From: Pseudomonas fluorescens
GTDB lineage: Bacteria > Pseudomonadota > Gammaproteobacteria > Pseudomonadales > Pseudomonadaceae
NCBI RefSeq assembly: GCF_001708445.1
Contig: NZ_CP015637.1
Location: forward strand, 6,511,001-6,575,000
DNA: 64,000 bases
Reading direction: 5' to 3'
Position numbers and translations under genes: made by a program. Every line of letters starts with the position of its first letter. Position 1 is the first letter of the stretch. This document shows, piece after piece, positions 1-64,000 of the stretch. Under the pieces are notes generated by a model. The model was not told the origin of the DNA. It searched no databases and was given only the letters and a program-made list of their open reading frames with translations.

Positions 1-941
1 GTGGGATTTATGAGCGCTTCGGCAAACCCGTGGAGGTCTTTGGCCCTGGCCTGCATGCCGGCTTGCCCTGGCCGCTGGGCCGCGTGTTGAGTGTGGAGAA
101 CGGCGTGGTGCATGAGCTGGCGACCAGCGTCAGCGAGGCGGCCACGCCGGAGCTTGCCGCCGCCGAAGGCCCTGCGCCGTTGATTGCCAACCGCTTGTGG
201 GACGCCAGCCATGTCAATGACAAATCCCAGGTGATCGCCAGCAGCAGCGGCGACAAGCAGAGCTTCCAGATCGTCAATATGGACGTGCGTTTCGTCTACC
301 GTATCGGCCTGACCGACCAGGCCGCGCTGGCCGCCACCTATAACAGCGCCGATGTGCCGACCCTGATCCGCAGCACCGCCAGCCGCATCCTCGTGCATGA
401 CTTCGCTTCACGCACCCTCGATGAATTGCTTGGCGAACAACGCACCCGCTTGGCCGACGAAATCGGCCACGCCGTACAAACCGACCTGCAAACGCTCGAC
501 AGCGGGGTGGAAATCTTGGCGACCGTGGTGGAGGCGATCCACCCGCCGGCCGGTGCCGCCAATGCCTACCACGGCGTGCAAGCGGCACAGATCGGCGCCC
601 AGGCCCTGATTTCCCGTGAGCGCGGCGCTGCCAGCGAACAAACCAACCAGGCGTTGTTGCAAGCCAGCACCGCCCGCGACCAGGCATTGGCCATCGCCCG
701 TGAAGTGAGTGCCGGCGCCCAGGCGGCAGACCTGCGTTTTAGCGCCGAACAGAAGGCCTACGCCACGGCCGGCCGGGCCTTTGTGCTGGAACAGTACCTC
801 GGCCAACTCAGCCAGGGCCTGGCCCACGCCAAACTGTTGATTCTGGATCATCGCCTGGGCGCCAACAGTGCGCCGACGATCGATCTGCGTTCTTTTACCT
901 TGCCGGCCGATCCCTCGGTACCGCGTAAAGCCGTTCAATAA
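1..941 (+). CDS. SPFH/band-7 protein, HflK-like (5' partial)
   Basis: The reading frame is open from base 3, so the gene begins upstream of the window; about 312 residues are visible. They start inside a band-7 domain (IYERFGKPVEVFGPGLHAG, typical of HflK/stomatin proteins). An Ala/Gln/Glu-rich predicted helical coiled coil follows at roughly visible residues 200-270. HflK/HflC family proteins form membrane rings around FtsH-type proteases; whether this paralogue does so is unknown. It is the first of three consecutive SPFH genes running into a P-type ATPase, with a 12-base gap to the next start, which suggests one operon. It is probably not the canonical hflK next to hflX, because the neighbours differ. 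The family call is secure, the role is not. Confidence 0.8.
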   Translation, partial: GIYERFGKPVEVFGPGLHAGLPWPLGRVLSVENGVVHELATSVSEAATPELAAAEGPAPLIANRLWDASHVNDKSQVIASSSGDKQSFQIVNMDVRFVYRIGLTDQAALAATYNSADVPTLIRSTASRILVHDFASRTLDELLGEQRTRLADEIGHAVQTDLQTLDSGVEILATVVEAIHPPAGAANAYHGVQAAQIGAQALISRERGAASEQTNQALLQASTARDQALAIAREVSAGAQAADLRFSAEQKAYATAGRAFVLEQYLGQLSQGLAHAKLLILDHRLGANSAPTIDLRSFTLPADPSVPRKAVQ

Positions 942-953
942 GGAGTCTGTCTG

Positions 954-1940
954 TTGAGCGCTCATTCTCACGATCATGGTCACCACCACGGCCACCATCA
1001 TCACCATCATGGTGATGAACAACCCGCCGGCCCATTCCCTTGGCGCCGCATGGCCTGGGCCGTATTGCTGGTGCTGTTTGCGGTCGCTGCCGCCAGCCTG
1101 GTGCAGGTGCGGTCGGGCGAGGCCACGGTGATTACCCGTTTCGGCAACCCATCGAGAGTGCTGCTGGAGCCGGGCCTGGGCTGGCGCTGGCCGGCACCGT
1201 TCGAAGCGGCGATCCCGGTTGACCTGCGCTTGCGCACCACTTCCAGCGGTTTGCAGGACGTGGGCACCCGCGACGGCCTGCGCATTATCGTGCAGGCCTA
1301 TGTGGCATGGCAGGTACAAGGCGATGCCGACAATGTGCAGCGCTTTATGCGTGCAGTGCAGAACCAACCGGATGAAGCGGCGCGGCAGATTCGCACCTTT
1401 GTCGGTTCGGCACTGGAAACCACGGCGGCCAGCTTCGACCTGTCCAGCCTGATCAATACGGATGCCAGCCAGGTGCGCATCGCCGAATTCGAGGCGCAGT
1501 TGCGCCAGCAGATCGATCAACAATTGCTGACCACCTATGGCGTACGCGTGGCACAGGTGGGTATTGAGCGGCTGACCTTGCCGTCGGTGACCCTCACTGC
1601 CACCGTCGACCGCATGCGCGCCGAGCGTGAAACCATCGCCACTGAACGCACCGCCGTGGGCAAGCGTGAAGCGGCGCAGATTCGCTCCGCTGCCGAGCGC
1701 GATGCGCGGATCGTGCAGGCTGACGCCACGGTAAAAGCCGCCGATATCGAAGCCCAATCGCGGGTCGAAGCCGCGCAGATTTATGGTCGTGCCTACGCCG
1801 GCAACCCGCAGCTGTATAACTTGCTGCGCTCCCTGGATACCTTGGGCACCGTGGTCACCCCGGGTACCAAGATCATCCTGCGCACTGACGCTGCGCCATT
1901 TCGCGTCTTGGTGGACGGGCCGAAGGACGTTCAACCATGA
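954..1940 (+). CDS. SPFH/band-7 protein, HflC-like, with His-rich N-terminus
   Basis: The product has 328 residues. The start is TTG at 954, chosen because AGGAG lies at 941-945 with 8 bases of spacing; no later ATG keeps the N-terminal features. Residues 4-20 are strikingly His-rich (HSHDHGHHHGHHHHHH), a likely metal-binding cytoplasmic tail. One membrane segment follows at about 32-50, then a band-7 domain (VITRFGNPSRVLLEPGLGWRWP) and a helical Ala/Glu-rich region (about 215-275). SPFH proteins assemble as membrane-anchored oligomers that modulate proteases or transporters. The gene overlaps the next SPFH gene by 4 bases (ATGA). The His tail and the downstream metal ATPase together suggest a metal-linked role; that is inference. 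Confidence 0.85.
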   Translation: MSAHSHDHGHHHGHHHHHHGDEQPAGPFPWRRMAWAVLLVLFAVAAASLVQVRSGEATVITRFGNPSRVLLEPGLGWRWPAPFEAAIPVDLRLRTTSSGLQDVGTRDGLRIIVQAYVAWQVQGDADNVQRFMRAVQNQPDEAARQIRTFVGSALETTAASFDLSSLINTDASQVRIAEFEAQLRQQIDQQLLTTYGVRVAQVGIERLTLPSVTLTATVDRMRAERETIATERTAVGKREAAQIRSAAERDARIVQADATVKAADIEAQSRVEAAQIYGRAYAGNPQLYNLLRSLDTLGTVVTPGTKIILRTDAAPFRVLVDGPKDVQP

Positions 1941-2971
1941 CTGAGCGTGACAGCCCGGACAGCCCCTGGATCCAGGCCGGCCGCCTGACGTTCCTGGCGC
2001 TGTACGCGGTGACTGTGTTGGCGGCGCTGGCCTGGGCATTTTCCAATGTGCGCCAGATCGACCCCCAGAACCGCGCCGTGGTCTTGCACTTCGGCGCACT
2101 GGATCGAATCCAGAACGCCGGGCTATTGCTGGCGTGGCCGCAACCCTTCGAGCAAGTGGTGCTGTTGCCGGCGGCAGACCGTGTGATCGAACGCCGCGTC
2201 GAGAACCTGCTGCGCTCCGATGCGGCGGTACAGGCCGACCGCGTGGCCAGTTTCGCCACGCCGTTGAGCGATGCACTGGCCGGCTCCGGCTACCTGCTGA
2301 CCGGCGATGCCGGCGTGGTGCAGCTGGATGTGCGGGTGTTCTACAAGGTCACCGAACCCTACGCGTTTGTGTTGCAGGGCGAGCATGTACTGCCGGCCCT
2401 GGATCGCCTGGTGACCCGCAGCGCCGTGGCATTGACCGCCGCCCGTGACCTCGACACGATCCTGGTGGCGCGCCCCGAACTGATCGGTACCGACAACGGC
2501 GCCGCCGAGCGCCGTGAACGGCTGCGCGGGGACCTGGTGCAGGGCATCAATAAACGCTTGGCCGAGTTGGCCGCCAGCGGTCTGGGCCTGGGTATCGAAG
2601 TGACCCGTGTCGATGTGCAATCGAGCCTGCCGAGCCCGGCGGTGAATGCGTTCAATGCGGTACTCACTGCCAGCCAGCAGGCTGACAAAGCGGTGGCCAA
2701 TGCGCGTACCGACGCGGAAAAGCTCACCCAAACCGCCAACCAGCAAGCCGACCGCATGGTGCAAGTCGCCCATGCCCAGGCCAGTGAGCGCCTGGCCAAT
2801 GCCCAGGCGCAAACCGCCGCTGTCGCAAGCCTGGCCCAGGTCAAAGACCCCGGCCTGCTGCTGCGACTGTACCGCGAGCGCTTGCCGAAGATCCTCGGCC
2901 AGGCCGGCTCAGTAACCACGGTCGATCCCAAAGACGACTCCCGCTTGATCATCCAGGGAGCCGACCAATGA
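1937..2971 (+). CDS. SPFH/band-7 protein, HflK-like (third paralogue)
   Basis: The product has 344 residues. Start ATG 1937 overlaps the preceding stop by ATGA, so translation is probably coupled. One membrane helix lies at about residues 16-36. A band-7 core follows, beginning around NRAVVLHFGALDRIQNAG, and then a long Ala/Gln-rich helix (about 235-295) typical of the C-terminal coiled coil of HflK proteins. The gene ends 4 bases into the P-type ATPase gene, again as ATGA. Three SPFH paralogues in a row could form a hetero-oligomeric ring, as HflK and HflC do. Function and partner protease are unknown. Confidence 0.82.
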   Translation: MTERDSPDSPWIQAGRLTFLALYAVTVLAALAWAFSNVRQIDPQNRAVVLHFGALDRIQNAGLLLAWPQPFEQVVLLPAADRVIERRVENLLRSDAAVQADRVASFATPLSDALAGSGYLLTGDAGVVQLDVRVFYKVTEPYAFVLQGEHVLPALDRLVTRSAVALTAARDLDTILVARPELIGTDNGAAERRERLRGDLVQGINKRLAELAASGLGLGIEVTRVDVQSSLPSPAVNAFNAVLTASQQADKAVANARTDAEKLTQTANQQADRMVQVAHAQASERLANAQAQTAAVASLAQVKDPGLLLRLYRERLPKILGQAGSVTTVDPKDDSRLIIQGADQ

Positions 2972-4854
2972 GCGCACCTATGCTGACTTCCGCCGAGCAG
3001 CGCAGCGCCGCCCGGCAATTGACCCTGGCCATGCTCGCCTTGGGTTTGCTGGTGCTGGGCCTGGTGTGGCGCTGGCTGGCGCCGGACCAGCAGGGGGTGA
3101 GCCAGTTGTTGCTGGGTGTCGCTTCGCTGCTGGTGGCCGTGCCGGTGATGCGTTCGGTCTGGTACAGCCTGCGGTTTCCCAGCCTGCATGGCATCACCGA
3201 CCAACTGATCGCCCTGGCCATGCTCGGCGCCTGGGCGACGGGCGATCTGCTGACCGCCGCGCTGCTGCCGATCATCATGATCTTTGGCCATGTGCTGGAA
3301 GAGCGCAGCGTGATCGGCTCCCAGGAAGCGATCCATGCCTTGGGCAAGCTGACCCGCAGCCATGCACGCCGGGTGCAGGCTGACGGGAGCATCATTGAAG
3401 TGGACAACGGCACGCTGAACACCGGCGATATTGTCGAAGTGCGTGCGGGCGACCGGGTGCCGGCGGATGGGGTGGTGTTATCTGGCCAGGCGAGCCTGGA
3501 CACGGCGCCGATCACCGGTGAGTCGGTGCCGCTGGAGGCCAGTGTCGGCATGCAGGTGTTTGGTGGGGCGATCAACCTCGACGGCTTGCTGCGCCTGCAA
3601 GTGACCCGCACCGGTAATGAATCGACCCTGGGCAAGGTCATCGCTCTGATGCAGAACGCCGAGCGTTCCAAGCCACCGATCACGCGGCTGCTGGAGCGCT
3701 ATGCCGGCAGCTATATGGTGTTGGTGCTGTTGCTGGCGGCGGTCACCTGGTTTGTCACCAACGACGCCCAGGCGATGCTCGCGGTGCTGGTGGCGGCATG
3801 CCCGTGTGCGCTGGTGCTGTCGGCGCCGGCCACGGCAATTGCCGGGATTGCCGTGGCGGCACGGCATGGGATTCTGATTCGCAGTTCAGCCTTCCTGGAA
3901 GAGTTGGCGGACCTGACTTCGTTGGTGGTCGACAAGACCGGCACCCTGACCTTTGGCACCCTGCGTTTGCAGTCGATCGAAACCAGCGTGCCGGACCGCC
4001 AGGGGTTGCTGAACCTTGCCGCCAGCCTCGGCTCGGCCAGCAGTCACCCGGTCAGTCGGGCGTTGGCGGGGTTGGCGACCCAGGCGCAATTGTTGGTGCT
4101 GACTGATATCCGCGAACGCCAGGGCCTGGGCGTCGTGGCACAGACCGAGCAGGGTGAAGCCGCGTTGGGGCGCCCGGAGTTGTTCGAACAATTGGGTATT
4201 GTCACCACGACCGTGCCGAACCACGACGGCCCGATTGCCGGGCTGGCGCTGAACGGGCGATTCCTCGCCTGGTTGCTGCTGGCTGACAGCGTCAAGCCGG
4301 AAGCCCGCCAGGCCCTGCAAGAGCTGCGGGAGCTGGGCCTGGGCCGGCAATTGCTGCTCACCGGCGACCGCCAGAGCGTGGCCGACAGCCTGGCCCTGGA
4401 CGTCGGCATCAGTGATGTCGAAGCCCAGGCATTGCCGGAAGACAAGCTCAATCGCGTGTTGGGGGAGATCAGCAGCGGCTTCCGGCCGATGGTGGTGGGT
4501 GATGGGATCAACGACTCCCTGGCACTCAAGGCCGGCGTGGTCGGCGTCGCCATGGGCGCGGGTGGGGCGGATATCGCACTCGCGTCGGCGGATGTGGTGT
4601 TGATCGGCAGCGACCTGCGCCGGTTGGGCACCTGTGTGCGCTTGAGTCGCCAGTGCCGCAAGACATTGCAGGTCAATGTGATCATCGGGCTGGGTTGGAC
4701 GTTGGCCATCGTGGTGTTTGCCGCATTCGGTTGGCTGGGGGCCGCGGGGGCAATGATTGCGGCGGTGCTGCACAACCTCAGCACCTTGCTGGTGCTGGGT
4801 AACGCCGGGCGTTTGCTGCGTTTCCAGGAGCCGCTGTTGAAGCTCGACGAATAA
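2968..4854 (+). CDS. P1B-type heavy-metal-translocating ATPase
   Basis: The product has 628 residues, short for a metal ATPase because the N-terminal HMA domain is missing. Visible motifs are the actuator TGES at 183-186, the membrane metal-site CPC at 278-280, the phosphorylation site DKTGTLT with Asp322, a Ser-Ser-His-Pro version of the HP motif near 355, and the hinge GDGIND near 510. About eight membrane segments are present. P1B ATPases export transition metals at the cost of ATP. The last helices carry HNLSTLLVLGN instead of the Asp seen in ZntA/CadA, so zinc/cadmium specificity should not be assumed. The gene is translationally coupled to three SPFH genes; its position just before a bufferin operon fits a metal-stress locus. 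Substrate unknown. Confidence 0.9.
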   Translation: MSAPMLTSAEQRSAARQLTLAMLALGLLVLGLVWRWLAPDQQGVSQLLLGVASLLVAVPVMRSVWYSLRFPSLHGITDQLIALAMLGAWATGDLLTAALLPIIMIFGHVLEERSVIGSQEAIHALGKLTRSHARRVQADGSIIEVDNGTLNTGDIVEVRAGDRVPADGVVLSGQASLDTAPITGESVPLEASVGMQVFGGAINLDGLLRLQVTRTGNESTLGKVIALMQNAERSKPPITRLLERYAGSYMVLVLLLAAVTWFVTNDAQAMLAVLVAACPCALVLSAPATAIAGIAVAARHGILIRSSAFLEELADLTSLVVDKTGTLTFGTLRLQSIETSVPDRQGLLNLAASLGSASSHPVSRALAGLATQAQLLVLTDIRERQGLGVVAQTEQGEAALGRPELFEQLGIVTTTVPNHDGPIAGLALNGRFLAWLLLADSVKPEARQALQELRELGLGRQLLLTGDRQSVADSLALDVGISDVEAQALPEDKLNRVLGEISSGFRPMVVGDGINDSLALKAGVVGVAMGAGGADIALASADVVLIGSDLRRLGTCVRLSRQCRKTLQVNVIIGLGWTLAIVVFAAFGWLGAAGAMIAAVLHNLSTLLVLGNAGRLLRFQEPLLKLDE

Positions 4855-4877
4855 TTCCGAGGAATTTTTGCAAGCGG

Positions 4878-4907
4878 CTGTAACGCCGATAGGGGGCCTC
4901 ACTCTAG
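4878..4907 (+). promoter_or_regulatory. Candidate ECF-sigma type promoter of bufABC
   Basis: Between the ATPase stop and bufA there are 117 bases. TGTAAC at 4879-4884 resembles an ECF sigma -35 element, and CTCTA at 4902-4906 follows after 17 bases. Bufferin operons in other bacteria are driven by an ECF factor of the SigF kind. No sigma or anti-sigma gene is present in this window. This is pattern matching only. Confidence 0.3.
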
Positions 4908-4971
4908 TGGTGTGTCGAGACTGAGCAATCCGTTCAGACCGACTCCACTACTGATTGATGAGGACTACACA

Positions 4972-5223
4972 ATGAACATCAAACAAGCCGTTTCCGGTGC
5001 TGCCCTGGCGATCGCTGCCGCTTCCATGTTTGCCGGTGTCGCCACCCAGGCGCAGGCCGCAGACGCGGCGGTTCATTGCTACGGCGTGACTTCCTGCAAA
5101 GGCATGAACGACTGCAAGACCGCTGAAAACGCCTGCAAAGGCCAGGCGGTGTGCAAGGGCCACGGCTTCAAGGCCATGACCAAGGCTGAGTGCGACAAGG
5201 CTGGTGGCAAGGTCGGCGAGTAA
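4972..5223 (+). CDS. bufA1: Bufferin precursor BufA1 (DUF2282), copper-binding RiPP
   Basis: The product has 83 residues, starting at ATG 4972 after the ribosome site GATGAGGA (4957-4964). A Sec signal peptide (residues 1-29, ending TQAQA) is followed by a short secreted core with six cysteines at 36, 42, 48, 55, 61 and 74. This is the layout of BufA1/DUF2282 peptides. In the studied Caulobacter bufferins the inner cysteines are converted by BufB/BufC to thiooxazoles and the peptide binds copper in the periplasm. Partner genes bufB and bufC follow immediately. Modification of the inner four (42, 48, 55, 61) with a 36-74 disulfide is inferred from that family. Confidence 0.88.
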
Positions 5224-5285
5224 GCGCAAGCCGAGTGCACCCGCAGCGGGTATTTCGACCGCTGCGGACACCTTTCCAGGAGTCC

Positions 5286-6134
5286 ATGATGGCCAGCTCT
5301 TTCCCCTCCCTGGGTTACGGCCTGGGTTTACGCAACGAATACTATGAACAGATCCTTGAGCAATCCCCTGCGGTGGATTGGTTCGAAGTGATCTCCGAGA
5401 ATTATCTGGTGCAGGGCGGCAAAGCCTTGTACTACCTGGACGCAATCGCCGAGCGCTACCCCCTGGTGATGCACGGCGTGTCCCTGTCCATCGGTGGCCC
5501 CCATGCCCTCGATACCGATTACCTCCAGCACATCAAGCAGCTCGCCGAGCGTATCCAGCCAGCGTGGATTTCCGACCATCTGTGCTGGAGCCGCGGCAAC
5601 GCGCATCAGCTGCATGACCTGCTGCCGCTGCCTTACACCGAAGAAAGCCTTTACTACGTCGCCAACCGTATCCGCCAGGTGCAAGACGTGTTGCAGCGCC
5701 CGCTGGTGCTGGAGAATGTCTCCAGCTATGTGCGTTCCAAGCTGGATGAATTCACCGAGTGGGAATTCCTCAACGCGCTGTCCCATCTGTCGGGCTGCCA
5801 GCTTTTGCTGGACGTCAACAATGTGTATGTCAGCGCCCGTAACCACGGTTTCGACGCCTGGACCTTCATTCTCAACCTGCCGCCCGAGAGCATTCGGCAG
5901 CTGCATCTGGCCGGGCATAGGGACTACGGCGACTATGTGGTCGATACCCATGACCAGCCGGTGTGCGATCCGGTATGGGCGCTGTATCAACGGACGCTGG
6001 AGCACCTGGGGCCGGTCTCGACACTGTTGGAGCGTGACGATCATTTCCCGCCCTTCGAAGAGCTGTTGACCGAGTTGAGCAAGGCCCGCGAACTGGGCGC
6101 CACCGCCTTGGCCAGGAGGTCGCGATGCGCCTGA
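5286..6134 (+). CDS. bufB: BufB/MbnB-type DUF692 multinuclear iron enzyme
   Basis: The product has 282 residues. Two adjacent ATGs (5286, 5289) follow AGGAG at 5278-5282; the second has the better spacing (6 bases). An in-frame start further upstream (5190) would overlap bufA and has no ribosome site. Recognisable DUF692 motifs are GYGLGLRNEYYE near the N-terminus, VMHGVSLSIGG, ISDHLCW, LVLENVSSY, LLLDVNNVYVSARNHG, LHLAGH, DTHDQPV and LLERDDHFP. They supply the His/Asp/Glu/Asn ligands of a TIM-barrel iron site. The MbnB family oxidises peptide cysteines with O2. Here the substrate should be the BufA1 core peptide encoded 62 bases upstream. The gene overlaps bufC by 10 bases. Confidence 0.9.
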   Translation: MMASSFPSLGYGLGLRNEYYEQILEQSPAVDWFEVISENYLVQGGKALYYLDAIAERYPLVMHGVSLSIGGPHALDTDYLQHIKQLAERIQPAWISDHLCWSRGNAHQLHDLLPLPYTEESLYYVANRIRQVQDVLQRPLVLENVSSYVRSKLDEFTEWEFLNALSHLSGCQLLLDVNNVYVSARNHGFDAWTFILNLPPESIRQLHLAGHRDYGDYVVDTHDQPVCDPVWALYQRTLEHLGPVSTLLERDDHFPPFEELLTELSKARELGATALARRSRCA

Positions 6135-6913
6135 CCGATTGGCAGATGGCCTTCGAACAGCACCTGTTATCGGACACCTCGACTGCCGACAGCGGCTTTG
6201 CCGCGACCTTGCTCGGCGGGCCGACGTTGGATGTGGACACCGGCCTGGCGATTTACCACAACGCCTATCTGGAACGGCTGCGGGATGTCCTGCGGCATGA
6301 CTTCGGCGCCATCTGGTATTGGTTGGGGGATGATGAGTTTGCGCGGCTGGCCGAAGCCTATGTACGTCGTTATCCCTCGGCTCATTACAGCCTGCGCTGG
6401 CTGGGTGAACGGTTTCCCGCGTTTATCCTTGAGCACCTGGTGGCTGCACAAAGTGCGCCGCTGGCTGAGCTGGCGCGCCTGGAGTGGGCGTTTACCCTGG
6501 CCTTCGATGCGCCGCTGGGGCAGCCGTTGACCCTGGACGCCATGGCGTCGTTGCCGCCTGACGAGTGGCCTGGGCTTAAGGTTCAGTTGGCGCCGACCGT
6601 GCAACAACTGCTCTGTCGCTTCAACACGGTGGCGATCTGGCGTGCGAGCAAGGATCAATCGGAATTCCCCGGCAGCCAGGCGCTGGAGCCGGCGCAAATC
6701 TGCCTGGTATGGCGTCATCGGCAAATCTGCCATTACCGCAGCATGGACTCGGCGCAAATCTGTGCGTTGGCCGGAATGGTGACCACCGGTTGGAGTTTTT
6801 CAGAACTGTGTGCGCAGTTGCTAGTCACTTATGGAGAGGGCGCACCACTGCAAGCGGTCACGTGGCTGAAACAGTGGGTCCAGGACGGTTTGCTCGAACG
6901 CCGAGCCCCATAG
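6125..6913 (+). CDS. bufC: BufC/HvfC-like partner protein (DUF2063)
   Basis: The product has 262 residues. ATG 6125 lies inside the end of bufB (10-base overlap), preceded by AGGAGG-like sequence (6115-6120), so the two are co-translated. The N-terminal DUF2063 region (about 1-100) contains GLAIYHNAYLERLRDVLRHDF and FARLAEAYVRRYPSAHYSLRWLG, both characteristic of DUF2063 proteins. The C-terminal half is a less conserved winged-helix-like partner domain. By analogy with MbnC it should present the precursor peptide to BufB. No membrane segment or signal peptide is seen, so the modification is probably cytoplasmic, before export of BufA1. Confidence 0.87.
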   Translation: MRLTDWQMAFEQHLLSDTSTADSGFAATLLGGPTLDVDTGLAIYHNAYLERLRDVLRHDFGAIWYWLGDDEFARLAEAYVRRYPSAHYSLRWLGERFPAFILEHLVAAQSAPLAELARLEWAFTLAFDAPLGQPLTLDAMASLPPDEWPGLKVQLAPTVQQLLCRFNTVAIWRASKDQSEFPGSQALEPAQICLVWRHRQICHYRSMDSAQICALAGMVTTGWSFSELCAQLLVTYGEGAPLQAVTWLKQWVQDGLLERRAP

Positions 6914-6959
6914 AAGGCTGCTATTAAATCGATAGCCTCCTACTTTGTCTTCGGATGGT

Positions 6960-6993
6960 CTACCCTCATTCCAGACGTCTGAAACAAGGGGGG
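6960..6993 (+). promoter_or_regulatory. Candidate RpoS-type -10 and ribosome site of cfa
   Basis: CTACCCT at 6960-6966 is close to the sigma-S -10 consensus CTAYRCT, and AAGGGGGGA at 6986-6993 precedes ATG 7001. Pseudomonas cfa genes are known to be RpoS-dependent. The match is short and unproven. Confidence 0.3.
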
Positions 6994-7000
6994 ACTACTC

Positions 7001-8185
7001 ATGCTCGCGCAACTTCCACCGGCCTTACAGAATCTTCAGCTACCGCTGCGTCTTCGACTCTGGGATGGCCATGAATTCAACTTGGGCCCTGAGCCCAGTG
7101 TGACCATCGTGGTGAAGGACCCCACGGTTGTGTCCAAGCTTAGCCATCCAACGCTCGACTCACTGGGCGAGGCCTTCGTCGAGGGCAAATTGGAGCTGGA
7201 AGGCTCCATCACCGAAGTGATCCGGGTTTGTGACGAATTGAGTCACGCCCTGGTCGATGACGACGCAGGGAATCGTCCGGTGCGCTCGATCCACGACAAG
7301 GCCACTGACGCAGCGGCGATTTCCTACCATTACGACCTGTCCAACGAGTTCTACCAGCTTTGGTTGGACCAGGACATGGCCTATTCCTGCGGATATTTCG
7401 AAACCGGCAGCGAATCCATCGACCAGGCCCAACAAGACAAATTTCGCCATCTGTGCCGCAAGCTGCGGTTGCAGCCGGGGGACTATCTGCTCGACGTCGG
7501 CTGTGGTTGGGGCGGGCTGGCGCGTTATGCGGCGCGGGAGTTCGGGGCCAAGGTGTTTGGTATCACCCTGAGCAAGGCCCAACTGGCCTTGGCTAAAGAG
7601 CGGGTAAAAGCCGAGGGCCTGGAAGGTCAGGTCGACCTGCAGTTGCTCGACTACCGTGACCTGCCCCAGGACGGCCGTTTCGACAAAGTGGTGAGCGTGG
7701 GCATGTTCGAGCACGTCGGCCACGCCAACCTGGCGCAATACTGCAAGACCCTGTTTGGCGCGGTGCGTGAAGGCGGCCTGGTGATGAACCACGGTATTAC
7801 CGCCAAACATACCGATGGTCGTCCCGTAGGTCGTGGCGCCGGGGATTTTATCGAGCGCTACGTATTTCCCAACGGCGAACTGCCGCACCTGGCGATGATG
7901 ACCGCAGAGATCAGCGAAGCCGGGCTGGAAGTGGTCGATGTGGAAAGCCTGCGCCTGCACTACGCCCGCACCCTGGACCATTGGAGCGAACGCCTGGAGG
8001 ATAACCTGGAAGCGGCGGCGAAGATGGTGCCGGAGCAAGCGTTGCGTATTTGGCGGTTGTACCTGGCGGGGTGCGCGTATGCGTTTGCACGGGGCTGGAT
8101 CAACTTGCACCAGATCCTGGCGGTGAAACCTCACGCGGATGGCAGCCATGAACTGCCGTGGACGCGGGAAGATATCTACCGCTGA
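7001..8185 (+). CDS. cfa: Cyclopropane-fatty-acyl-phospholipid synthase family methyltransferase
   Basis: The product has 394 residues, the usual length for Cfa. The N-terminal lipid-binding domain spans about 1-100. A SAM methyltransferase fold follows, with the nucleotide-binding glycine loop LLDVGCGWGGLARYA around 163-177 and the acidic loop after it. The enzyme transfers the SAM methyl carbon onto the double bond of membrane phospholipid unsaturated chains, typically in stationary phase. It is a single gene between bufABC and a strong terminator. Pseudomonads often carry two cfa paralogues, and which one this is cannot be decided here. Confidence 0.88.
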   Translation: MLAQLPPALQNLQLPLRLRLWDGHEFNLGPEPSVTIVVKDPTVVSKLSHPTLDSLGEAFVEGKLELEGSITEVIRVCDELSHALVDDDAGNRPVRSIHDKATDAAAISYHYDLSNEFYQLWLDQDMAYSCGYFETGSESIDQAQQDKFRHLCRKLRLQPGDYLLDVGCGWGGLARYAAREFGAKVFGITLSKAQLALAKERVKAEGLEGQVDLQLLDYRDLPQDGRFDKVVSVGMFEHVGHANLAQYCKTLFGAVREGGLVMNHGITAKHTDGRPVGRGAGDFIERYVFPNGELPHLAMMTAEISEAGLEVVDVESLRLHYARTLDHWSERLEDNLEAAAKMVPEQALRIWRLYLAGCAYAFARGWINLHQILAVKPHADGSHELPWTREDIYR

Positions 8186-8212
8186 TCACGATGACGAAAG
8201 CACTAAAGAACT

Positions 8213-8248
8213 AAAGGTGGGAGGGGCGGTGCCCCTCCCACCTTTTTT
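8213..8248 (+). terminator. Strong terminator/REP-like hairpin after cfa
   Basis: A perfect 15-bp stem (8213-8227 with 8231-8245) and a 3-base loop GGT are followed by T at 8243-8248. It lies between the convergent cfa and cardiolipin synthase genes, and the A-rich left flank allows it to serve both. The stem core GGTGGGAGGGG is shared with hairpins at 22077 and 32733. Confidence 0.88.
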
Positions 8249-8263
8249 CTACTGCGTTGGCGG

Positions 8264-9703
8264 TTAGAGAATCGGTGAGATCAAGCGCGCGATCCGCATG
8301 CCCAGGTGTTGCAGGCGGCGGGTTTCGCGGCTTTCCTCTTGGCTGACTTCATGCGCCAGGGCAAAGTCGTCCAGCAACATGTGCTCCACTTCCTTGGCGA
8401 AGGCTTCGTCGACGGTCAGTAACATCACTTCGAAATTCAGCCGGAAGGAACGGTTGTCCATATTCGCACTGCCGATGGCGCTGATTTCGCTGTCCACCAA
8501 CACCACCTTCTGATGCAGAAAACCTGGCGTATAGCGGAATACCCGCACCCCGGCGCGTACGGCTTCGATGGCGTAGAGGCTGGACGCGGCATACACGATT
8601 CGGTGGTCGGGCCTGGATGGCAGCAGCAGGCGTACGTCCACCCCGCGCAGGACCGCCAGGCGCAGGGCGGCAAACACCGCTTCGTCGGGAATGAAATACG
8701 GGCTGGTGATCCACACACGCTCGGTCGCCGCGTGGATGGCCTCGACAAAAAACAGCGAGCAGGTTTCATACGGGTCTGCCGGGCCGCTGGCGAGCAATTG
8801 GCAGAGCACACCGTCGTCGGGGTAGGTGTCCGGCAGGATCAAGGGCGGCAGTTCCCGTGCGGCCCAGAACCAGTCTTCAGCGAACGACTCCTGCAGGCAG
8901 GCCACCACCGGGCCGGTGACTTGCACATGGGTATCGCGCCACGGAGCCAGCGGCGGTTTTTTGCCCAGGTATTCGTCACCGACGTTGTGCCCACCAACAA
9001 AGCCGGTGATGCCGTCCACCACTACGATCTTGCGGTGGTTGCGGAAGTTGACCTGGAAGCGATTGAGCCAGCCGCTACGGGTGGCGAACGCCTTGACCTG
9101 CACCCCGGCGTCGCGTAGCGATTGCACGTAGCGATGGGGCAGGGCATGGCTGCCGATTCGGTCATAGAGCACGTAGATGCCTACGCCTTGCGCGACCTTT
9201 TCCTTCAATAAGGCGTGCAGTTGGCGGCCGAGTTCATCGTCATGAATGATGAAGAACTGAAACAGCACGGCAGTATTGGCGTTGCGAATGGCGTCGAAGA
9301 TCGCACTGAAGGTGGCGTCGCCATTAATCAGCAAACGCACTTCATTGTTTGCCAGGCATGGCATGCGCCCCAGCTTGGGCATGGCACGCAGGGAGGCGTA
9401 GGCGCTGGAGTTGCGCGCGGCCAAGGCTTCCTCGACCCACGGGCGCCAGTTCAGCTCGGTGATAGCAGTGTGCATTTCCTGGTTGGCCTGGCGCCGCGCC
9501 TGGATGTAGGCATCGAAGGTGCTGCGGCCGAAAATCAGGTAGGGGATCAGGGTCAGGTAGGGCATGAACATCAGCGACAAGGCCCAGGCGATCGAGCCTT
9601 GGGCGGTCCTGACGGTCAGCACCGCATGGATCGCGGCGAGGGTCCCGAGAAAGTGCAGCGTGGCGATGAAGTAGGCGAGCAGGTGCGGGCCAAAAAAATC
9701 CAT
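8264..9703 (-). CDS. cls: Cardiolipin synthase (phospholipase D superfamily)
   Basis: From ATG 9703 the product has 479 residues, the usual Pseudomonas length; an in-frame ATG at 9712 is the alternative, and GGAG lies 2 bases before it. Two N-terminal membrane helices (about 5-27 and 37-58) are followed by two PLD domains. The catalytic HxK motifs are at His223 (HRKIVVVDG) and His397 (HQKVVLVDS), each with the downstream GG/GS-x-N-M/V-x-D/N pattern. The enzyme condenses two phosphatidylglycerols to cardiolipin at the inner membrane. It is divergent from the DUF3617 gene and convergent with cfa, which makes a small membrane-lipid neighbourhood. Confidence 0.92.
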
Positions 9704-9833
9704 GGACGACATGACTCCAGACAATCCAATGCGTAACAGACCATGTTCGGCCACGAATGTCGCTATTTTATTTGTCGTGCAACACTGGCACGTTTACGGC
9801 GTCTAACGCCAACAATTGCCCAGGAGTTACCCG

Positions 9834-10355
9834 ATGAATGCTCGTCTGCTTGGTTTGGCCATGGTTGTTGGTTTGTCGTTGCCCGTGGCAGCGCAGGCGC
9901 AGATGCTGGCGCCGGGCTTGTGGGAATTGACCACCAGCAATATGAAAGTCGATAATCAGGACCTGCCGGACCTGTCGCTGATACTGGGTCAGCTCAAGCA
10001 ACAGATGACCCCCGAACAGCGCGCCATGTTGGAAAAGCAGGGCGTCACCATGGCCGGCAAAGGCGTGCAGGTGTGCCTCACGCCCGCCCAGGTTGCCTCT
10101 GACACGATCCCCCTGACCGACCCGCAATCGGGCTGCAAACAGGAAGTCACCGATAAGACCGGTAACCAGTGGAAATTCCGTTTCAGTTGCCCCAAAGCCC
10201 AGGGCACGGGGGTTGCCACCTTCCAGAGCCAGAAGGAATTCACCACCACCGTCAACGGCACCTTCAATGCCACTGGCATTCAACAGAAGGGTAGCCTGGA
10301 CAGCCATGCCCAGTGGCTGGGCAGCAATTGCGGTACGGTCAAGCCTCGCGCTTAA
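9834..10355 (+). CDS. Exported DUF3617 protein
   Basis: The product has 173 residues, starting at ATG 9834 after CAGGAGTT. A clear signal peptide (1-22, VVGLSLPVAAQAQ) is followed by PGLWELTT, the opening signature of DUF3617 periplasmic proteins. Four cysteines in the mature part (VCLTPAQ, SGCKQE, FSCPK, SNCGT) could form disulfides. The function of the family is unknown. The gene stands alone and overlaps the convergent pyrQ stop by 4 bases. Confidence 0.8.
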   Translation: MNARLLGLAMVVGLSLPVAAQAQMLAPGLWELTTSNMKVDNQDLPDLSLILGQLKQQMTPEQRAMLEKQGVTMAGKGVQVCLTPAQVASDTIPLTDPQSGCKQEVTDKTGNQWKFRFSCPKAQGTGVATFQSQKEFTTTVNGTFNATGIQQKGSLDSHAQWLGSNCGTVKPRA

Positions 10356-11689
10356 CGCAGGAACTGCAACGGTAAACCCTGGCAACTGTCGACCACCTTG
10401 CCGTTGTGCCAGGCCAGGTGGCCGGAGACCAGCGTGGTGCTGACGCTGTGGCGGAAGCTGCGCTCGGCGAAGGGTGTCCAGCCGCAGCGAGCCAGGATCG
10501 GCTGGCTGCTGACGGGCTTGCCCGCCGGCTCTGGTTTGATCAGCACCAGGTCGGCCCAATAGCCTTCGCGTAGATAACCCCGATCCGGGATGGCGAACAG
10601 GTCGGCGACCCGATGGCTGGTCTTCGCCACCAGGGTGGTCAAGGGCAGCAGCCCGTCGGCCACCAACTCCAGCAGCGCCGGCAACGCATGTTGCACCAGC
10701 GGCAAGCCCGATGGCGCTTCACAATACCCCAGCTGTTTTTGCGCCCAGGTATGCGGCGCATGGTCAGTGCCAATCACATCCAGACGATGACTGAGCAAGG
10801 CTTGGCGCAGGGCGTCGCGGTCGGCGTGGGTCTTGATCGCCGGGTTGCATTTGATCTGATGGCCCAGGCGGTGATAGTCGCGGTCGTCGAACAGCAGGTG
10901 GTGCACGCAGACTTCAGCGGTAATACGTTTTTGCGCCAGGGGTTTGTCCTCGAACAAGGCCAATTCGCGTGCGCTGGTCAGGTGCAGCACATGCAGGCGT
11001 GTGCCGTGGTGCCTGGCCAACTCCACGGCCAAAGAGGAGGAGCGATAACAGGCCTCGGCGTCCCGGATCAGCGAGTGGGCGACGGCGGGGATCTTGTCCC
11101 CGAAACGCTCGCGCAGGCGCCGCTCGTTGGCCAGGATGCTCGGCGTGTGTTCGCAGTGGGCCAGCAGGATGGTCGGCACTTCTGCAAACAGCCGCTCCAG
11201 AATCCGAGGGTCGTCTACCAACATATTGCCGGTGGAGGCCCCCATGAACACTTTGACCCCAGCCACTTCGCGGGGATCGAGCGCGGCGACGATGTCGAGA
11301 TTGTCGTTGCTGACGCCAAAGTGAAAACCGTAGTTGGCGACTGAATGCAGGCCGGCGCGGCGCTTTTTTTCGGCCAGGGCTTGCAGGGTCAGCGTGGCCG
11401 GCTGGGTGTTGGGCATGTCCATGAAACTGGTGATGCCACCGGCTACGGCCGCCCGGGATTCGCTGTAGAGACTGCCTTTGTCGGGTGCGCCAGGGTCGCG
11501 AAAGTGCACCTGGTCATCGATCATGCCTGGGAGCAGCCGTTGGCCCTCTGCGTCGATCGCCAGGGGCGCATTACAGTGCTCGATACTGCTGGCGATTTTC
11601 TCGATGCGGCCGTTGGCGACCAGTACATCAGCGTCAAATACCTGGCCTTCGTTGACCAGGCGGGCGTTACGGATCAGCAGGCGGCTCAT
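10352..11689 (-). CDS. pyrQ: Dihydroorotase-type amidohydrolase of the zinc-starvation operon
   Basis: The product has 445 residues. It has an amidohydrolase barrel with class I dihydroorotase motifs: GMIDDQVHFRDPG, SRAAVAGGITSFMDMPNTQP, KVFMGASTGNM, LAHCEHT, HVLHLTS and TDHAPHTWAQK. The enzyme class closes carbamoyl-aspartate to dihydroorotate in pyrimidine synthesis. The first metal motif reads D-D-Q-V-H, so the usual first His of HxH is Gln; this variant exists in one dihydroorotase subgroup. It is the last gene of a leftward run beginning at folE2 behind a Zur-type site. The same folE2/gamma-CA/pyrQ grouping occurs in P. aeruginosa (PA5539-PA5541). It is probably a backup for the housekeeping dihydroorotase when zinc is scarce. 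Confidence 0.85.
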   Translation of the reverse strand: MSRLLIRNARLVNEGQVFDADVLVANGRIEKIASSIEHCNAPLAIDAEGQRLLPGMIDDQVHFRDPGAPDKGSLYSESRAAVAGGITSFMDMPNTQPATLTLQALAEKKRRAGLHSVANYGFHFGVSNDNLDIVAALDPREVAGVKVFMGASTGNMLVDDPRILERLFAEVPTILLAHCEHTPSILANERRLRERFGDKIPAVAHSLIRDAEACYRSSSLAVELARHHGTRLHVLHLTSARELALFEDKPLAQKRITAEVCVHHLLFDDRDYHRLGHQIKCNPAIKTHADRDALRQALLSHRLDVIGTDHAPHTWAQKQLGYCEAPSGLPLVQHALPALLELVADGLLPLTTLVAKTSHRVADLFAIPDRGYLREGYWADLVLIKPEPAGKPVSSQPILARCGWTPFAERSFRHSVSTTLVSGHLAWHNGKVVDSCQGLPLQFLR

Positions 11690-11692
11690 GGT

Positions 11693-12253
11693 TCAGAACT
11701 CGTTTTGCAGGGCTTTGTAACCGCGGACCAAGTCGACGTTGGTGCGTGCCACGTCTTCGGAAAACTCCGAGGCGCTGACACTGACCGGCGGGAACTGCGA
11801 AAGGTCAGTGTTCGGCCCGATGCGGGTAGTGGAGGGCACGTAGAACGCGGTGGGCAAGTCGCGGCCGTCGACCACCGAGTTATGACGCACCACGCAGCCG
11901 TCGCCGATGGTGCAGTTGAACAGCACGCTGTTGAAGCCGATGAAGACACGGTCGCCGACGCTGCAGGGGCCATGGACGATGGAGCGGTGGGCGATGGAGG
12001 TGAGCTCGCCGATGGTCACCGCCGCGCCCGATTTGGAGTGGATCACCACGCCGTCCTGGATATTGGAGTTGGCGCCGATGGTGATAGGGTCCATGGCGCC
12101 GCTGGCGTTGACTTCATCGGCGCGGATTACGGCGTAGGGGCCGACGAAGACGTTCTCGCCAATGATGACCTTGCCGCAGATGATCGCCGTCTTGTCGACG
12201 TAGGCCGATTCGGCGATCACCGGCAGATCGCCGGAAGGGTTCTTGCGAATCAT
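11693..12253 (-). CDS. Gamma-class carbonic anhydrase-like protein
   Basis: The product has 186 residues. Hexapeptide repeats of a left-handed beta-helix (IICGKVIIGENVFVGPYAVI and following) run through about residues 22-130. Three His at 72, 89 and 94 sit where gamma-carbonic anhydrase metal ligands occur (the last pair five apart, as in Cam). Such enzymes can use iron or cobalt in place of zinc and hydrate CO2; activity is not assured. Start ATG 12253 overlaps the upstream metal-binding protein stop by ATGA, and pyrQ starts 3 bases after its stop. Its position in the Zur-type operon suggests a substitute for a zinc carbonic anhydrase. Confidence 0.85.
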   Translation of the reverse strand: MIRKNPSGDLPVIAESAYVDKTAIICGKVIIGENVFVGPYAVIRADEVNASGAMDPITIGANSNIQDGVVIHSKSGAAVTIGELTSIAHRSIVHGPCSVGDRVFIGFNSVLFNCTIGDGCVVRHNSVVDGRDLPTAFYVPSTTRIGPNTDLSQFPPVSVSASEFSEDVARTNVDLVRGYKALQNEF

Positions 12254-13128
12254 GGCTTACCCAACGCGGCGCATAAGGTATTGAGGTTGTATTCGAACAG
12301 CCCGGTAAAGGTGCTGGCCGGGCCTTCTGCTGCAAGAGCGTCGGAGTAAAGCGTGCCGCCGATCTGCGCGCCGCTTTCGTCGGCGATCTGCTTGAGCAGG
12401 CGTGAGTCCTTGATGTTTTCCATAAACACGGCTTTGACCTTGTCTTTACGGATCTGGGTGATCAGCGCGGCGACTTCGGCGGCCGAAGGCTCACGTTCGG
12501 TGGACAGGCCCTGAGGCGCCAGGAACTGGATGCCATAGGCCTGGCCCAGGTAGCCGAAGGCGTCATGAGAGGTCACGATGCGACGGTTGCCCGGTGGCAG
12601 CGCGCCGAATTTGGTCTTGGCTTCGGCGAGCAGGCGGTAGATTTCTTTCAGGTAGGCTTGGCTGTTGTGCAGGTAGTCAGCCTTGTTGGCCGGGTCAGCG
12701 GCCACCAGCGCCTTGGTGATGTTGTTCACGTAGATTTCGGCGTTGGCCAGGTTGTGCCAGGCGTGCGGATCGGGGATGGTTTCGCCGTCCTCCTCCATGG
12801 TGTGGGAGATCACACCTTTGCTGGCGGTGACCACCGTGGCCTTGGTTTCGGTGCTGGTGACCAGGCGGTCCAGCCAGGGTTCAAAACCGAGGCCGTTCTT
12901 GATGATCAGCTTGGCCTTGAGCAACGCCTTGGCGTCGTCCGGGGTGGGCTCGTAGGTATGGGCGTCCGCGTCGGGGCCGACCATATTGCTGATCTGGATG
13001 TGATCACCACCAATCTGGTGGGTGATGTCATCGAGGATACTGAAGCTGGTAACCACTTGGAGTTTGTCGGCGGCCTGGGCCGTCGATAACGACAGGACGA
13101 GACTGAACAGCACGAGTAAAGCGCGCAT
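12250..13128 (-). CDS. Metal ABC transporter substrate-binding protein, ZnuA-like
   Basis: From ATG 13128 the product has 292 residues; GAGGTG 8 bases upstream supports this start, and an ATG at 13143 overlapping the permease stop is the alternative. The signal peptide is 1-19 (MRALLVLFSLVLSLSTAQA). The four cluster 9 (ZnuA/TroA) metal ligands are His57 (DADAHTYEP), His122 or His125 (DPHAWHN), His188 (TSHDAFGYL) and Asp263 (YSDAL). The His/Asp-rich loop of classical ZnuA is reduced to a short acidic stretch (108-117). It delivers zinc, possibly manganese, to the permease encoded just upstream. Placement between zinc-sparing genes favours zinc. It is likely a second zinc uptake system besides the usual znuABC. 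Confidence 0.88.
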   Translation of the reverse strand: MRALLVLFSLVLSLSTAQAADKLQVVTSFSILDDITHQIGGDHIQISNMVGPDADAHTYEPTPDDAKALLKAKLIIKNGLGFEPWLDRLVTSTETKATVVTASKGVISHTMEEDGETIPDPHAWHNLANAEIYVNNITKALVAADPANKADYLHNSQAYLKEIYRLLAEAKTKFGALPPGNRRIVTSHDAFGYLGQAYGIQFLAPQGLSTEREPSAAEVAALITQIRKDKVKAVFMENIKDSRLLKQIADESGAQIGGTLYSDALAAEGPASTFTGLFEYNLNTLCAALGKP

Positions 13129-13139
13129 CGGGAGACACC

Positions 13140-14006
13140 TCATTGGGATGACAGCAAGGGGGGGCGGCGCAGCAAGCCGTGCACCGGACCGAAGACCACG
13201 GACAGCAGGTACCCGCCGCCAGCCACCAGCACAATCGCCGGGCCGCTGGGCAGTGAGTAGTAGAACGACAGCAACAAACCCAGCCATACCGACAGGCATC
13301 CCAGCACCGCCGATATCGCGATCAACACCGGCAGGCGCCGGCTCCAGAACCGTGACGCGATGGCCGGTAACATCATCAAGCCCACCACCATCAACGCGCC
13401 GATGGCCTGGAAACCGATGACCAGGTTCAACACCACCAGGGTCAGGAACAAACCATGGGCCAGCGGGCCCAGGCGGCTGACGGTTTGCAGGAACAGCGGG
13501 TCGAGGGTATCCAGCAGCAGCGGCTTGTAGATCAGCACCATGGCCACCAGGCTGAACCCGGAGACCCAGAGCATGCCGGTCAGGGTGGCCTCGTCGACGG
13601 CCAGCGCTGAGCCGAACAGCAGATGCAGCAGGTCCAGGCGTTTGCCGGCAATGCCCAGGATCAGCACGCCGGCGGCCAGTGAAATGGGGTAGATAGCCGC
13701 GAGGCTGGCGTCTTCACGCAGGCCGGTGCGGCGAGTGATCCAGGCCGCCAGCCCGGCCATGCCCAGGCCGGCACCCAGGCCACCGACGGTCAGCGCGGGC
13801 AGGCTGAGCCCGGCGAACCAGAAGCCCAGGGCCGCACCGGGCAGGATGCCGTGGGCGACGGCGTCACCAATCAGGCTCATGCGCCGCAGGATCAGGAACA
13901 CGCCCAGCGGCGCGGTGCTGCAGGCGAGTACCAGGCCTCCGATCAGGGCGCGACGCATGAAGACGAAGTCAGCAAAGGGCATCCACAGATGGGAGGCGAA
14001 GTGCAT
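13140..14006 (-). CDS. Metal ABC transporter permease, ZnuB-like
   Basis: The product has 288 residues with about eight hydrophobic helices. It contains the ABC-3 family opening FMRRALIGGLVLACSTAPLG and the cytoplasmic loop LRRMSLIGDAVAHGILPGAA that contacts the ATPase. It forms the membrane channel for the metal captured by the ZnuA-like protein. The start shares bases with the ATPase stop (14006-14008), and the next gene begins 11 bases after its stop, so the three transporter genes are one transcription unit. The stop lies within CCTCATTGGG at 13140-13142. Confidence 0.88.
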   Translation of the reverse strand: MHFASHLWMPFADFVFMRRALIGGLVLACSTAPLGVFLILRRMSLIGDAVAHGILPGAALGFWFAGLSLPALTVGGLGAGLGMAGLAAWITRRTGLREDASLAAIYPISLAAGVLILGIAGKRLDLLHLLFGSALAVDEATLTGMLWVSGFSLVAMVLIYKPLLLDTLDPLFLQTVSRLGPLAHGLFLTLVVLNLVIGFQAIGALMVVGLMMLPAIASRFWSRRLPVLIAISAVLGCLSVWLGLLLSFYYSLPSGPAIVLVAGGGYLLSVVFGPVHGLLRRPPLLSSQ

Positions 14007-14674
14007 CAGGCCACCTGCATGCGAGGGTGTGGACGGATCAGTTCTTGACTGGGGCCGACGACGCAGCCGGTGCTTTTGATCTGCACCACTTGCTGGGTGT
14101 GCTCACGCACGGCGGCCAGGTCATGGCACACCACTACCAGCGTGCGACCTTGGGCATGCCAGGCGTGGATATGTTTCCAGCACAAGGCCTGGCCATCTTC
14201 ATCGAGGGCGGCGTGGGGTTCGTCGAGCAACAGCACCGACGCCTCGGCCAGGCTCATGCGGGCGAGCAGGGCACGTTGCAGTTCGCCGCCAGACAAGGCC
14301 ATCAACGGGCGATGTTCCAGGCCACTGAGGCACCAGTCCTCCAGCACCGCTTGCAGGCGTTGGCTGCGTTGTTGCGGGGTGAGTTGGGTGCCCCAAAAGC
14401 CGGCGGCCACCAACTCTTGCAGGCTGATGGGGAACTGGCGGTCGAGGTGCTGCTGCTGGGGCAGGAACGACAGGCCGCCGCGCCGTGGCACATTCACGGT
14501 GACTTTGCCCGCCAATGGCTTTTGCAGCCCGGCGATAACCTTCAGCAGGCTGCTTTTGCCGGTGCCGTTGGCGCCGATCACACCGGTGAGGCTGCCTTTT
14601 TCCAGGGTGAAATCCACGGCGGGGGTCAGCGGTTGCCCAGGGGCACCCCAGCGTAAAGCGGTACAGGTGATCAT
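14006..14674 (-). CDS. Metal ABC transporter ATP-binding protein, ZnuC-like
   Basis: The product has 222 residues. Walker A is GANGTGKSS (about 34-42), the signature is LSGGELQRALLARM, Walker B is VLLLDEPHAALD, and the switch His lies in VVVCHDL. Signature residue 5 is Glu rather than the common Gln, a tolerated variant. It powers the permease encoded downstream. ATG 14674 overlaps the folE2 stop as ATGA, so a transport gene is directly coupled to a folate enzyme, which makes sense only as co-regulation by zinc status. Confidence 0.88.
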   Translation of the reverse strand: MITCTALRWGAPGQPLTPAVDFTLEKGSLTGVIGANGTGKSSLLKVIAGLQKPLAGKVTVNVPRRGGLSFLPQQQHLDRQFPISLQELVAAGFWGTQLTPQQRSQRLQAVLEDWCLSGLEHRPLMALSGGELQRALLARMSLAEASVLLLDEPHAALDEDGQALCWKHIHAWHAQGRTLVVVCHDLAAVREHTQQVVQIKSTGCVVGPSQELIRPHPRMQVA

Positions 14675-15561
14675 GCAGAGGGTCTCGTCCAGCGGCTTTC
14701 AGCCACGGCATCGTGCGCATGCAGGCTTTCGGCGTGGATCACTTTGAGGTGGAAGGCTTTGACGGCATCCGAGCGTTTCAAGGCGAGGTTCAGGCGGCGG
14801 GCGGCGTCTTCGCAGAACATCAGGTTCTGCCCATTGGCCAGGGCGAAGGCTTGTTCGTCTGCACGCTTTACGGCGGTTTGCACGGCAGTGCCAAGGGCGG
14901 CTTCTGCGTCGTTGATCAACTCGGTCAGCGCCAGATGCTCGCCTTGCAGGTGGACGCGCAGCTGTGCGCTGCTGCGCTGGCTGTGGGGCGTGGCCACAAT
15001 GCCATTGGCGCTGCCGAGCCAGGTCAGCACGTCTTCATGTCGCAACGGTGTGTTGGCGAAGTCATCGACAAATTGCTGCTGAATCAACTGCCTGGCGAGG
15101 GCAGCAGAGCAGGGGCAGGTTGAGGAATAAGTAACGTCAATTTTTAGTTCCACGTGGAACATCTGGTTTTCCAGGTGTGCCTCGATGCTCACCGGGTAGG
15201 CCTTCCAGCCGGCCAGTGGGCTGACCAGGGCCGGACGATTCAGGAGCAAATCGGTATGGATACGCAGGTAGGCATTCTTAGATAAACCTTCATGACTGGC
15301 AAGAAAATGCTGCAGTACATTACGCAGAAGTGTCGGCGTCAGGGGCTGTTGGCCGAGCATTTCCAGCGCCAGGTACAGGCGTGACATATGAATGCCACGG
15401 GCGGTGCCGTCGTCGAGGCTGACGCCGGCATCGGCTTTGGCCGTCAGACGCTGGCCATCGATCAAGATGGGCAGGGCGATGCCGCACATGCCGACCCAGT
15501 CGAGGGGCAAGGCTTGGCGTGATGCTTGCGCGGCGATATCCGGCAGAGTCAGCGCATTCAT
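14671..15561 (-). CDS. folE2: GTP cyclohydrolase IB (zinc-independent)
   Basis: From ATG 15561 the product has 296 residues; an in-frame ATG at 15573 is possible, and neither has a strong ribosome site. Motifs of the FolE2/GCYH-IB family are present: PLDWVGMCGI, IHMSRLYLALEM, a central STCPCSAALARQLI with the active-site Cys, and HSQRSSAQLRV. It makes dihydroneopterin triphosphate for folate synthesis using metals other than zinc, and replaces zinc-dependent FolE. It is the first gene of the leftward operon, about 30 bases downstream of the Zur-type palindrome at 15594-15606. Confidence 0.92.
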   Translation of the reverse strand: MNALTLPDIAAQASRQALPLDWVGMCGIALPILIDGQRLTAKADAGVSLDDGTARGIHMSRLYLALEMLGQQPLTPTLLRNVLQHFLASHEGLSKNAYLRIHTDLLLNRPALVSPLAGWKAYPVSIEAHLENQMFHVELKIDVTYSSTCPCSAALARQLIQQQFVDDFANTPLRHEDVLTWLGSANGIVATPHSQRSSAQLRVHLQGEHLALTELINDAEAALGTAVQTAVKRADEQAFALANGQNLMFCEDAARRLNLALKRSDAVKAFHLKVIHAESLHAHDAVAESRWTRPSA

Positions 15562-15592
15562 AAGCAGGTCCATCGTTGGAAATAAAAAGACA

Positions 15593-15608
15593 TGTTATAT
15601 TATAACCA
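15593..15608. promoter_or_regulatory. Zur box between folE2 and amiA
   Basis: GTTATA-T-TATAAC at 15594-15606 is a perfect 13-bp palindrome around base 15600 and matches the Pseudomonas Zur core GTTATAnTATAAC. It lies 33 bases before the folE2 start and 84 bases before amiA, so it could control both divergent units. The same core occurs at 17346-17358. Confidence 0.85.
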
Positions 15609-15689
15609 TTGAGTCGACGATGAATTTTCTGCTCCAGCCTTTGTTCAGTCATGTCGAGCAGGGACGCTCCTTTATTTGCGGTATATGTC

Positions 15690-16901
15690 ATGCACAGACG
15701 TCAGCTCCTCAACCTGCTCCTGGTCAGCCCGCTGTTCACCTTGCCGTTCGCCGCATCGGCCACGCAGATTCGCAATGCCCGCCTGTGGCGCTCGGACGAC
15801 AAACTGCGGCTGGTGTTCGACCTGAGCGGCCCGGTGCAGTACAAGACTTTCTCCCTGGCTGCACCCGAACGGGTGATCATCGACCTGAGCGGTGCCGGCC
15901 TCAGTGGTGACTTTTCTCAACTGGCCTTGAAGAACAGCGGGATCACCTCGATTCGCTCGGGGCATTTCGGCAAAGGCGATACGCGGATCGTGCTCGACCT
16001 GGCTGCGCCGATGCAGCTCAACAGTTTTCTACTACCGCCTCAGGATGGCCAAGGTCATCGCCTGGTACTGGACCTGACCAGCGCCACCCACGCGCCACGC
16101 CAGATCGCAGTTGAACCGGCGCCCTTGGTCGCTCCGATCGACAAGGCGCATCCCAAGCGCGACATCATTGTGGTAGTCGACCCGGGCCACGGCGGCAAGG
16201 ACCCCGGCGCGGTCGGCTCCAAGGGCCAGCGCGAAAAAGACGTGGTGTTGTCGATCGCGCAATTGCTGGCCAAGCGCTTGAAACGCGAGAGGGGCTTTGA
16301 CGTGAAACTGGTGCGCAACGACGACTTCTTCGTGCCGCTGCGCAAGCGCGTGGAGATTGCCCACAAGTACAACGCCGACATGTTTATCTCGGTACACGCA
16401 GATGCGGCACCGCGGATCACCGCCTCGGGGGCGTCGGTGTATGCCTTGTCCGAAGGGGGGGCTACCTCGGCCACTGCGCGGTTCATGGCACAACGGGAAA
16501 ACGGCGCCGATCTGCTGGGCGCCACCAGTCTGCTGAACCTCAAGGACAAGGACCCGATGCTGGCCGGGGTGATTCTCGATATGTCGATGAACGCCACCAT
16601 CGCCTCCAGCCTGCAATTGGGCAGCTCCATCCTCGGCAGCCTGGAGGGCATCACCTCGTTGCATCAGAAGCGCGTGGAACAGGCCGGGTTTGCGGTGCTC
16701 AAGTCACCGGATGTGCCGTCGATCCTGGTGGAAACCGGGTTTATCTCCAATGCGCGGGACAGTGCGCGCCTGGTCACCGCGCGTCATCAACAGGCGGTAG
16801 CCGATGGCTTGTTCGAAGGGTTGAAAAAATACTTCCAGAAGAACCCGCCGATGAACAGCTACGTGGCCTGGCTGCAGGAGCAGAAAAACGGCCAGGTCTA
16901 A
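15690..16901 (+). CDS. amiA: N-acetylmuramoyl-L-alanine amidase (AmiA/AmiC type)
   Basis: From ATG 15690 the product has 403 residues; an upstream ATG at 15651 would add 13 residues and spoil the signal peptide. The signal (1-24, MHRRQLLNLLL...) has twin arginines, consistent with Tat export known for AmiA/AmiC. An AMIN domain (about 25-125) is followed by Amidase_3 (about 160-385). The latter has zinc ligands in VVDPGHGGKDPG (His167), REKDVVL and SVHADA, and the catalytic Glu in LVETGFIS. It cleaves peptidoglycan stem peptides in the periplasm during division. It faces the Zur box and may be induced when zinc limits other amidases; PA5538 occupies the same place. Confidence 0.9.
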   Translation: MHRRQLLNLLLVSPLFTLPFAASATQIRNARLWRSDDKLRLVFDLSGPVQYKTFSLAAPERVIIDLSGAGLSGDFSQLALKNSGITSIRSGHFGKGDTRIVLDLAAPMQLNSFLLPPQDGQGHRLVLDLTSATHAPRQIAVEPAPLVAPIDKAHPKRDIIVVVDPGHGGKDPGAVGSKGQREKDVVLSIAQLLAKRLKRERGFDVKLVRNDDFFVPLRKRVEIAHKYNADMFISVHADAAPRITASGASVYALSEGGATSATARFMAQRENGADLLGATSLLNLKDKDPMLAGVILDMSMNATIASSLQLGSSILGSLEGITSLHQKRVEQAGFAVLKSPDVPSILVETGFISNARDSARLVTARHQQAVADGLFEGLKKYFQKNPPMNSYVAWLQEQKNGQV

Positions 16902-17266
16902 CAGCCGGTTATCCGGCTGCAGGTGAACTTGGCGCTGGCGCCACCGGAACTGGAAAACCGGTTGAGGGTGGTCCAGCCCACGCGCCGTGTGTAGCCGACC
17001 CACGCTTCACCGTCCGACGCCAACCCGGTAAAGAACGTCAGTTGCCCATAGCGGCTATTGGTCTGGGCCCAATAGCGTTTGCCGATGACTTCGAAACCGC
17101 GCAAATACGTGGTACTGCCGGCCGTCGCCACGCTGTAGGCATTGCCTTGCGGGTCCACACACGCCAGCAGGTTGGCGCTGCGCGTGCAGTTGGCCAACAG
17201 GCTCGGTACTTGGGCGCAGGCAGATCCTGCTGCTGCCAATAACAGGCCGCACACCAGGTATTTCAT
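16898..17266 (-). CDS. Small exported protein of the zinc island, unknown function
   Basis: From ATG 17266 the product has 122 residues; longer in-frame starts run back over the Zur box and are unlikely. The signal peptide is 1-18 (MKYLVCGLLLAAAGSACA). The mature protein has four cysteines (ANCTRS, LACVDPQ, FTCSRI and the terminal Cys) that could pair, and aromatic strands (GKRYWAQTNSRYGQLTFFTG). It converges on amiA with a 4-base overlap. Its start lies 79 bases from the perfect Zur box at 17345-17359, shared with dksA2, so zinc control is plausible. Function not recognised. Confidence 0.65.
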   Translation of the reverse strand: MKYLVCGLLLAAAGSACAQVPSLLANCTRSANLLACVDPQGNAYSVATAGSTTYLRGFEVIGKRYWAQTNSRYGQLTFFTGLASDGEAWVGYTRRVGWTTLNRFSSSGGASAKFTCSRITGC

Positions 17267-17344
17267 AGGGGTTCTCGGGGCAGGAAGATGATCAAGCATT
17301 GCGCCCTTCGTCGTGACGAGCAAGGGGGATTGGCTTATTTGTGT

Positions 17345-17359
17345 TGTTATAATATAACA
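17345..17359. promoter_or_regulatory. Zur box upstream of dksA2
   Basis: TGTTATAATATAACA is a perfect 15-bp palindrome (7+1+7) matching the Zur consensus. It contains a TATAAT -10-like hexamer (17348-17353), so bound Zur would block RNA polymerase. It lies 33 bases before dksA2 and 79 bases before the divergent small exported protein. Confidence 0.92.
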
Positions 17360-17391
17360 TAAAAGCACAGCCTGACCCGTGAACCGTTCCC

Positions 17392-17796
17392 ATGACCGAA
17401 CAAGACCTCCTGGCCCAACCGCCCGCCGACTACATGAACGAAGCCCAGCAAGGCTTCTTCCGCACGCTGCTCCTGGCCCAGCGCAACGAGCTGCAAGCGC
17501 GAATCGACGCTGAGTTCCTGGTGCTGCGCGAACAGGAACCCAACAGCGACCCTGCCGATGTGGGCAGCGCCGAAGAACAGCGCCAATGGCAACTGCGCCT
17601 GCTGGAGCGGGAAAAGAAGCTGTTGGACAAGATCGATGACGCCCTGGAACGGCTGGCCCGCGGCGAATACGGCTGGTGCCGCGAAACGGGCGAACCCATT
17701 GGCCTGCAACGCCTGTTGCTACGCCCCACCGCCACCCTGTGTATCGAAGCCAAAGAACGCGAAGAGCTGCGCGAACGCCATAAACGGGCGATTTGA
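17392..17796 (+). CDS. dksA2: Zinc-independent DksA paralogue DksA2
   Basis: The product has 134 residues. The coiled-coil domain carries the acidic tip DPADVGSAEEQ (54-63) that enters the RNA polymerase secondary channel. In the C-terminal domain the four-Cys zinc finger of DksA is reduced: Cys96 and Thr99 stand where C-x2-C is expected, and Cys117 and Ala120 for the second pair. This Cys/Thr pattern is the hallmark of P. aeruginosa DksA2 (PA5536), which works without zinc. With ppGpp it adjusts stringent-response transcription. The Zur box lies 33 bases upstream, and zigA follows after 27 bases in the same direction. Confidence 0.93.
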   Translation: MTEQDLLAQPPADYMNEAQQGFFRTLLLAQRNELQARIDAEFLVLREQEPNSDPADVGSAEEQRQWQLRLLEREKKLLDKIDDALERLARGEYGWCRETGEPIGLQRLLLRPTATLCIEAKEREELRERHKRAI

Positions 17797-17823
17797 CCGG
17801 CCAACCCTGATGAGGACTACCTG

Positions 17824-19032
17824 ATGCCCAATCGTCTCCCCGTTACCGTGTTGTCCGGCTTTCTCGGCGCCGGTAAAAGTACGCTGCTCAACTATGTCCT
17901 GCGCAACCGCGACAACCTGCGGGTTGCGGTGATCGTCAACGACATGAGCGAAATCAACATTGATGGCAGCGAGGTTCAGCGCGACGTCACCCTTAATCGT
18001 TCCGAAGAAAAACTGGTGGAAATGAGCAACGGCTGCATCTGCTGCACCTTGCGCGAAGACTTGCTGGAAGAAGTCGGAAAACTCGCCAAAGAAGGGCGGT
18101 TTGATTACCTGTTGATCGAGTCCACCGGCATCTCCGAACCCTTGCCCGTGGCCGAAACGTTTACCTTCCGTGATGAAAACGAACAAAGCCTGGCCGATAT
18201 CGCGCGCCTGGACACGATGGTCACCGTGGTTGACGGCATGAACTTCCTGCTCGACTACCAGACCGCCGAAAGCCTCGCTTCTCGTGGCGAAACCCTGGGA
18301 GAAGAAGACGAACGCTCCATCACCGACTTGCTGATCGAGCAGATCGAGTTCGCCGACGTCATTTTGATCAGCAAGATCGACCTGATCAGCAGCCACGAAC
18401 GTGAGGAGCTGATGGCCATCCTCGAACGCCTGAATGCTCAGGCGGAAATCATCCCGATGGTCATGGGCGAAGTGCCGCTGAACAAGATCCTCAACACCGG
18501 CCGCTTTGACTTTGAACGCGCCGCCCAGGCCCCCGGCTGGTTGCAGGAATTGCGCGGCGAACACGTACCGGAAACCGAAGAATATGGCATCGCATCCACT
18601 GTCTATCGCGCCCGCCGACCTTTTCATCCGCAACGCTTCTTCGACTTTATCGATCGCCCGTGGGTGAACGGCAAGTTGCTACGCTCCAAGGGGTTTTTCT
18701 GGCTGGCCAGCAAGCACCAGGACGCTGGCAGTTGGTCACAGGCGGGTGGCCTGATGCGCCATGGCTTTGCTGGACGCTGGTGGCGCTTTGTACCGAAAAG
18801 CCAGTGGCCGCAGGATGAAGAAAGCGTCGCCGCGATCATGGGCAACTGGCAACTGAGCACGGGCGACTGCCGCCAGGAACTGGTGTTTATCGGGCAGAAC
18901 ATCGACTTCGCACAGATGCGTGCCGAGTTGGACGCTTGTTTGCTCACCGACGAAGAAATGGCCCTGGGCGTCGACGCCTGGCGCTTACTGGCCGATCCTT
19001 TCGGCCCTTGGTATGAAGAGGTGGCCGCCTGA
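17824..19032 (+). CDS. zigA: COG0523 zinc metallochaperone GTPase, ZigA-like
   Basis: The product has 402 residues. The P-loop GFLGAGKST is at 12-20. The metal-binding C-x-C-C motif is at 71-74 in [12 protein letters not shown], the Walker B-like Asp/Glu in [11 protein letters not shown], and the guanine-specifying motif in ISKIDL. A CobW C-terminal domain begins at about 290. COG0523 proteins of this subgroup are zinc-responsive GTPases that supply zinc to selected client enzymes. The ribosome site GAGGA lies 8 bases before the start, and the gene is the second of the dksA2 operon. The DUF1826 gene starts on its last base (TGATG). Confidence 0.9.
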
Positions 19033-19676
19033 TGCTGGCGCCGGTCATGTCCCTGCGTCCCGTGATTCGCCAGACCCGCGGTGAAACCCCGCTGGCGCTG
19101 TCCGATATCCTTGAGGATGGTGTGAACCTGGCGCTGTGGCAGCGCCAATTACCCCTGCATATCGCCGAGTTCGGCGCCTTGCTGGTGGCGCTCAATGAGC
19201 CGTTGGCTGAATCGCTGGTGATCGAGCTGGACAGCGAAGGCGCCGAGCCCAATCTGCACGGCCTGGCGTCCAGTTGCCGCGATCTTGAGGGTTATGAGGG
19301 CTTTATCGCCGATGTGTCGTGGCTGATCAGCGCCTTTGCCTGCCTGCTGGGCGCCAGGCGCATCGGCGTGCGCCTGCGGTTGTTGGACAAGGCCATGTGC
19401 CCGCGTTTTCATGTTGATCATGTGCCTGTGCGGCTGATCACCACCTATGCCGGCATCGGCAGCCAGTGGTTGCGCGAGGGGGTGATGGACCGTCGCACGT
19501 TGGGCCAGTCGGATGCTGAACCCACTGACCGCATCGAGCAAATCCTCTGCGGTGAGGTGGCTCTACTCAAGGGTACGAAATGGCATGGCAACGAGGGTCA
19601 TGGCCTGATTCACCGCTCGCCGGCCTTGAAGGCGGATGAGCGACGCTTGATCCTGACGCTGGATTGGCTGGCATAA
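19032..19676 (+). CDS. DUF1826 protein of the Zur operon
   Basis: The product has 214 residues, starting at ATG 19032, which overlaps the zigA stop by one base (TGATG), so it is translationally coupled. It matches DUF1826 in context and length. A central segment CPRFHVDHVPVRLITTYAGIG (about 129-150) contains His-x-Asp, and a late His-Arg-Ser-Pro (about 194-197) follows. Together they look like the His-x-Asp...His metal ligands with the Arg of Fe(II)-dependent dioxygenases, but this is my reading, not an established assignment. No signal peptide is seen. Function unknown; likely zinc-repressed. Confidence 0.75.
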   Translation: MLAPVMSLRPVIRQTRGETPLALSDILEDGVNLALWQRQLPLHIAEFGALLVALNEPLAESLVIELDSEGAEPNLHGLASSCRDLEGYEGFIADVSWLISAFACLLGARRIGVRLRLLDKAMCPRFHVDHVPVRLITTYAGIGSQWLREGVMDRRTLGQSDAEPTDRIEQILCGEVALLKGTKWHGNEGHGLIHRSPALKADERRLILTLDWLA

Positions 19677-19708
19677 CCGCGTAGGATCAAGCGCTCTACA
19701 CGGTCAAA

Positions 19709-20683
19709 ATGATGCCTCTTATGCTGCAGAACATTCCCACCCACGTGATTGCCGGGCCCCTGGGTGCCGGCAAGACCAGCCTGATCCAGCACCTGCTCGC
19801 TCAACGTCCGGCCAACGAGCGCTGGGCGGTGTTGATCAACGAGTTCGGGCAGATTGGCCTGGACGCCGCGCTGCTGACTCAGGATGACGATGGCATTGCC
19901 TTGGGCGAAGTTGCCGGTGGCTGCCTGTGCTGTGTGAATGGCGCCCCGTTCCAGGTGGGCCTTGGCCGTCTGCTGCGTAAGGCCAAGCCTGACCGTGTCT
20001 TTATCGAGCCTTCGGGCCTGGGCCACCCGGCGCAATTGCTCAAGCAACTGCGGGACCCGCCGTGGCAGGACGTGCTGACGGTTCAACCCTGCGTCCTGGT
20101 ACTGGATGCCCAAGCCCTGGCGGCGGGCAAGCCCTTGCCACCTGCGCAGCTGGAAGCGCTGGCCAGTGCCGGGCTGTTGGTCTTGAACAAAGATGAGGCG
20201 CTGGACACCGCACAGCGTCAGGCCATCGAACGGCAGTTACCCGATTGCCCGGTGTATTGGACCCGCCAGGCGCAATTGCCGCTGAACCGCTTACCAGGCT
20301 CAAGCGCACGGGCCGGCGCCACTGTGGATAACTTCACGGTGCCCAAAGGCCTCGCACAAATACCGGCCATCTGGAGCGATCCCCTGCTGCCGATCTGCCT
20401 GAGCCAGGCTCAGGACGGTGGCTGGAGCATCGGCTGGCGCTGGCACCCGAGCCAGCAATTCGACCCGCAGCGCCTGCATCAGTGGCTGACCGGTCTCGGC
20501 TGGCGCCGCGCCAAACTGGTTATCCACAGTGGCGAGGGCTGGCTATCCGCCAACGCTGTGGATAACAGCCCGATTGCCTGGCAACCCAGCGAATGGCGGC
20601 GCGACTCACGCATCGAATTGATCTTCAGCGAACCCCAGGACGTGGCCCTGCTACAGCGTTCGCTGGCCGCCTGCCGTCAGTGA
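19709..20683 (+). CDS. Second COG0523/CobW-type GTPase
   Basis: The product has 324 residues. The P-loop GPLGAGKTS is at 16-24, the metal motif GGCLCC has Cys72-Cys75, IEPSGLGHP corresponds to Walker B, and LNKDEAL stands for the NKxD motif. The C-terminal domain is shorter than in ZigA and different in sequence. It is probably another metallochaperone, with a client different from ZigA. The 32-base gap from the DUF1826 gene suggests it is the last gene of the Zur operon, though CGCGTAGGATCAAGCG between them could hide a promoter. Start choice is uncertain (ATG 19709, 19712 or 19721). Confidence 0.85.
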   Translation: MMPLMLQNIPTHVIAGPLGAGKTSLIQHLLAQRPANERWAVLINEFGQIGLDAALLTQDDDGIALGEVAGGCLCCVNGAPFQVGLGRLLRKAKPDRVFIEPSGLGHPAQLLKQLRDPPWQDVLTVQPCVLVLDAQALAAGKPLPPAQLEALASAGLLVLNKDEALDTAQRQAIERQLPDCPVYWTRQAQLPLNRLPGSSARAGATVDNFTVPKGLAQIPAIWSDPLLPICLSQAQDGGWSIGWRWHPSQQFDPQRLHQWLTGLGWRRAKLVIHSGEGWLSANAVDNSPIAWQPSEWRRDSRIELIFSEPQDVALLQRSLAACRQ

Positions 20684-21072
20684 CGATGCTTGGTGGCGTG
20701 GTCCTGGCGCCATTGGCTCAGCTCGATGACCTCGGCGCTGGGCAGTGGTGTCTTGATCTCGAAGGGGTAGGGCGCCAGTTCGATTTGTGCGCTGTGGGCG
20801 CCGAACTGGGTGATGGTTCCCGGATGGCGGGTTTCCCCGGTCACCGTGAATTCAAAGTTGTAGACCCGCGCCAGGCGCCGGCGGCCGTTGGCATCTTTCA
20901 CAAAGCCGATGCGCTTGAGTGCCACGGCGCCATCCAACAGCTCGATGTCGAGTTTGGCGCAATGCTGCTTGACCCGCTCCAACGCCAGCTCGCGCAGGCC
21001 GTGGTTGTGCCAGACCCAGGCGGCACCGGTCGCCAGCAGCATCAACACGAAGATGTTTCCCAAGGTCAGCAT
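20677..21072 (-). CDS. DUF3301 membrane-anchored protein
   Basis: The product has 131 residues. One N-terminal membrane helix (about 4-20, LGNIFVLMLLATGAAWVW) is followed by a soluble domain with HCAKLDIELLDGAVALKRI and RLARVYNFEFTVTGE, typical of DUF3301. The family has no known function. It is convergent with the GTPase gene (7-base overlap) and divergent from pdxY, so it is not part of the zinc operon. Confidence 0.75.
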   Translation of the reverse strand: MLTLGNIFVLMLLATGAAWVWHNHGLRELALERVKQHCAKLDIELLDGAVALKRIGFVKDANGRRRLARVYNFEFTVTGETRHPGTITQFGAHSAQIELAPYPFEIKTPLPSAEVIELSQWRQDHATKHRH

Positions 21073-21189
21073 GCGAAAAACTCCAACAAAGTGAGAGCAG
21101 CTTAACTGTGTCGCCGGTCTGTCGTATAGGCTGCGTTTAGTCGCATACTGCGCGGCCAGAATTTAAACGGCTTTACGGAAATCTCCTGC

Positions 21190-22062
21190 ATGAAACGCAC
21201 ACCTCATCTGCTTGCGATCCAGTCTCATGTGGTCTTTGGCCACGCCGGAAACAGCGCCGCCGTGTTTCCCATGCAGCGCGTCGGGGTGAACGTCTGGCCG
21301 CTGAACACGGTGCAGTTCTCCAACCACACCCAGTATGGACAGTGGGCAGGGGAAGTGTTGGCGCCGCAGCAGATTCCGGCGTTGGTGGAAGGCATTGCGG
21401 CCATTGGTGAGTTGGGCAACTGCGACGCTATCTTGTCCGGTTACCTGGGCAGTGCCGATCAGGGTCGCGCCATTCTCACCGGTGTGGCGCGGATCAAAGC
21501 GATCAACCCGAAGGCCCTGTACCTGTGCGACCCGGTCATGGGGCACCCGGAAAAAGGCTGCATCGTGCCGCAGGAGGTCAGCGATTTCCTGCTGGAGGAG
21601 GCCGCCGCCATGGCCGACTTCCTCTGCCCAAACCAACTGGAGCTGGACAGCTTTGCCGGTCGTAAGCCGCAGTCGCTGTTCGACTGCCTGGGCATGGCCA
21701 AGGCGTTGCTGGCCCGGGGGCCGAAGGCGGTGCTGGTCAAACACTTGGATTATCCGGGCAAGCTGCCGGATGGCTTCGAAATGCTGTTGGTTACTGCCGA
21801 CGGCAGCTGGCACCTGCGCCGCCCGCTGTTGGCGTTCCCCCGCCAGCCAGTGGGCGTGGGCGACCTGACCTCGGGGTTGTTCCTGGCGCGGGTGCTGCTG
21901 GGCGATAGCCTGCTGGCCGCCTTCGAATTCACCGCCGCGGCGGTGCATGAAGTGCTGCTGGAAACCCAGGCCTGTGCCAGTTACGAGTTGGAATTGGTGC
22001 GGGCCCAGGATCGTATTGCTCATCCGCGCGTGCGCTTCGAAGCGACGCCGATCGGCCTGTAA
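21190..22062 (+). CDS. pdxY: Pyridoxal kinase PdxY
   Basis: The product has 290 residues. It has the PfkB-like pyridoxal kinase fold: [21 protein letters not shown] at the N-terminus, [16 protein letters not shown] in the middle, and the GTGD-equivalent [14 protein letters not shown] near 220. PdxY phosphorylates pyridoxal in the vitamin B6 salvage pathway. The gene stands alone with its own promoter region (21073-21189) and ends 14 bases before the inverted repeat at 22077-22105. Confidence 0.92.
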
Positions 22063-22076
22063 ATACGCAGAACCCC

Positions 22077-22108
22077 ATGTGGGAGGGAGCAAGTCCCTCC
22101 CACATTTT
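22077..22108. repeat. REP-like inverted repeat between pdxY and thioesterase
   Basis: The 12-bp stem ATGTGGGAGGGA (22077-22088) pairs with TCCCTCCCACAT (22094-22105) across a 5-base loop GCAAG, followed by TTTT. It has the form of the short intergenic palindromes abundant in P. fluorescens-group genomes, and the T-run lets it end pdxY transcription. Compare 8213 and 32733. Confidence 0.8.
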
Positions 22109-22130
22109 GATTGGGTTTACCGCTTGGGGT

Positions 22131-22616
22131 TTATAGCGCGTCGGCTTTTATTTCCTGGTAACGCTTTTCCAGCTCCTGGCGAATCTGCCGGCGTTGCTGG
22201 GCCTGCACGAACCGGCGTCTTTCCTCACTGTTATGCGGTTGCAGCGGCGGCACGGCGGCGGGTTTGCGCTGATCGTCCACGGCTACCATGGTGAAGAAGC
22301 AACTGTTGGTATGGCGCACCGAGCGTTCGCGGATGTTCTCGGTCACCACCTTGATGCCCACTTCCATCGACGTATTGCCGGTGTAGTTGACCGACGCGAG
22401 GAAGGTCACCAGCTCGCCGACATGGATCGGTTCACGAAAAATCACCTGGTCTACCGACAACGTCACCACATAGCGGCCGGCGTAACGGCTGGCGCAGGCG
22501 TAGGCCACTTCGTCGAGGTACTTGAGCAGGGTGCCCCCGTGGACATTGCCAGAGAAGTTGGCCATATCGGGGGTCATCAATACCGTCATCGACAGCTGGG
22601 CGTTTCCGGGTTCCAT
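22131..22616 (-). CDS. Acyl-CoA thioesterase (hotdog fold)
   Basis: The product has 161 residues. NFSGNVHGGTLLKYLDEVAY (about 19-38) is the active-site helix signature of the YciA/ACOT hotdog family, with Asp35 as the expected catalytic acid. SVDQVIFREPIHVGELVTF follows. The enzyme hydrolyses acyl-CoA to free acid and CoA, usually as a hexamer. An Arg/Gln-rich C-terminal tail (131-161) extends beyond the fold. The gene stands alone and is convergent with pdxY. Confidence 0.85.
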   Translation of the reverse strand: MEPGNAQLSMTVLMTPDMANFSGNVHGGTLLKYLDEVAYACASRYAGRYVVTLSVDQVIFREPIHVGELVTFLASVNYTGNTSMEVGIKVVTENIRERSVRHTNSCFFTMVAVDDQRKPAAVPPLQPHNSEERRRFVQAQQRRQIRQELEKRYQEIKADAL

Positions 22617-22907
22617 AGCACACTCACGGTTGTAGGCATTGGTTGGGGAGGCACCTCTTCGGGTGCTGGAATCTTTGCAGCGCCATCCCTAACGGGACGC
22701 CGGTGGGCGCCTTGCCGTCACGCCTGCACCGATCTGTTTCCATATATTGCACCGGCTTTCCGGCGGAAGTCGCGGTGTTAACCTTCAAAAGCCCATATCA
22801 GGGCATTTCTTACGATCAAGGCAGACTTTTCCTTCCGCACTTTGCGACCGTTCAAAGGTGCGGGCGGAAGTGGGAAAAGCGCCAGCACCCTCAAGGAGGC
22901 CCTCGCC

Positions 22908-24671
22908 ATGCACGCCATCAGCTTTATCCAGGACCTGGCCGTGATCATGCTGGTGGCCGGGGTTGTCACCATCCTGTTTCACCGTCTCAAACAACCTGTG
23001 GTGCTGGGGTACATCGTCGCCGGGTTCATCATCGGGCCCCACACCCCGCCATTTGGCCTGATCCACGACGAAGACACCATCAAGACCCTCGCCGAGCTGG
23101 GGGTGATCTTCCTGATGTTCTGTCTGGGCCTGGAGTTCAGCCTGCGCAAGTTGTTCAAGGTGGGCGCCACGGCATTTATTGCCGCCTTCCTCGAAATCAT
23201 CCTCATGATCTGGATCGGCTACGAGATTGGCCGCTGGTTCGATTGGAGCACGATGGACTCGCTGTTCCTCGGCGCGATCCTGGCGATCTCCTCGACCACC
23301 ATCATCGTCAAGGCACTCAATGACCTGAAGATGAAAAACCAGCGCTTCGCCCAGCTGATTTTCGGCGTGCTGATCGTGGAAGACATCCTCGGCATCGGCA
23401 TCATCGCTTTGCTGTCGAGTATCGCCGTCAGTGGCACGGTCAGCTCGGGCGAAGTGTTTTCCACGGTCGGTAAGCTCTCGCTGTTCATGATCGTCGCGTT
23501 GGTCATCGGCATTTTGCTGGTGCCGCGTTTGTTGGCCTATGTGGCCAAGTTCGACAGCAACGAGATGCTGCTGATCACTGTATTGGGCCTGTGCTTCGGT
23601 TTTTGCCTGCTGGTGGTCAAGCTGGAATACAGCATGGTGCTGGGGGCGTTCCTGATCGGCGCGATCATGGCTGAGTCCCGCGAGTTGATTAAGATCGAGC
23701 GCTTGATCGAGCCGGTTCGCGACATGTTCAGCGCGATCTTCTTCGTGGCTATTGGCTTGATGATCGACCCGCAGATCCTGTTGCAATACGCCTGGCCGAT
23801 TGCAGTGATCACCGTCGCCGTGGTGTTGGGCAAGATGCTGTCCTGTGGGATCGGCGCGTTTATCGCTGGCAACGATGGCCGCACTTCGTTGCGGGTTGGC
23901 ATGGGGCTGTCACAGATTGGCGAGTTTTCCTTCATCATCGCCGCGCTGGGGATGACGTTACAGGTGACCAGCGACTTCCTGTACCCGGTGGCGGTGGCCG
24001 TTTCGGCGATCACCACGCTGCTCACGCCGTACCTGATTCGCGGCGCCGACCCGTTGTCGTTGAAGATCGCGGCAGTGATGCCCAAGCGTATGAGCCGAGT
24101 GTTCGGGTTGTATGGTGAATGGTTGCGCAGCATTCAGCCTCAGGGTGAAGGCGCGATGCTGGTGTCGATGATCCGCAAGATCATCCTGCAAGTGGGGGTG
24201 AACCTGGCGCTGGTGGTGTCGATCTTTTTTGCAGGCAGCTACTTCGCGGTGCGTATTGGCGCGTCTCTGGAAGGTTGGATCAGTGATCCAAGCTGGCAGA
24301 AGGCATTGATCTGGGGCGGGGCATTATTGTTGTCGCTGCCGTTCCTGATTGCGGCGTACCGCAAGCTCAAGGCATTGTCGATGTTGCTGGCAGAGATGAG
24401 CGTCAAGCCGGAGATGGCCGGACGACATACCCAGCGCGTGCGTCGGGTGATCGCCGAGCTGATCCCGATCCTGTCGCTGCTGGTGATTTTCCTGCTATTG
24501 GCCGCCTTGTCGGCGAGTATTCTGCCGACCAACAAGCTGCTGGTGCTGATCGCTGTGGTCGCGGCGGCGGTGGCGGCTGTGCTGTGGCGCTGGTTTATCC
24601 GTGTGCATACGCGGATGCAGGTCGCCTTGCTGGAGACGCTGGATAACCATAAGGATACGCCGGAGCACTGA
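22908..24671 (+). CDS. CPA2 family K+/H+ antiporter, KefB-like
   Basis: From ATG 22908 the product has 587 residues; AAGGAGG at 22893-22899 with 8 bases of spacing fixes this start. The first ~380 residues are a twelve-helix Na+/H+ exchanger fold with PVVLGYIVAGFIIGPH, GLEFSLRKL, LAISSTTIIVKAL, FGVLIVEDILGI (VED in place of the QD motif) and LSQIGEFSFI. The C-terminal part is unusual for Kef. Instead of a cytosolic RCK/TrkA-N domain it has more hydrophobic segments (about 425-450, 470-490, 525-570) and a short tail. It exchanges cations, probably potassium, for protons. 22617-22907 upstream holds no gene; I see only its likely promoter region. Confidence 0.85.
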   Translation: MHAISFIQDLAVIMLVAGVVTILFHRLKQPVVLGYIVAGFIIGPHTPPFGLIHDEDTIKTLAELGVIFLMFCLGLEFSLRKLFKVGATAFIAAFLEIILMIWIGYEIGRWFDWSTMDSLFLGAILAISSTTIIVKALNDLKMKNQRFAQLIFGVLIVEDILGIGIIALLSSIAVSGTVSSGEVFSTVGKLSLFMIVALVIGILLVPRLLAYVAKFDSNEMLLITVLGLCFGFCLLVVKLEYSMVLGAFLIGAIMAESRELIKIERLIEPVRDMFSAIFFVAIGLMIDPQILLQYAWPIAVITVAVVLGKMLSCGIGAFIAGNDGRTSLRVGMGLSQIGEFSFIIAALGMTLQVTSDFLYPVAVAVSAITTLLTPYLIRGADPLSLKIAAVMPKRMSRVFGLYGEWLRSIQPQGEGAMLVSMIRKIILQVGVNLALVVSIFFAGSYFAVRIGASLEGWISDPSWQKALIWGGALLLSLPFLIAAYRKLKALSMLLAEMSVKPEMAGRHTQRVRRVIAELIPILSLLVIFLLLAALSASILPTNKLLVLIAVVAAAVAAVLWRWFIRVHTRMQVALLETLDNHKDTPEH

Positions 24672-24675
24672 TGGG

Positions 24676-24692
24676 GGGCTGCTGCGCAGCCC
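24676..24692. repeat. Small inverted repeat after the antiporter gene
   Basis: GGGCTGC-TGC-GCAGCCC is a perfect 7-bp stem with a 3-base loop, 5 bases after the antiporter stop. There is no T-run, so it may be an intergenic repeat rather than an intrinsic terminator. Confidence 0.5.
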
Positions 24693-24744
24693 AACGCGGG
24701 CGGTGCGACGATTCGACAAGCCCGCTCGCCACGGGGATCAGGTC

Positions 24745-25152
24745 TTAGCTTTCCAACCAGACGTCCCGCGCCCAGTGCCATACCGATTCCCAAGACTCCT
24801 CGGTGACAAGTTCTTCTTCGCCGGACCACAGCACCACCGTGCCGTCTTCTTCAACGCAGTAATAGTCGTCGCCGTCCTGGCAGATCGGGATCAACTCGCG
24901 CGGCACGCCGCTATCCCAGGCATTTGCTGCGACTTCCGGCAGGTAGGTGTGGGATTGCGGGTCGGTGACGGTCACCGGCTCAAGGCTGCCGTACACCACG
25001 TCGCTGACGGTCAGCAGAAACTCCTTGAAGACGAACGGAATATTGATGAACAGCTCTTCTTCGATTTCCACCAGCTGGTCTTCATCAGGCAGCTCCAGAG
25101 GAACCGGAACCGGTTCGTTGGCTTCACGCAATTGTTCGATGACTTCTTCCAC
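24745..25152 (-). CDS. SMI1/KNR4 (SUKH) family protein
   Basis: The product has 135 residues, starting at GTG 25152 after AGAGGAT (8 bases). The protein is very acidic. It has the SUKH pattern: ...LPDEDQLVEIEEELFINIPFVFKEFLL near the N-terminus, a central ELIPICQDGDDYYCVEEDGTVVLW (the DGD-YYC core strand pair) and a C-terminal Trp-rich helix (VWHWARDVWLES). SUKH proteins are often immunity proteins for polymorphic toxins, but this single, conserved copy next to housekeeping genes need not be. No toxin partner lies beside it. Confidence 0.8.
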   Translation of the reverse strand: MEEVIEQLREANEPVPVPLELPDEDQLVEIEEELFINIPFVFKEFLLTVSDVVYGSLEPVTVTDPQSHTYLPEVAANAWDSGVPRELIPICQDGDDYYCVEEDGTVVLWSGEEELVTEESWESVWHWARDVWLES

Positions 25153-25232
25153 GTCCGGGATCCTCTTGCTAGATGGCGCGGTTATAGGGGCGTTTTATAC
25201 AGTAGCTCGCTATAAGTGCAACCGTGAAATAG

Positions 25233-25259
25233 AAAACCCCGGACAAGTCCGGGGTTTTT
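25233..25259 (-). terminator. Bidirectional rho-independent terminator
   Basis: A 12-bp stem AAAACCCCGGAC (25233-25244) pairs with GTCCGGGGTTTT (25247-25258) across loop AA. It is downstream of the Tim44-like gene on the minus strand, where the A-run becomes the U-tract. The plus-strand T-run at 25255-25259 makes it work in both directions. Confidence 0.9.
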
Positions 25260-25286
25260 GTTACGGCTTGCACAAGCGTGCGGGTA

Positions 25287-26156
25287 TCAGCCGTTCTGAC
25301 GGATACCGGCGACCAGCCATGGCTGGTTGTCGCCTTGGGCACGTTCCATGTTCCAGCTTTCGCTGAACACTTCACCTTGGTCGAAGCGCGAGGTTTTCGA
25401 CACACCGCTGAACGTCAGGGTGGCGATGGTCTTGTCGGCGCGGTCATCCACACCGTCCAGCTGGACATGCAGGTCATCGATGTAGGTCGACTGGAAGCCG
25501 TCGCCCAGGTCGGCGCGTTCGCGCTTGAGGAACTCCAGCAGTTGCGGGGTCACGAACTCGGAGATCTTGTCCATTTCGTTGGCGTCCCAGTGCTGTTGCA
25601 GGGACTGGAAGTGGCTGCGGGCCGCTTCGACGAAACGCTCTTCGTTGAACCAGGCCGGTGCGTTGATCACTGGGCGGGCGGCAGCAGGGGCTGACGAACC
25701 ACCGAAGATCGAACCCATGGCGGGTTTCTGCTCGAACACTTCACGCTGCATCGGCGCGCCGGCGGGCGCCAGGTGCTCCTGCTGCTTGCGGCGACGGGCG
25801 GCGATAAAGCGGAAGATCAGGAAGGCGATGACCGCCATGATCAGGATGTCGAAGATCTGCATGCCCTGGAAGCCGCCGCCCATGAACATGGAGGCGAGCA
25901 GGCCACCGGCCGCGATACCGGCCAGAGGGCCCAACCAGCGCGAAGCACCGCCGGCCTTGGCAGCAGCGCCAGCAGCACCGGCTGCGCCTGCGGTAGCGGC
26001 AGCACCGCCTACACCGGCGGATGGGGCCATTTGGCTGGTCTGGTGAGTCGGTGCCGAGCCCATGCTTTTGCCGCCACCGAAGCGTTTGGCGTTGGCGTCG
26101 AGGCTCATCGTCAGGCCTATGCATAACGCCATGGCGATGCTAAGAAAACGTTTCAT
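25287..26156 (-). CDS. Tim44-domain protein, secreted/membrane-anchored
   Basis: From ATG 26156 the product has 289 residues. A signal sequence or first helix (1-22) is followed by a Gly/Ala-rich low-complexity stretch (about 45-72, AAATAGAAGAAGAAAKAG). Hydrophobic segments lie at about 75-90 and 98-117 (FDILIMAVIAFLIFRFIAA). A C-terminal Tim44-like domain (about 150-289) contains FVEAARSHFQSLQQHWDANEMDKISEFVTP. Bacterial Tim44-like proteins are found widely in proteobacteria without a settled role. It is a single gene with its own terminator at 25233-25259. Confidence 0.85.
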   Translation of the reverse strand: MKRFLSIAMALCIGLTMSLDANAKRFGGGKSMGSAPTHQTSQMAPSAGVGGAAATAGAAGAAGAAAKAGGASRWLGPLAGIAAGGLLASMFMGGGFQGMQIFDILIMAVIAFLIFRFIAARRRKQQEHLAPAGAPMQREVFEQKPAMGSIFGGSSAPAAARPVINAPAWFNEERFVEAARSHFQSLQQHWDANEMDKISEFVTPQLLEFLKRERADLGDGFQSTYIDDLHVQLDGVDDRADKTIATLTFSGVSKTSRFDQGEVFSESWNMERAQGDNQPWLVAGIRQNG

Positions 26157-26345
26157 AAAGGGAATTCCCATTTGTGGATTGCACGCGCGCCATGTTGCAC
26201 AGGTGTCGTGACAGTGGCTAGCAACATAATGTTTCGGGCTTTTGCGTAAGATCGATTCAGGATGGTCTGTAGGACTTGTTACAGATATTGGCCCGCGCTC
26301 GTTAAAAACAAGGGCGGGCCAGCAACCTTCATGTTTGGAATTGTT

Positions 26346-28529
26346 TCAGACCGCTTCGAGTTTCGCGTAGCCCATCATCAGCCATTTGCTGCCTTCGGCG
26401 AAGTTCACCTGCACCCGTGCCTGGGCGCCGGCACCTTCGAAGTTGAGGATCACCCCTTCGCCGAAGATCGCATGCTTGACCTGCTGGCCCAGGCTGAACG
26501 GCGTTTCCGGAATCTCGGAACCCGCAAACATGCTGCTGGAGTTCTGCTGCTGGCCACCGCCGAACGGGCGGCTGACGCTGTTGGAAAGGCGTACTTCCTG
26601 GATCAGCCCTTTCGGCACTTCACGTACGAAGCGTGACACCTTGTTGTAGGTCTCGCTGCCGTACAGGCGTCGGGTCTCAGCGTAGGTCATCACCAGGTTC
26701 TGCATCGCCCGGGTAATGCCCACATAGGCCAGGCGGCGTTCTTCCTCAAGGCGGCCGGGTTCTTCCAGGCTCATCTTGTGGGGGAACAGGCCTTCTTCCA
26801 TGCCCACCAGGAACACATAGGGAAACTCCAGGCCCTTGGCGCTGTGCAAGGTCATCAGCTGGATGCTGTCTTCGTGCTCGTCGGCCTGGGTGTCACCCGC
26901 CTCCAGCGAGGCGTGGCCGAGGAAGGCTGCGAGCGGGGTCAGCTCTTCATCTTCCTCGGTGTTTTCGAATGCACGGGCGGCGCTGACCAATTCCTCAAGG
27001 TTTTCTACCCGGGCCTGGCCTTTTTCACCCTTTTCGGCTTCGTGATAGGCAATCAGCCCGGACTGTTCAATGACGGTCTGGGTCATCAAATGCAGCGGCA
27101 TTTCCGAACATTTGGCCGCCAGGTTCTCGATCAGCTCAACAAACACCCCCAGCGCCCCGGCAGCCCGGCCGGTCAAGCCTTTGTTGGCGATCAGCAAGCG
27201 CATGGCTTCCCACATCGACACATCGGCATGGCGCGCGTGGTCGCGAATGGCTTCAACGGTTTTCTCGCCGATGCCACGGGCCGGGATATTGATCACCCGC
27301 TCCAGCGCCGCATCGTTGCCGCGGCCTTCGAGCAAACGCAGGTAGGCCATGGCGTTCTTGATTTCCGCACGCTCGAAGAAGCGCTGGCCGCCATAGATGC
27401 GGTACGGGATGCGCTCGCGCAGCAGGGCTTCTTCCAATACCCGCGATTGGGCGTTGGAACGGTACAGAATCGCGATATCACTGCGCGCCAGGCCGGTTTT
27501 CAGCGCGCTCTCGATGGTTTCCACCACGTAGCGTGCTTCATCGTGTTCGTTGAAGGCCGCGTACAGGTTGATCGCTTCGCCTTCGCCACCGTCGGTCCAC
27601 AGCTCTTTGCCCAGGCGCCCGGTGTTGTTGGCGATCAAGGCGTTGGCAGCCTTGAGGATACCGGCGGTGGAGCGGTAGTTCTGCTCCAGGCGAATGGTGA
27701 CCGCGTCGGGGAAGTCTTCGGAATACTGGTAGATGTTCTCGATTTTCGCGCCACGCCAGCCGTAGATCGACTGATCGTCGTCGCCCACCACCATCAGGCT
27801 GTCGCCGCCTTTGGCCAACAGGCGCAACCAGGCGTACTGCACGGCGTTGGTGTCCTGGAACTCGTCCACCAGGATATGCCGGAAGCGCTTCTGGTAATGG
27901 GCCAGCAAGCCTGGGTTGTCGCGCCACAGGTCGAGGGCGCGCAGCAGCAACTCGGAGAAGTCGATCACGCCGGCGCGCGCGCAGGCGGCCTCATAGGCTT
28001 CATAAATGCTGCGCATGGTGGCCAGGAACAGGTCGCCGCTGGCCTGGATATGCTGCGGGCGCAGGCCCTCGTCTTTCTGGCCGTTGATAAACCACTGGGC
28101 CTGGCGCGCAGGCCAGCGCTGTTCGTCGAGCCCCAGTTCGCGGATCACGCGCTTGACCAGGCGTTGCTGGTCATCGCTGTCGAGGATCTGGAACGTCTGG
28201 GCGAGCCCGGCCTCCTGCCAGTGCGCCCGCAACAGGCGGTGCGCCAGGCCGTGGAAGGTGCCCACCCACATACCGGCCGGGCTGATGCCCATCAACTGCT
28301 CGATGCGGTGGCGCATCTCGGCAGCGGCCTTGTTGGTGAAGGTCACCGACAGGATGGAGTGCGGGGACGCGTTCTCGACCTGGATCAACCAGGCGATACG
28401 GTGCACCAGCACTCGGGTTTTACCGGAGCCAGCACCGGCCAGGACCAACTGACGGCCAACGGGGGCCGCTACGGCCTGGCGTTGGGCATCGTTGAGGGAG
28501 TTCAGCAAAAGAGAGAGATCATCGCGCAT
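26346..28529 (-). CDS. uvrD: DNA helicase II UvrD
   Basis: The product has 727 residues, the usual UvrD length. Superfamily 1A helicase motifs are present: Walker A AGAGSGKTRV (31-40), VTFTNKAAAEM, DEFQDTN (motif II), VVGDDDQSIYGWRGA (motif III region), RLEQNYRS (motif IV), LMTLHSAKGLEF (motif V) and AYVGITRAM (motif VI). A C-terminal Tudor-like tail (about 680-727, HAIFGEGVILNFEG) binds RNA polymerase in UvrD/PcrA. It unwinds DNA in mismatch and nucleotide excision repair. 28530-28808, between this start and the next gene, holds no gene and only diffuse promoter-like sequence. Confidence 0.96.
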   Translation of the reverse strand: MRDDLSLLLNSLNDAQRQAVAAPVGRQLVLAGAGSGKTRVLVHRIAWLIQVENASPHSILSVTFTNKAAAEMRHRIEQLMGISPAGMWVGTFHGLAHRLLRAHWQEAGLAQTFQILDSDDQQRLVKRVIRELGLDEQRWPARQAQWFINGQKDEGLRPQHIQASGDLFLATMRSIYEAYEAACARAGVIDFSELLLRALDLWRDNPGLLAHYQKRFRHILVDEFQDTNAVQYAWLRLLAKGGDSLMVVGDDDQSIYGWRGAKIENIYQYSEDFPDAVTIRLEQNYRSTAGILKAANALIANNTGRLGKELWTDGGEGEAINLYAAFNEHDEARYVVETIESALKTGLARSDIAILYRSNAQSRVLEEALLRERIPYRIYGGQRFFERAEIKNAMAYLRLLEGRGNDAALERVINIPARGIGEKTVEAIRDHARHADVSMWEAMRLLIANKGLTGRAAGALGVFVELIENLAAKCSEMPLHLMTQTVIEQSGLIAYHEAEKGEKGQARVENLEELVSAARAFENTEEDEELTPLAAFLGHASLEAGDTQADEHEDSIQLMTLHSAKGLEFPYVFLVGMEEGLFPHKMSLEEPGRLEEERRLAYVGITRAMQNLVMTYAETRRLYGSETYNKVSRFVREVPKGLIQEVRLSNSVSRPFGGGQQQNSSSMFAGSEIPETPFSLGQQVKHAIFGEGVILNFEGAGAQARVQVNFAEGSKWLMMGYAKLEAV

Positions 28530-28808
28530 CGGCGCATTCTAGGGTGCTGGGGGGAGTGGGGCAAACCCCAATGCCGGGTGGTCGACGGAAAACATCCACG
28601 GTGATTCCGGGCGGCTGAACATTCTGCATGGGGTGATGACCGGTCAGTCAATGGCCGCAGCCCGCGCAGCGTCTCGCTCAAGCTGTCTGGCCCCTGGGTT
28701 TGCGCCGGATGACCATGCAGTTTTTATGACGTGGAGCAGTTTGGCCCAAGCGCTTGCTTGTGTATGCTCCGTCGACGTTTCGGGCTCACCATTATAAGAA
28801 CACTGCCT

Positions 28809-31682
28809 ATGACTCTCAGCACCGATCTGTTCAGCCCCTCGGCGGCGCCAGCGCAGGTCATCCACAAACACTACGCCACCGAGATGGCGGTCGAGCGCAC
28901 ACGCCTGCTCTATCAGGGCTCGCTGCTGCCGACCCTGTTGATGCTGGTCAACGGCCTGGTCTGCGCCTGGCTGCTCTGGAACCCCACGCAATACCTGTTG
29001 GACAGCATTTGGCTGGTCTGGCTGCTCGCCCTGGTGGCCATGCGCGTGATCCAGGTGGCGGCCTTTGATTCGGCCATGCCCAGCCGCCAGGCGCAGCCGA
29101 TCTGGCGCCGCAGGTTCATGCTCGGCTCGGCCGCCAGCGGGCTGACCCTGGCCACTGCCGCCATTGCCCTGGTGCCGGTGGACAGCTTTACGCAGCAGGC
29201 CTGGGTGTTCGGCCTGATCGGTGCGGCCACGTTGTCTGCCAGCGTGGCCTACGCGGTGAGCTTGCCCGCATTCCTGTCATTCGCCTTGCCATGCCTGGTG
29301 CCGGCCATCGTCTATCTGTTCTGGAACGGTGCCCCGCAACAACAAGGCTGGGGGGTACTTGGCCTGATCCTGCTGGCGTCCCTGAGCGTGGTGGCGTGGC
29401 AGGTCAATCGCCTGATCCAGCGCGGGCTGTTGCGACGTTTCCAAAACCAGGCGCTGATCGAACATCTCCAGCAGGCGCAACAGCGCAGTGAGCAGTTGAA
29501 CCAGGACCTGGTGCGCGAAGTCGAGCAACGCCGCCAAGTCGAACAGGAACTGCGCGAAGCGCAAATCGGCCTGCAAGACCGTGTGGCGCAACGCAGCCAG
29601 GAACTGGACGCGGCCAGCCTGGCCCTGAATAAAAGCGAAGCGCGCCTGGCGATGGCCTTGCAAGCCAGCGAACTGGGGCTGTGGGACTGGAACCTGCAAA
29701 CCGACGAGGTGCACCACACCCAGCTCAAAGAGCTGTTCGGGCTGGAGCCCGAGTACGTCACGGCGATGCTCAGCCACCTCAAGCCGCGCCTGCACCCCGA
29801 CGACCTGCCGTTGCTCAAGCGTGCCCTGGTGGAGCACCTCAAGGGCCGCAGTGAGGACTACCAGGTGGAATACCGCGTGCGTCATGGCGATGGCCACTGG
29901 GTGTGGATCGAAGACCGTGGCCGCGCCGTGGAGCGTGCGCCCAGCGGACGGGTCACGCGCATGCTGGGTACCCGTCGCGATATCAGTGCCGGCAAGGCCC
30001 TGGAAGAACAACAGCGCCTGGCCTCGACCGTGTTCGAAGCCGCCAGTGAAGGCATTGTGATCCTTGACCCGGACTACGTGCTGATCGCCGTCAACCGGGC
30101 TTTCAGCCGCGTCACCGGCTTCGACATCGACGATATGCTGGGTCGCAATGTCGTGGAGTTGCCCAGCAGTCGTGATGCGCGGCGTCACTTCCCGGTGATC
30201 CGCCAGGCGCTGCTCAGCCACGGCACCTGGCAGGGTGAACTGGTGGAGACACGCAAGAGCGGCGAGTTGTATCCGCAGTGGCTGCAACTGAATGTCGTGC
30301 GGGATGCTCGAGGAAAAGTCAGCCATATCGTGGGCTTTTTCGCCGATCTGTCGGCGCGGCGTGAGTCCGAGGAGCGTATGCGCTACCTCACCCACTATGA
30401 CGAATTGACCGGCCTGGCCAATCGCTCGCTGTTTCGCGAACGCCTGCGCGAAGCCCACCAGCGCGTCCGCCAGGGCGGGCGTAGCCTGGCGCTGCTGCAT
30501 ATCAACCTGGACCGCTTCAAGTTGCTCAATGACAGCCTGGGCCATGAAGTGGCCGACCAGTTGTTACAGAAAATGGCGCGGCGCTTGATCAACGCCCTGC
30601 CGGAAGCCGACACCATTGCGCGACTGTCCGGCGACGAATTCGCTGTGCTCTTCGATGCCTATGGCAACTTGTCGAGCCTCGCGCGGGTCGCCACGCGGCT
30701 ACTGGCCAAGCTGCGTGTGCCGGTGGCAGTGGAAGGGCATGAGCTGGTAGTCAGTGCCTCCATGGGGGTCAGCCTGTTACCGGACAACGCGCGGGAAATT
30801 TCAGCCTTGGTCAGCCAGGCGAACATGGCCATGCAGCATGCCAAGCACCTGGGCGGTAATAACTTCCAGTTCTACACCGACAGCCTGCAAGCCAGCACGC
30901 TGGAGCGTTTGCAACTGGAAAACCATCTGCGTAAAGCCATTGAAGAGCGCCAGCTCACGGTGTTCTACCAACCCAAATTATGCCTGGCCACCGGCCAACT
31001 GAACGCCGCCGAGGCGTTGATTCGCTGGGAGCATCCGCAATGGGGCATGGTGCCACCGGGGGACTTTATCGGCCTGGCCGAAGAAACCGGCCTGATCGTG
31101 CCGCTGGGCGAGTTCGTGCTGCGCCAGGCCTGCTGGCAGGCCTGCGAGTGGCAGCGCCAAGGGTTGGCGCCGATCCGGGTGTCGGTGAACCTGTCGGTGC
31201 ACCAGTTGCGCCAGGGCAAGCTGGTCAGCCTGGTGCGCCAGGTGCTGGAAGAAACCGGGCTGGACCCGCAATACCTCGAATTGGAGCTGACCGAAAGCCA
31301 GCTGCTCGACAGCGTGGAACACATCATCGCGACTTTCCAGCAACTGCGGGACCTGGGGGTGAAGCTGGCCATTGATGATTTCGGCACCGGTTATTCGTCC
31401 CTCAGCTACCTCAAGCGCATCCCGGTGGACTACGTGAAGATCGACCAGACCTTTATTCGTGGCCTCGGCCAGGGGCGCGAAGACGCGGCCATTACGCGGG
31501 CGATCATTGCAATGGCCCACGGGCTGGCGCTCAAGGTGGTGGCCGAAGGCGTGGAAGACCAACAGCAGTTGGATTTCCTGCGGGGGGAGCGTTGTGACGA
31601 GGTGCAGGGCTACCTGATCAGTCGACCGATGGAAGCCGATGGCCTGGCAGAGTTGTTACGAAAAAAAGCAGATTTTTCCTAG
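28809..31682 (+). CDS. Membrane PAS-GGDEF-EAL cyclic-di-GMP protein
   Basis: From ATG 28809 the product has 957 residues. An N-terminal membrane region has about five to six helices (25-195). A coiled coil (205-275), two PAS domains (about 280-400 and 405-525), a GGDEF domain (about 530-690) and an EAL domain (about 700-955) follow. The cyclase signature reads SGDEF, with no RxxD inhibitory site before it. The EAL motif set is complete: AEALIRWEH, NLSVHQL, ELTES, IDDFGTGYSS, VKIDQTF, VAEGVED and GYLISRP. Phosphodiesterase activity against c-di-GMP is therefore expected, and cyclase activity is uncertain. The PAS pair should sense a ligand or redox signal. It stands alone; PA5442 is a likely orthologue by position beside uvrD. 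Confidence 0.92.
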   Translation: MTLSTDLFSPSAAPAQVIHKHYATEMAVERTRLLYQGSLLPTLLMLVNGLVCAWLLWNPTQYLLDSIWLVWLLALVAMRVIQVAAFDSAMPSRQAQPIWRRRFMLGSAASGLTLATAAIALVPVDSFTQQAWVFGLIGAATLSASVAYAVSLPAFLSFALPCLVPAIVYLFWNGAPQQQGWGVLGLILLASLSVVAWQVNRLIQRGLLRRFQNQALIEHLQQAQQRSEQLNQDLVREVEQRRQVEQELREAQIGLQDRVAQRSQELDAASLALNKSEARLAMALQASELGLWDWNLQTDEVHHTQLKELFGLEPEYVTAMLSHLKPRLHPDDLPLLKRALVEHLKGRSEDYQVEYRVRHGDGHWVWIEDRGRAVERAPSGRVTRMLGTRRDISAGKALEEQQRLASTVFEAASEGIVILDPDYVLIAVNRAFSRVTGFDIDDMLGRNVVELPSSRDARRHFPVIRQALLSHGTWQGELVETRKSGELYPQWLQLNVVRDARGKVSHIVGFFADLSARRESEERMRYLTHYDELTGLANRSLFRERLREAHQRVRQGGRSLALLHINLDRFKLLNDSLGHEVADQLLQKMARRLINALPEADTIARLSGDEFAVLFDAYGNLSSLARVATRLLAKLRVPVAVEGHELVVSASMGVSLLPDNAREISALVSQANMAMQHAKHLGGNNFQFYTDSLQASTLERLQLENHLRKAIEERQLTVFYQPKLCLATGQLNAAEALIRWEHPQWGMVPPGDFIGLAEETGLIVPLGEFVLRQACWQACEWQRQGLAPIRVSVNLSVHQLRQGKLVSLVRQVLEETGLDPQYLELELTESQLLDSVEHIIATFQQLRDLGVKLAIDDFGTGYSSLSYLKRIPVDYVKIDQTFIRGLGQGREDAAITRAIIAMAHGLALKVVAEGVEDQQQLDFLRGERCDEVQGYLISRPMEADGLAELLRKKADFS

Positions 31683-31781
31683 CACCGGGCCTTCAGCCAT
31701 TGTGGCTACAACTCGCCTGCCCTTAGATTCAAAGGGCAGCAGGGCGATTAAGTGATGCATCGGACGGGCAAAACGACAATT

Positions 31782-31800
31782 CTTGTAGTATAACTACAAG
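31782..31800. promoter_or_regulatory. 19-bp palindrome upstream of the RpiR-family gene
   Basis: CTTGTAGT-ATA-ACTACAAG is a perfect 8+3+8 dyad ending 44 bases before the start at 31845. It resembles the TTGT...ACAA operator of HexR, a member of the same regulator family, so it is a good candidate for autoregulation. Confidence 0.75.
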
Positions 31801-31844
31801 CTTGCTACATCCCTGGCGCCTGCCAATAACAAGAGTCCTGCCCT

Positions 31845-32711
31845 TTGAACCTGTTGCAACATATCGCCCAGTCGCGCCACCTGTTACGCAAATCGGAACT
31901 CAAGGTTGCCGATCACGTGCTGCTAGACCCTGCGGCCGTCATGCACAGTTCCATGGCCGACCTGGCCCACAGCGTGGGCATCAGTGAGCCGACCATCGTG
32001 CGTTTTTGCCGCGCCATCGGTTGCTCCGGGTTCCAGGACTTGAAACTCAAGCTGGCCCAAAGCCTGGCCGCTGGCGCGAGCTTCGGGCAGTTTGCGATCC
32101 ATGAAGACGACTCGGTCGCTGACTACAGCCTGAAAATCTTCGACACCACCCTGCACACCCTGATGGAAGTGCGTGAGAAGCTCGACCCGGTGGAGCTGCA
32201 AAAGGCCGTGACCGCCATGTCCCAGGCCCAGCGTGTCGAGTTCTACGGTTTTGGCGCATCAGGTGCTGTCGCCGCGGATGCCCAGCACAAGTTCTTCCGC
32301 CTGCTGTTGACCGCTGCGGCCTATAGCGATCCGCATATGCAGGCAATGTCGGCCGTGACCTTGAAGCCGACCGACGTGGCCATCTGCATTTCCCAGTCCG
32401 GTCGCTCCAAAGACCTGCTGATCACCGCCAACCTGGTGCGTGAAAGCGGCGCCACGTTGATCACCTTGTGCCCGAGCCAGACGCCGTTGGCGGAACTGTC
32501 CACGGTCAACCTGGCGATCGACGTGCATGAAGACACGGAAATCTACACGCCGCTGACGTCGCGCATCGCCCACCTGGTGGTGATCGACGTGTTGGCGATG
32601 GGTGTGGCCATGGCGCGCGGTCCGAGCCTGGTCAATCACCTCAAGAGCGTGAAGCGCAGTCTGCGCAGCCTGCGGCTCTCGCCCAAGTCCGTCAAAGCCC
32701 TCGACGACTGA
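31845..32711 (+). CDS. MurR/RpiR-family transcriptional regulator (HexR-like)
   Basis: The product has 288 residues, starting at TTG 31845; AAGAG about 9 bases upstream is weak, but the N-terminus MNLLQHIAQSRHLLRKSELK fits the family and no good ATG is nearby. The RpiR helix-turn-helix (1-77) contains MADLAHSVGISEPTIVRFCRAIG. A SIS sugar-phosphate-binding domain (about 120-260) carries VEFYGFGASGAVA and ICISQSGRSKDLL. Family members sense keto-deoxy sugar phosphates. It is not canonical HexR, which sits beside zwf. Its neighbourhood with pycR and pyruvate carboxylase matches PA5438, suggesting control of carbon flux around pyruvate. Confidence 0.85.
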   Translation: MNLLQHIAQSRHLLRKSELKVADHVLLDPAAVMHSSMADLAHSVGISEPTIVRFCRAIGCSGFQDLKLKLAQSLAAGASFGQFAIHEDDSVADYSLKIFDTTLHTLMEVREKLDPVELQKAVTAMSQAQRVEFYGFGASGAVAADAQHKFFRLLLTAAAYSDPHMQAMSAVTLKPTDVAICISQSGRSKDLLITANLVRESGATLITLCPSQTPLAELSTVNLAIDVHEDTEIYTPLTSRIAHLVVIDVLAMGVAMARGPSLVNHLKSVKRSLRSLRLSPKSVKALDD

Positions 32712-32732
32712 TTCTAAGGTTGCATTCGTTCC

Positions 32733-32766
32733 AAAGGTGGGAGGGGGCTTGTCCCCTCCCACCTTT
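32733..32766. repeat. REP-like hairpin after the RpiR gene
   Basis: The 14-bp stem AAAGGTGGGAGGGG (32733-32746) pairs with CCCCTCCCACCTTT (32753-32766) around loop GCTTGT. The arms are nearly identical to the cfa hairpin at 8213-8245. The T-run is only three bases, so its role as a terminator is less certain. Confidence 0.8.
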
Positions 32767-32865
32767 GCATCTTCTGTGTGTCCAGAATCTTCACCAGGCT
32801 GTCATCGTCATGTCATCCGCCGAGCCGATCCTGTACTCCCCGTACTCGCATTGGGAGACTCCAAA

Positions 32866-33063
32866 ATGACCCGGCACTACGAAGACAGCAACAGCTCCGT
32901 CAAGACCCGTCGTCAACAGGAAGACCAGCGCCGCATGGCGTTCCGTCGCGCAATCGAAGACCGCTGCGACCAGCGCCAGCTGCAGCAGAGCATCAGTGAC
33001 TACCCGGAACTGCACTGGCAGGCACCCGCGGCTGCCCAGCGAAGCGCTCAGCCAACGCGCTGA
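32866..33063 (+). CDS. Small PA3496-like protein
   Basis: The product has 65 residues, starting at ATG 32866 after GGAGACT. It is highly charged, with KTRRQQEDQRRMAFRRAIEDRCDQRQ (residues 13-38) as a long basic-acidic helix, and it resembles small Pseudomonas proteins annotated as the PA3496 family. No signal or membrane segment is seen. The last 71 bases overlap the end of the convergent pycR gene; the protein therefore ends in a Pro/Ala/Gln tail encoded antisense to the PycR C-terminus. Confidence 0.6.
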   Translation: MTRHYEDSNSSVKTRRQQEDQRRMAFRRAIEDRCDQRQLQQSISDYPELHWQAPAAAQRSAQPTR

Positions 33064-33967
33064 TCTGCACCCGCTCGCTGCGGATAAAGCCCAGGAATGC
33101 ATGGGCCACCGGTGACAGGCGCTTGGCCTTGGCCTGCACCAGGCACCAACTGCGGTACAGCGGCAGCTCTTCCACCGGCAGCTCCTTGAGCCCGCCGGTG
33201 GCCAGTTCCAGGTTCAGGGCGTGGCGCGTCAACAAGGCCACGCCCAACCCTGCCACCACGCACTCACGCTGCGCCTCGGCCGAGGCCACCTCCACCGTCT
33301 GGGTGAAGTGCACGCGTTTTTCCTTGAAGTACTCCTCGCAGGCCAGCCGTGTACCGGAGCCCGGTTCGCGCAGCAACAGCGTGTAGGGTTCCAGGTCCTG
33401 CAAGCGCAAGGGGCCCTGGAGGCTCAAAGGGTGATCGGGTGGCGCCACGGCAACGATGGGGTTGTTAAGGAACGGCAGGAACTCCAGGCCCATGTCCTGA
33501 GGCACCATGGACATGATCACCAAGTCATCACGGTTGTCCGAAAGCCTGCGGATCACCTGGGCACGGTTGACCACCGTCAGGTGCAACTGCACTTCGGGAT
33601 GCTGGCGCTTGAACGCGGCAAACAGGTGCGGTACGAAATACTTGGCGCTGGATTCCACGGCCAGCTTCAACTGGCCCTGCAACGAACCCTGCATGTCTGA
33701 TAGCTGCATATCGAGGTTTTCCAGGCGCCCGAAAATATCGCGACTGGCCCGTTGCAGGGCTTCGGCGGCCTCGGTCATGTAGAGCTTTTTGCCCACATAG
33801 TCGAACAACGGCTGGCCGATCAGCTCTTCCAGCTGGCGAATTTGTAGGCTGACGGCCGGTTGGGTGAGAGACATTTCCTCGGCGGCACGGCTGTACGAGC
33901 GCAAATCACACACCTCATTGAAGATCTGCAATTGCCGTAATGTCAGTCTCATCAATGACTTACGCAT
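32993..33967 (-). CDS. pycR: LysR-family regulator of pyruvate carboxylase
   Basis: The product has 324 residues, starting at ATG 33967 after GAGGGG. The winged helix-turn-helix (about 6-66) is SYSRAAEEMSLTQPAVSLQIRQLEELIGQPLFDY, and a LysR substrate-binding domain follows (about 95-300). It is divergent from the pyruvate carboxylase genes with 194 bases between, the classical LysR layout, and corresponds to PA5437 (PycR), described as a pleiotropic regulator. The C-terminus extends about 20 residues past the usual end (RFAGQPRVPASAVPGSH) and overlaps the small convergent gene by 71 bases. Confidence 0.85.
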   Translation of the reverse strand: MRKSLMRLTLRQLQIFNEVCDLRSYSRAAEEMSLTQPAVSLQIRQLEELIGQPLFDYVGKKLYMTEAAEALQRASRDIFGRLENLDMQLSDMQGSLQGQLKLAVESSAKYFVPHLFAAFKRQHPEVQLHLTVVNRAQVIRRLSDNRDDLVIMSMVPQDMGLEFLPFLNNPIVAVAPPDHPLSLQGPLRLQDLEPYTLLLREPGSGTRLACEEYFKEKRVHFTQTVEVASAEAQRECVVAGLGVALLTRHALNLELATGGLKELPVEELPLYRSWCLVQAKAKRLSPVAHAFLGFIRSERVQISALAERFAGQPRVPASAVPGSH

Positions 33968-34003
33968 TTTTAAATCCCCTCGATCCCATCCAGTGTGTCG
34001 ACT

Positions 34004-34039
34004 ATAAGTCTTTACTTATGCGCGACCCAATAATTATTG
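34004..34039. promoter_or_regulatory. Two palindromes in the pycR-pycA intergenic region
   Basis: ATAAGT-CTTT-ACTTAT (34004-34019) and CAATAATTATTG (34028-34039) are perfect dyads 24 bases apart in an AT-rich stretch between the divergent pycR and pycA. They are candidate PycR sites; neither is an exact T-N11-A box. Confidence 0.5.
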
Positions 34040-34161
34040 ATTTTTGTTAATCCCTCTACGGGCTTAGTGTGGGGCTGCGACTGGCTTGAAACATTTGGTC
34101 ACGCGCCGACCCGGGTCTAGCGGGTCGAAGAACGCAGCAATCGGCTCAAGGGAATTTCCAA

Positions 34162-35577
34162 GTGATAAAAAAGATCCTGATCGCCAACCGTGGTGAAATT
34201 GCCGTACGAATCGTGCGTGCTTGCGCCGAGATGGGCATTCGCTCGGTCGCGGTCTATTCCGACGCCGACCGCCATGCGTTGCACGTCAAGCGTGCCGACG
34301 AGGCCCACAGCATCGGTGCCGAGCCCCTGTCCGGCTACCTGAACCCGCGCAAGCTGGTGAACCTGGCGGTGGAAACCGGCTGTGATGCCTTGCACCCCGG
34401 CTACGGCTTCCTGTCGGAAAACGCCGAACTGGCAGACATTTGTGCCGAACGTGGGATCAAATTCATTGGTCCTTCGGCTGAAGTGATTCGCCGTATGGGC
34501 GACAAGACCGAAGCGCGCCGCAGCATGATCAAGGCCGGCGTACCGGTCACGCCCGGTACTGAAGGCAATGTCGCCGATATCGCCGAAGCCCTCACTGAAG
34601 GCGACCGTATCGGTTACCCGGTGATGCTCAAGGCCACCTCCGGTGGTGGCGGTCGCGGCATCCGTCGTTGCAACAGCCGCGAAGAACTTGAACAAGCCTT
34701 CCCTCGCGTGATCTCCGAAGCTACCAAGGCGTTCGGTTCGGCGGAAGTGTTCCTGGAAAAATGCATCGTCAACCCCAAGCATATCGAGGCGCAGATCCTC
34801 GGTGACAGCTTTGGCAATGTGGTGCACCTGTTCGAGCGCGATTGCTCGATCCAGCGCCGCAACCAAAAGCTTATCGAAATCGCCCCGAGCCCGCAGTTGA
34901 CCCCGGAACAGCGCGCCTATATCGGCGACCTGTCGGTGCGCGCGGCCAAGGCTGTGGGCTACGAAAACGCCGGCACCGTGGAGTTCCTGCTCGCCGAGGG
35001 CGAGGTGTACTTCATGGAGATGAACACCCGGGTGCAGGTGGAACACACCATCACCGAAGAAATCACCGGGATCGACATTGTCCGCGAGCAGATCCGCATC
35101 GCCTCGGGCCTGCCGCTGTCGGTGAAGCAGGAAGACATCCAGCACCGTGGTTTCGCGTTGCAGTTCCGTATCAACGCCGAAGACCCGAAAAACAACTTCC
35201 TGCCCAGTTTCGGCAAGATCACCCGTTACTACGCGCCCGGCGGCCCCGGCGTGCGCACCGACACGGCGATCTATACCGGCTACACCATCCCGCCGTTCTA
35301 CGACTCCATGTGCCTGAAACTGGTGGTGTGGGCGTTGACCTGGGAAGAAGCCATGGACCGCGGCCTGCGTGCCCTGGATGACATGCGCCTGCAAGGCGTG
35401 AAGACCACCGCCGCTTACTATCAGGAAATCCTGCGCAACCCGGAATTCCGCAGCGGCCAGTTCAACACCAGTTTTGTGGAAAGCCATCCTGAGCTGACCA
35501 ACTACTCGATCAAGCGCAAACCCGAAGAGCTGGCCCTGGCCATCGCCGCCGCCATCGCCGCCCACGCAGGCCTGTGA
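34162..35577 (+). CDS. pycA: Pyruvate carboxylase subunit A (biotin carboxylase)
   Basis: The product has 471 residues, starting at GTG 34162 after AAGGGAA. The biotin carboxylase fold is complete: KKILIANRGEIAVRIVRAC at the N-terminus, GYGFLSEN, an ATP-grasp glycine loop KATSGGGGRGIR (about 155-166), EKCIVNPKHIEAQIL, EMNTRVQVEHTITEE with catalytic Arg, and ALQFRINAEDP. It carboxylates biotin carried by subunit B. In sequence it is close to AccC, but its operon partner OadA/PycB identifies it as the two-subunit pyruvate carboxylase of pseudomonads, which makes oxaloacetate. Subunit B starts 11 bases after its stop. Confidence 0.93.
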   Translation: MIKKILIANRGEIAVRIVRACAEMGIRSVAVYSDADRHALHVKRADEAHSIGAEPLSGYLNPRKLVNLAVETGCDALHPGYGFLSENAELADICAERGIKFIGPSAEVIRRMGDKTEARRSMIKAGVPVTPGTEGNVADIAEALTEGDRIGYPVMLKATSGGGGRGIRRCNSREELEQAFPRVISEATKAFGSAEVFLEKCIVNPKHIEAQILGDSFGNVVHLFERDCSIQRRNQKLIEIAPSPQLTPEQRAYIGDLSVRAAKAVGYENAGTVEFLLAEGEVYFMEMNTRVQVEHTITEEITGIDIVREQIRIASGLPLSVKQEDIQHRGFALQFRINAEDPKNNFLPSFGKITRYYAPGGPGVRTDTAIYTGYTIPPFYDSMCLKLVVWALTWEEAMDRGLRALDDMRLQGVKTTAAYYQEILRNPEFRSGQFNTSFVESHPELTNYSIKRKPEELALAIAAAIAAHAGL

Positions 35578-35588
35578 GGAACATAATA

Positions 35589-37397
35589 ATGAGCAAGAAA
35601 ATCTTCGTTACTGACACCATCCTGCGCGACGCTCACCAATCGTTGCTGGCGACCCGCATGCGCACCGACGACATGCTGCCGATCTGCGACAAGCTCGACA
35701 AAGTCGGCTACTGGTCCCTGGAAGTCTGGGGCGGCGCGACCTTCGATGCCTGTGTGCGCTTTTTGAAGGAAGACCCGTGGGAACGCCTGCGTAAACTGCG
35801 CGCCGCATTGCCTAACACGCGCCTGCAAATGCTGCTGCGTGGCCAGAACCTGCTGGGCTACCGCCACTACAGTGACGACGTGGTCAGGGCCTTCGTCGCC
35901 AAGGCTGCCGTGAATGGCATCGACGTGTTCCGCATCTTCGACGCCATGAATGACGTGCGTAACCTGCGCGTGGCCATTGAAGCGGTCAAGGCCGCCGGCA
36001 AGCATGCCCAGGGCACCATCGCCTATACCACCAGCCCGGTGCACACCATCGACGCCTTTGTGGCCCAGGCCAAGCAAATGGAAGCCATGGGCTGCGACTC
36101 GGTGGCGATCAAGGACATGGCCGGCCTGCTGACCCCGTACGCCACGGGCGAACTGGTCAAGGCGCTGAAAGCCGAGCAGAACCTGCCGGTGTTCATCCAC
36201 TCGCACGACACGGCGGGTTTGGCCGCGATGTGCCAACTCAAGGCCATCGAAAACGGTGCCGACCATATCGACACCGCGATCTCCAGCTTCGCCTGGGGCA
36301 CCAGCCACCCAGGTACCGAGTCGATGGTCGCCGCCCTTAAAGGCAGCGAGTTCGACACAGGGCTCGACCTGGAATTGCTGCAGGAAATTGGTTTGTACTT
36401 CTACGCGGTGCGCAAGAAGTACCACCAGTTTGAGAGCGAATTCACCGCCGTCGATACCCGCGTGCAAGTCAACCAGGTGCCGGGCGGGATGATTTCCAAC
36501 CTGGCCAACCAGCTCAAGGAGCAGGGCGCGCTCAACCGCATGGGGGAAGTGCTGGCTGAAATTCCTCGGGTGCGTGAGGACCTCGGCTTCCCGCCGTTGG
36601 TCACCCCGACTTCGCAGATCGTCGGCACCCAGGCGTTCTTCAACGTGCTAGCTGGCGAGCGCTACAAGACCATCACCAACGAAGTGAAGTTGTACCTGCA
36701 AGGCGGCTACGGCAAGGCGCCGGGCACGGTGAACGAGAAGTTGCGCCGCCAGGCCATCGGCAGCGAAGACGTGATCGACGTGCGCCCGGCCGATTTGCTC
36801 AAGCCGGAAATGACCAAGCTGCGCGGTGAAATCGGCACATTGGCCAAGTCTGAAGAAGACGTGCTGACCTACGCCATGTTCCCGGACATCGGTCGCAAAT
36901 TCCTCGAAGAGCGCGACGCCGGCACCCTCACCCCGGAAGTGCTGTTGCCGATCCCCGAAGCAGGCGGCGTGGCCCGTGCCGGTGGCGAAGGCGTACCGAC
37001 CGAGTTCGTCATCGACGTGCACGGCGAGAGCTACCGCGTGGACATCACCGGTGTTGGCGTGAAGGCTGAAGGCAAGCGCCATTTCTACCTGTCCATCGAC
37101 GGCATGCCTGAAGAAGTGGTGTTCGAACCGCTCAACGAGTTTGTCAGCGGCGGCAGCAGCAAGCGCAAGCAAGCCACCGAGCCGGGTCATGTGAGCACGG
37201 CGATGCCGGGCAATATCGTAGACGTGCTGGTCAAGGTTGGTGACGTGGTCAAGGCCGGCCAGGCCGTGTTGATTACCGAAGCCATGAAGATGGAAACCGA
37301 AGTGCAGGCTGCGATTGCCGGCAAGGTGGCTGCGGTTCACGTGACCAAGGGCGACCGGGTCAACCCGGGCGAAATCCTGATTGAAATCGAAGGCTGA
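35589..37397 (+). CDS. oadA: Pyruvate carboxylase subunit B (carboxyltransferase + biotinyl)
   Basis: From ATG 35589 the product has 602 residues, after GAGGAA; an earlier in-frame ATG (35574) overlaps the pycA stop and lacks a ribosome site. The carboxyltransferase barrel (about 1-300) has TDTILRDAHQSLLATRMRT, VEVWGGATFD-like LEVWGGATFDACVRF, and FIHSHDTAG with metal-binding His. The PYC_OADA domain follows (about 310-470). A C-terminal biotinyl domain carries AMKM with the biotin Lys at 567, 35 residues from the end as usual. It transfers CO2 from biotin to pyruvate, replenishing the TCA cycle. Despite the OadA name, no sodium-pump beta/gamma subunits are present. Confidence 0.93.
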   Translation: MSKKIFVTDTILRDAHQSLLATRMRTDDMLPICDKLDKVGYWSLEVWGGATFDACVRFLKEDPWERLRKLRAALPNTRLQMLLRGQNLLGYRHYSDDVVRAFVAKAAVNGIDVFRIFDAMNDVRNLRVAIEAVKAAGKHAQGTIAYTTSPVHTIDAFVAQAKQMEAMGCDSVAIKDMAGLLTPYATGELVKALKAEQNLPVFIHSHDTAGLAAMCQLKAIENGADHIDTAISSFAWGTSHPGTESMVAALKGSEFDTGLDLELLQEIGLYFYAVRKKYHQFESEFTAVDTRVQVNQVPGGMISNLANQLKEQGALNRMGEVLAEIPRVREDLGFPPLVTPTSQIVGTQAFFNVLAGERYKTITNEVKLYLQGGYGKAPGTVNEKLRRQAIGSEDVIDVRPADLLKPEMTKLRGEIGTLAKSEEDVLTYAMFPDIGRKFLEERDAGTLTPEVLLPIPEAGGVARAGGEGVPTEFVIDVHGESYRVDITGVGVKAEGKRHFYLSIDGMPEEVVFEPLNEFVSGGSSKRKQATEPGHVSTAMPGNIVDVLVKVGDVVKAGQAVLITEAMKMETEVQAAIAGKVAAVHVTKGDRVNPGEILIEIEG

Positions 37398-37429
37398 TCC
37401 CTAGCCTTCGACACTACCGCTTAATCCTC

Positions 37430-37456
37430 GGGGGGGCAGGTGCCCCCCTTTTTTTT
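37430..37456 (+). terminator. Terminator of the pyruvate carboxylase operon
   Basis: GGGGGGCA (37431-37438) pairs with TGCCCCCC (37441-37448) with a very tight loop, followed by eight T (37449-37456). It lies 33 bases after the oadA stop. Confidence 0.88.
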
Positions 37457-37472
37457 GTCCGCGATTTGGTAC

Positions 37473-38615
37473 TCAGGCGGTGGGATCATTGCGTTTGAAG
37501 GTGACGAAGACGCCGTCAGGGCGATAAGTCAGCGTAGGGACCAGGGTCTTCAAGTTGCTGGTGATGCCGGCGAACGGGCTTTCGACGTGCTTGGCGCTGA
37601 GGAGCTGCAAGGGTTGCGAGAGCAGCGCATCGTTTTCGTTTTCGACGTGGATAGCCAGCGTCGCCCCGCGCAGGTCGGCGGTGTTGCCAATGTTCGAGGG
37701 GGTATGGGTTTGGTCTGCGCCCAGCGTCAGGGCCAGCGTCGAGCCATGTTGCATGCGCAGGTCCTGCTCGACGTGGGTGGCTGGATCCAGCCGCAATGTT
37801 CCCGCGACCTCAAGGTTGGCCACGGTGCCGCCGGCGTAGGTGGCGTCAGGTTGGACGGTCATGGAACCGCCGATTTTGCTCTGGTTGACCAGGGTTGCAC
37901 CGCTGTAGACCGCACCTTGCTGATTGACCGGGACTTCACCTGTGAGGGTCCAGTTGCCAGAGCCCACCCACAGATGCTGCATCTGGCGGGCACCATCGAA
38001 TGTGCCGCCCCTGGCATCGTCCAGAATTACCTGGTTGGTGCCACTGCCCCCGTCAACCACGCCTTCGAAGCGCCCACCGCTGCGGACGATGAGCATATCG
38101 TTGCCGCCCCCCATGCTCAGCGCTACGCCATGGTTGCCAATGATCAAGCCGGCGTTGACCACTTCATCATCCTGGTCGCCGTCCAGCCTTACCCCGGCGC
38201 CATTCTTGCCGGTGATGCTGCCGTGGTTTTCGAGCCACACCGGTGCCAGGCCGGTGCTGGTGAAGCCGTTGCGCTCGCCAACGGTTTTGGCCGTCGCGCT
38301 GTTGATAATCTCGATGCCGCGCAACGAGGTTGCAGTGCCGGCTGGAGCACTAGGGATAAGCAGCCTGGCGGCGTTGTCGATGTCCAGGCCATTGCCATTG
38401 TTGAGTGTGATGGTTGCCGAGCTGAACCGGGCGTCGGGCTTGATCGCAGGTTGATCGTTGAGCGCAGCGGCGATGTCTGTGCGGCCGGCCGGCTTGTCCT
38501 GGCGGGTACCTGCGGCGGTGCCAGGCGGCGTCTGCGATATGGATTGCGCCAGTGTGTGTATGCCATACCCCATCAGGGCACCGACGGAAGGGATGTACGG
38601 GAAGATCGACGACAT
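37473..38615 (-). CDS. Autotransporter passenger-like beta-helix protein without barrel
   Basis: The product has 380 residues. After a hydrophobic N-terminus (about 4-27, IFPYIPSVGALMGYGIHTLAQ), which is only a weak signal peptide, the protein is made of short Gly/Asn/Asp-rich strands. Examples are NNGNGLDIDNAARLLI, ENHGSITGKNGAGVRLDG, MGGGNDMLIVRSGGRFEG, VDGGSGTNQVILDDA and VANLEVAGTLRLDP, typical of pertactin-like beta-helix passengers. It ends at TLTYRPDGVFVTFKRNDPTA, which is where the linker and beta-barrel normally begin in an autotransporter. The barrel instead lies in the gene just upstream (38725-40026), 109 bases away, so the pair may be a split autotransporter. Surface exposure is inferred. 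Confidence 0.7.
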   Translation of the reverse strand: MSSIFPYIPSVGALMGYGIHTLAQSISQTPPGTAAGTRQDKPAGRTDIAAALNDQPAIKPDARFSSATITLNNGNGLDIDNAARLLIPSAPAGTATSLRGIEIINSATAKTVGERNGFTSTGLAPVWLENHGSITGKNGAGVRLDGDQDDEVVNAGLIIGNHGVALSMGGGNDMLIVRSGGRFEGVVDGGSGTNQVILDDARGGTFDGARQMQHLWVGSGNWTLTGEVPVNQQGAVYSGATLVNQSKIGGSMTVQPDATYAGGTVANLEVAGTLRLDPATHVEQDLRMQHGSTLALTLGADQTHTPSNIGNTADLRGATLAIHVENENDALLSQPLQLLSAKHVESPFAGITSNLKTLVPTLTYRPDGVFVTFKRNDPTA

Positions 38616-38724
38616 AATTTCCGGCCTCGCAAGTGTAGGAGACCGGAATGTAGCCAGTAACGTAGCCGGCGGCTGTCAGGCCTGATAACAACGCTATGAG
38701 GGAATGTTCCTCGGTTTCATGAGG

Positions 38725-40026
38725 TTAAAACCTCATTTGCCATTGCCCCATCAGGCCCTGGCTGTGGCTGTTGGTGCCCGCTTCCCCCTGGTAGGCCAGG
38801 CCGACGGTGTGTTGCGGCGACAGCGCGAGGTCCAGCCCGGCCTGCCAGTTCAGGCTGTTGCGGTCCAGGGAAGCGCCGACCAGGGTGAAGTCGTCAATCG
38901 CGAACGGCATGTAGCGGTAGGACTGGCGGACGCGGCTGTCGACCTTGCCATAGAGGCGTTTCCAATCGGCGCTGATATGGGGGATGAGCCTGACCTGGTT
39001 ATCGAACCGATACTGGCTCGCCAGGCGCAGGCCCAGGGTGCTGTTCAGGTTTTGCTGGGTTTGTGAGCCAACGATCAGTGCCGCCAGGCCACCTTTTTCC
39101 TGGAACCGGTCGCGGTGATAGCGTTGATAACCAAGGCCGCCGAAGGGCTCGATACTCAAGTCCGCGCTGCCCAACTGATAGCCCACTTCCGAGAACAGGG
39201 TTTGGCTCTGGGCTTTGTAGTCGCCCTTGAGTTGCTGTTTGTTATCGAGCAACTGGACGCTGCGTTTGTTCTGCCCGGCGTGGCGGCTATAGATCGCCCC
39301 CAGGCGCAGGCCCAGCGGGCCGTCCTGGTGCACGGCATAACCGCCCAGGTGCCAACTGTCCAGGTCGGCGGAAAAACGCTGGGCGTCGAGGCGGCTGGTG
39401 GATTTTGCGCCCATTACGCCGATCCGCCAGGCGTGGTCCAGTGCCCAGTCGGCGCCTGTCAGCAGGCCTCGGTTGGCGTACTTCAGGCCCGCACTGCCGC
39501 CTTGTTTGTCGAGGCGGCCGTCTTGGCCCAGTCCCTGTACCCAGACATGAGCGTCGTCATTGGTGGGCAGGGCGCGCAGGGTCGACAGCAATTGGCTGCC
39601 CAGTTGCTGTGTGATGTTCTGGGTCGCCGCCGCCAGGTTGGCATTCTGGCTGCCGGCCAATTGTTCAAGGGCCGCACCGACCCCTCCGGGCTGCTGCATC
39701 AATGCCTCATTGAAGCGTTCCAACTCTTTGATCTGCTCTGAGGTCAGCTCGCCGGATTCCAGTAACCGAATCAAGGCAGGCTCCAGCACCTGGGCCACCC
39801 GTAGGCCATTGAGGGTCGTGGCTTGGCGAGTCAGGTAGCCGTCGAGGGGAGTGGCTTGCTCGATCGGGGCCGACATCCATTCGTCGTAATCGTCATAGTC
39901 GTCGTAGTCAGGCACAAGCAGTTCGAACTGATAAGGTGTGCCTGTTTGCGCCTGGGCGAGGGGAGCGCTGGCAATACCAATGGCGAGGATGACCGCACGC
40001 GTGAGTTTCTGGAGTGTAAAGGGCAT
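38725..40026 (-). CDS. Autotransporter beta-barrel domain protein without passenger
   Basis: The product has 433 residues, starting at ATG 40026 after AGGA. The signal peptide is 1-26 (ILAIGIASAPLAQAQ). An acidic Asp/Tyr repeat (DYDDYDDYDEW, 40-50) and a helical linker (about 65-150, LNGLRVAQVLEPALIRLLESG) come next. A barrel follows from about 155, with HVWVQGLGQDGRLDKQG, alternating aromatic strands and the terminal beta-signal GQWQMRF ending in Phe. This matches the translocator unit of type Va autotransporters in the outer membrane, but there is no passenger region between signal and linker. The passenger-like gene lies downstream on the same strand. Confidence 0.82.
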   Translation of the reverse strand: MPFTLQKLTRAVILAIGIASAPLAQAQTGTPYQFELLVPDYDDYDDYDEWMSAPIEQATPLDGYLTRQATTLNGLRVAQVLEPALIRLLESGELTSEQIKELERFNEALMQQPGGVGAALEQLAGSQNANLAAATQNITQQLGSQLLSTLRALPTNDDAHVWVQGLGQDGRLDKQGGSAGLKYANRGLLTGADWALDHAWRIGVMGAKSTSRLDAQRFSADLDSWHLGGYAVHQDGPLGLRLGAIYSRHAGQNKRSVQLLDNKQQLKGDYKAQSQTLFSEVGYQLGSADLSIEPFGGLGYQRYHRDRFQEKGGLAALIVGSQTQQNLNSTLGLRLASQYRFDNQVRLIPHISADWKRLYGKVDSRVRQSYRYMPFAIDDFTLVGASLDRNSLNWQAGLDLALSPQHTVGLAYQGEAGTNSHSQGLMGQWQMRF

Positions 40027-40188
40027 GAATTCCTGACCTCTGATAAGTGAGGCCGGGAATTTAGCGAGATGGCGGGGCGATAACTGTCAGGCCATCGACC
40101 GCTGGTTTGCGGGAGTTGTCTCTAGTTCAGGGCGATTAAAAACGGATCTGTTTTGACCGAACGATGGTGTACGGGACCTTGATAGATA

Positions 40189-40327
40189 TGCATTTTAATG
40201 CAGCTAAGGGTCCAACTTTAGCGCTTTGATTGCATTATATTGCGCTTCGTCTGCTGCTACAGTCAGATTTATGCACTATGTTGCGTTTATCAGGCCGGTC
40301 AATTACCTCGAGGTGCATTTAGTTGCG
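40189..40327 (+). promoter_or_regulatory. Four phased 14-bp operator-like repeats before the HipN-HTH pair
   Basis: TGCA-N6-TGC(A/G) elements occur at 40189-40202 (TGCATTTTAATGCA), 40231-40244 (TGCATTATATTGCG), 40272-40285 (TGCACTATGTTGCG) and 40314-40327 (TGCATTTAGTTGCG). Start-to-start distances are 42, 41 and 42 bases, four helical turns, so all sites face the same side of the DNA. The last one abuts the ATG at 40329. The 296-base gap 40027-40322 is otherwise empty and unusually AT-rich. The likely ligand is the HipB-like protein encoded downstream. Confidence 0.8.
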
Positions 40328-40328
40328 T

Positions 40329-40574
40329 ATGGACAATGCCTACAGGCTTACCTTGCAGATATTCGATGCCGGTCATTGGCAGGATGCGATGACGCTAGAG
40401 TTTTCCGAGCCTGATAAAGGTTTTGCAAGCCCCTGCCGTTTTGGCTACGAGTCCACCTACCTGGTCGATCACCTGGACGAGATGGATACCCTTTTTGCCA
40501 AGGCGGTGAGTGTAAGGGTGCCATTGAACTGGTCACAGGAGACACCCAAGCACGCGCCGGCCTTTCTCCAATGA
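40329..40574 (+). CDS. Stand-alone HipA N-terminal domain (HipS-like)
   Basis: From ATG 40329 the product has 81 residues; TTG 40323 in frame is the alternative, and neither has a ribosome site, so translation may be leaderless or weak. The sequence DNAYRLTLQIFDAGHWQDAM, FGYESTYLVDHLDEMD and AVSVRVPLNW...APAFL matches the start of HipA-family toxins up to the N-terminal subdomain. There the protein stops, with no kinase domain in this frame or in the following sequence. In tripartite HipBST systems a separate HipS with this fold is the antitoxin to the kinase HipT. Here hipT is absent and the HTH gene overlaps the stop by 4 bases. Confidence 0.7.
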   Translation: MDNAYRLTLQIFDAGHWQDAMTLEFSEPDKGFASPCRFGYESTYLVDHLDEMDTLFAKAVSVRVPLNWSQETPKHAPAFLQ

Positions 40575-40852
40575 GTCTCTCGCTCAGTCAGCGTGCACAA
40601 GTGATTGAAAGCATCGAGCAGGGCTTGTCTGACGGTTCGCTCGAAATAGGCGACGCCGTACGCCGCCTGCGTACCGAAGTCACAGGCCTGCACCAGAGCC
40701 AGTTCGCGCAGATGTGCAAGATATCCGTGCGTACCCTGGTGCATATCGAGCATGGCGAAGGCAATCAAACCTTGAAATCGCTGAACGCCGTGTTCCGCCC
40801 CTTTGGTTTGCAGATGGGCGTGGTCAAGGTGCGTCGCAAAAGGGATGACTAG
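40571..40852 (+). CDS. HipB-like Xre-family repressor
   Basis: The product has 93 residues. A helix-turn-helix (about 38-85) contains LHQSQFAQMCKISVRTLVHIEHGEGNQTLKSLNAVFRPFG, the pattern of HipB-type antitoxin/repressors, preceded by a helical extension rich in Glu/Arg. ATG 40571 overlaps the HipA-N stop (ATGA), so the two are translated together, in the order HipA-N then HTH, the reverse of canonical hipBA. It probably binds the four repeats at 40189-40327. It ends 4 bases into the convergent permease gene. Confidence 0.78.
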   Translation: MSLSLSQRAQVIESIEQGLSDGSLEIGDAVRRLRTEVTGLHQSQFAQMCKISVRTLVHIEHGEGNQTLKSLNAVFRPFGLQMGVVKVRRKRDD

Positions 40853-41679
40853 GTCCGTCGTACGTAGCCCTTGCCGTAATGCCGCTCCATGCGCGCCTGG
40901 ATCAGCTCCAGCCCGAGGGACATCACCCAATAGATGATCGCTGCAGTGGTGAGCATCTCGATGTAGCGATAGCTGGAGCGACCATAGGATTGGGCCAGGA
41001 ACATCACTTCCCATACCCCCATCACTGAGATCAGGGACGAGTCCTTGAGCATCGAGATAAATTGGTTGGTGGCAGGGGGAATGATCGTGCGCATGGCCTG
41101 GGGCAGGGTGACATGCCAGAAGATCGCACTGTCGCGCATGCCCAGGGCCAGGGCTGCTTCCCGTTGGCCATGGGGTACTCCGAGGATGCCGGCGCGGAAA
41201 ATCTCGCTCAGGTAGGCGCCATAGTTCAGCGACAGCGCGATGATCCCGGCGACGATGGCGCCCGGTACCAGGCCCAGTTGCGGCAGTCCCAGATAGATCA
41301 GCAGGATCTGGATCAGCAACGGCGTACCCCGAAAGAAGGAGGCGTAAAAACTCGCAATGCCAAAGGCCACGGCGCTTTTCGACAGACGCCCCAGCGCAGT
41401 GATGAAACCCAGTATCGATGATGCCACGATCGAGCACAGGCACAGGAATACCGTCAGCGCCGCGCCTTGCAGAAAACCGTTGGGCGCCAGGTGCACGCCC
41501 ACCAGGTTGGGCAGCTTGTCGAGGATGATCGAGAACTTCAGGTCAAAGCTCAGGAAGAAACTGGCGAACAGGCAAAACAGCGCGGCCCAGGTCAGGTACA
41601 GGCGCGTACGAAAACCCAGGAGTCGCTGGCGTCGCGACTCGGTCACGGGTGGCTTGGGAGGAGTGGGGAACGCGGTCAT
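40849..41679 (-). CDS. Amino-acid ABC transporter permease (HisM/GlnP family)
   Basis: From ATG 41679 the product has 276 residues; this start overlaps the stop of the upstream binding protein (ATGA), and a start at 41703 would run 8 residues into it. About five membrane helices are seen, with the EAA-type loop YLSEIFRAGILGVPHGQREAALALGM near 150-175. It forms the inner-membrane channel of a polar amino-acid importer. Only one permease is present and no ATPase gene follows, so an ATPase must come from elsewhere or the permease acts as a homodimer with a shared subunit. Confidence 0.88.
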   Translation of the reverse strand: MTAFPTPPKPPVTESRRQRLLGFRTRLYLTWAALFCLFASFFLSFDLKFSIILDKLPNLVGVHLAPNGFLQGAALTVFLCLCSIVASSILGFITALGRLSKSAVAFGIASFYASFFRGTPLLIQILLIYLGLPQLGLVPGAIVAGIIALSLNYGAYLSEIFRAGILGVPHGQREAALALGMRDSAIFWHVTLPQAMRTIIPPATNQFISMLKDSSLISVMGVWEVMFLAQSYGRSSYRYIEMLTTAAIIYWVMSLGLELIQARMERHYGKGYVRRT

Positions 41680-42506
41680 TGGCTGATGTCGGCGCCAATC
41701 CATTTCTTCGACAGCTGGCTCAAGGTGCCGTCCTGCTTCAACTGCGCAAAGACCTCACGCACTTTGGCGTCCCACTGCGGGTCGCCTTTTTCGATGGACA
41801 CCGAGTTGGGTTCGGCGTACAGCGGTTCGCCGGCAAGCTTGAAGCGTTTGTCCTGGTTCAGGCGTGGTTGGGCGGTGACCAGGTTGGTCAGGATGGCGTC
41901 CAGGCGTACGCCGGCGCCCAGGCCCAGGTCCTGGAAGGCCACGTTATCGGTATCGTACGGGGCGATCTGGACGTTCTCGAAGGGGTACTGCAGTTGCGTG
42001 TCTTCGGCGCCTTCGATCACCAGGTTTTTGTTCAGGTAGCTTTCGTAACTGGAGGCGCTGGTGAGGCCGACTTTTTTGCCGCTCAAGTCCTTGGCGCCGT
42101 GGATGCGCTCATCCTGGGCGTTGACCACGATCACCGCAGGCGAGGCGTAGTACTCCACCGGGAAGTCGAACACTTCGGCGCGGGCCTTGCTCGGGGTCAT
42201 CGAGCAGATGCAAATGTCATAGCGCCCGCTCCAGCGGCCGGCGGCAATGACGTCCCAGGAAGGGGTTTCCAGGCGCAGTTTCACGCCCAGTTTTTGCGCC
42301 ACGGCCTTCGCCACATCGACGTCAAAACCATCGAGTTGGTTTTGTTCGTTGAGGAACGAGAAAGGCGGGTAGCTTTCCATCAGCACCCCCACCAGTTCTT
42401 TCTTCTGTTCAACCCGGTCCAGAGTCGCACCGCCGAAGGCTTGGGTGGAGGCAGCCAGAATCGTTAGGCCCAAGGCCAGGAGCGGTTTTAGTTTCAAGGG
42501 CGACAC
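41676..42506 (-). CDS. Amino-acid ABC transporter substrate-binding protein (family 3)
   Basis: The product has 276 residues from GTG 42506; TTG 42497, 7 bases after AGGTG, is a better-spaced alternative (273 residues). The signal peptide ends near ASTQAFG. The mature part has family 3 features: LVGVLMESYPPFSFLNEQNQLDGFDVDVAKAVAQKLG at the N-terminus and KTVGLT-like GKKVGLTSASSYESYL in the middle. It captures a polar amino acid in the periplasm. It is divergent from the homocysteine S-methyltransferase gene, so S-methylmethionine or a related sulfur amino acid is a possible substrate (inference). Confidence 0.87.
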   Translation of the reverse strand: MSPLKLKPLLALGLTILAASTQAFGGATLDRVEQKKELVGVLMESYPPFSFLNEQNQLDGFDVDVAKAVAQKLGVKLRLETPSWDVIAAGRWSGRYDICICSMTPSKARAEVFDFPVEYYASPAVIVVNAQDERIHGAKDLSGKKVGLTSASSYESYLNKNLVIEGAEDTQLQYPFENVQIAPYDTDNVAFQDLGLGAGVRLDAILTNLVTAQPRLNQDKRFKLAGEPLYAEPNSVSIEKGDPQWDAKVREVFAQLKQDGTLSQLSKKWIGADISQ

Positions 42507-42610
42507 CTAAATAAAAAAGAGGTTGTGATGAACCGAAGTGTACGTATTAAATAGTTATAAGAACGACTCTCATAGTGAGTTATTTTCATAAGCTTATGAG
42601 TAAAAAGCAT

Positions 42611-43510
42611 ATGCCCGCAACACGCACAGTAATTCTCGATGGTGGCATGGGCCGCGAACTGCAACGCCGAGGCGCGCCGTTTCGGCAGCCGGAGTGGTCA
42701 GCGCTGGCGTTGAGTGAAGCTCCCCAGGCCGTGGAGGCGGTGCATGCGGCTTACATCCAGAGCGGCGCCAATGTGATCACCAGCAACAGCTACGCCGTTG
42801 TGCCGTTTCATATCGGCGAAGCCCGGTTTGCCGCCGAGGGCCAGGCCCTGGCGGCGCTGGCAGGTGAGTTGGCGCGGCGCGCGGTGGAGGCTTCCGGCCA
42901 GGCCGTACGCGTGGCAGGCTCATTGCCGCCGCTGTTTGGTTCTTATCGGCCAGACCTGTTTGAGGCCGACCGAGTCAACGAGTTGCTGACACCACTGGTG
43001 CAGGGCCTGGCCCCCCACGTCGACCTGTGGCTGGCGGAAACCCAGAGTTCGATCGTCGAGGCGCAGGCCATCCATGCCGGCCTGCCGCGGGATGGGAAAC
43101 CGTTCTGGCTGTCATTTACCTTGAAGGATGAAGACACCGACGAAGTCCCGCGCCTGCGCTCCGGCGAACCGGTGGTAGACGCGGCCGAAGCGGCGGCACA
43201 ACTGGGGGTGGAGGTCCTGCTGTTCAATTGCAGCCAACCTGAAGTGATTGGCGCGGCGATCGATGCGGCGCGCCAGACCTTCGAACGCTTGGGCGTGGCG
43301 ATCCAGATCGGCGCCTACGCCAATGCGTTCCCGCCGCAACCCAAGGAGGCCACGGCCAACGACGGCCTCGACCCGCTGCGTGATGATCTCGACCCGCCCG
43401 GCTACCTGCACTGGGCCGCCGACTGGCAGGCGCGCGGCGCCAGCCACCTGGGCGGTTGCTGCGGGATCGGGCCGGAGCATATTGCGGTGTTGGCCCAGAA
43501 GCTGGCTTAA
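42611..43510 (+). CDS. Homocysteine S-methyltransferase
   Basis: From ATG 42611 the product has 299 residues; in-frame ATGs at 42575 and 42596 are possible and no start has a clear ribosome site. Methyltransferase barrel motifs are present: VILDGGMGRELQRRG, YIQSGANVITSNSYAV, LFNCSQPEV and the C-terminal GGCCGIGPEHI, where three Cys (one in NCS, two in GGCC) bind zinc. It methylates homocysteine to methionine from S-methylmethionine or SAM, like MmuM/YagD. It is divergent from an amino-acid ABC transporter and ended by the terminator at 43521-43550. Confidence 0.9.
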   Translation: MPATRTVILDGGMGRELQRRGAPFRQPEWSALALSEAPQAVEAVHAAYIQSGANVITSNSYAVVPFHIGEARFAAEGQALAALAGELARRAVEASGQAVRVAGSLPPLFGSYRPDLFEADRVNELLTPLVQGLAPHVDLWLAETQSSIVEAQAIHAGLPRDGKPFWLSFTLKDEDTDEVPRLRSGEPVVDAAEAAAQLGVEVLLFNCSQPEVIGAAIDAARQTFERLGVAIQIGAYANAFPPQPKEATANDGLDPLRDDLDPPGYLHWAADWQARGASHLGGCCGIGPEHIAVLAQKLA

Positions 43511-43514
43511 CCGT

Positions 43515-44195
43515 TTAAAGAGCCTGGCGGCGACACTCCGCCAGGCTTTTCAATTGGCCTGAACCTGCCTGGTTCGCCTGCGACAACCACGCTTCAAACC
43601 CCGCCCCAACGGTTGGCCATTCCGAGTCGATGATCGAATACCACGCGGTGTCCCGGTTCTTGCCCTTGACCACCGTATGCTGGCGAAACACCCCTTCAAA
43701 ACTGAAGCCCAACCGTTCGGCCGCGTATTTGGAGCGGTCGTTGGCGTTGTTGCACTTCCATTCCAGGCGGCGATAGCCCTGGTCAAAGGCGTACTTGGCC
43801 AGCAGGTACACCGCCTCGGTGCTTTTTGGCGAGCGTTGCATCGGGGCGCCGAAGGTCACGTGGCCGATTTCGATGCGGCCATGCTCCGGGACGATGGACA
43901 TCAGGCTGAGGATGCCTTGGACCTGGCCGGTCGCACGGTCGATCACGCTGAAAAAATAGGGGTCGCTGTGCGCAGCATGGTTGTTCAGCCAGTCATTGAA
44001 GGCGCTGCGCTCGGGGAAGGGGCCATAGGGCAGATAGTCCCACAGCTTGGGATCGGCGCCGGGACCTTGCAGGGCGTTGAACAGATCGTCGCCATGGCGG
44101 GCCGGGTCGAGTTTCTCCAGGCGGATGAAGCGCCCTTCGAGCAGTTGAACGGTGGGCGCCGGGACGCCTTTCCAGTCGGCGAGAGAAGTGGGCAT
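43515..44195 (-). CDS. GNAT-family N-acetyltransferase (RimJ/RimL type)
   Basis: From ATG 44195 the product has 226 residues; AAGGAG lies 6 bases upstream, so longer in-frame starts (to 44279) are wrong. Motifs are LEGRFIRLEKLDP, IEIGHVTFG, AVYLLAKYAFDQGYRRLEWKCNNANDRSKYAAERLGFSFEGVFR (the acetyl-CoA binding part), and KGKNRDTAWYSII. Members acetylate amino groups of proteins or small molecules. The last residues are encoded across the terminator of the convergent methyltransferase gene. It follows the second GNAT gene by 10 bases in a three-gene leftward run. Confidence 0.85.
   Translation of the reverse strand: MPTSLADWKGVPAPTVQLLEGRFIRLEKLDPARHGDDLFNALQGPGADPKLWDYLPYGPFPERSAFNDWLNNHAAHSDPYFFSVIDRATGQVQGILSLMSIVPEHGRIEIGHVTFGAPMQRSPKSTEAVYLLAKYAFDQGYRRLEWKCNNANDRSKYAAERLGFSFEGVFRQHTVVKGKNRDTAWYSIIDSEWPTVGAGFEAWLSQANQAGSGQLKSLAECRRQAL
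43521..43550 (+). terminator. Terminator of the homocysteine methyltransferase gene
   Basis: AGCCTGGCGG (43521-43530) pairs with CCGCCAGGCT (43538-43547) across a 7-base loop, then TTTT. It lies inside the 3' end of the convergent GNAT gene. Confidence 0.88.
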
Positions 44196-44205
44196 GCTGC
44201 GCTCC

Positions 44206-44652
44206 TTAAAGACCTTTGCGAAATTGGATGAAACCAGGGCGTTCGGCGATGCGCTCGTAGAGCTGGATCGCGGTGGCATTGGTCTCGTGGGTCAGCCAAT
44301 GCACCTTGCAGCAACCATCGGCCTTGGCGGTGGTGTAGACGAATTCGATCAGCTTGCGGCCGACACCCGTACCCCGTTGGGCCGGGTCCACCAGCAAGTC
44401 TTGCAGGTAGCAGGAATTCTCGATGCTCCAGTTGGAGCGGTGGTAGATGAAGTTGACCATGCCCACGGCCTTGCCGTCTTGCCAGGCCATGGCTGAATGG
44501 GTTGGCTCCTGGGGATCGATCAGGCGTTGCCAGGTGTTCTGGCTCACGGCGTCCGGCAGTTCGGTGTTGTAGAACTTCAAGTACGCTTGCCACAGCGGCA
44601 GCCAGGCGGCGTGGTCGGCGGCGGTAACGGGGCGGATATCGATCTGGCTCAT
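44206..44652 (-). CDS. GNAT-family N-acetyltransferase (small)
   Basis: The product has 148 residues. IDIRPVTAADHAAWLPLWQAYLKFY is the GNAT opening, and LLVDPAQRGTGVGRKLIEFVYTTAKADGCCKVHWLTHETNATAIQLYERI contains the acetyl-CoA pyrophosphate loop Q/R-x-x-G-x-G (about residues 92-97) and the last conserved Tyr. Substrate unknown. ATG 44652 overlaps the stop of the PaiB-like gene by 4 bases (44649-44652), so these genes form an operon. Confidence 0.87.
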   Translation of the reverse strand: MSQIDIRPVTAADHAAWLPLWQAYLKFYNTELPDAVSQNTWQRLIDPQEPTHSAMAWQDGKAVGMVNFIYHRSNWSIENSCYLQDLLVDPAQRGTGVGRKLIEFVYTTAKADGCCKVHWLTHETNATAIQLYERIAERPGFIQFRKGL

Positions 44653-45287
44653 TCTGGCGCTCCTTGAGGCATAAAGCGGGCGAGGGTCTGGTCGCGCACG
44701 TCGACACTGGTGGCCAGGCCCGCCTGCACGCCGGCGATATCCGCCGCGCTGCGGTTCTGGCTGAGTTTGCGTTTGCCGACCAGGCGCTCGATCGGCAGGG
44801 CGAAGGCAACAATGGCCTTGAGCATGCCGTCAATGTAGTCGGCCGGGGCGTCGCTGACTTTCCATGGCTGGGGGCGGTTGCCTTCATGACGATCGGTCAG
44901 CGCGGTGACCACGGCGAGCACACGTTCGGCGTCGGTGAATACCTCGGCCTTGCCATAGGCATGCACCGCGATGTAATTCCAGGTGGGCACCACTTTGCCG
45001 TGCTCGGCTTTCGCTGGGTAAAACGCCGGGCTGATGTAGGCGTCTGCGCCGGCAAAGATCACCAGCGCATCGCTGCCATTTTGCAGGTCGTGCCACTGGG
45101 GATTGGCTTTGGCCAAGTGCCCGTAGAGTGTGCCGTTGGGGCCTTCGTCGGGGTTGATCAACAGCGGCAGGTGGCTGGCTTGCAGGCCTTGCTCACCAAA
45201 GGTCACCAACTGCGCCAGGCGGGTGTGCTGGATCAGTTGCTGCAGTTCGGGCAAATCGTCGAGAACAAAGGCGCGGGGTGTGTACAT
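44649..45287 (-). CDS. PaiB-type FMN-binding protein
   Basis: From ATG 45287 the product has 212 residues; AAGGAA lies 7 bases before it. It is a split-barrel flavin-type fold of the PaiB/FMN-binding negative regulator family: MYTPRAFVLDDLPELQQLIQ at the start, ASHLPLLINPDEGPNGTLYGHLAKANPQW, and VPTWNYIAVHAYGKAEVFTD. In Bacillus PaiB acts with the acetyltransferase PaiA in polyamine handling. Here two acetyltransferase genes follow in the same operon, which is consistent with a similar partnership (inference). It is divergent from the MocR gene, which probably controls it. Confidence 0.87.
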   Translation of the reverse strand: MYTPRAFVLDDLPELQQLIQHTRLAQLVTFGEQGLQASHLPLLINPDEGPNGTLYGHLAKANPQWHDLQNGSDALVIFAGADAYISPAFYPAKAEHGKVVPTWNYIAVHAYGKAEVFTDAERVLAVVTALTDRHEGNRPQPWKVSDAPADYIDGMLKAIVAFALPIERLVGKRKLSQNRSAADIAGVQAGLATSVDVRDQTLARFMPQGAPE

Positions 45288-45352
45288 GGAAATATTCCTT
45301 GGCGAATGCCTGCATCCTAGGCAGGCTAATGGTTCGTTGTAAGAGCCATCTA

Positions 45353-45375
45353 GGGCCAATTTCATAGGTCCAATT
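45353..45375. promoter_or_regulatory. Direct repeats between paiB-like gene and mocR
   Basis: GGGCCAATT (45353-45361) and GGTCCAATT (45367-45375) are direct repeats 14 bases apart, just before the MocR start at 45390. MocR/GabR proteins usually bind direct repeats, so this is a candidate operator for the divergent pair. Confidence 0.45.
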
Positions 45376-45389
45376 CGCGAGAGTCCAGC

Positions 45390-46979
45390 ATGTCATCCAG
45401 TGCGCCGCCGTTATCGTTCAACCCAGCCGGCATTGAGCTGGATCGCCGCCAAGGGCTGACTCGCCAGCTGTACGAAGCGTTGCGCCAACGGGTGCTGGAC
45501 GGTCGTCTGGTCAGTGGCACGCGGTTGCCCGCCAGCCGTGACCTGGCGGCGGCGCTGTCGATTTCTCGCAACAGTGTGGTGCGCGCCTACGATCAGCTCT
45601 ACGCCGAGGGGTTTATTGAGAGCCGGGTCGGCGACGGCACTTATGTGGCGCAACTGCCCACCTCAAAAAAACTATCCACAAAACTATCCACAGGGTTTTC
45701 AACAGGCTTATCCCCAGGGTTATCCACAAATGACCTTCAAAAAGAGGCTTCAGCGGCCGAAAAAGTTATCCACAGTCTGGCCATGGGACGCCTTGAAACC
45801 AATCATTTGCCCCTGCCACCTGTGGGGCCACCTCGGGCATTTCGAGTGGGGGTGCCTGCATTCGATCTGTTCCCTTTCGATGTCTGGGCCAAGCTGAATG
45901 CGGCTTTCTGGCGCAAGCCGAACTTAGAACACCTGTGTTACGGCCACCCGGCGGGGGATGAACGACTGCGCGGGTTGATCGCTGCCTACTTGCGCACCTC
46001 CCGAGGCTTGCAGTGCACGGCTGAGCAAATTGTGATCACCAGTGGCGCGCAGCAGGCAATCAGCCTTTGTGCACAGTTGCTGGTGGCGCCTGGCGATGGG
46101 GTCGCGGTTGAAAACCCGGGTTACCGCGCGGCCGGGCATGCCTTTGCGCTTGCCGGGGGGCGTTTGCATGGCGTGGCGGTGGACGGGGAGGGCATTGATT
46201 GCACGGCGTTGAGCCGCCTCATCGACTGCCGTCTGGCCTATGTCACTCCGTCCCACCAGTACCCCCTGGGTGTGGTCATGAGCCTGGCCCGACGCCTGGA
46301 GTTGCTGGCCTGGGCGGAACGCAGCGGTGGCTGGATCGTCGAGGATGACTATGACGGCGAGTATCGCTACAGCGGCGCGCCCCTGTCGCCGCTGGCGGCG
46401 TTGGACCGTAGCGGGCGCGTGCTGTATGTGGGCACCTTCGGCAAAGTCGCGTTTCCGGCATTGCGCTTGGGCTACCTGGTATTGCCGCCAACCTTGGTCG
46501 ATGCGTTTGCTCGGCGTCGTGCCGTGGATGTGCGGCACTCAGAGGTCAGCACCCAGGCGGTGATGGCCGAGTTCATGGCGGCGGGCCATTTCCAACGCCA
46601 TATCCGCCGCATGCGCCGCGCCGCCCTCAGCCGGCGTAATGCGCTGCTGAACGGATGGCCGAGCGGACTCGAGGGGGTGAGCGGCCTGCCGAATGTCGCA
46701 GCGGGCCTGCACCTTACCGTGCGGGTGGACAGCCTGGCCCGTGAACAACAGTTGGTGGCGCAGGCTCGTGCGGTAGCGGTGGAGGTCAACGGCTTGAGCA
46801 GCTATTGGCTGCCCGACTCCAGCACGCCACCGGACCTGCGGGCCGGGCTGGTGCTGGGGTTTGCCGCAGTGCCGCAGGCGGATATCGCACAGGCCCTGGC
46901 GCGTCTCTACAAGGCCTGGCATTGCCAGCCGCCGTCAGGGCGCGGGCACCGACGGAGCGGGCTGTTTGAAGAACAGTAA
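45390..46979 (+). CDS. MocR/PdxR-type regulator (wHTH + aminotransferase fold)
   Basis: The product has 529 residues. The GntR winged helix (about 18-90) contains LPASRDLAAALSISRNSVVRAYDQL. A linker (91-145) follows, then a fold type I aminotransferase-like domain (about 150-515) with YGHPAGDERLRGLIAAYL, EDDYDGEYRYSG and the PLP-binding Lys352 in VGTFGKVAFPALRLGY. Such regulators sense PLP or PLP adducts. The linker holds five tetrapeptides of the K/G-L/F-S-T/P type (94-113), encoded by a DnaA-box-like 12-bp tandem repeat. It is divergent from the PaiB/GNAT operon. The 3' end overlaps the convergent toxin-like gene by 45 bases. Confidence 0.9.
   Translation: MSSSAPPLSFNPAGIELDRRQGLTRQLYEALRQRVLDGRLVSGTRLPASRDLAAALSISRNSVVRAYDQLYAEGFIESRVGDGTYVAQLPTSKKLSTKLSTGFSTGLSPGLSTNDLQKEASAAEKVIHSLAMGRLETNHLPLPPVGPPRAFRVGVPAFDLFPFDVWAKLNAAFWRKPNLEHLCYGHPAGDERLRGLIAAYLRTSRGLQCTAEQIVITSGAQQAISLCAQLLVAPGDGVAVENPGYRAAGHAFALAGGRLHGVAVDGEGIDCTALSRLIDCRLAYVTPSHQYPLGVVMSLARRLELLAWAERSGGWIVEDDYDGEYRYSGAPLSPLAALDRSGRVLYVGTFGKVAFPALRLGYLVLPPTLVDAFARRRAVDVRHSEVSTQAVMAEFMAAGHFQRHIRRMRRAALSRRNALLNGWPSGLEGVSGLPNVAAGLHLTVRVDSLAREQQLVAQARAVAVEVNGLSSYWLPDSSTPPDLRAGLVLGFAAVPQADIAQALARLYKAWHCQPPSGRGHRRSGLFEEQ
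45672..45774 (+). repeat. DnaA-box-like tandem array inside the mocR linker
   Basis: Nine-base elements start at 45672 (CTATCCACA), 45684 (CTATCCACA), 45696 (TTTTCAACA), 45708 (TTATCCCCA) and 45720 (TTATCCACA), exactly 12 bases apart. A sixth TTATCCACA lies at 45766-45774. The two at 45720 and 45766 are perfect consensus DnaA boxes and all six point the same way. The fifth and sixth are read in different codon phases (ST of GLST versus VIH), so the shared DNA word is not due to a shared peptide. Confidence 0.75.
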
Positions 46980-49900
46980 ACGGGCCAGGTGAGGGCCTAT
47001 TTCGCTGCGGTACACGGCGATGCTCTCGTGGTCGTCGGTTCTGGTCGGTGTCTGGTACTTGCCACCCAATCGTCGCTGCGCCTTGGTCTTGAGGTGTGCG
47101 GCGGTGTAAGCCTCTTCGGGACCTACCAGCTCTTTATAGTGAAAGTGGGCATACCACAGCGCATTCGAGCTTTGCGTGTCGAGAATCTCGTACTCCTTCA
47201 AATAGCCTTTGTTGCGCCCGGAGAGCTTGCTGCGTGAGCCGGGCAACGGTTTGATAACGATCTCTTTTTCGCGGTACAGCAGTTCGACATGGGCGGCTGT
47301 GGGTGGGCGCTGCTTGAGCATGTTGAGCTTGAGCCGGCGTCCCTCGTCATAGAGGCGCTTGACCGCCGTATCGAGATTACGATTGATCAGGGCTGCCGAC
47401 GGAGCCCCGCTTTCAGTCAGGTTGCTGGCGGTCAATGCCTCCTCGATATCACGGCCGGCCTGTTCCAACTGTTTGATCTGGCGGTGGAAACGCTCTTCGA
47501 TTTCCACGGGCAACCGTCGTGTGTCACTGGCCAGGCCCTTGGTGCGCTCGATGAAGGGCTCCATCTCGTCGAGCAACGTCTGGCCGCTGGCAATGGCGGC
47601 GCTCACGGTGCGTGGCATGGCGTGTGTCGATGGCGCGCTCGGGCGCTCGTGCTCCACCCACACCCCCGGTTCCTTTTCATGAAACAAGGCAATCACTTTG
47701 CCGGTCAGCGGTTGCTTCACCTCCACCAGGGGAGTGGATTCGCCACTTAATGGCGCGCGCTCTTCTCCTACCACCACGCCCTGGAAGCGGGTCTTGATCA
47801 CCTTTTTCTGCGGCCTCGGCACGGGCCTGGACGGGCCCGCCACGTGCGACTCCCAGGCTTTTCGCTGGCGCAGCAATGCCGTCAAGCGTTTGACCGCGCG
47901 CTGGGAGAACTCCTCGGTGAGCGCTCGCAGGTCTCCAAGGGCAGGCCGATGCACATCATCGGGAAAGTCAGCCGGTAAGTCGGCCAGGCTTTGGTCCAGG
48001 CTGGTGAACTGTTCCACCAGGCTATCGAGGGCTTCGATCTGGTCATCCAGCGGAACCGGGGTATCTGGTTGCAAGGTTTCGCAGAGGCTCTGTACCGCCA
48101 GTTCGGTTTTTTCGACGATCTGGTTGACGACCGCACGGGCGGTCGCTGAGCCGGCCGGGGCGTTCTCCTTAATACATAGGAAACGCGACAAGGTGATCCT
48201 GAAGGCCTTGAGATTCTCCAGTTCTATCTTGGGTAATAGCTTTTCATTGTGTTGAGCCCGCATCACACCCTTCTCGCCCAGGGCGCGGGCCTCGTTGAAA
48301 CGCGAGTGCAGGTCACTGAAGCGATTGATCAAGTCCTGGGCCTGCAGGTCGATGGCGCGGCAGTCTTCCAGCGCTGCTTGTGTATCTGACGGCTCGGGAT
48401 CGTCCAGGAATTGAGAGGCCGTGTTCAAGCTCTCCTGAAAACGCTCCAGCTGTTCGGCCGTGGCGCTTCGCGCCAGTATCATCTGCTCGTCCAGGTATTC
48501 GAGCATGGCCTCCTGGTAATTGGGCACGCTATCGAGCAGGTTCAACGATTTCAGCTGGGCGATCGGCACGTCCAACTCACTCAGGCGTGTGGAAACCTGT
48601 GTGAGGAAGGCGGTGCTGGCGGCTTCACGATCGGCCGGAGTTGCCGCGTCGATGGCTCTCTGGGACTCAATGATTTGCTCGCGCCGCTGCATGGTCCGGG
48701 AGTCGAAAGCCTCCAGTTGTTCGCGTAACTCGTGGATTTTCGGCGGCCTCAGGCGCTCGCCTTTCTTGCGTCGGCTACGCAGCCCGCCGCCCCGCAGCCG
48801 CAGCCGGGTGTCGACAAACCACTGCCCCAGGCGGTTGTTGATCAAGGATGGCCCCTCCCGTCGCGGGTCCTTGGGGTCGATAATCATCACCGCGTCATTT
48901 TCGTCGATGGTCACCTCAAACCAACGCTCCCCTACAGGGGCATACCATGCTTGGCCCTTGGCATACAGGTGCAGGTGGGGCCCAGGCGTGACGGTTTGGG
49001 CCGCCAACCCTTCGGGTTTGGGCAGGCTGAAGCTGTCCAGCAGCTTGGCCAGGCTGAGGCGGCCACGGGTCAATGCACCGCTGCTGCGCAGTATCGGTTC
49101 ATGGGTTGGGGTCAGGTCGGCGGTGCTGACGGTGGGTTTTTGAATGAACACAGGTTTGCGCCGTAGCGGCGGCTCGGGTGCCAGGGCGGGCTTTTCAAGT
49201 GTGCGTGTCGGCGCGTGCTGGAGGCTGATATGCAGGGCCAGGACCAGGCCCAGGGTCAGGAACGCATCCACCAGCGCCGAGGTGCTGGCCGGGCGGTCGC
49301 CGCTCGCCTCGGCATCGATGATGTGCTGGATATCGTCCATGATTTGCCAGATCCAGGCCGCGGCACCCACGGTTCGGCCCAGGAATGGCAACGCATTATT
49401 GAGAATCAGCCAGCCCGCGTGCTTCAGGCTCTCCCAGCGAGCTTCGGCATTGGAGACTGACTGGCGGTCGGCCAAGGTCACCAGGGCACGGGCGTTAGCG
49501 TTGTAAAGTTCAGTGAAGGGATCTGTGCTCAGGGCCTGGGTACTGAATTCGATGGGACCACTCATCACCAATGAACTCACCGGCTCGCTGAGCAGCGTGG
49601 GGAGTATCCAGGGCGAAGGCACGCTACCGGGGAAGACGAACTGGGCGTAGTCCGAACGTACGGCTTCGGGAAGCCACGCGAGTACTGATTGGCGCAATGG
49701 TGTGTCTTGCTTGATCGCGTAAAGCAGGTTGGCCAATGAGGGGAATTGCATCAAAGGCGCGTCGGAAAGCGGTCGATACAAGAGGCATGGGCCGTTTTTC
49801 GGCTCCTGCGGCCCGATGATAAACATGTTGTCGACGGTGTCCGCACCGCCTAGCACACGCCACTTTGGGCGTAGCGCCAAGGGGCGAATGACCACTTCAT

Positions 49901-51527
49901 CGCCATCCACCCGGCGTTCCTGCGCATGGGTGGCCATCGCCGCGCGCACATAGCGATAACCCTGTTCATCAATGTTGAACTGGTCGCGGATTTTGTACTG
50001 CAAGGCCAGCAAGGGCAGTTGCAGGCGTAGCTGCCCGCGGTACAACTGTTGACGCTTCAAGGCTTGTTCGGTGTTGGTCAATAACTGCGTGTTGACCTGC
50101 GCCGGGTAGCTTTGGCCGATATTCGCCTGGGTGACCAGTTGTTCCACATAGGTGGGCGTCAGCCAGGCGGGTGTCGGGCGCCCACTTTTGTAGCTCACGG
50201 TTTTGTTTCCCAGCGGGAGCGCGATCAGGTTTTGCAAGGCCAATTCAACCAGGCTGAATGTCTCGGTTTGCGTCCTGCCAGGTATCGTGACCGTGCCCCA
50301 GATCACTTGGCTGGTGACCGTTATTACAATGTGCTCAGGGTCCAGGCCGGTGGCCTCGGGGTGATCCCGGGTGAGCAATGCCTTCAGGGCCTGGCGCGTA
50401 AAATCGGTGATAGTCGGCAGGCCGTCCATGAAGGTTTTCCCCTCGTCCCGGGCGTTCTGATTGGCGAGGTCGATCATGTAGCGCCCGTAAGCCGATTGAT
50501 CGGCCTGCGAGGCTTGCAGCAACCATTGCGGTAAGGCGCGTCGGATATGGCCCATATGCGACTGATCGAGCCGCAGGAGTTGGGCAGCTTCTGTGCTGCC
50601 TTCTTTCAGGGACAGCAGGTCCTGGGGTTCAGCGGTTAAAAAACCGAGCGAGCCAATGGCCTCGACTTGCAGGCCAATCAAACTGCAGGCCTGGTGTTCG
50701 AAAAAATCACCGTCTGGCTCCAGCAGCCGCCAGTTCAGGGTTTCACCGGATGAGTTGCCAATGCATGCCTGCAGTGATTCGCCGAGCGCCTGGGTGTCGA
50801 CGAATTTTCTGTACCCGTCGATGATCGAGTAGCTGAGGATGATGGACCGGTCGCCGTGGCTGGCGATCAGTACGGCAACTGCCGTGACGTTAATATGCTG
50901 GTTGGCTGCACCATCCTGCATATCGATGTCCACCAGGTAGGCCCGCGTTCCATATTTGTCGCGGGGCTGGCGCTCGACGTAATCGGGGTAATGAAACACC
51001 GTGCGGGCAATGGCGCAGTCGTCGGCGTCCCAGCCGTCGACTTCCTGCACATTCCAGGCATTACGCAATGCCTGGGCCAAGGCTCGCCAGCGCGGGCCCC
51101 TGCCGTCGCTTTGGTTCCAGAATTCCATCTGCTGTTCCTGGTAGGCGACAAACATCAGCGGCGCCAGCTCGTTGATCAGCCGGGCAATCGCGTCGATTCT
51201 GACGGGCAGGTGCGCTTGCGGTTTACCCGTCGAGCGATAGGCCAGATAGTGTTCACGGTCCAGATAGGTCACCGGCTCGCCGGAAAAGGCACTGCGCGCC
51301 AGTGCGCTCGTGAGGGTTTCGGTGTGCGGCTTGCCCGGGAGGATTGTGTCATCCACCGGATACCATTGGGGTTGATACACCGTGGCCAGGTCCGGGTTGA
51401 TTTCCAGTTCCGGGTACATCTCGTCCAAGGCCTGGCGCAGGGTGGCCGAGGCCACTTCACGCACGGAAGGGCCGGAGCTCAGTTGGGTCAGTATTTCGCT
51501 GTTTTCGGGTGAAACAACATCGTTCAT
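46935..51527 (-). CDS. Large DUF6543/dermonecrotic-toxin-like protein, copy 1
   Basis: The product has 1530 residues, starting at ATG 51527 after AGGA (8 bases). There is no signal peptide. The N-terminal 650 residues resemble the dermonecrotic-toxin N-terminal domain (DUF6543) common in Pseudomonas giant proteins. Two hydrophobic segments (about 703-730 and 750-768) could insert into a membrane. A Trp/Tyr block follows at 861-915 (WYAPVGERWFEVTIDEND...DTRLRLRGGG), then a long helical region (930-1225), a strand-rich block at 1240-1290, and a C-terminal block with LWYAHFHY (1457-1464) and YRSEI...LLFF (1506-1520). No LRR, NEL ligase or protease motif was recognised. The paralogue at 54969-59561 has the same length. 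Toxin activity is inferred from family resemblance only. Confidence 0.7.
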   Translation of the reverse strand: MNDVVSPENSEILTQLSSGPSVREVASATLRQALDEMYPELEINPDLATVYQPQWYPVDDTILPGKPHTETLTSALARSAFSGEPVTYLDREHYLAYRSTGKPQAHLPVRIDAIARLINELAPLMFVAYQEQQMEFWNQSDGRGPRWRALAQALRNAWNVQEVDGWDADDCAIARTVFHYPDYVERQPRDKYGTRAYLVDIDMQDGAANQHINVTAVAVLIASHGDRSIILSYSIIDGYRKFVDTQALGESLQACIGNSSGETLNWRLLEPDGDFFEHQACSLIGLQVEAIGSLGFLTAEPQDLLSLKEGSTEAAQLLRLDQSHMGHIRRALPQWLLQASQADQSAYGRYMIDLANQNARDEGKTFMDGLPTITDFTRQALKALLTRDHPEATGLDPEHIVITVTSQVIWGTVTIPGRTQTETFSLVELALQNLIALPLGNKTVSYKSGRPTPAWLTPTYVEQLVTQANIGQSYPAQVNTQLLTNTEQALKRQQLYRGQLRLQLPLLALQYKIRDQFNIDEQGYRYVRAAMATHAQERRVDGDEVVIRPLALRPKWRVLGGADTVDNMFIIGPQEPKNGPCLLYRPLSDAPLMQFPSLANLLYAIKQDTPLRQSVLAWLPEAVRSDYAQFVFPGSVPSPWILPTLLSEPVSSLVMSGPIEFSTQALSTDPFTELYNANARALVTLADRQSVSNAEARWESLKHAGWLILNNALPFLGRTVGAAAWIWQIMDDIQHIIDAEASGDRPASTSALVDAFLTLGLVLALHISLQHAPTRTLEKPALAPEPPLRRKPVFIQKPTVSTADLTPTHEPILRSSGALTRGRLSLAKLLDSFSLPKPEGLAAQTVTPGPHLHLYAKGQAWYAPVGERWFEVTIDENDAVMIIDPKDPRREGPSLINNRLGQWFVDTRLRLRGGGLRSRRKKGERLRPPKIHELREQLEAFDSRTMQRREQIIESQRAIDAATPADREAASTAFLTQVSTRLSELDVPIAQLKSLNLLDSVPNYQEAMLEYLDEQMILARSATAEQLERFQESLNTASQFLDDPEPSDTQAALEDCRAIDLQAQDLINRFSDLHSRFNEARALGEKGVMRAQHNEKLLPKIELENLKAFRITLSRFLCIKENAPAGSATARAVVNQIVEKTELAVQSLCETLQPDTPVPLDDQIEALDSLVEQFTSLDQSLADLPADFPDDVHRPALGDLRALTEEFSQRAVKRLTALLRQRKAWESHVAGPSRPVPRPQKKVIKTRFQGVVVGEERAPLSGESTPLVEVKQPLTGKVIALFHEKEPGVWVEHERPSAPSTHAMPRTVSAAIASGQTLLDEMEPFIERTKGLASDTRRLPVEIEERFHRQIKQLEQAGRDIEEALTASNLTESGAPSAALINRNLDTAVKRLYDEGRRLKLNMLKQRPPTAAHVELLYREKEIVIKPLPGSRSKLSGRNKGYLKEYEILDTQSSNALWYAHFHYKELVGPEEAYTAAHLKTKAQRRLGGKYQTPTRTDDHESIAVYRSEIGPHLARLLFFKQPAPSVPAP

Positions 51528-51661
51528 GTGGGCAGTCCTGATCAGGCGGAAAACATCCGTGTGTCAGAACTTATCGAGGAGCGGTTCGCCCAGGGTGGTA
51601 ACTAACTGTCGAGTACCTTCAACGACTTACCACCCCTTTGCATTGCCCTCCGATGCCTGCG

Positions 51662-52753
51662 TTATGTCCCGGACTTGATCTTGGTCCAGGCCCGCGTGCG
51701 GGCGCGTTCGGCGTCACGCCCCAGCGGCTTGAGCGTATAGAGCGTGGCCATCGCCGCCTCAGTCGGGTACAGGTTGGGGTTGTTGCGAATCGAGGGGTCG
51801 ACCTGTTCGGTGGCGTCCTTGTTGGGGTTGGGGTAGCCGACAAAATCGCTGATCGGCGCGATCACCTGCGGTTGCAACAGGTAGTTGATAAAGGTGTAGG
51901 CGTCTTGCGGGTTCTTCGCCCCTTTGGGAATGGCGAGCATGTCGAACCAGATCGGTGCCCCTTCCTTGGGCAGGCGCATGTCAACGGTCACGCCGTTCTT
52001 GGCTTCCTTGGCGCGGTTGGCAGCCTGGGAGAAGCTGCCGGAATAACCGACGGCCACGCAGATGTCTCCATTGGCGATATCCGCCATGTATTTGGAGGAG
52101 TGGAAGTAGGTGATGTAGGGACGGATCTTCAGCAGCAGCGCTTCGGCTTTGTCATAGTCCTTGGGGTTGCGGCTGTTGGGATCCAGGCCCAGGTGCTGCA
52201 GGGCCAGCGGCAGGATCTCGGACGGCGAGTCGAGCAGTGCGACGCCGCATTGTTTGAGCTTGCTGATGTTCTCTTCCTTGAAGATCAGGTCCCAGCTGTC
52301 CACCGGCGCATCGGCGCCCAGCGCGGCCTTGACCTTGTCCGGGTTGAAGCCGATCAGGATGGTGCCGTACATATAGGGCACGGCGAATTTATTGCCGGGG
52401 TCATTGGCCTCGATCAGCTTCATCAGCTTGGGATCGAGGTGGTTCCAGTTCGGCAGTTGGCTGCGGTCCAGTGGCTGGAACACCCCGGCTTCGATCTGCT
52501 TGGCCAGGAACACATTGGACGGCACCACCACGTCATACCCGGAGTTGCCGGTGAGCAGCTTGGCTTCCAGGGCTTCGTTGGTGTCGAAGATGTCGTACAC
52601 CAGCTTGAGGTTGGGGTTCTGTGCCTTGAAGTCTTCCAGTGCCTTGGGCGTGATGTAGTCGAACCAGTTGTAGACTCGCAGGGTTTTTTCTTCAGCGTGG
52701 ACCATGCCGCTGATAACGGCGGCGCACAGCACGAGTGACTTGAGCATCTTCAT
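51662..52753 (-). CDS. Polyamine ABC transporter substrate-binding protein (PotF/SpuD type)
   Basis: The product has 363 residues. The signal peptide is 1-20 (ending SGMVHA). Polyamine-binding hallmarks are LRVYNWFDYITPKALEDF (about 25-42), YDVVVPSNVFLAKQI, NKFAVPYMYGTILIGFNP, and VGYSGSF in the second lobe. It binds putrescine, spermidine or acetylated polyamines in the periplasm. ATG 52753 overlaps the aphA stop by ATGA. No permease or ATPase gene is present, so it must share a transporter or feed the hydrolase indirectly. The same pair exists as PA1409-PA1410. Confidence 0.9.
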   Translation of the reverse strand: MKMLKSLVLCAAVISGMVHAEEKTLRVYNWFDYITPKALEDFKAQNPNLKLVYDIFDTNEALEAKLLTGNSGYDVVVPSNVFLAKQIEAGVFQPLDRSQLPNWNHLDPKLMKLIEANDPGNKFAVPYMYGTILIGFNPDKVKAALGADAPVDSWDLIFKEENISKLKQCGVALLDSPSEILPLALQHLGLDPNSRNPKDYDKAEALLLKIRPYITYFHSSKYMADIANGDICVAVGYSGSFSQAANRAKEAKNGVTVDMRLPKEGAPIWFDMLAIPKGAKNPQDAYTFINYLLQPQVIAPISDFVGYPNPNKDATEQVDPSIRNNPNLYPTEAAMATLYTLKPLGRDAERARTRAWTKIKSGT

Positions 52754-53784
52754 TGGGCAGCCCCCTCAAAACCTTCGAGAACGTTGACGGCATTGATGCC
52801 GATTTCTTCGACGGCGTAGCCGCCTTCCATCACGAACAGCGTCGGCTTGCCCAAGTGCGCAATGCGCGCGCCCATCGCCAGGTAGTCCGGGCTGTCGAGT
52901 TTGAATTGCGAGATGGGGTCGTGCTTGAACGTGTCCACCCCCAGCGAAACGACAACGATGTCGGCGCCATAGCGCTCAATTTCTGTGCAAGCCTCTTCAA
53001 GGGCAGCGCTCCAGCGTTCCCAGCCTGAACCGGCCGGCAAGGGGTAGTTGAAGTTGAAGCCAGTGCCTGCGCCTTCGCCCAGTTCATCGGCATAGCCGAG
53101 GAAAAACGGAAACTCCGCTTCGGGGTGGCCGTGGATCGAGGTGAACAGCACATCGCTGCGTTCATAGAAAATCGACTGGGTGCCGTTGCCGTGGTGGTAA
53201 TCCACATCGAGGATCGCGACGCGCTTGCAGCCTTGATCGAGGAAGGCTTGGGCGGCAATGGCGGCATTGTTGAGGTAGCAGTAGCCGCCCATCAAGTCGC
53301 TGGCGGCATGGTGCCCCGGCGGGCGGCACAGGGCGAAGGCACTGTGGGCGCCTTGTTGGATGGCAGCCTGGGCCGTGAGGGCGACTTGCGCCGCGCTGTA
53401 GGCGGCTTGCCAGGTGCCGGCGGTAATCGGCGCGCCGCCGTCGAAGCTGTAGTAGCCGAGCTGGCCGTGCAGGCTGGCGGGCAATACCCGGCGCAGGGTG
53501 CGGGCGGGCCAGGTGTAGGGCAACAGGTCGCCGTCCTGGCCGAATTCGGTCCAGCGTTGCCAGGCCCCCTGGAAGAAGTCGAGGTAGGCGTGGCTGTGGA
53601 CCCGTTGCAGCGGCGCCAGGCCGAAGTCCCGCGGCCCGTGGACCGGGCCCAGTTCGCGGTCTTTGACCCGTTGCAGCACGTGGTCGGCACGCGAAGGCAT
53701 CTCGAAGCAGGGCATCAGTTGCCCGTCCATCAGTTCACAACGGCCGTGGTGCAGGTGGTGATCGTCCGAGTAGATCGTCAGCAT
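52750..53784 (-). CDS. aphA: Acetylpolyamine amidohydrolase
   Basis: From ATG 53784 the product has 344 residues, after GGAG (8 bases); a longer start (53862) would break the family's length. The histone-deacetylase fold has all catalytic residues, at the same numbers as the Mycoplana enzyme: His158/His159 (RPPGHHAAS), zinc ligands Asp195, His197 (DVDYHHGNG) and Asp284 (GVDTFKHD), and Tyr323 (EGGYA). It deacetylates acetylputrescine, acetylcadaverine and similar amines, returning them to catabolism. It is followed, with a 4-base overlap, by a polyamine-binding protein and preceded by an AraC-family regulator on the same strand. Confidence 0.94.
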   Translation of the reverse strand: MLTIYSDDHHLHHGRCELMDGQLMPCFEMPSRADHVLQRVKDRELGPVHGPRDFGLAPLQRVHSHAYLDFFQGAWQRWTEFGQDGDLLPYTWPARTLRRVLPASLHGQLGYYSFDGGAPITAGTWQAAYSAAQVALTAQAAIQQGAHSAFALCRPPGHHAASDLMGGYCYLNNAAIAAQAFLDQGCKRVAILDVDYHHGNGTQSIFYERSDVLFTSIHGHPEAEFPFFLGYADELGEGAGTGFNFNYPLPAGSGWERWSAALEEACTEIERYGADIVVVSLGVDTFKHDPISQFKLDSPDYLAMGARIAHLGKPTLFVMEGGYAVEEIGINAVNVLEGFEGAAQ

Positions 53785-53916
53785 TTGTTGTTCTCCGCAG
53801 GCTGTGTCGGTGCATGCAGTCTTGCGGCGGAGGCGGTTTATGAGAACGGCAGGAGCGGCCAAAAGGGGATAAATACGGCCAAATTATCTGTCCGCAATTC
53901 GCCCCTCCGTGGGGCG

Positions 53917-54909
53917 TCATGCGCGAAATTGGCTCGGCGCCACGCCGCTCCAGCGCACAAATGCGTGCCGGAAGCTGGCCGTCTCGCTGAAGCCCAGCGC
54001 CTCGGCAATCCGGTAGATCGGCCATTGGTCTTGCGCCAACAGTTGCTTGGCACGCTCGAAGCGCAACTCGTCGAGCAGGTCCTGGTAGCTGCAACCCAGG
54101 TCATGCAAGTGCCGGCGCAAGGTTCGCGCTGAACAGTTCATTTGCGTGGCCAAGCCCTCCACGCCGGGCGCGGCGTGGAGCTGAGTGGTGAGCAGTTGGC
54201 GAATCCTGCCCAGCCAAGCCTGGCGCCCGGTGAACTCCAGGTTGTGTTTGCGGCAGCGTTCGGCCATGGCCTGGTGGGTAATCGCGTCAGCCAGGGGCAG
54301 CGGCTGTTCGAGCCAGTGCCTGTCGAATGCGAAAGCATTGGCGGTGGCCTGGAATTGCAGCGGGCAGGGGAAACGTTCCGCATAGCGCGCGCGGTAGTCC
54401 GGGGCGTCATGTTCGAAGCGTGCGGCGAGCAGCGGCAGGGGCTGGCCGAGCAGGTCGTCGCAGATCACTTTCAGCGACGCCAGGCACAGTTCGACGTTGA
54501 ACGTCTCCAGCGTCGGGTTTTCCCGGTAGCCACTGGCAGTGAACCAGATGCGCTCGCCCTCTTCTTCAAGGCTCAGCTCGAACAGTGTTCCCAACAGCGC
54601 TGGATAACGCAGCGCCAGGCGCAAAGCGTCACCGAAGGTGGCACTGGTGAGCAGCGCGTAACCCAGCATGCCGTAGGCCGACACATGCATCTGGCGGCCC
54701 AGCTCCAGGCCGACATCGCGACGCAGGGCCACGGCGTTGGCGCACACGCGCATTTCCTGATTGGTGGTGATGCGCGTGTCGGCACGGCTCAAGTCCGCCG
54801 CACAGATGCCGCTGCCCGCAAGCAACGCCTCGCTGTCCTGGCCTTCGGCCTTGAAGGTGTTGAGCACCAGCGACACCGCGTTGAGGGTGGTGAGATGAGC
54901 GTGCAGCAT
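53917..54909 (-). CDS. AraC-family regulator (OruR/ArgR-like)
   Basis: From ATG 54909 the product has 330 residues, after GGAG with 7 bases of spacing. An N-terminal Arabinose_bd-type domain (about 1-200) contains SAYGMLGYALLTSATFGDALRLALRYPAL, typical of the OruR/ArgR subgroup. C-terminal double helix-turn-helix motifs (about 225-330) are CSARTLRRHLHDLGCSYQDLLDELRFERAKQLL and IAEALGFSETASFRHAFVRWSG. It lies 132 bases upstream of aphA in the same direction and probably activates it in response to polyamines. Confidence 0.88.
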   Translation of the reverse strand: MLHAHLTTLNAVSLVLNTFKAEGQDSEALLAGSGICAADLSRADTRITTNQEMRVCANAVALRRDVGLELGRQMHVSAYGMLGYALLTSATFGDALRLALRYPALLGTLFELSLEEEGERIWFTASGYRENPTLETFNVELCLASLKVICDDLLGQPLPLLAARFEHDAPDYRARYAERFPCPLQFQATANAFAFDRHWLEQPLPLADAITHQAMAERCRKHNLEFTGRQAWLGRIRQLLTTQLHAAPGVEGLATQMNCSARTLRRHLHDLGCSYQDLLDELRFERAKQLLAQDQWPIYRIAEALGFSETASFRHAFVRWSGVAPSQFRA

Positions 54910-54968
54910 CGACGGCTCCAACGTGGCAGGTGCGGTGAAAGAGCAAGTTGTGTGCCGTCGCCCGTGCA

Positions 54969-57900
54969 TCAGGTCAAGTTGAAAAACAGTGTTTGAGCCT
55001 GGCTCTCGTTGATCTCGCTGCGGTGGAAGGCCACGCGTTGTGCGCTGCTCAGGCGCCTGATGGTGTCGGCTGTAGCGCCAAGGCTTTGCTCCTGGGGTGT
55101 CTTGAGGCGCGCACTGAGAAACGACCTGAGGGTGGTCCAGTCGGCCGAATAGTGGAAATGCGCATACCAGAGCACCTTATGGGTGCTGCGATCGGTGATG
55201 GAGTACTCGTCCAGGTAGTCCGGAGTGGCGGATTTTATGCGGCGTCGGTTGATTGTTTTTTTGATACTGATGGCGTTGCGATCCTTGAGCCATTGCACGC
55301 CGGAAGGCGTGGGCGGGTGCTGCTTGGTCATTCTCAGCACGTTTTCTATGGATTGCTGATACAGCGTGGCGGTAGCCTCGGCGAGGGATTTCTTGACGCT
55401 GCTGGCCAGGGTGACGTCGCCCTGGGCAAGGTTTTTCTGGGTCAGTGCTTGCTCGATGTCGCGGCTGGCCTGCTCCAGGCGATGGGCGTGTTGATGGTAG
55501 AGGTACTCGATGCCGATGGGCGTGCGTTGGGCTTGATTGGCCAGCTCGGTGATTCGCTGTTTGAAGGCTGTCAACCCAGTGAGCAGGGTGTTGCCCGTGG
55601 TCACACTGGCTTGCAGGTCGATGGGCAGGTTGACCGTTTTTACGGCCTTGGCCCGCTGGACCCAAAAGCCGTCTGATTTTTCGTGAAACGTGGCCACCAC
55701 GGTATTGGACAGGGGTGAACGGACATCCACCAGCCCGGTTTCCTGGCCCGTTGCAGACAACTGCGGTTCGCCGACCACCATGCCGTGGTAGCGAGTTCTG
55801 ATGAACTTTTTCTGTGGGAGTGGGGGCGTGGACGGCGGACGGGGGGTGGATCGCAGGGTGCTGCGGCTGGCGGCCAGCAGCGCCAGCTGAGTCGTGGTCT
55901 GTTTGGTGTACCCGCTGAGTTGGTCGCGCAAGCGAGTCAATGCTTGCGCCTGGGAAATGTCGGGGAATTCAGTGGGAAAGTCTCGCAGGCGTTCGTCCAG
56001 CAGCGTGAACTGTTCGATCAGGCTGCTCAGTGTTTCGATCTGCTCGTCGATCCGCCTGTCACTGCGCTCGCGCAATGTATCGCGCAGGGCCTGGATGGCG
56101 ATGTCGCAGGCGTCGACAATCTGGTCGATGGCCAGCCACGCCTGGGGTTCGCTCAGTATGGTGTCTTCACGCAGGCAGAGATTGCGGGCAAGGGACACCT
56201 GTAACGCCTTGAGGTCATCGCTGCGGTAACTGGGCAGCAGGCTTTTGGTGCTTTGTATCAAGCGTAACCCTTCGCTTGAAAGATCGCGCAGTTGGGTGAA
56301 TCGTGATTCGAAGTAATCCATGCATTGAATCATTCTCCCCAACATTTCAGTCATTTCGTTGGACTGGGGGATATCCCGCTCTTGCGGGGCTTTGGCCTGG
56401 CGCTCGATCTGCTCCAGCGTTGTCTTGAGCTTGGGGGCGAAGGTTTTCAGTATTTCAGTGAGGCCCGCCTGGCTCAAACTCAACTGAGCTTTGATGTACC
56501 CGATGGCGCGAAACTGGAAGTCTGGTGTCGGTGCAAAAACATTCAAGGTCTTGAGGTCTTGCAGGGCTGTTTCATAGTTCGCGCATTGACTGTCCAGCAG
56601 TCCGAGGTAGGCGTTGCGCTTGGCCTGGGCTGTGGCTGCGGGAGCGTCGAGCATGGCTTGCAGTGCACGTTGCAGCTCCTCTTGCGCAGCTTGTTTGCGT
56701 TGCTCGAAAGTCGTGAGTTGGTTGCGCATCTGGTTCACTTGACGCTCGGCCAGTGCCCGGGCTTTTCTTTCCTGGCTCTTGGAGCCGCCTCCGCGCAGAC
56801 GCAAGCGGGTGTCGATGAACCACTCCCCCTTGAGGTTGCCGATCACAAAGGGGCCAGAGCGAGTGGGTTGCTGGGGATCGATGATCTGCACCTCGTCATT
56901 TTCGTCGACCGTGACTTCAAACCAGCGTTGGCCCACCGGTGCGTACCACTTACTGCGCAACGGGTAGAGGTATCGTTGAGGGCCCCTACGTGATGAGGCC
57001 GGGTTTTGCACCGCTGGTTTTTCGACTTTGAAACTGTCCAGCAGCTTGCCCAGGTCGGTGGTAGTACGGTTGATCGCGCCGAGGGTATGCAGCACGTGGG
57101 GATGATCGCTGGGCAGGGCAGGCGAACTGATGTCGGTCAGTTGTTTGATCACCGTGGGTTTTGCGGTGGCCGTTTGTTGCGTTTGCTCTACCGGTTCTTC
57201 GACTGCCAAAGCGCTGCCTGACGGGGCGTTGCGGCTGGCAATATGCAGGGTCAACGCCATGCCCAGGTTGAGGAACAGGCCTGTCAGGGCCGACCATTCG
57301 GCCGCTTTGTCTTGCTTTTTATCCGCGTCGACGGCCTCTTGCAGTTGGTCGAGGATCTGCCAGATCCAGGCCGCGGCGTTTACGGTTCGCCCCAAAAAAG
57401 GCAGTACGGCAGTGAACGCCAGCCAGCTGGCCTGCTTGAACGATGCCCAGCGGGCTTCTGCATTTGAAACCGATTGACGGTCTGCCAATGTAACCAGCGC
57501 ATTGGCGTTGGCTTTGTACAATTGGCCGGCCAGGTGGTCGTTGAGCGTCTGGTGGCCCAGGCCCATGGGCCCGTTCATCAGCAGCAGCTTCGCAGGGTCT
57601 ACGAGAAGCTCGACGGCGGCCCAGGGCGACGGCAGTTCGCCGGGAAAGGCGTAGCGGGCATAGTCGCTGCGCACACCGTCGGGCAGCCAGGCCAATACTG
57701 AGTCGCGCAACGCTTGGGATTGGCGGATCGCATACAGCAGGTTGGCCGGTGACGGGTATTGCATCAACTGCGGCTCCAGCATCGGACGGTACAACAGGCA
57801 AGGGCCGGTGTCCGGGTCCTGCGGGCCAATCACATACATATTGGCGACCGTGTCTTGCGTGGCGTTGTCACGGTGTTTCGGAATGAAAGCCAGGGGGCGC

Positions 57901-59561
57901 AGGACAATGGTCTGACCGTCGACCTGACGGTTTGACACCTCTTTATTCAATACGGCGACGATGTAGCGATACCCCAACTCGTCAATCCCATTTTCCTGAC
58001 GGATCTTGAACTGCAATGCCAGGAGCGGCAGTTGGATACGCAAATGGTTGCTGTACAGGTATTGCCTGCGCGCGGACTCCAGCGGGTTGTCGAGCAGTTT
58101 CTGTTTGACCAGGGCGGGGTACTGTTGACCGATGTCCACCTTGCGAATCAGGGCCTCGACGTACGCTACGGTCATCCAGGCCGGTAAGGCATTGCTGTCG
58201 CTATCCAAGTGAATGCTTTTGTTACCGACCGGCAGGCTGATCAGGCTTTGCAGGGCAAGTTCGGCAAGGCTGAAGGTTGTGACGTCGACCTTGCCTGGAA
58301 GGGTAAAACTGCCCCAGACCACGGGGCTTTGCACCCGGATCTCGACTCTATCCAGGCGCAGGTTCGCGGCATCGCTGTGTTCCTTGAGCATTTCTGCGCG
58401 CAGCTTGGTCAGTGCGTATTCCTGAATGGGAGGGATGTCGTCTTGAAAAGACTTGCCAGCATTCAGGCTGTGCAGGGCGGCGAGGTCTTTCAGGTGGCGC
58501 GCATAGAGATCCAAGTCGCTGGTGGAGGCGACTTTCAGCCAATCGGGTAGCAGGTGACGTAAGCGTGCCAGGTCGGGGTGTTTATCACCGGCCAGTTCTT
58601 CAGCGGCGGCCGGGACGTTGAGTGAGGACTCGGTGGGGTCGACGCGACGCAGTTGCCCAAGGTCGAGCTGCCCGATGAACGCGATCTGCTGGGCAATCAA
58701 CGCGCAGGCCTGGTGGTCAAAAAAGTGGCCATCGGGCTCGAACAGTCGCCACTGTATGTTCGTGGGGGCTGGGGAGGGCAAGTGACTGGGTAAGCTGCGT
58801 CCCAGTTGCTCCAGCGAGGTGAACTTTTCGTAGCCGTTGAGCAGTGAGTACATGAGGATCATCGGCTTCCCTGCGTGGCTGCCGATCAGCACGGCCATTG
58901 ACAGCATGGCCAGGTGTTTGACGGTTTCGCCGTCCACCCTGTCGACATCTATCAGGTAGGCCCGGCTGGCATAGGGGTCCTTGGCTTGACGGAGCTTGTG
59001 CTCCGGCGACATGAACAGATTGCGGGCCATCGCGCATTCCTGCGCGTTCCAGTCTTCGACGGCAGTGACATTCCAGATTGATCGCAATGTGTTGGACAGC
59101 ACCTGCCAGTGTGGGCCGGAGGTTCCATTGGTTGAGTTCCAGAAGTCCACTTGAAGTTCTTGATACGCCGTCTTCATCACGGGCGCGAGCACGTTGATCA
59201 ACTGCGCTATTTGAGCGATACGCACGGGGAGATGGCGGGGGGAATGCGTGTTTTTTGGCTGAATGAGGTAATGCTGGCCCTCAGTGAACAACGTCGGAAT
59301 GCCCGAGACCGCCTGGTTGGCGAGAATATCGGTGAGATGCTGTTGCGTCGGAGCGCCGACGACGATCTCGTCGTCAACGAGCTCGGCTACCGGTGTGACG
59401 ACCGTGGCAACATCGGGATCGATATGCAGGTCCGGGTAAAGCTCTTGCAGTGATCGGCGCAACAGCACGCCGGCGGCTTCCCTGAAGGCGGGGCCTACGC
59501 AGAGCTGAGTGATCAGCGAATCAGTGGGGCTGTGAGGAGCGGTAGAAGGTAGTTGGCTCAT
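54969..59561 (-). CDS. Large DUF6543/dermonecrotic-toxin-like protein, copy 2
   Basis: The product has 1530 residues, starting at ATG 59561 after AAGGCAGGA. It is a paralogue of the 46935-51527 product over its whole length. Shared blocks are LYPDLHIDPDVATV near 40-53, NANALVTLADRQSVSNAEARW, FLGRTVNAAAWIWQILDQL (hydrophobic), WYAPVGQRWFEVTVDENDEV, DTRLRLRGGG, QKKFIRTRYHGMVVGE, LWYAHFHY and FHRSEI...TLFF. Identity is moderate, so the duplication is old. There is no signal peptide and no recognised catalytic domain. Hydrophobic central segments could insert into membranes, as in large Mcf-type toxins. The gene ends 60 bases from the AraC-regulator start. Confidence 0.7.
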   Translation of the reverse strand: MSQLPSTAPHSPTDSLITQLCVGPAFREAAGVLLRRSLQELYPDLHIDPDVATVVTPVAELVDDEIVVGAPTQQHLTDILANQAVSGIPTLFTEGQHYLIQPKNTHSPRHLPVRIAQIAQLINVLAPVMKTAYQELQVDFWNSTNGTSGPHWQVLSNTLRSIWNVTAVEDWNAQECAMARNLFMSPEHKLRQAKDPYASRAYLIDVDRVDGETVKHLAMLSMAVLIGSHAGKPMILMYSLLNGYEKFTSLEQLGRSLPSHLPSPAPTNIQWRLFEPDGHFFDHQACALIAQQIAFIGQLDLGQLRRVDPTESSLNVPAAAEELAGDKHPDLARLRHLLPDWLKVASTSDLDLYARHLKDLAALHSLNAGKSFQDDIPPIQEYALTKLRAEMLKEHSDAANLRLDRVEIRVQSPVVWGSFTLPGKVDVTTFSLAELALQSLISLPVGNKSIHLDSDSNALPAWMTVAYVEALIRKVDIGQQYPALVKQKLLDNPLESARRQYLYSNHLRIQLPLLALQFKIRQENGIDELGYRYIVAVLNKEVSNRQVDGQTIVLRPLAFIPKHRDNATQDTVANMYVIGPQDPDTGPCLLYRPMLEPQLMQYPSPANLLYAIRQSQALRDSVLAWLPDGVRSDYARYAFPGELPSPWAAVELLVDPAKLLLMNGPMGLGHQTLNDHLAGQLYKANANALVTLADRQSVSNAEARWASFKQASWLAFTAVLPFLGRTVNAAAWIWQILDQLQEAVDADKKQDKAAEWSALTGLFLNLGMALTLHIASRNAPSGSALAVEEPVEQTQQTATAKPTVIKQLTDISSPALPSDHPHVLHTLGAINRTTTDLGKLLDSFKVEKPAVQNPASSRRGPQRYLYPLRSKWYAPVGQRWFEVTVDENDEVQIIDPQQPTRSGPFVIGNLKGEWFIDTRLRLRGGGSKSQERKARALAERQVNQMRNQLTTFEQRKQAAQEELQRALQAMLDAPAATAQAKRNAYLGLLDSQCANYETALQDLKTLNVFAPTPDFQFRAIGYIKAQLSLSQAGLTEILKTFAPKLKTTLEQIERQAKAPQERDIPQSNEMTEMLGRMIQCMDYFESRFTQLRDLSSEGLRLIQSTKSLLPSYRSDDLKALQVSLARNLCLREDTILSEPQAWLAIDQIVDACDIAIQALRDTLRERSDRRIDEQIETLSSLIEQFTLLDERLRDFPTEFPDISQAQALTRLRDQLSGYTKQTTTQLALLAASRSTLRSTPRPPSTPPLPQKKFIRTRYHGMVVGEPQLSATGQETGLVDVRSPLSNTVVATFHEKSDGFWVQRAKAVKTVNLPIDLQASVTTGNTLLTGLTAFKQRITELANQAQRTPIGIEYLYHQHAHRLEQASRDIEQALTQKNLAQGDVTLASSVKKSLAEATATLYQQSIENVLRMTKQHPPTPSGVQWLKDRNAISIKKTINRRRIKSATPDYLDEYSITDRSTHKVLWYAHFHYSADWTTLRSFLSARLKTPQEQSLGATADTIRRLSSAQRVAFHRSEINESQAQTLFFNLT

Positions 59562-59688
59562 GGGGTCCTGCCTTGCCGTTTCATGAATGCTGCCGAAAGA
59601 ACAGCTTCGGCATGCTAGAAAGGCGCAAGGCAGGCATGAGGCTAACTATGTAGTGGGCCGGTGTTTTTACTCAGGTTTACAGCGCAGC

Positions 59689-60666
59689 TCAGGCCAGCTC
59701 ACCGCACAGGTCAAGCTCCACCAGGTGTCGGACGTCATCCGTTGCAAGCCCTGCACCGAGCAGCGCGTGGAGCTTGCCGAAGACGGCTTCGCGGGTCATG
59801 CCACCGCCGGAAAGCACACCTGCACCGCGCAACCGGCTGCCGGCCTCGTACACGTCCAGTTCAACGCCGCCTTCGTGGCATTGGGTGATTGCAACCACGA
59901 CCACGTCCAGGTCTTGCGCCCGCTTGAGGCTGGCGAGGAACGCAGGGTTATCACTCGGTCCCGTGCCGCTGCCAAAGCATTCCAGCACCAGCGCCTGAAG
60001 GCCGCTGTCGACCAGTGCATCCAGTTGCCCGGCGGCGATACCTGGCACCAATGGCAGCACGCCCACATTCGCGATGGCCTTGGGTTGGCGGTAATGCAGG
60101 GCGGCCGGGATCATTTCGGCCTGGGCGACGCCACCATTACGCTGCAAGGCCGCAAACGGATGGCGACCAAAGCTGCGGATCTTCGCGCAACGGGTCGGCG
60201 CCATCAGCGCACCGTGGAAGTACAGTTGCACACCCGGTGCCAGGCCTTCGCCCAGCGCCTGCAAGGCACCGCTGACGTTTTCCCAGGCATCGCTGTCGGG
60301 TACCCCGGCAGGCAGCATGGAACCGGTGAACACGACCGGCGCGGGCAGGCCCAGCAATTGAAAACTCATGGCGGCCGCGCTGTAGGCCAGGGTGTCGGTG
60401 CCGTGCAGGATCAGTACCGCGTCGCAACCCTCGTCCACGGCCTCGACCACGGCGGTGCGCAGGTGCTGCCAGTAGGCGGGGGTCATGTTGGCGCTGTCGA
60501 TCAGCGGCGACATTTCCCGAAAGCGCCAGGCGGGCAATGGCTGGTTGGCAAGTTGTTCGCGCATGCGCGCTTCGAAACCGGACGCGGGCGCCAGGCCGTT
60601 GGCGCTGGCCTGCATGCCGATGGTGCCACCGGTGTAGAGCACCATGATGTTGTGGGATGGGGACAT
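59689..60666 (-). CDS. L-asparaginase (cytoplasmic type)
   Basis: From ATG 60666 the product has 325 residues; AGGAG 7 bases upstream excludes the longer starts. The first catalytic Thr is in VLYTGGTIGM (about residue 12) and the second in ILHGTDTLAYSAAAMSF (about 88). There is no signal peptide, so it is cytoplasmic. It hydrolyses asparagine to aspartate and ammonia. It follows an Na+/alanine-type symporter and aspartase on the same strand, a grouping for uptake and breakdown of asparagine and aspartate. A terminator lies just upstream, so it has its own promoter or depends on read-through. Confidence 0.9.
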   Translation of the reverse strand: MSPSHNIMVLYTGGTIGMQASANGLAPASGFEARMREQLANQPLPAWRFREMSPLIDSANMTPAYWQHLRTAVVEAVDEGCDAVLILHGTDTLAYSAAAMSFQLLGLPAPVVFTGSMLPAGVPDSDAWENVSGALQALGEGLAPGVQLYFHGALMAPTRCAKIRSFGRHPFAALQRNGGVAQAEMIPAALHYRQPKAIANVGVLPLVPGIAAGQLDALVDSGLQALVLECFGSGTGPSDNPAFLASLKRAQDLDVVVVAITQCHEGGVELDVYEAGSRLRGAGVLSGGGMTREAVFGKLHALLGAGLATDDVRHLVELDLCGELA

Positions 60667-60683
60667 GAGTTTTCTCCTGAACG

Positions 60684-60727
60684 AAAAACGCCGCCGGGCC
60701 CAGAGCATGCCCAAGGCCGGGCGGCGT
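60684..60727 (-). terminator. Terminator of the symporter gene
   Basis: On the minus strand ACGCCGCC (60727-60720) pairs with GGCGGCGT (60695-60688), extended inward with one mismatch, and is followed by a U-tract (60688-60684). It ends transcription 20 bases after the symporter stop. Confidence 0.85.
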
Positions 60728-60746
60728 GTCATCTATCTACCTGGGC

Positions 60747-62192
60747 TCAGCGTTGCACTTGAGCGTTCAGCTCAGCTGCCGGGGCCGCTTGCGGCTTTAC
60801 CGGGTTGGCCGGCCAGGCCTTGCGGTCCAGGTCCAGGTCAGGGAACTGGCTGGAGTCGAACACCGGGGTCTTGATGCCTGCCGCGCGCTGGTTGTCGTAG
60901 TCATTCAGGATGCGCATGGCAATCTTGAACAGGAACGCCAGGGCGAACAGGTTGACGAACGCCAGCAGGGTCATGGTGATGTCGGCGAAGGCGAACACGG
61001 TGCTCAGGTTCTCGATCGAGCCCCAGAAAATCAGCACCAGCACCAGCGCGCGGTAGCCCATCAGCACCTTGCGGTTGTTACCCACCAGGAAGCGCAGGTT
61101 GCTCTCGCCCAGGTAGTAGTTGTACATGATCGAGGTGAACACGAACAACGCCAGGGCCACCGAGATAAACATGCGGCCCCAGTCACCCACTACAGCCGCC
61201 AGGGAGTTCTGGGTCAGGGCAATGCCGTCGCCTTCAAAGCCTGGGGTGTAGAAGCCGGAGAGCAGAATCAGCAATGCGGTGCAGGTGCAGATCACGAAGG
61301 TGTCGAGGAACACGCTGAACGCTTGCACCACGCCTTGGGCGATCGGATGTTCCACCGACGCGACCGCTGCCACGTTCGGCGCACTGCCCAGTCCGGCTTC
61401 GTTGGCGAACACGCCGCGCTTCACACCCATGATGATCGCGCTGCCCACCAGGCCACCGAAGGCTTGGTCGAGGCCGAAGGCGCTCTTGACGATGGTCGCG
61501 AGCATGGCCGGCACGTGGTCGAATTGCAGCACGATCACATACAGGGTCACGGCGATGTACACCAGGGTCTTGACCGGTACCAGCAGGTCGGCAATCGACG
61601 CGATGCGCTTGATCCCGCCGATGAACACCAGGCCCAGCAGGACTGCGAGGGCCAGGCCGGTGTAGGTGGTATCCAGGCCAAAGGCGTTGTTCAGCGAGTG
61701 GGTCACGGCATGGGCTTGCAGGCCGTTGAACGCAAAGCCGAAGGTCACCAGCAGCAGGAACGCCATGACCATACCCAACCAGCGTTTGTGCAGGCCGTGC
61801 TGGATGTAATAGGCCGGGCCGCCACGGTAGGTGCCTTCAGCGTCAGTGCGCTTGTACAGCTGGCCGAGGGAGCACTCGATAAAGCTCGAAGACATGCCCA
61901 CCAGCGCGGTGACCCACATCCAGAACACGGCACCCGGGCCACCCAGGGTCACGGCAATGCCGACACCTGCGATGTTACCGGCACCCACACGGCCGGCGAG
62001 GCTGAGCATCAGCGCCTGGAACGAACTGAGCTGGTCGGAGCTGTTTTTCAGGCTGTCGCGAAACACCGAAAACATGTGGAAAAAGTGACGCAACTGGACG
62101 AAACGCGAGCGGATCGTGAAATAACCGCCGAGCCCGACAATGAGCACGATCAGTACTTTCCCTGAGAGGAAGTCGTTGATGACTTCGAGCAT
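60747..62192 (-). CDS. Sodium:alanine/amino-acid symporter (AGCS family)
   Basis: The product has 481 residues, starting at ATG 62192 after GAGGAAC. It has about ten to eleven membrane helices. AGCS signatures are LSLAGRVGAGNIAGVGIAVTLGGPGAVFWMWVTA (about 65-98), YRGGPAYYIQHGL, and GVKRGVFANEAGLGSAPNVAA. It imports alanine, glycine or a related neutral amino acid with sodium. It lies between aspartase and asparaginase, both on the same strand, so asparagine or glutamine could also be considered. 62193-62570 upstream holds the aspA terminator and, by position, the symporter promoter; nothing else is seen there. Confidence 0.92.
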   Translation of the reverse strand: MLEVINDFLSGKVLIVLIVGLGGYFTIRSRFVQLRHFFHMFSVFRDSLKNSSDQLSSFQALMLSLAGRVGAGNIAGVGIAVTLGGPGAVFWMWVTALVGMSSSFIECSLGQLYKRTDAEGTYRGGPAYYIQHGLHKRWLGMVMAFLLLVTFGFAFNGLQAHAVTHSLNNAFGLDTTYTGLALAVLLGLVFIGGIKRIASIADLLVPVKTLVYIAVTLYVIVLQFDHVPAMLATIVKSAFGLDQAFGGLVGSAIIMGVKRGVFANEAGLGSAPNVAAVASVEHPIAQGVVQAFSVFLDTFVICTCTALLILLSGFYTPGFEGDGIALTQNSLAAVVGDWGRMFISVALALFVFTSIMYNYYLGESNLRFLVGNNRKVLMGYRALVLVLIFWGSIENLSTVFAFADITMTLLAFVNLFALAFLFKIAMRILNDYDNQRAAGIKTPVFDSSQFPDLDLDRKAWPANPVKPQAAPAAELNAQVQR

Positions 62193-62481
62193 GGAGTGTT
62201 CCTCGCTGATTTTTCTAATGGCAAACGCAGGACGGTCCTACCCCTCGCATAGCACCAGGCAGTGCGCGACGGTTCGACCCATCCTTTTGCGGGTGTTGTT
62301 ATTCATGCGGTTTCGCGCGTGTCCGGGCCTCGTTGCCGACGGCCGCTGGCGCGAAGAGGGGCGGCACTATACCTAGGCGAACGTGATCCGTCTGCTCGGA
62401 CTGATTAAAGGTTTCAGCCAAGGGGTGTCGGGTAGGGGCGATGTTGGAATTTTTATGGGCGTCATTTCACAACCTTGAGGC

Positions 62482-62516
62482 AAAAAAAAGGGCCTGAAGA
62501 ACGAGCCTTCAGGCCC
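62482..62516 (-). terminator. Terminator of aspA
   Basis: A 10-bp stem GGGCCTGAAG/CTTCAGGCCC (62490-62499 with 62507-62516) has a 7-base loop. On the minus strand it is followed by eight U (62489-62482). Confidence 0.92.
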
Positions 62517-62570
62517 TCAAAAGGTGAGAGGTGTCTAGTCCCTCAACCTGGTGAGCGGTGCAACAAACGC

Positions 62571-63995
<1,425 letters not shown>

Positions 63996-64000
63996 GACGG

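Follow-up and report, generated by a model that had tools for sequence, protein, structure and literature searches.

A truncated hipA, an orphan hipB and four phased operators in Pseudomonas fluorescens: probable remains of a reversed-order hipAB locus after in-frame loss of the kinase

What does a locus encode that holds only the start of hipA, a gene for a HipB-like repressor and, in front of both, four evenly spaced palindromes? Such a locus lies in the window of this study, the whole stretch of 64,000 nt of Pseudomonas fluorescens DNA that was analysed (NZ_CP015637.1, positions 6,511,001 to 6,575,000, forward strand). A first-pass annotation had read it as a kinase-free module, antitoxin-only or regulatory, with a stand-alone domain like HipS. 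The kinase-free, antitoxin-only and probably regulatory character of the locus is upheld by our results, but the HipS-like domain is not. We consider it likely that the locus is a reversed-order hipAB pair from which nearly all of the kinase gene has been deleted in frame, and that the orphan HipB left behind is predicted to repress its own operon. The features are as follows.

40189..40202: operator O1, TGCATTTTAATGCA, with corresponding sites in intact loci
40231..40244: operator O2, TGCATTATATTGCG, with corresponding sites in intact loci
40272..40285: operator O3, TGCACTATGTTGCG
40314..40327: operator O4, TGCATTTAGTTGCG, holding the probable TTG start (40323) of the hipA remnant
40323..40574, plus strand: hipA remnant ORF, 83 codons from the TTG (81 from the ATG at 40329)
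40560..40571, plus strand: deletion junction, from comparison of the window with locus L115 (genome G211) at both breakpoints
40571..40852, plus strand: hipB, HipB-like HTH repressor/antitoxin, 93 aa
40571..40574, plus strand: ATGA, where the stop of hipA overlaps the start of hipB

The small ORF alone had no match in Pfam, NCBIfam or PDB sequences. It was matched in 24 of 95 genomes searched, the window's own among them, and the best foreign match (71% identity over residues 1-80) forms the beginning of a 453-codon frame in genome G030. Because this long frame belongs to the HipA family, the ORF had been correctly named as the N-terminus of HipA; its description as the first domain of HipA holds only for the N-terminus, since the ORF is probably less than a complete domain. 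The four sites were said to end at the ATG of the gene. They do lie at the gene start, but translation probably begins at TTG 40323, inside O4, because the sister genome G211 reads ATT where the window has ATG, the Shine-Dalgarno energy is better for the TTG (-7.2 vs -3.3 for the ATG) and an 83-residue relative is present in the protein database. Behind the small ORF stands, as annotated, a HipB-like HTH gene with ATGA overlap, so that the order is HipA N-terminal part and then HTH. The HTH protein matches TIGR03070 (couple_hipB) with an E value of 1e-10, though its 41.4 bits fall short of the curated cut-off of 71.65, and is up to 94% identical to HipB encoded beside a full hipA (G211).

To place the locus among its relatives, we compiled 181 loci, namely the window, 80 named loci kept of 132 found and 100 regions drawn from 157 matching genomes among 398; removal of exact duplicates left 152 non-redundant loci. 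A single HipA match of at least 420 residues was present in 111 of these, 22 had a partial or broken match and 19 had none. The gene order in the relatives is a full hipA kinase followed by hipB, and in 107 of the 111 full-length loci an open frame of more than 400 codons ends in the ATGA overlap. One such kinase (locus L040) matches Pfam HipA_C with an E value of 1.4e-27. The predicted structure of a relative's kinase had a pTM of 0.82, and its top PDB fold matches are HipA entries, with Shewanella HipA (4pu5) at an E value of 6.6e-13; the only NCBIfam match of the Pseudomonas kinase is YjjJ (41.7 bits; cut-off 401). Reversed-order hipAB pairs, with the kinase gene first and the HTH antitoxin second, are described as subclades of clades VI and VII of the Hip tree (Gerdes et al. 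2021, PMC8262856). This order is also that of the relatives at the locus, whereas the window has the HipB-like HTH gene downstream with its overlap and palindromic operators in the promoter region (predicted sites, kept in intact relatives) but no HipA-family kinase gene.

In 142 of the 152 loci the fetched flank contains one or more of the genes that neighbour the locus in the window; the other 10 (9 full, 1 partial) have none. An OadA or autotransporter gene stands mostly to the left and an ABC permease/binding protein or GNAT gene to the right, with arrangements alike around full and kinase-less copies. Because neighbours are common to full and kinase-less loci, most copies are orthologous, with the kinase lost in place. 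In the window itself, positions 37473-40026 on the minus strand hold an autotransporter beta-domain gene (38725-40026, with a signal-like start) and then a 380-aa ORF without a Pfam match, which together are possibly a split autotransporter.

Close relatives with a full-length hipA at this site, which would speak for a deletion, were sought and do exist. One is the sister genome G211, whose kinase is full length and whose hipB joins that of the window with support of 100/94 in the hipB tree. Compared with G211, a net 363 codons are missing from the window, in frame, with a shared end of 2 bp at the junction, and in the remnant the HipA N-terminus runs in frame into the native final codons and stop. 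The proposal of a HipS-like stand-alone module therefore gives way to an in-frame deletion in a locus whose same-site relatives carry full-length hipA and hipB.

A functional role of the remnant as a stand-alone protein would take one of two forms, a HipS-like antitoxin or a co-repressor bridging HipB dimers on the phased operators. In E. coli it is HipA that forms the bridge between neighbouring HipB dimers. The locus resembles HipBST in having a short HipA N-terminal protein beside a HipB-like protein, but HipBST has the order hipB-hipS-hipT with a separate HipT, whereas in the window the remnant precedes hipB and HipT is absent. E. coli HipS is described as having four strands in residues 1-52, three HipT-facing helices in residues 53-94 and a fifth strand (PMC10627512). 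Our model of a relative's kinase has helices at 80-85, 89-102 and 109-116 and a strand at 125-127. If these are equated with the HipS elements, by layout rather than by superposition, the remnant would end, at position 82, before the HipS-equivalent helices and lack the last strand as well, in contrast to HipS, which is a complete domain. The remnant's own model is also of low confidence (pLDDT 73, pTM 0.60).

The remnant does have an open frame, and a similar N-terminal part is joined to the native stop in a second lineage, L062 (P. proteolytica), where HipA residues 7-96 run straight into it. The N-terminal dN/dS between the window and G211 is about 0.12, much of which may predate the deletion. 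Among the other kinase-less loci, by contrast, between 0 and 188 N-terminal residues are retained. Over all kinase-less loci the N-terminal leftovers end near residue 34, 41, 61, 82, 96, 102 or 188, and further loci hold only C-terminal parts of HipA or nothing; such variety speaks against the N-terminal domain being the part that is retained. A database search with the truncated protein, which detects only proteins of similar length with exact words in common, returned one cluster, the window's own, with 13 member sequences. With the leftover length varying between loci, the remnant stopping short of the helices and its own model weak, we set the HipS-like reading aside and regard any stand-alone function of the remnant as improbable.

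The second component of the locus is the operator array. The four TGCA-N6-TGC(A/G) sites start exactly where annotated, at 40189, 40231, 40272 and 40314, at intervals of 42, 41 and 42 bp. The bare 14-mer is not rare, with 15 matches in the window against 12.3 expected, which would allow the ladder and the small gene to be a product of chance or of assembly. The longest chain of 41-42 bp steps, however, had four members in the window and at most two in each of 400 random Markov-1 windows of the same dinucleotide make-up, and both array and gene are conserved across the genus, so we treat this explanation as refuted and give it next to no credence. Two further candidate elements were rejected: a sigma-70 promoter within the array (one minus-strand match, 0.6 expected by chance) and a terminator-like site at 40203-40222 (one found, 0.7 expected by chance).

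The 14-mer array was sought in other Pseudomonas and found genus-wide, with its spacing kept. At least three ladder sites occur in 98 of the 111 full-length loci, nearly all at steps of 41-42 bp. Since the ladder finder accepts steps of 40-43 bp only, we recounted neighbour distances without that limit over 84 full loci: 41 bp occurred 75 times and 42 bp 116 times, together 191 of 260 distances. The remainder comprised 28 distances of 10 bp, 22 of 31-32 bp and 19 others, and we read the 10 and 31-32 bp distances as an extra half-site within one step. In 49 of the 84 loci, the 315 bp upstream contain four sites with at most one mismatch, compared with 0.35 such sites per 315 bp inside hipA and 0.11 in shuffled upstream DNA. 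In 59 intact four-site loci the TGC cores are 95-100% conserved, except for the first T of O4 (83%), whereas the spacers are not conserved. O3 reads TGCACTATATTGCA, or the same ending in GCG, in 53 of these 59, its centre being nearly invariant too. The same-face operator array proposed from the window is thus strongly conserved in relatives in both sites and spacing, and, judged from its sequence, the operator ladder is real biology rather than chance.

The near-invariant TATATT core of O3 reads TATGTT in the window, a change that could be decay. TATATT is found in the window's O2 (40231-40244) instead of O3, which may reflect a promoter shift or decay.

E. coli HipB is reported to bind four operators cooperatively (PMC3920265), and the Pseudomonas locus would therefore represent autoregulation of a type already known, using a different operator sequence. 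The two systems share a HipA-fold kinase (in the Pseudomonas relatives), an HTH HipB and four operators. They differ in the operator, TATCC-N8-GGATA in E. coli hipBA and TGCA-N6-TGCA in Pseudomonas, and in gene order, which is opposite; the window in addition lacks the kinase. Among the matches listed in a search of open-licence PMC titles and the starts of abstracts, we found neither HipB operators of the TGCA type nor a kinase-less Pseudomonas hipAB.

Loss of the kinase is not confined to the window. A full-length kinase match is missing from 41 of the 152 non-redundant loci, although some single lesions, such as a frameshift in L072, could be sequencing errors. We built a hipB tree of 141 rows, from which 11 of the 152 loci were excluded because of a non-ATG start, a stop or a short sequence. 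Parsimony on this tree required 25 switches between the states with and without a kinase, of which 22 are forced by well-supported branches, from which we infer more than 20 kinase losses across the genus.

Several relics show how differently the gene has been shortened. In L149 (G300), hipA is a 17-codon in-frame relic of the first seven and last ten residues, some 50 bases ahead of hipB; its end still overlaps hipB at ATGA, and three mismatch-free operators lie upstream. In L210 (G036), an out-of-frame deletion 426 bases before hipB has made the HipA N-terminus and HipB one frame of 234 codons. The relic of L106 (P. brassicae) apparently misses several pieces, with its frame open to the native stop. 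L067, L158 and L161 share a mini-ORF, placed about 25 bases ahead of hipB, in which a new start precedes the last HipA residues and which overlaps hipB; the promoter of L067 is almost that of L158 and its hipB is very different, which suggests recombination.

We next asked what becomes of hipB and the operators once the kinase is gone. In kinase-less loci with at least two operators, hipB was intact in 32 of 32, whereas with fewer than two it was intact in three of nine (L128, L163 and L184) and broken in six (Fisher test, P = 1.9e-5). The same crude test scored hipB as broken in 4 of the 111 full loci, two probably through a misplaced start; because hipB starts were extrapolated from BLAST hits, some of the other broken scores may have the same cause. 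Loci lacking hipB are under-counted, because the 152 loci were picked by similarity to the hipB of the window.

These patterns bear on plain pseudogene decay, in which the toxin is lost first and hipB and the array are simply not yet gone. Since loss of the antitoxin before the toxin would be harmful, decay is expected to proceed toxin first. The broken hipB genes in kinase-less loci with fewer than two operators and the altered O3 core of the window agree with decay, as does a somewhat higher operator mismatch in partial-kinase loci (0.55 of 8 positions, against 0.36 in full loci). Where no kinase is left, however, the operators fit the consensus better than in full loci, with 0.10 mismatches of 8. 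In the kinase-less clade described below, none of 28 operator columns is variable, against 22 of 278 outside, too few to claim selection on the operators.

A further argument against decay comes from hipB itself. Five kinase-less genomes with a common operator region (L165, L166, L170, L172 and L173) differ in hipB by 0-9 synonymous and 0-2 nonsynonymous changes, with a dN/dS of 0.03-0.07 wherever nonsynonymous changes occur; in one pair, 2 of 10 changes are nonsynonymous (binomial P = 2.6e-4 on counted sites). Judged from these counts, the comparison shows purifying selection on hipB within this five-genome clade. For comparison, L148 and L163, which have no operator ladder and one of which lacks a start codon, gave a dN/dS of 0.475. 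Weighing both sides, we give plain decay a little less than an even chance.

The five genomes form, with L158 and L161, a kinase-less clade with support of 100/100 and a stem of length 0.23. Pairs of the five with L158 or L161 have a hipB dN/dS of 0.18-0.24. In this seven-locus clade, several hipB substitutions around and after the HTH precede the low dN/dS among the five, and its HipB is a candidate for changed function.

Constraint on hipB raises the alternative that the orphan is kept for a job independent of the kinase, either regulation of distant genes or neutralisation of incoming HipA (anti-addiction). Besides the selection in the five genomes sharing an operator region, the recurrent retention of hipB with its operators points this way, although sampling by hipB favours loci that retained it and hipB is broken in most loci that have fewer than two operators. 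We checked 21 kinase-less genomes; seven of them, including that of the window, have no HipA_C match at all, and three of these (G186, G409 and G235) belong to the seven-genome orphan clade. Thirteen others have at least one HipA_C match over the cut-off, where guarding against a resident HipA is possible, and one has a match below it; the match in G022 lies in a short frame, and one of the two in G250 is the remnant. In the window genome neither HipA_C nor couple_hipA was matched elsewhere, with control genomes positive. The earlier statement that no kinase is encoded is thus borne out, about 81 N-terminal codons being all that is left, and the window genome has no such kinase of its own from which HipB could rescue it.

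Nor did a regulon come into view. A second exact operator pair was sought in the window genome and not found, and we rejected a HipB operator regulon there. Regulation of the divergent autotransporter gene was also rejected, as the left neighbour is an autotransporter in some loci and OadA in others; because it is not constant, there is no obvious target for HipB. In 18 other genomes, operator pairs occur at nine places outside the hip locus, compared with none for a reversed control pattern. One of them (L218 1382-1437, G055), a TGCA-N6-TGC pair at 42 bp, lies directly before an HTH gene in a prophage-like region, and a pair in L219 (G021 contig 44) resembles it in sequence. On balance, we hold a kinase-independent role of HipB to be possible but rather doubtful.

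For the remnant, a more modest part than that of a protein suggests itself. In full loci, hipB has its Shine-Dalgarno sequence within the last hipA codons, with a median energy of -7.3 (range -9.1 to -3.3, n = 107). The energy is -1.7 in the window and +0.4 in L062, the only kinase-less loci measured that fall beyond the full-locus range on the weak side, and in both the frame stays open all the way from the hipA start codon to the native stop. Energies and open frames fit translation of hipB by reinitiation after the remnant in these two cases. Because the deletion took away the Shine-Dalgarno sequence of hipB, the remnant here is likely a relic serving to couple translation of hipB. Selection for in-frame lesions, and so for coupling, is not claimed: 8 of 18 lesions are in frame, no more than chance (one third expected, P = 0.22), in a count that omits 14 of the 32 operator-bearing kinase-less loci, which have no recognisable native start.

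Returning to the in-frame loss of the kinase from a reversed-order hipAB, which we prefer, the locus may work as follows. The deletion would have taken almost the whole HipA kinase and left the orphan HipB with its four operators. Each TGCA-N6-TGCA palindrome would be occupied by HipB dimers, all on the same face of the DNA at a spacing of four turns, and cooperative binding along that face would bring about repression, with bound HipB closing the promoter and the hipA start region. The 83-codon remnant would have no role as a protein; ribosomes finishing it at the ATGA would restart on hipB, whose own Shine-Dalgarno sequence is deleted. With the toxin gone, the locus would supply HipB in a self-limiting way and be kept either for a time or for a kinase-independent use.

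Orphan antitoxins are known elsewhere, and a survey of Klebsiella reports antitoxin groups of HipA toxins as unpaired (PMC7192599). As in those cases, the window keeps an antitoxin gene without a working toxin: its hipB is homologous to that of a complete pair and no functional toxin stands beside it. Unlike the Klebsiella orphans, the Pseudomonas locus retains its operator array and its address, and a single site has lost the kinase repeatedly across the genus. The decay of a HipA-type module can thus be seen at a single address, where full and kinase-less alleles stand side by side; the kinase goes by many different lesions, and HipB and the phased array tend to stay or go together. The broader idea that pseudomonads have repeatedly dropped HipA and kept HipB with its phased array, to act as an independent regulator or as a shield against kinases, is a tentative one, which we think unlikely as it stands. 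If it is true, a toxin-antitoxin module has been turned many times into a kinase-free genetic circuit, and in the seven-genome clade HipB had time to diverge and then came under selection. Orphan-antitoxin activity and the use by HipB, without HipA, of operators four helical turns apart become testable at this locus. It also carries a warning, that short genes annotated as a HipA N-terminal domain may be deletion remnants rather than HipS-like antitoxins.
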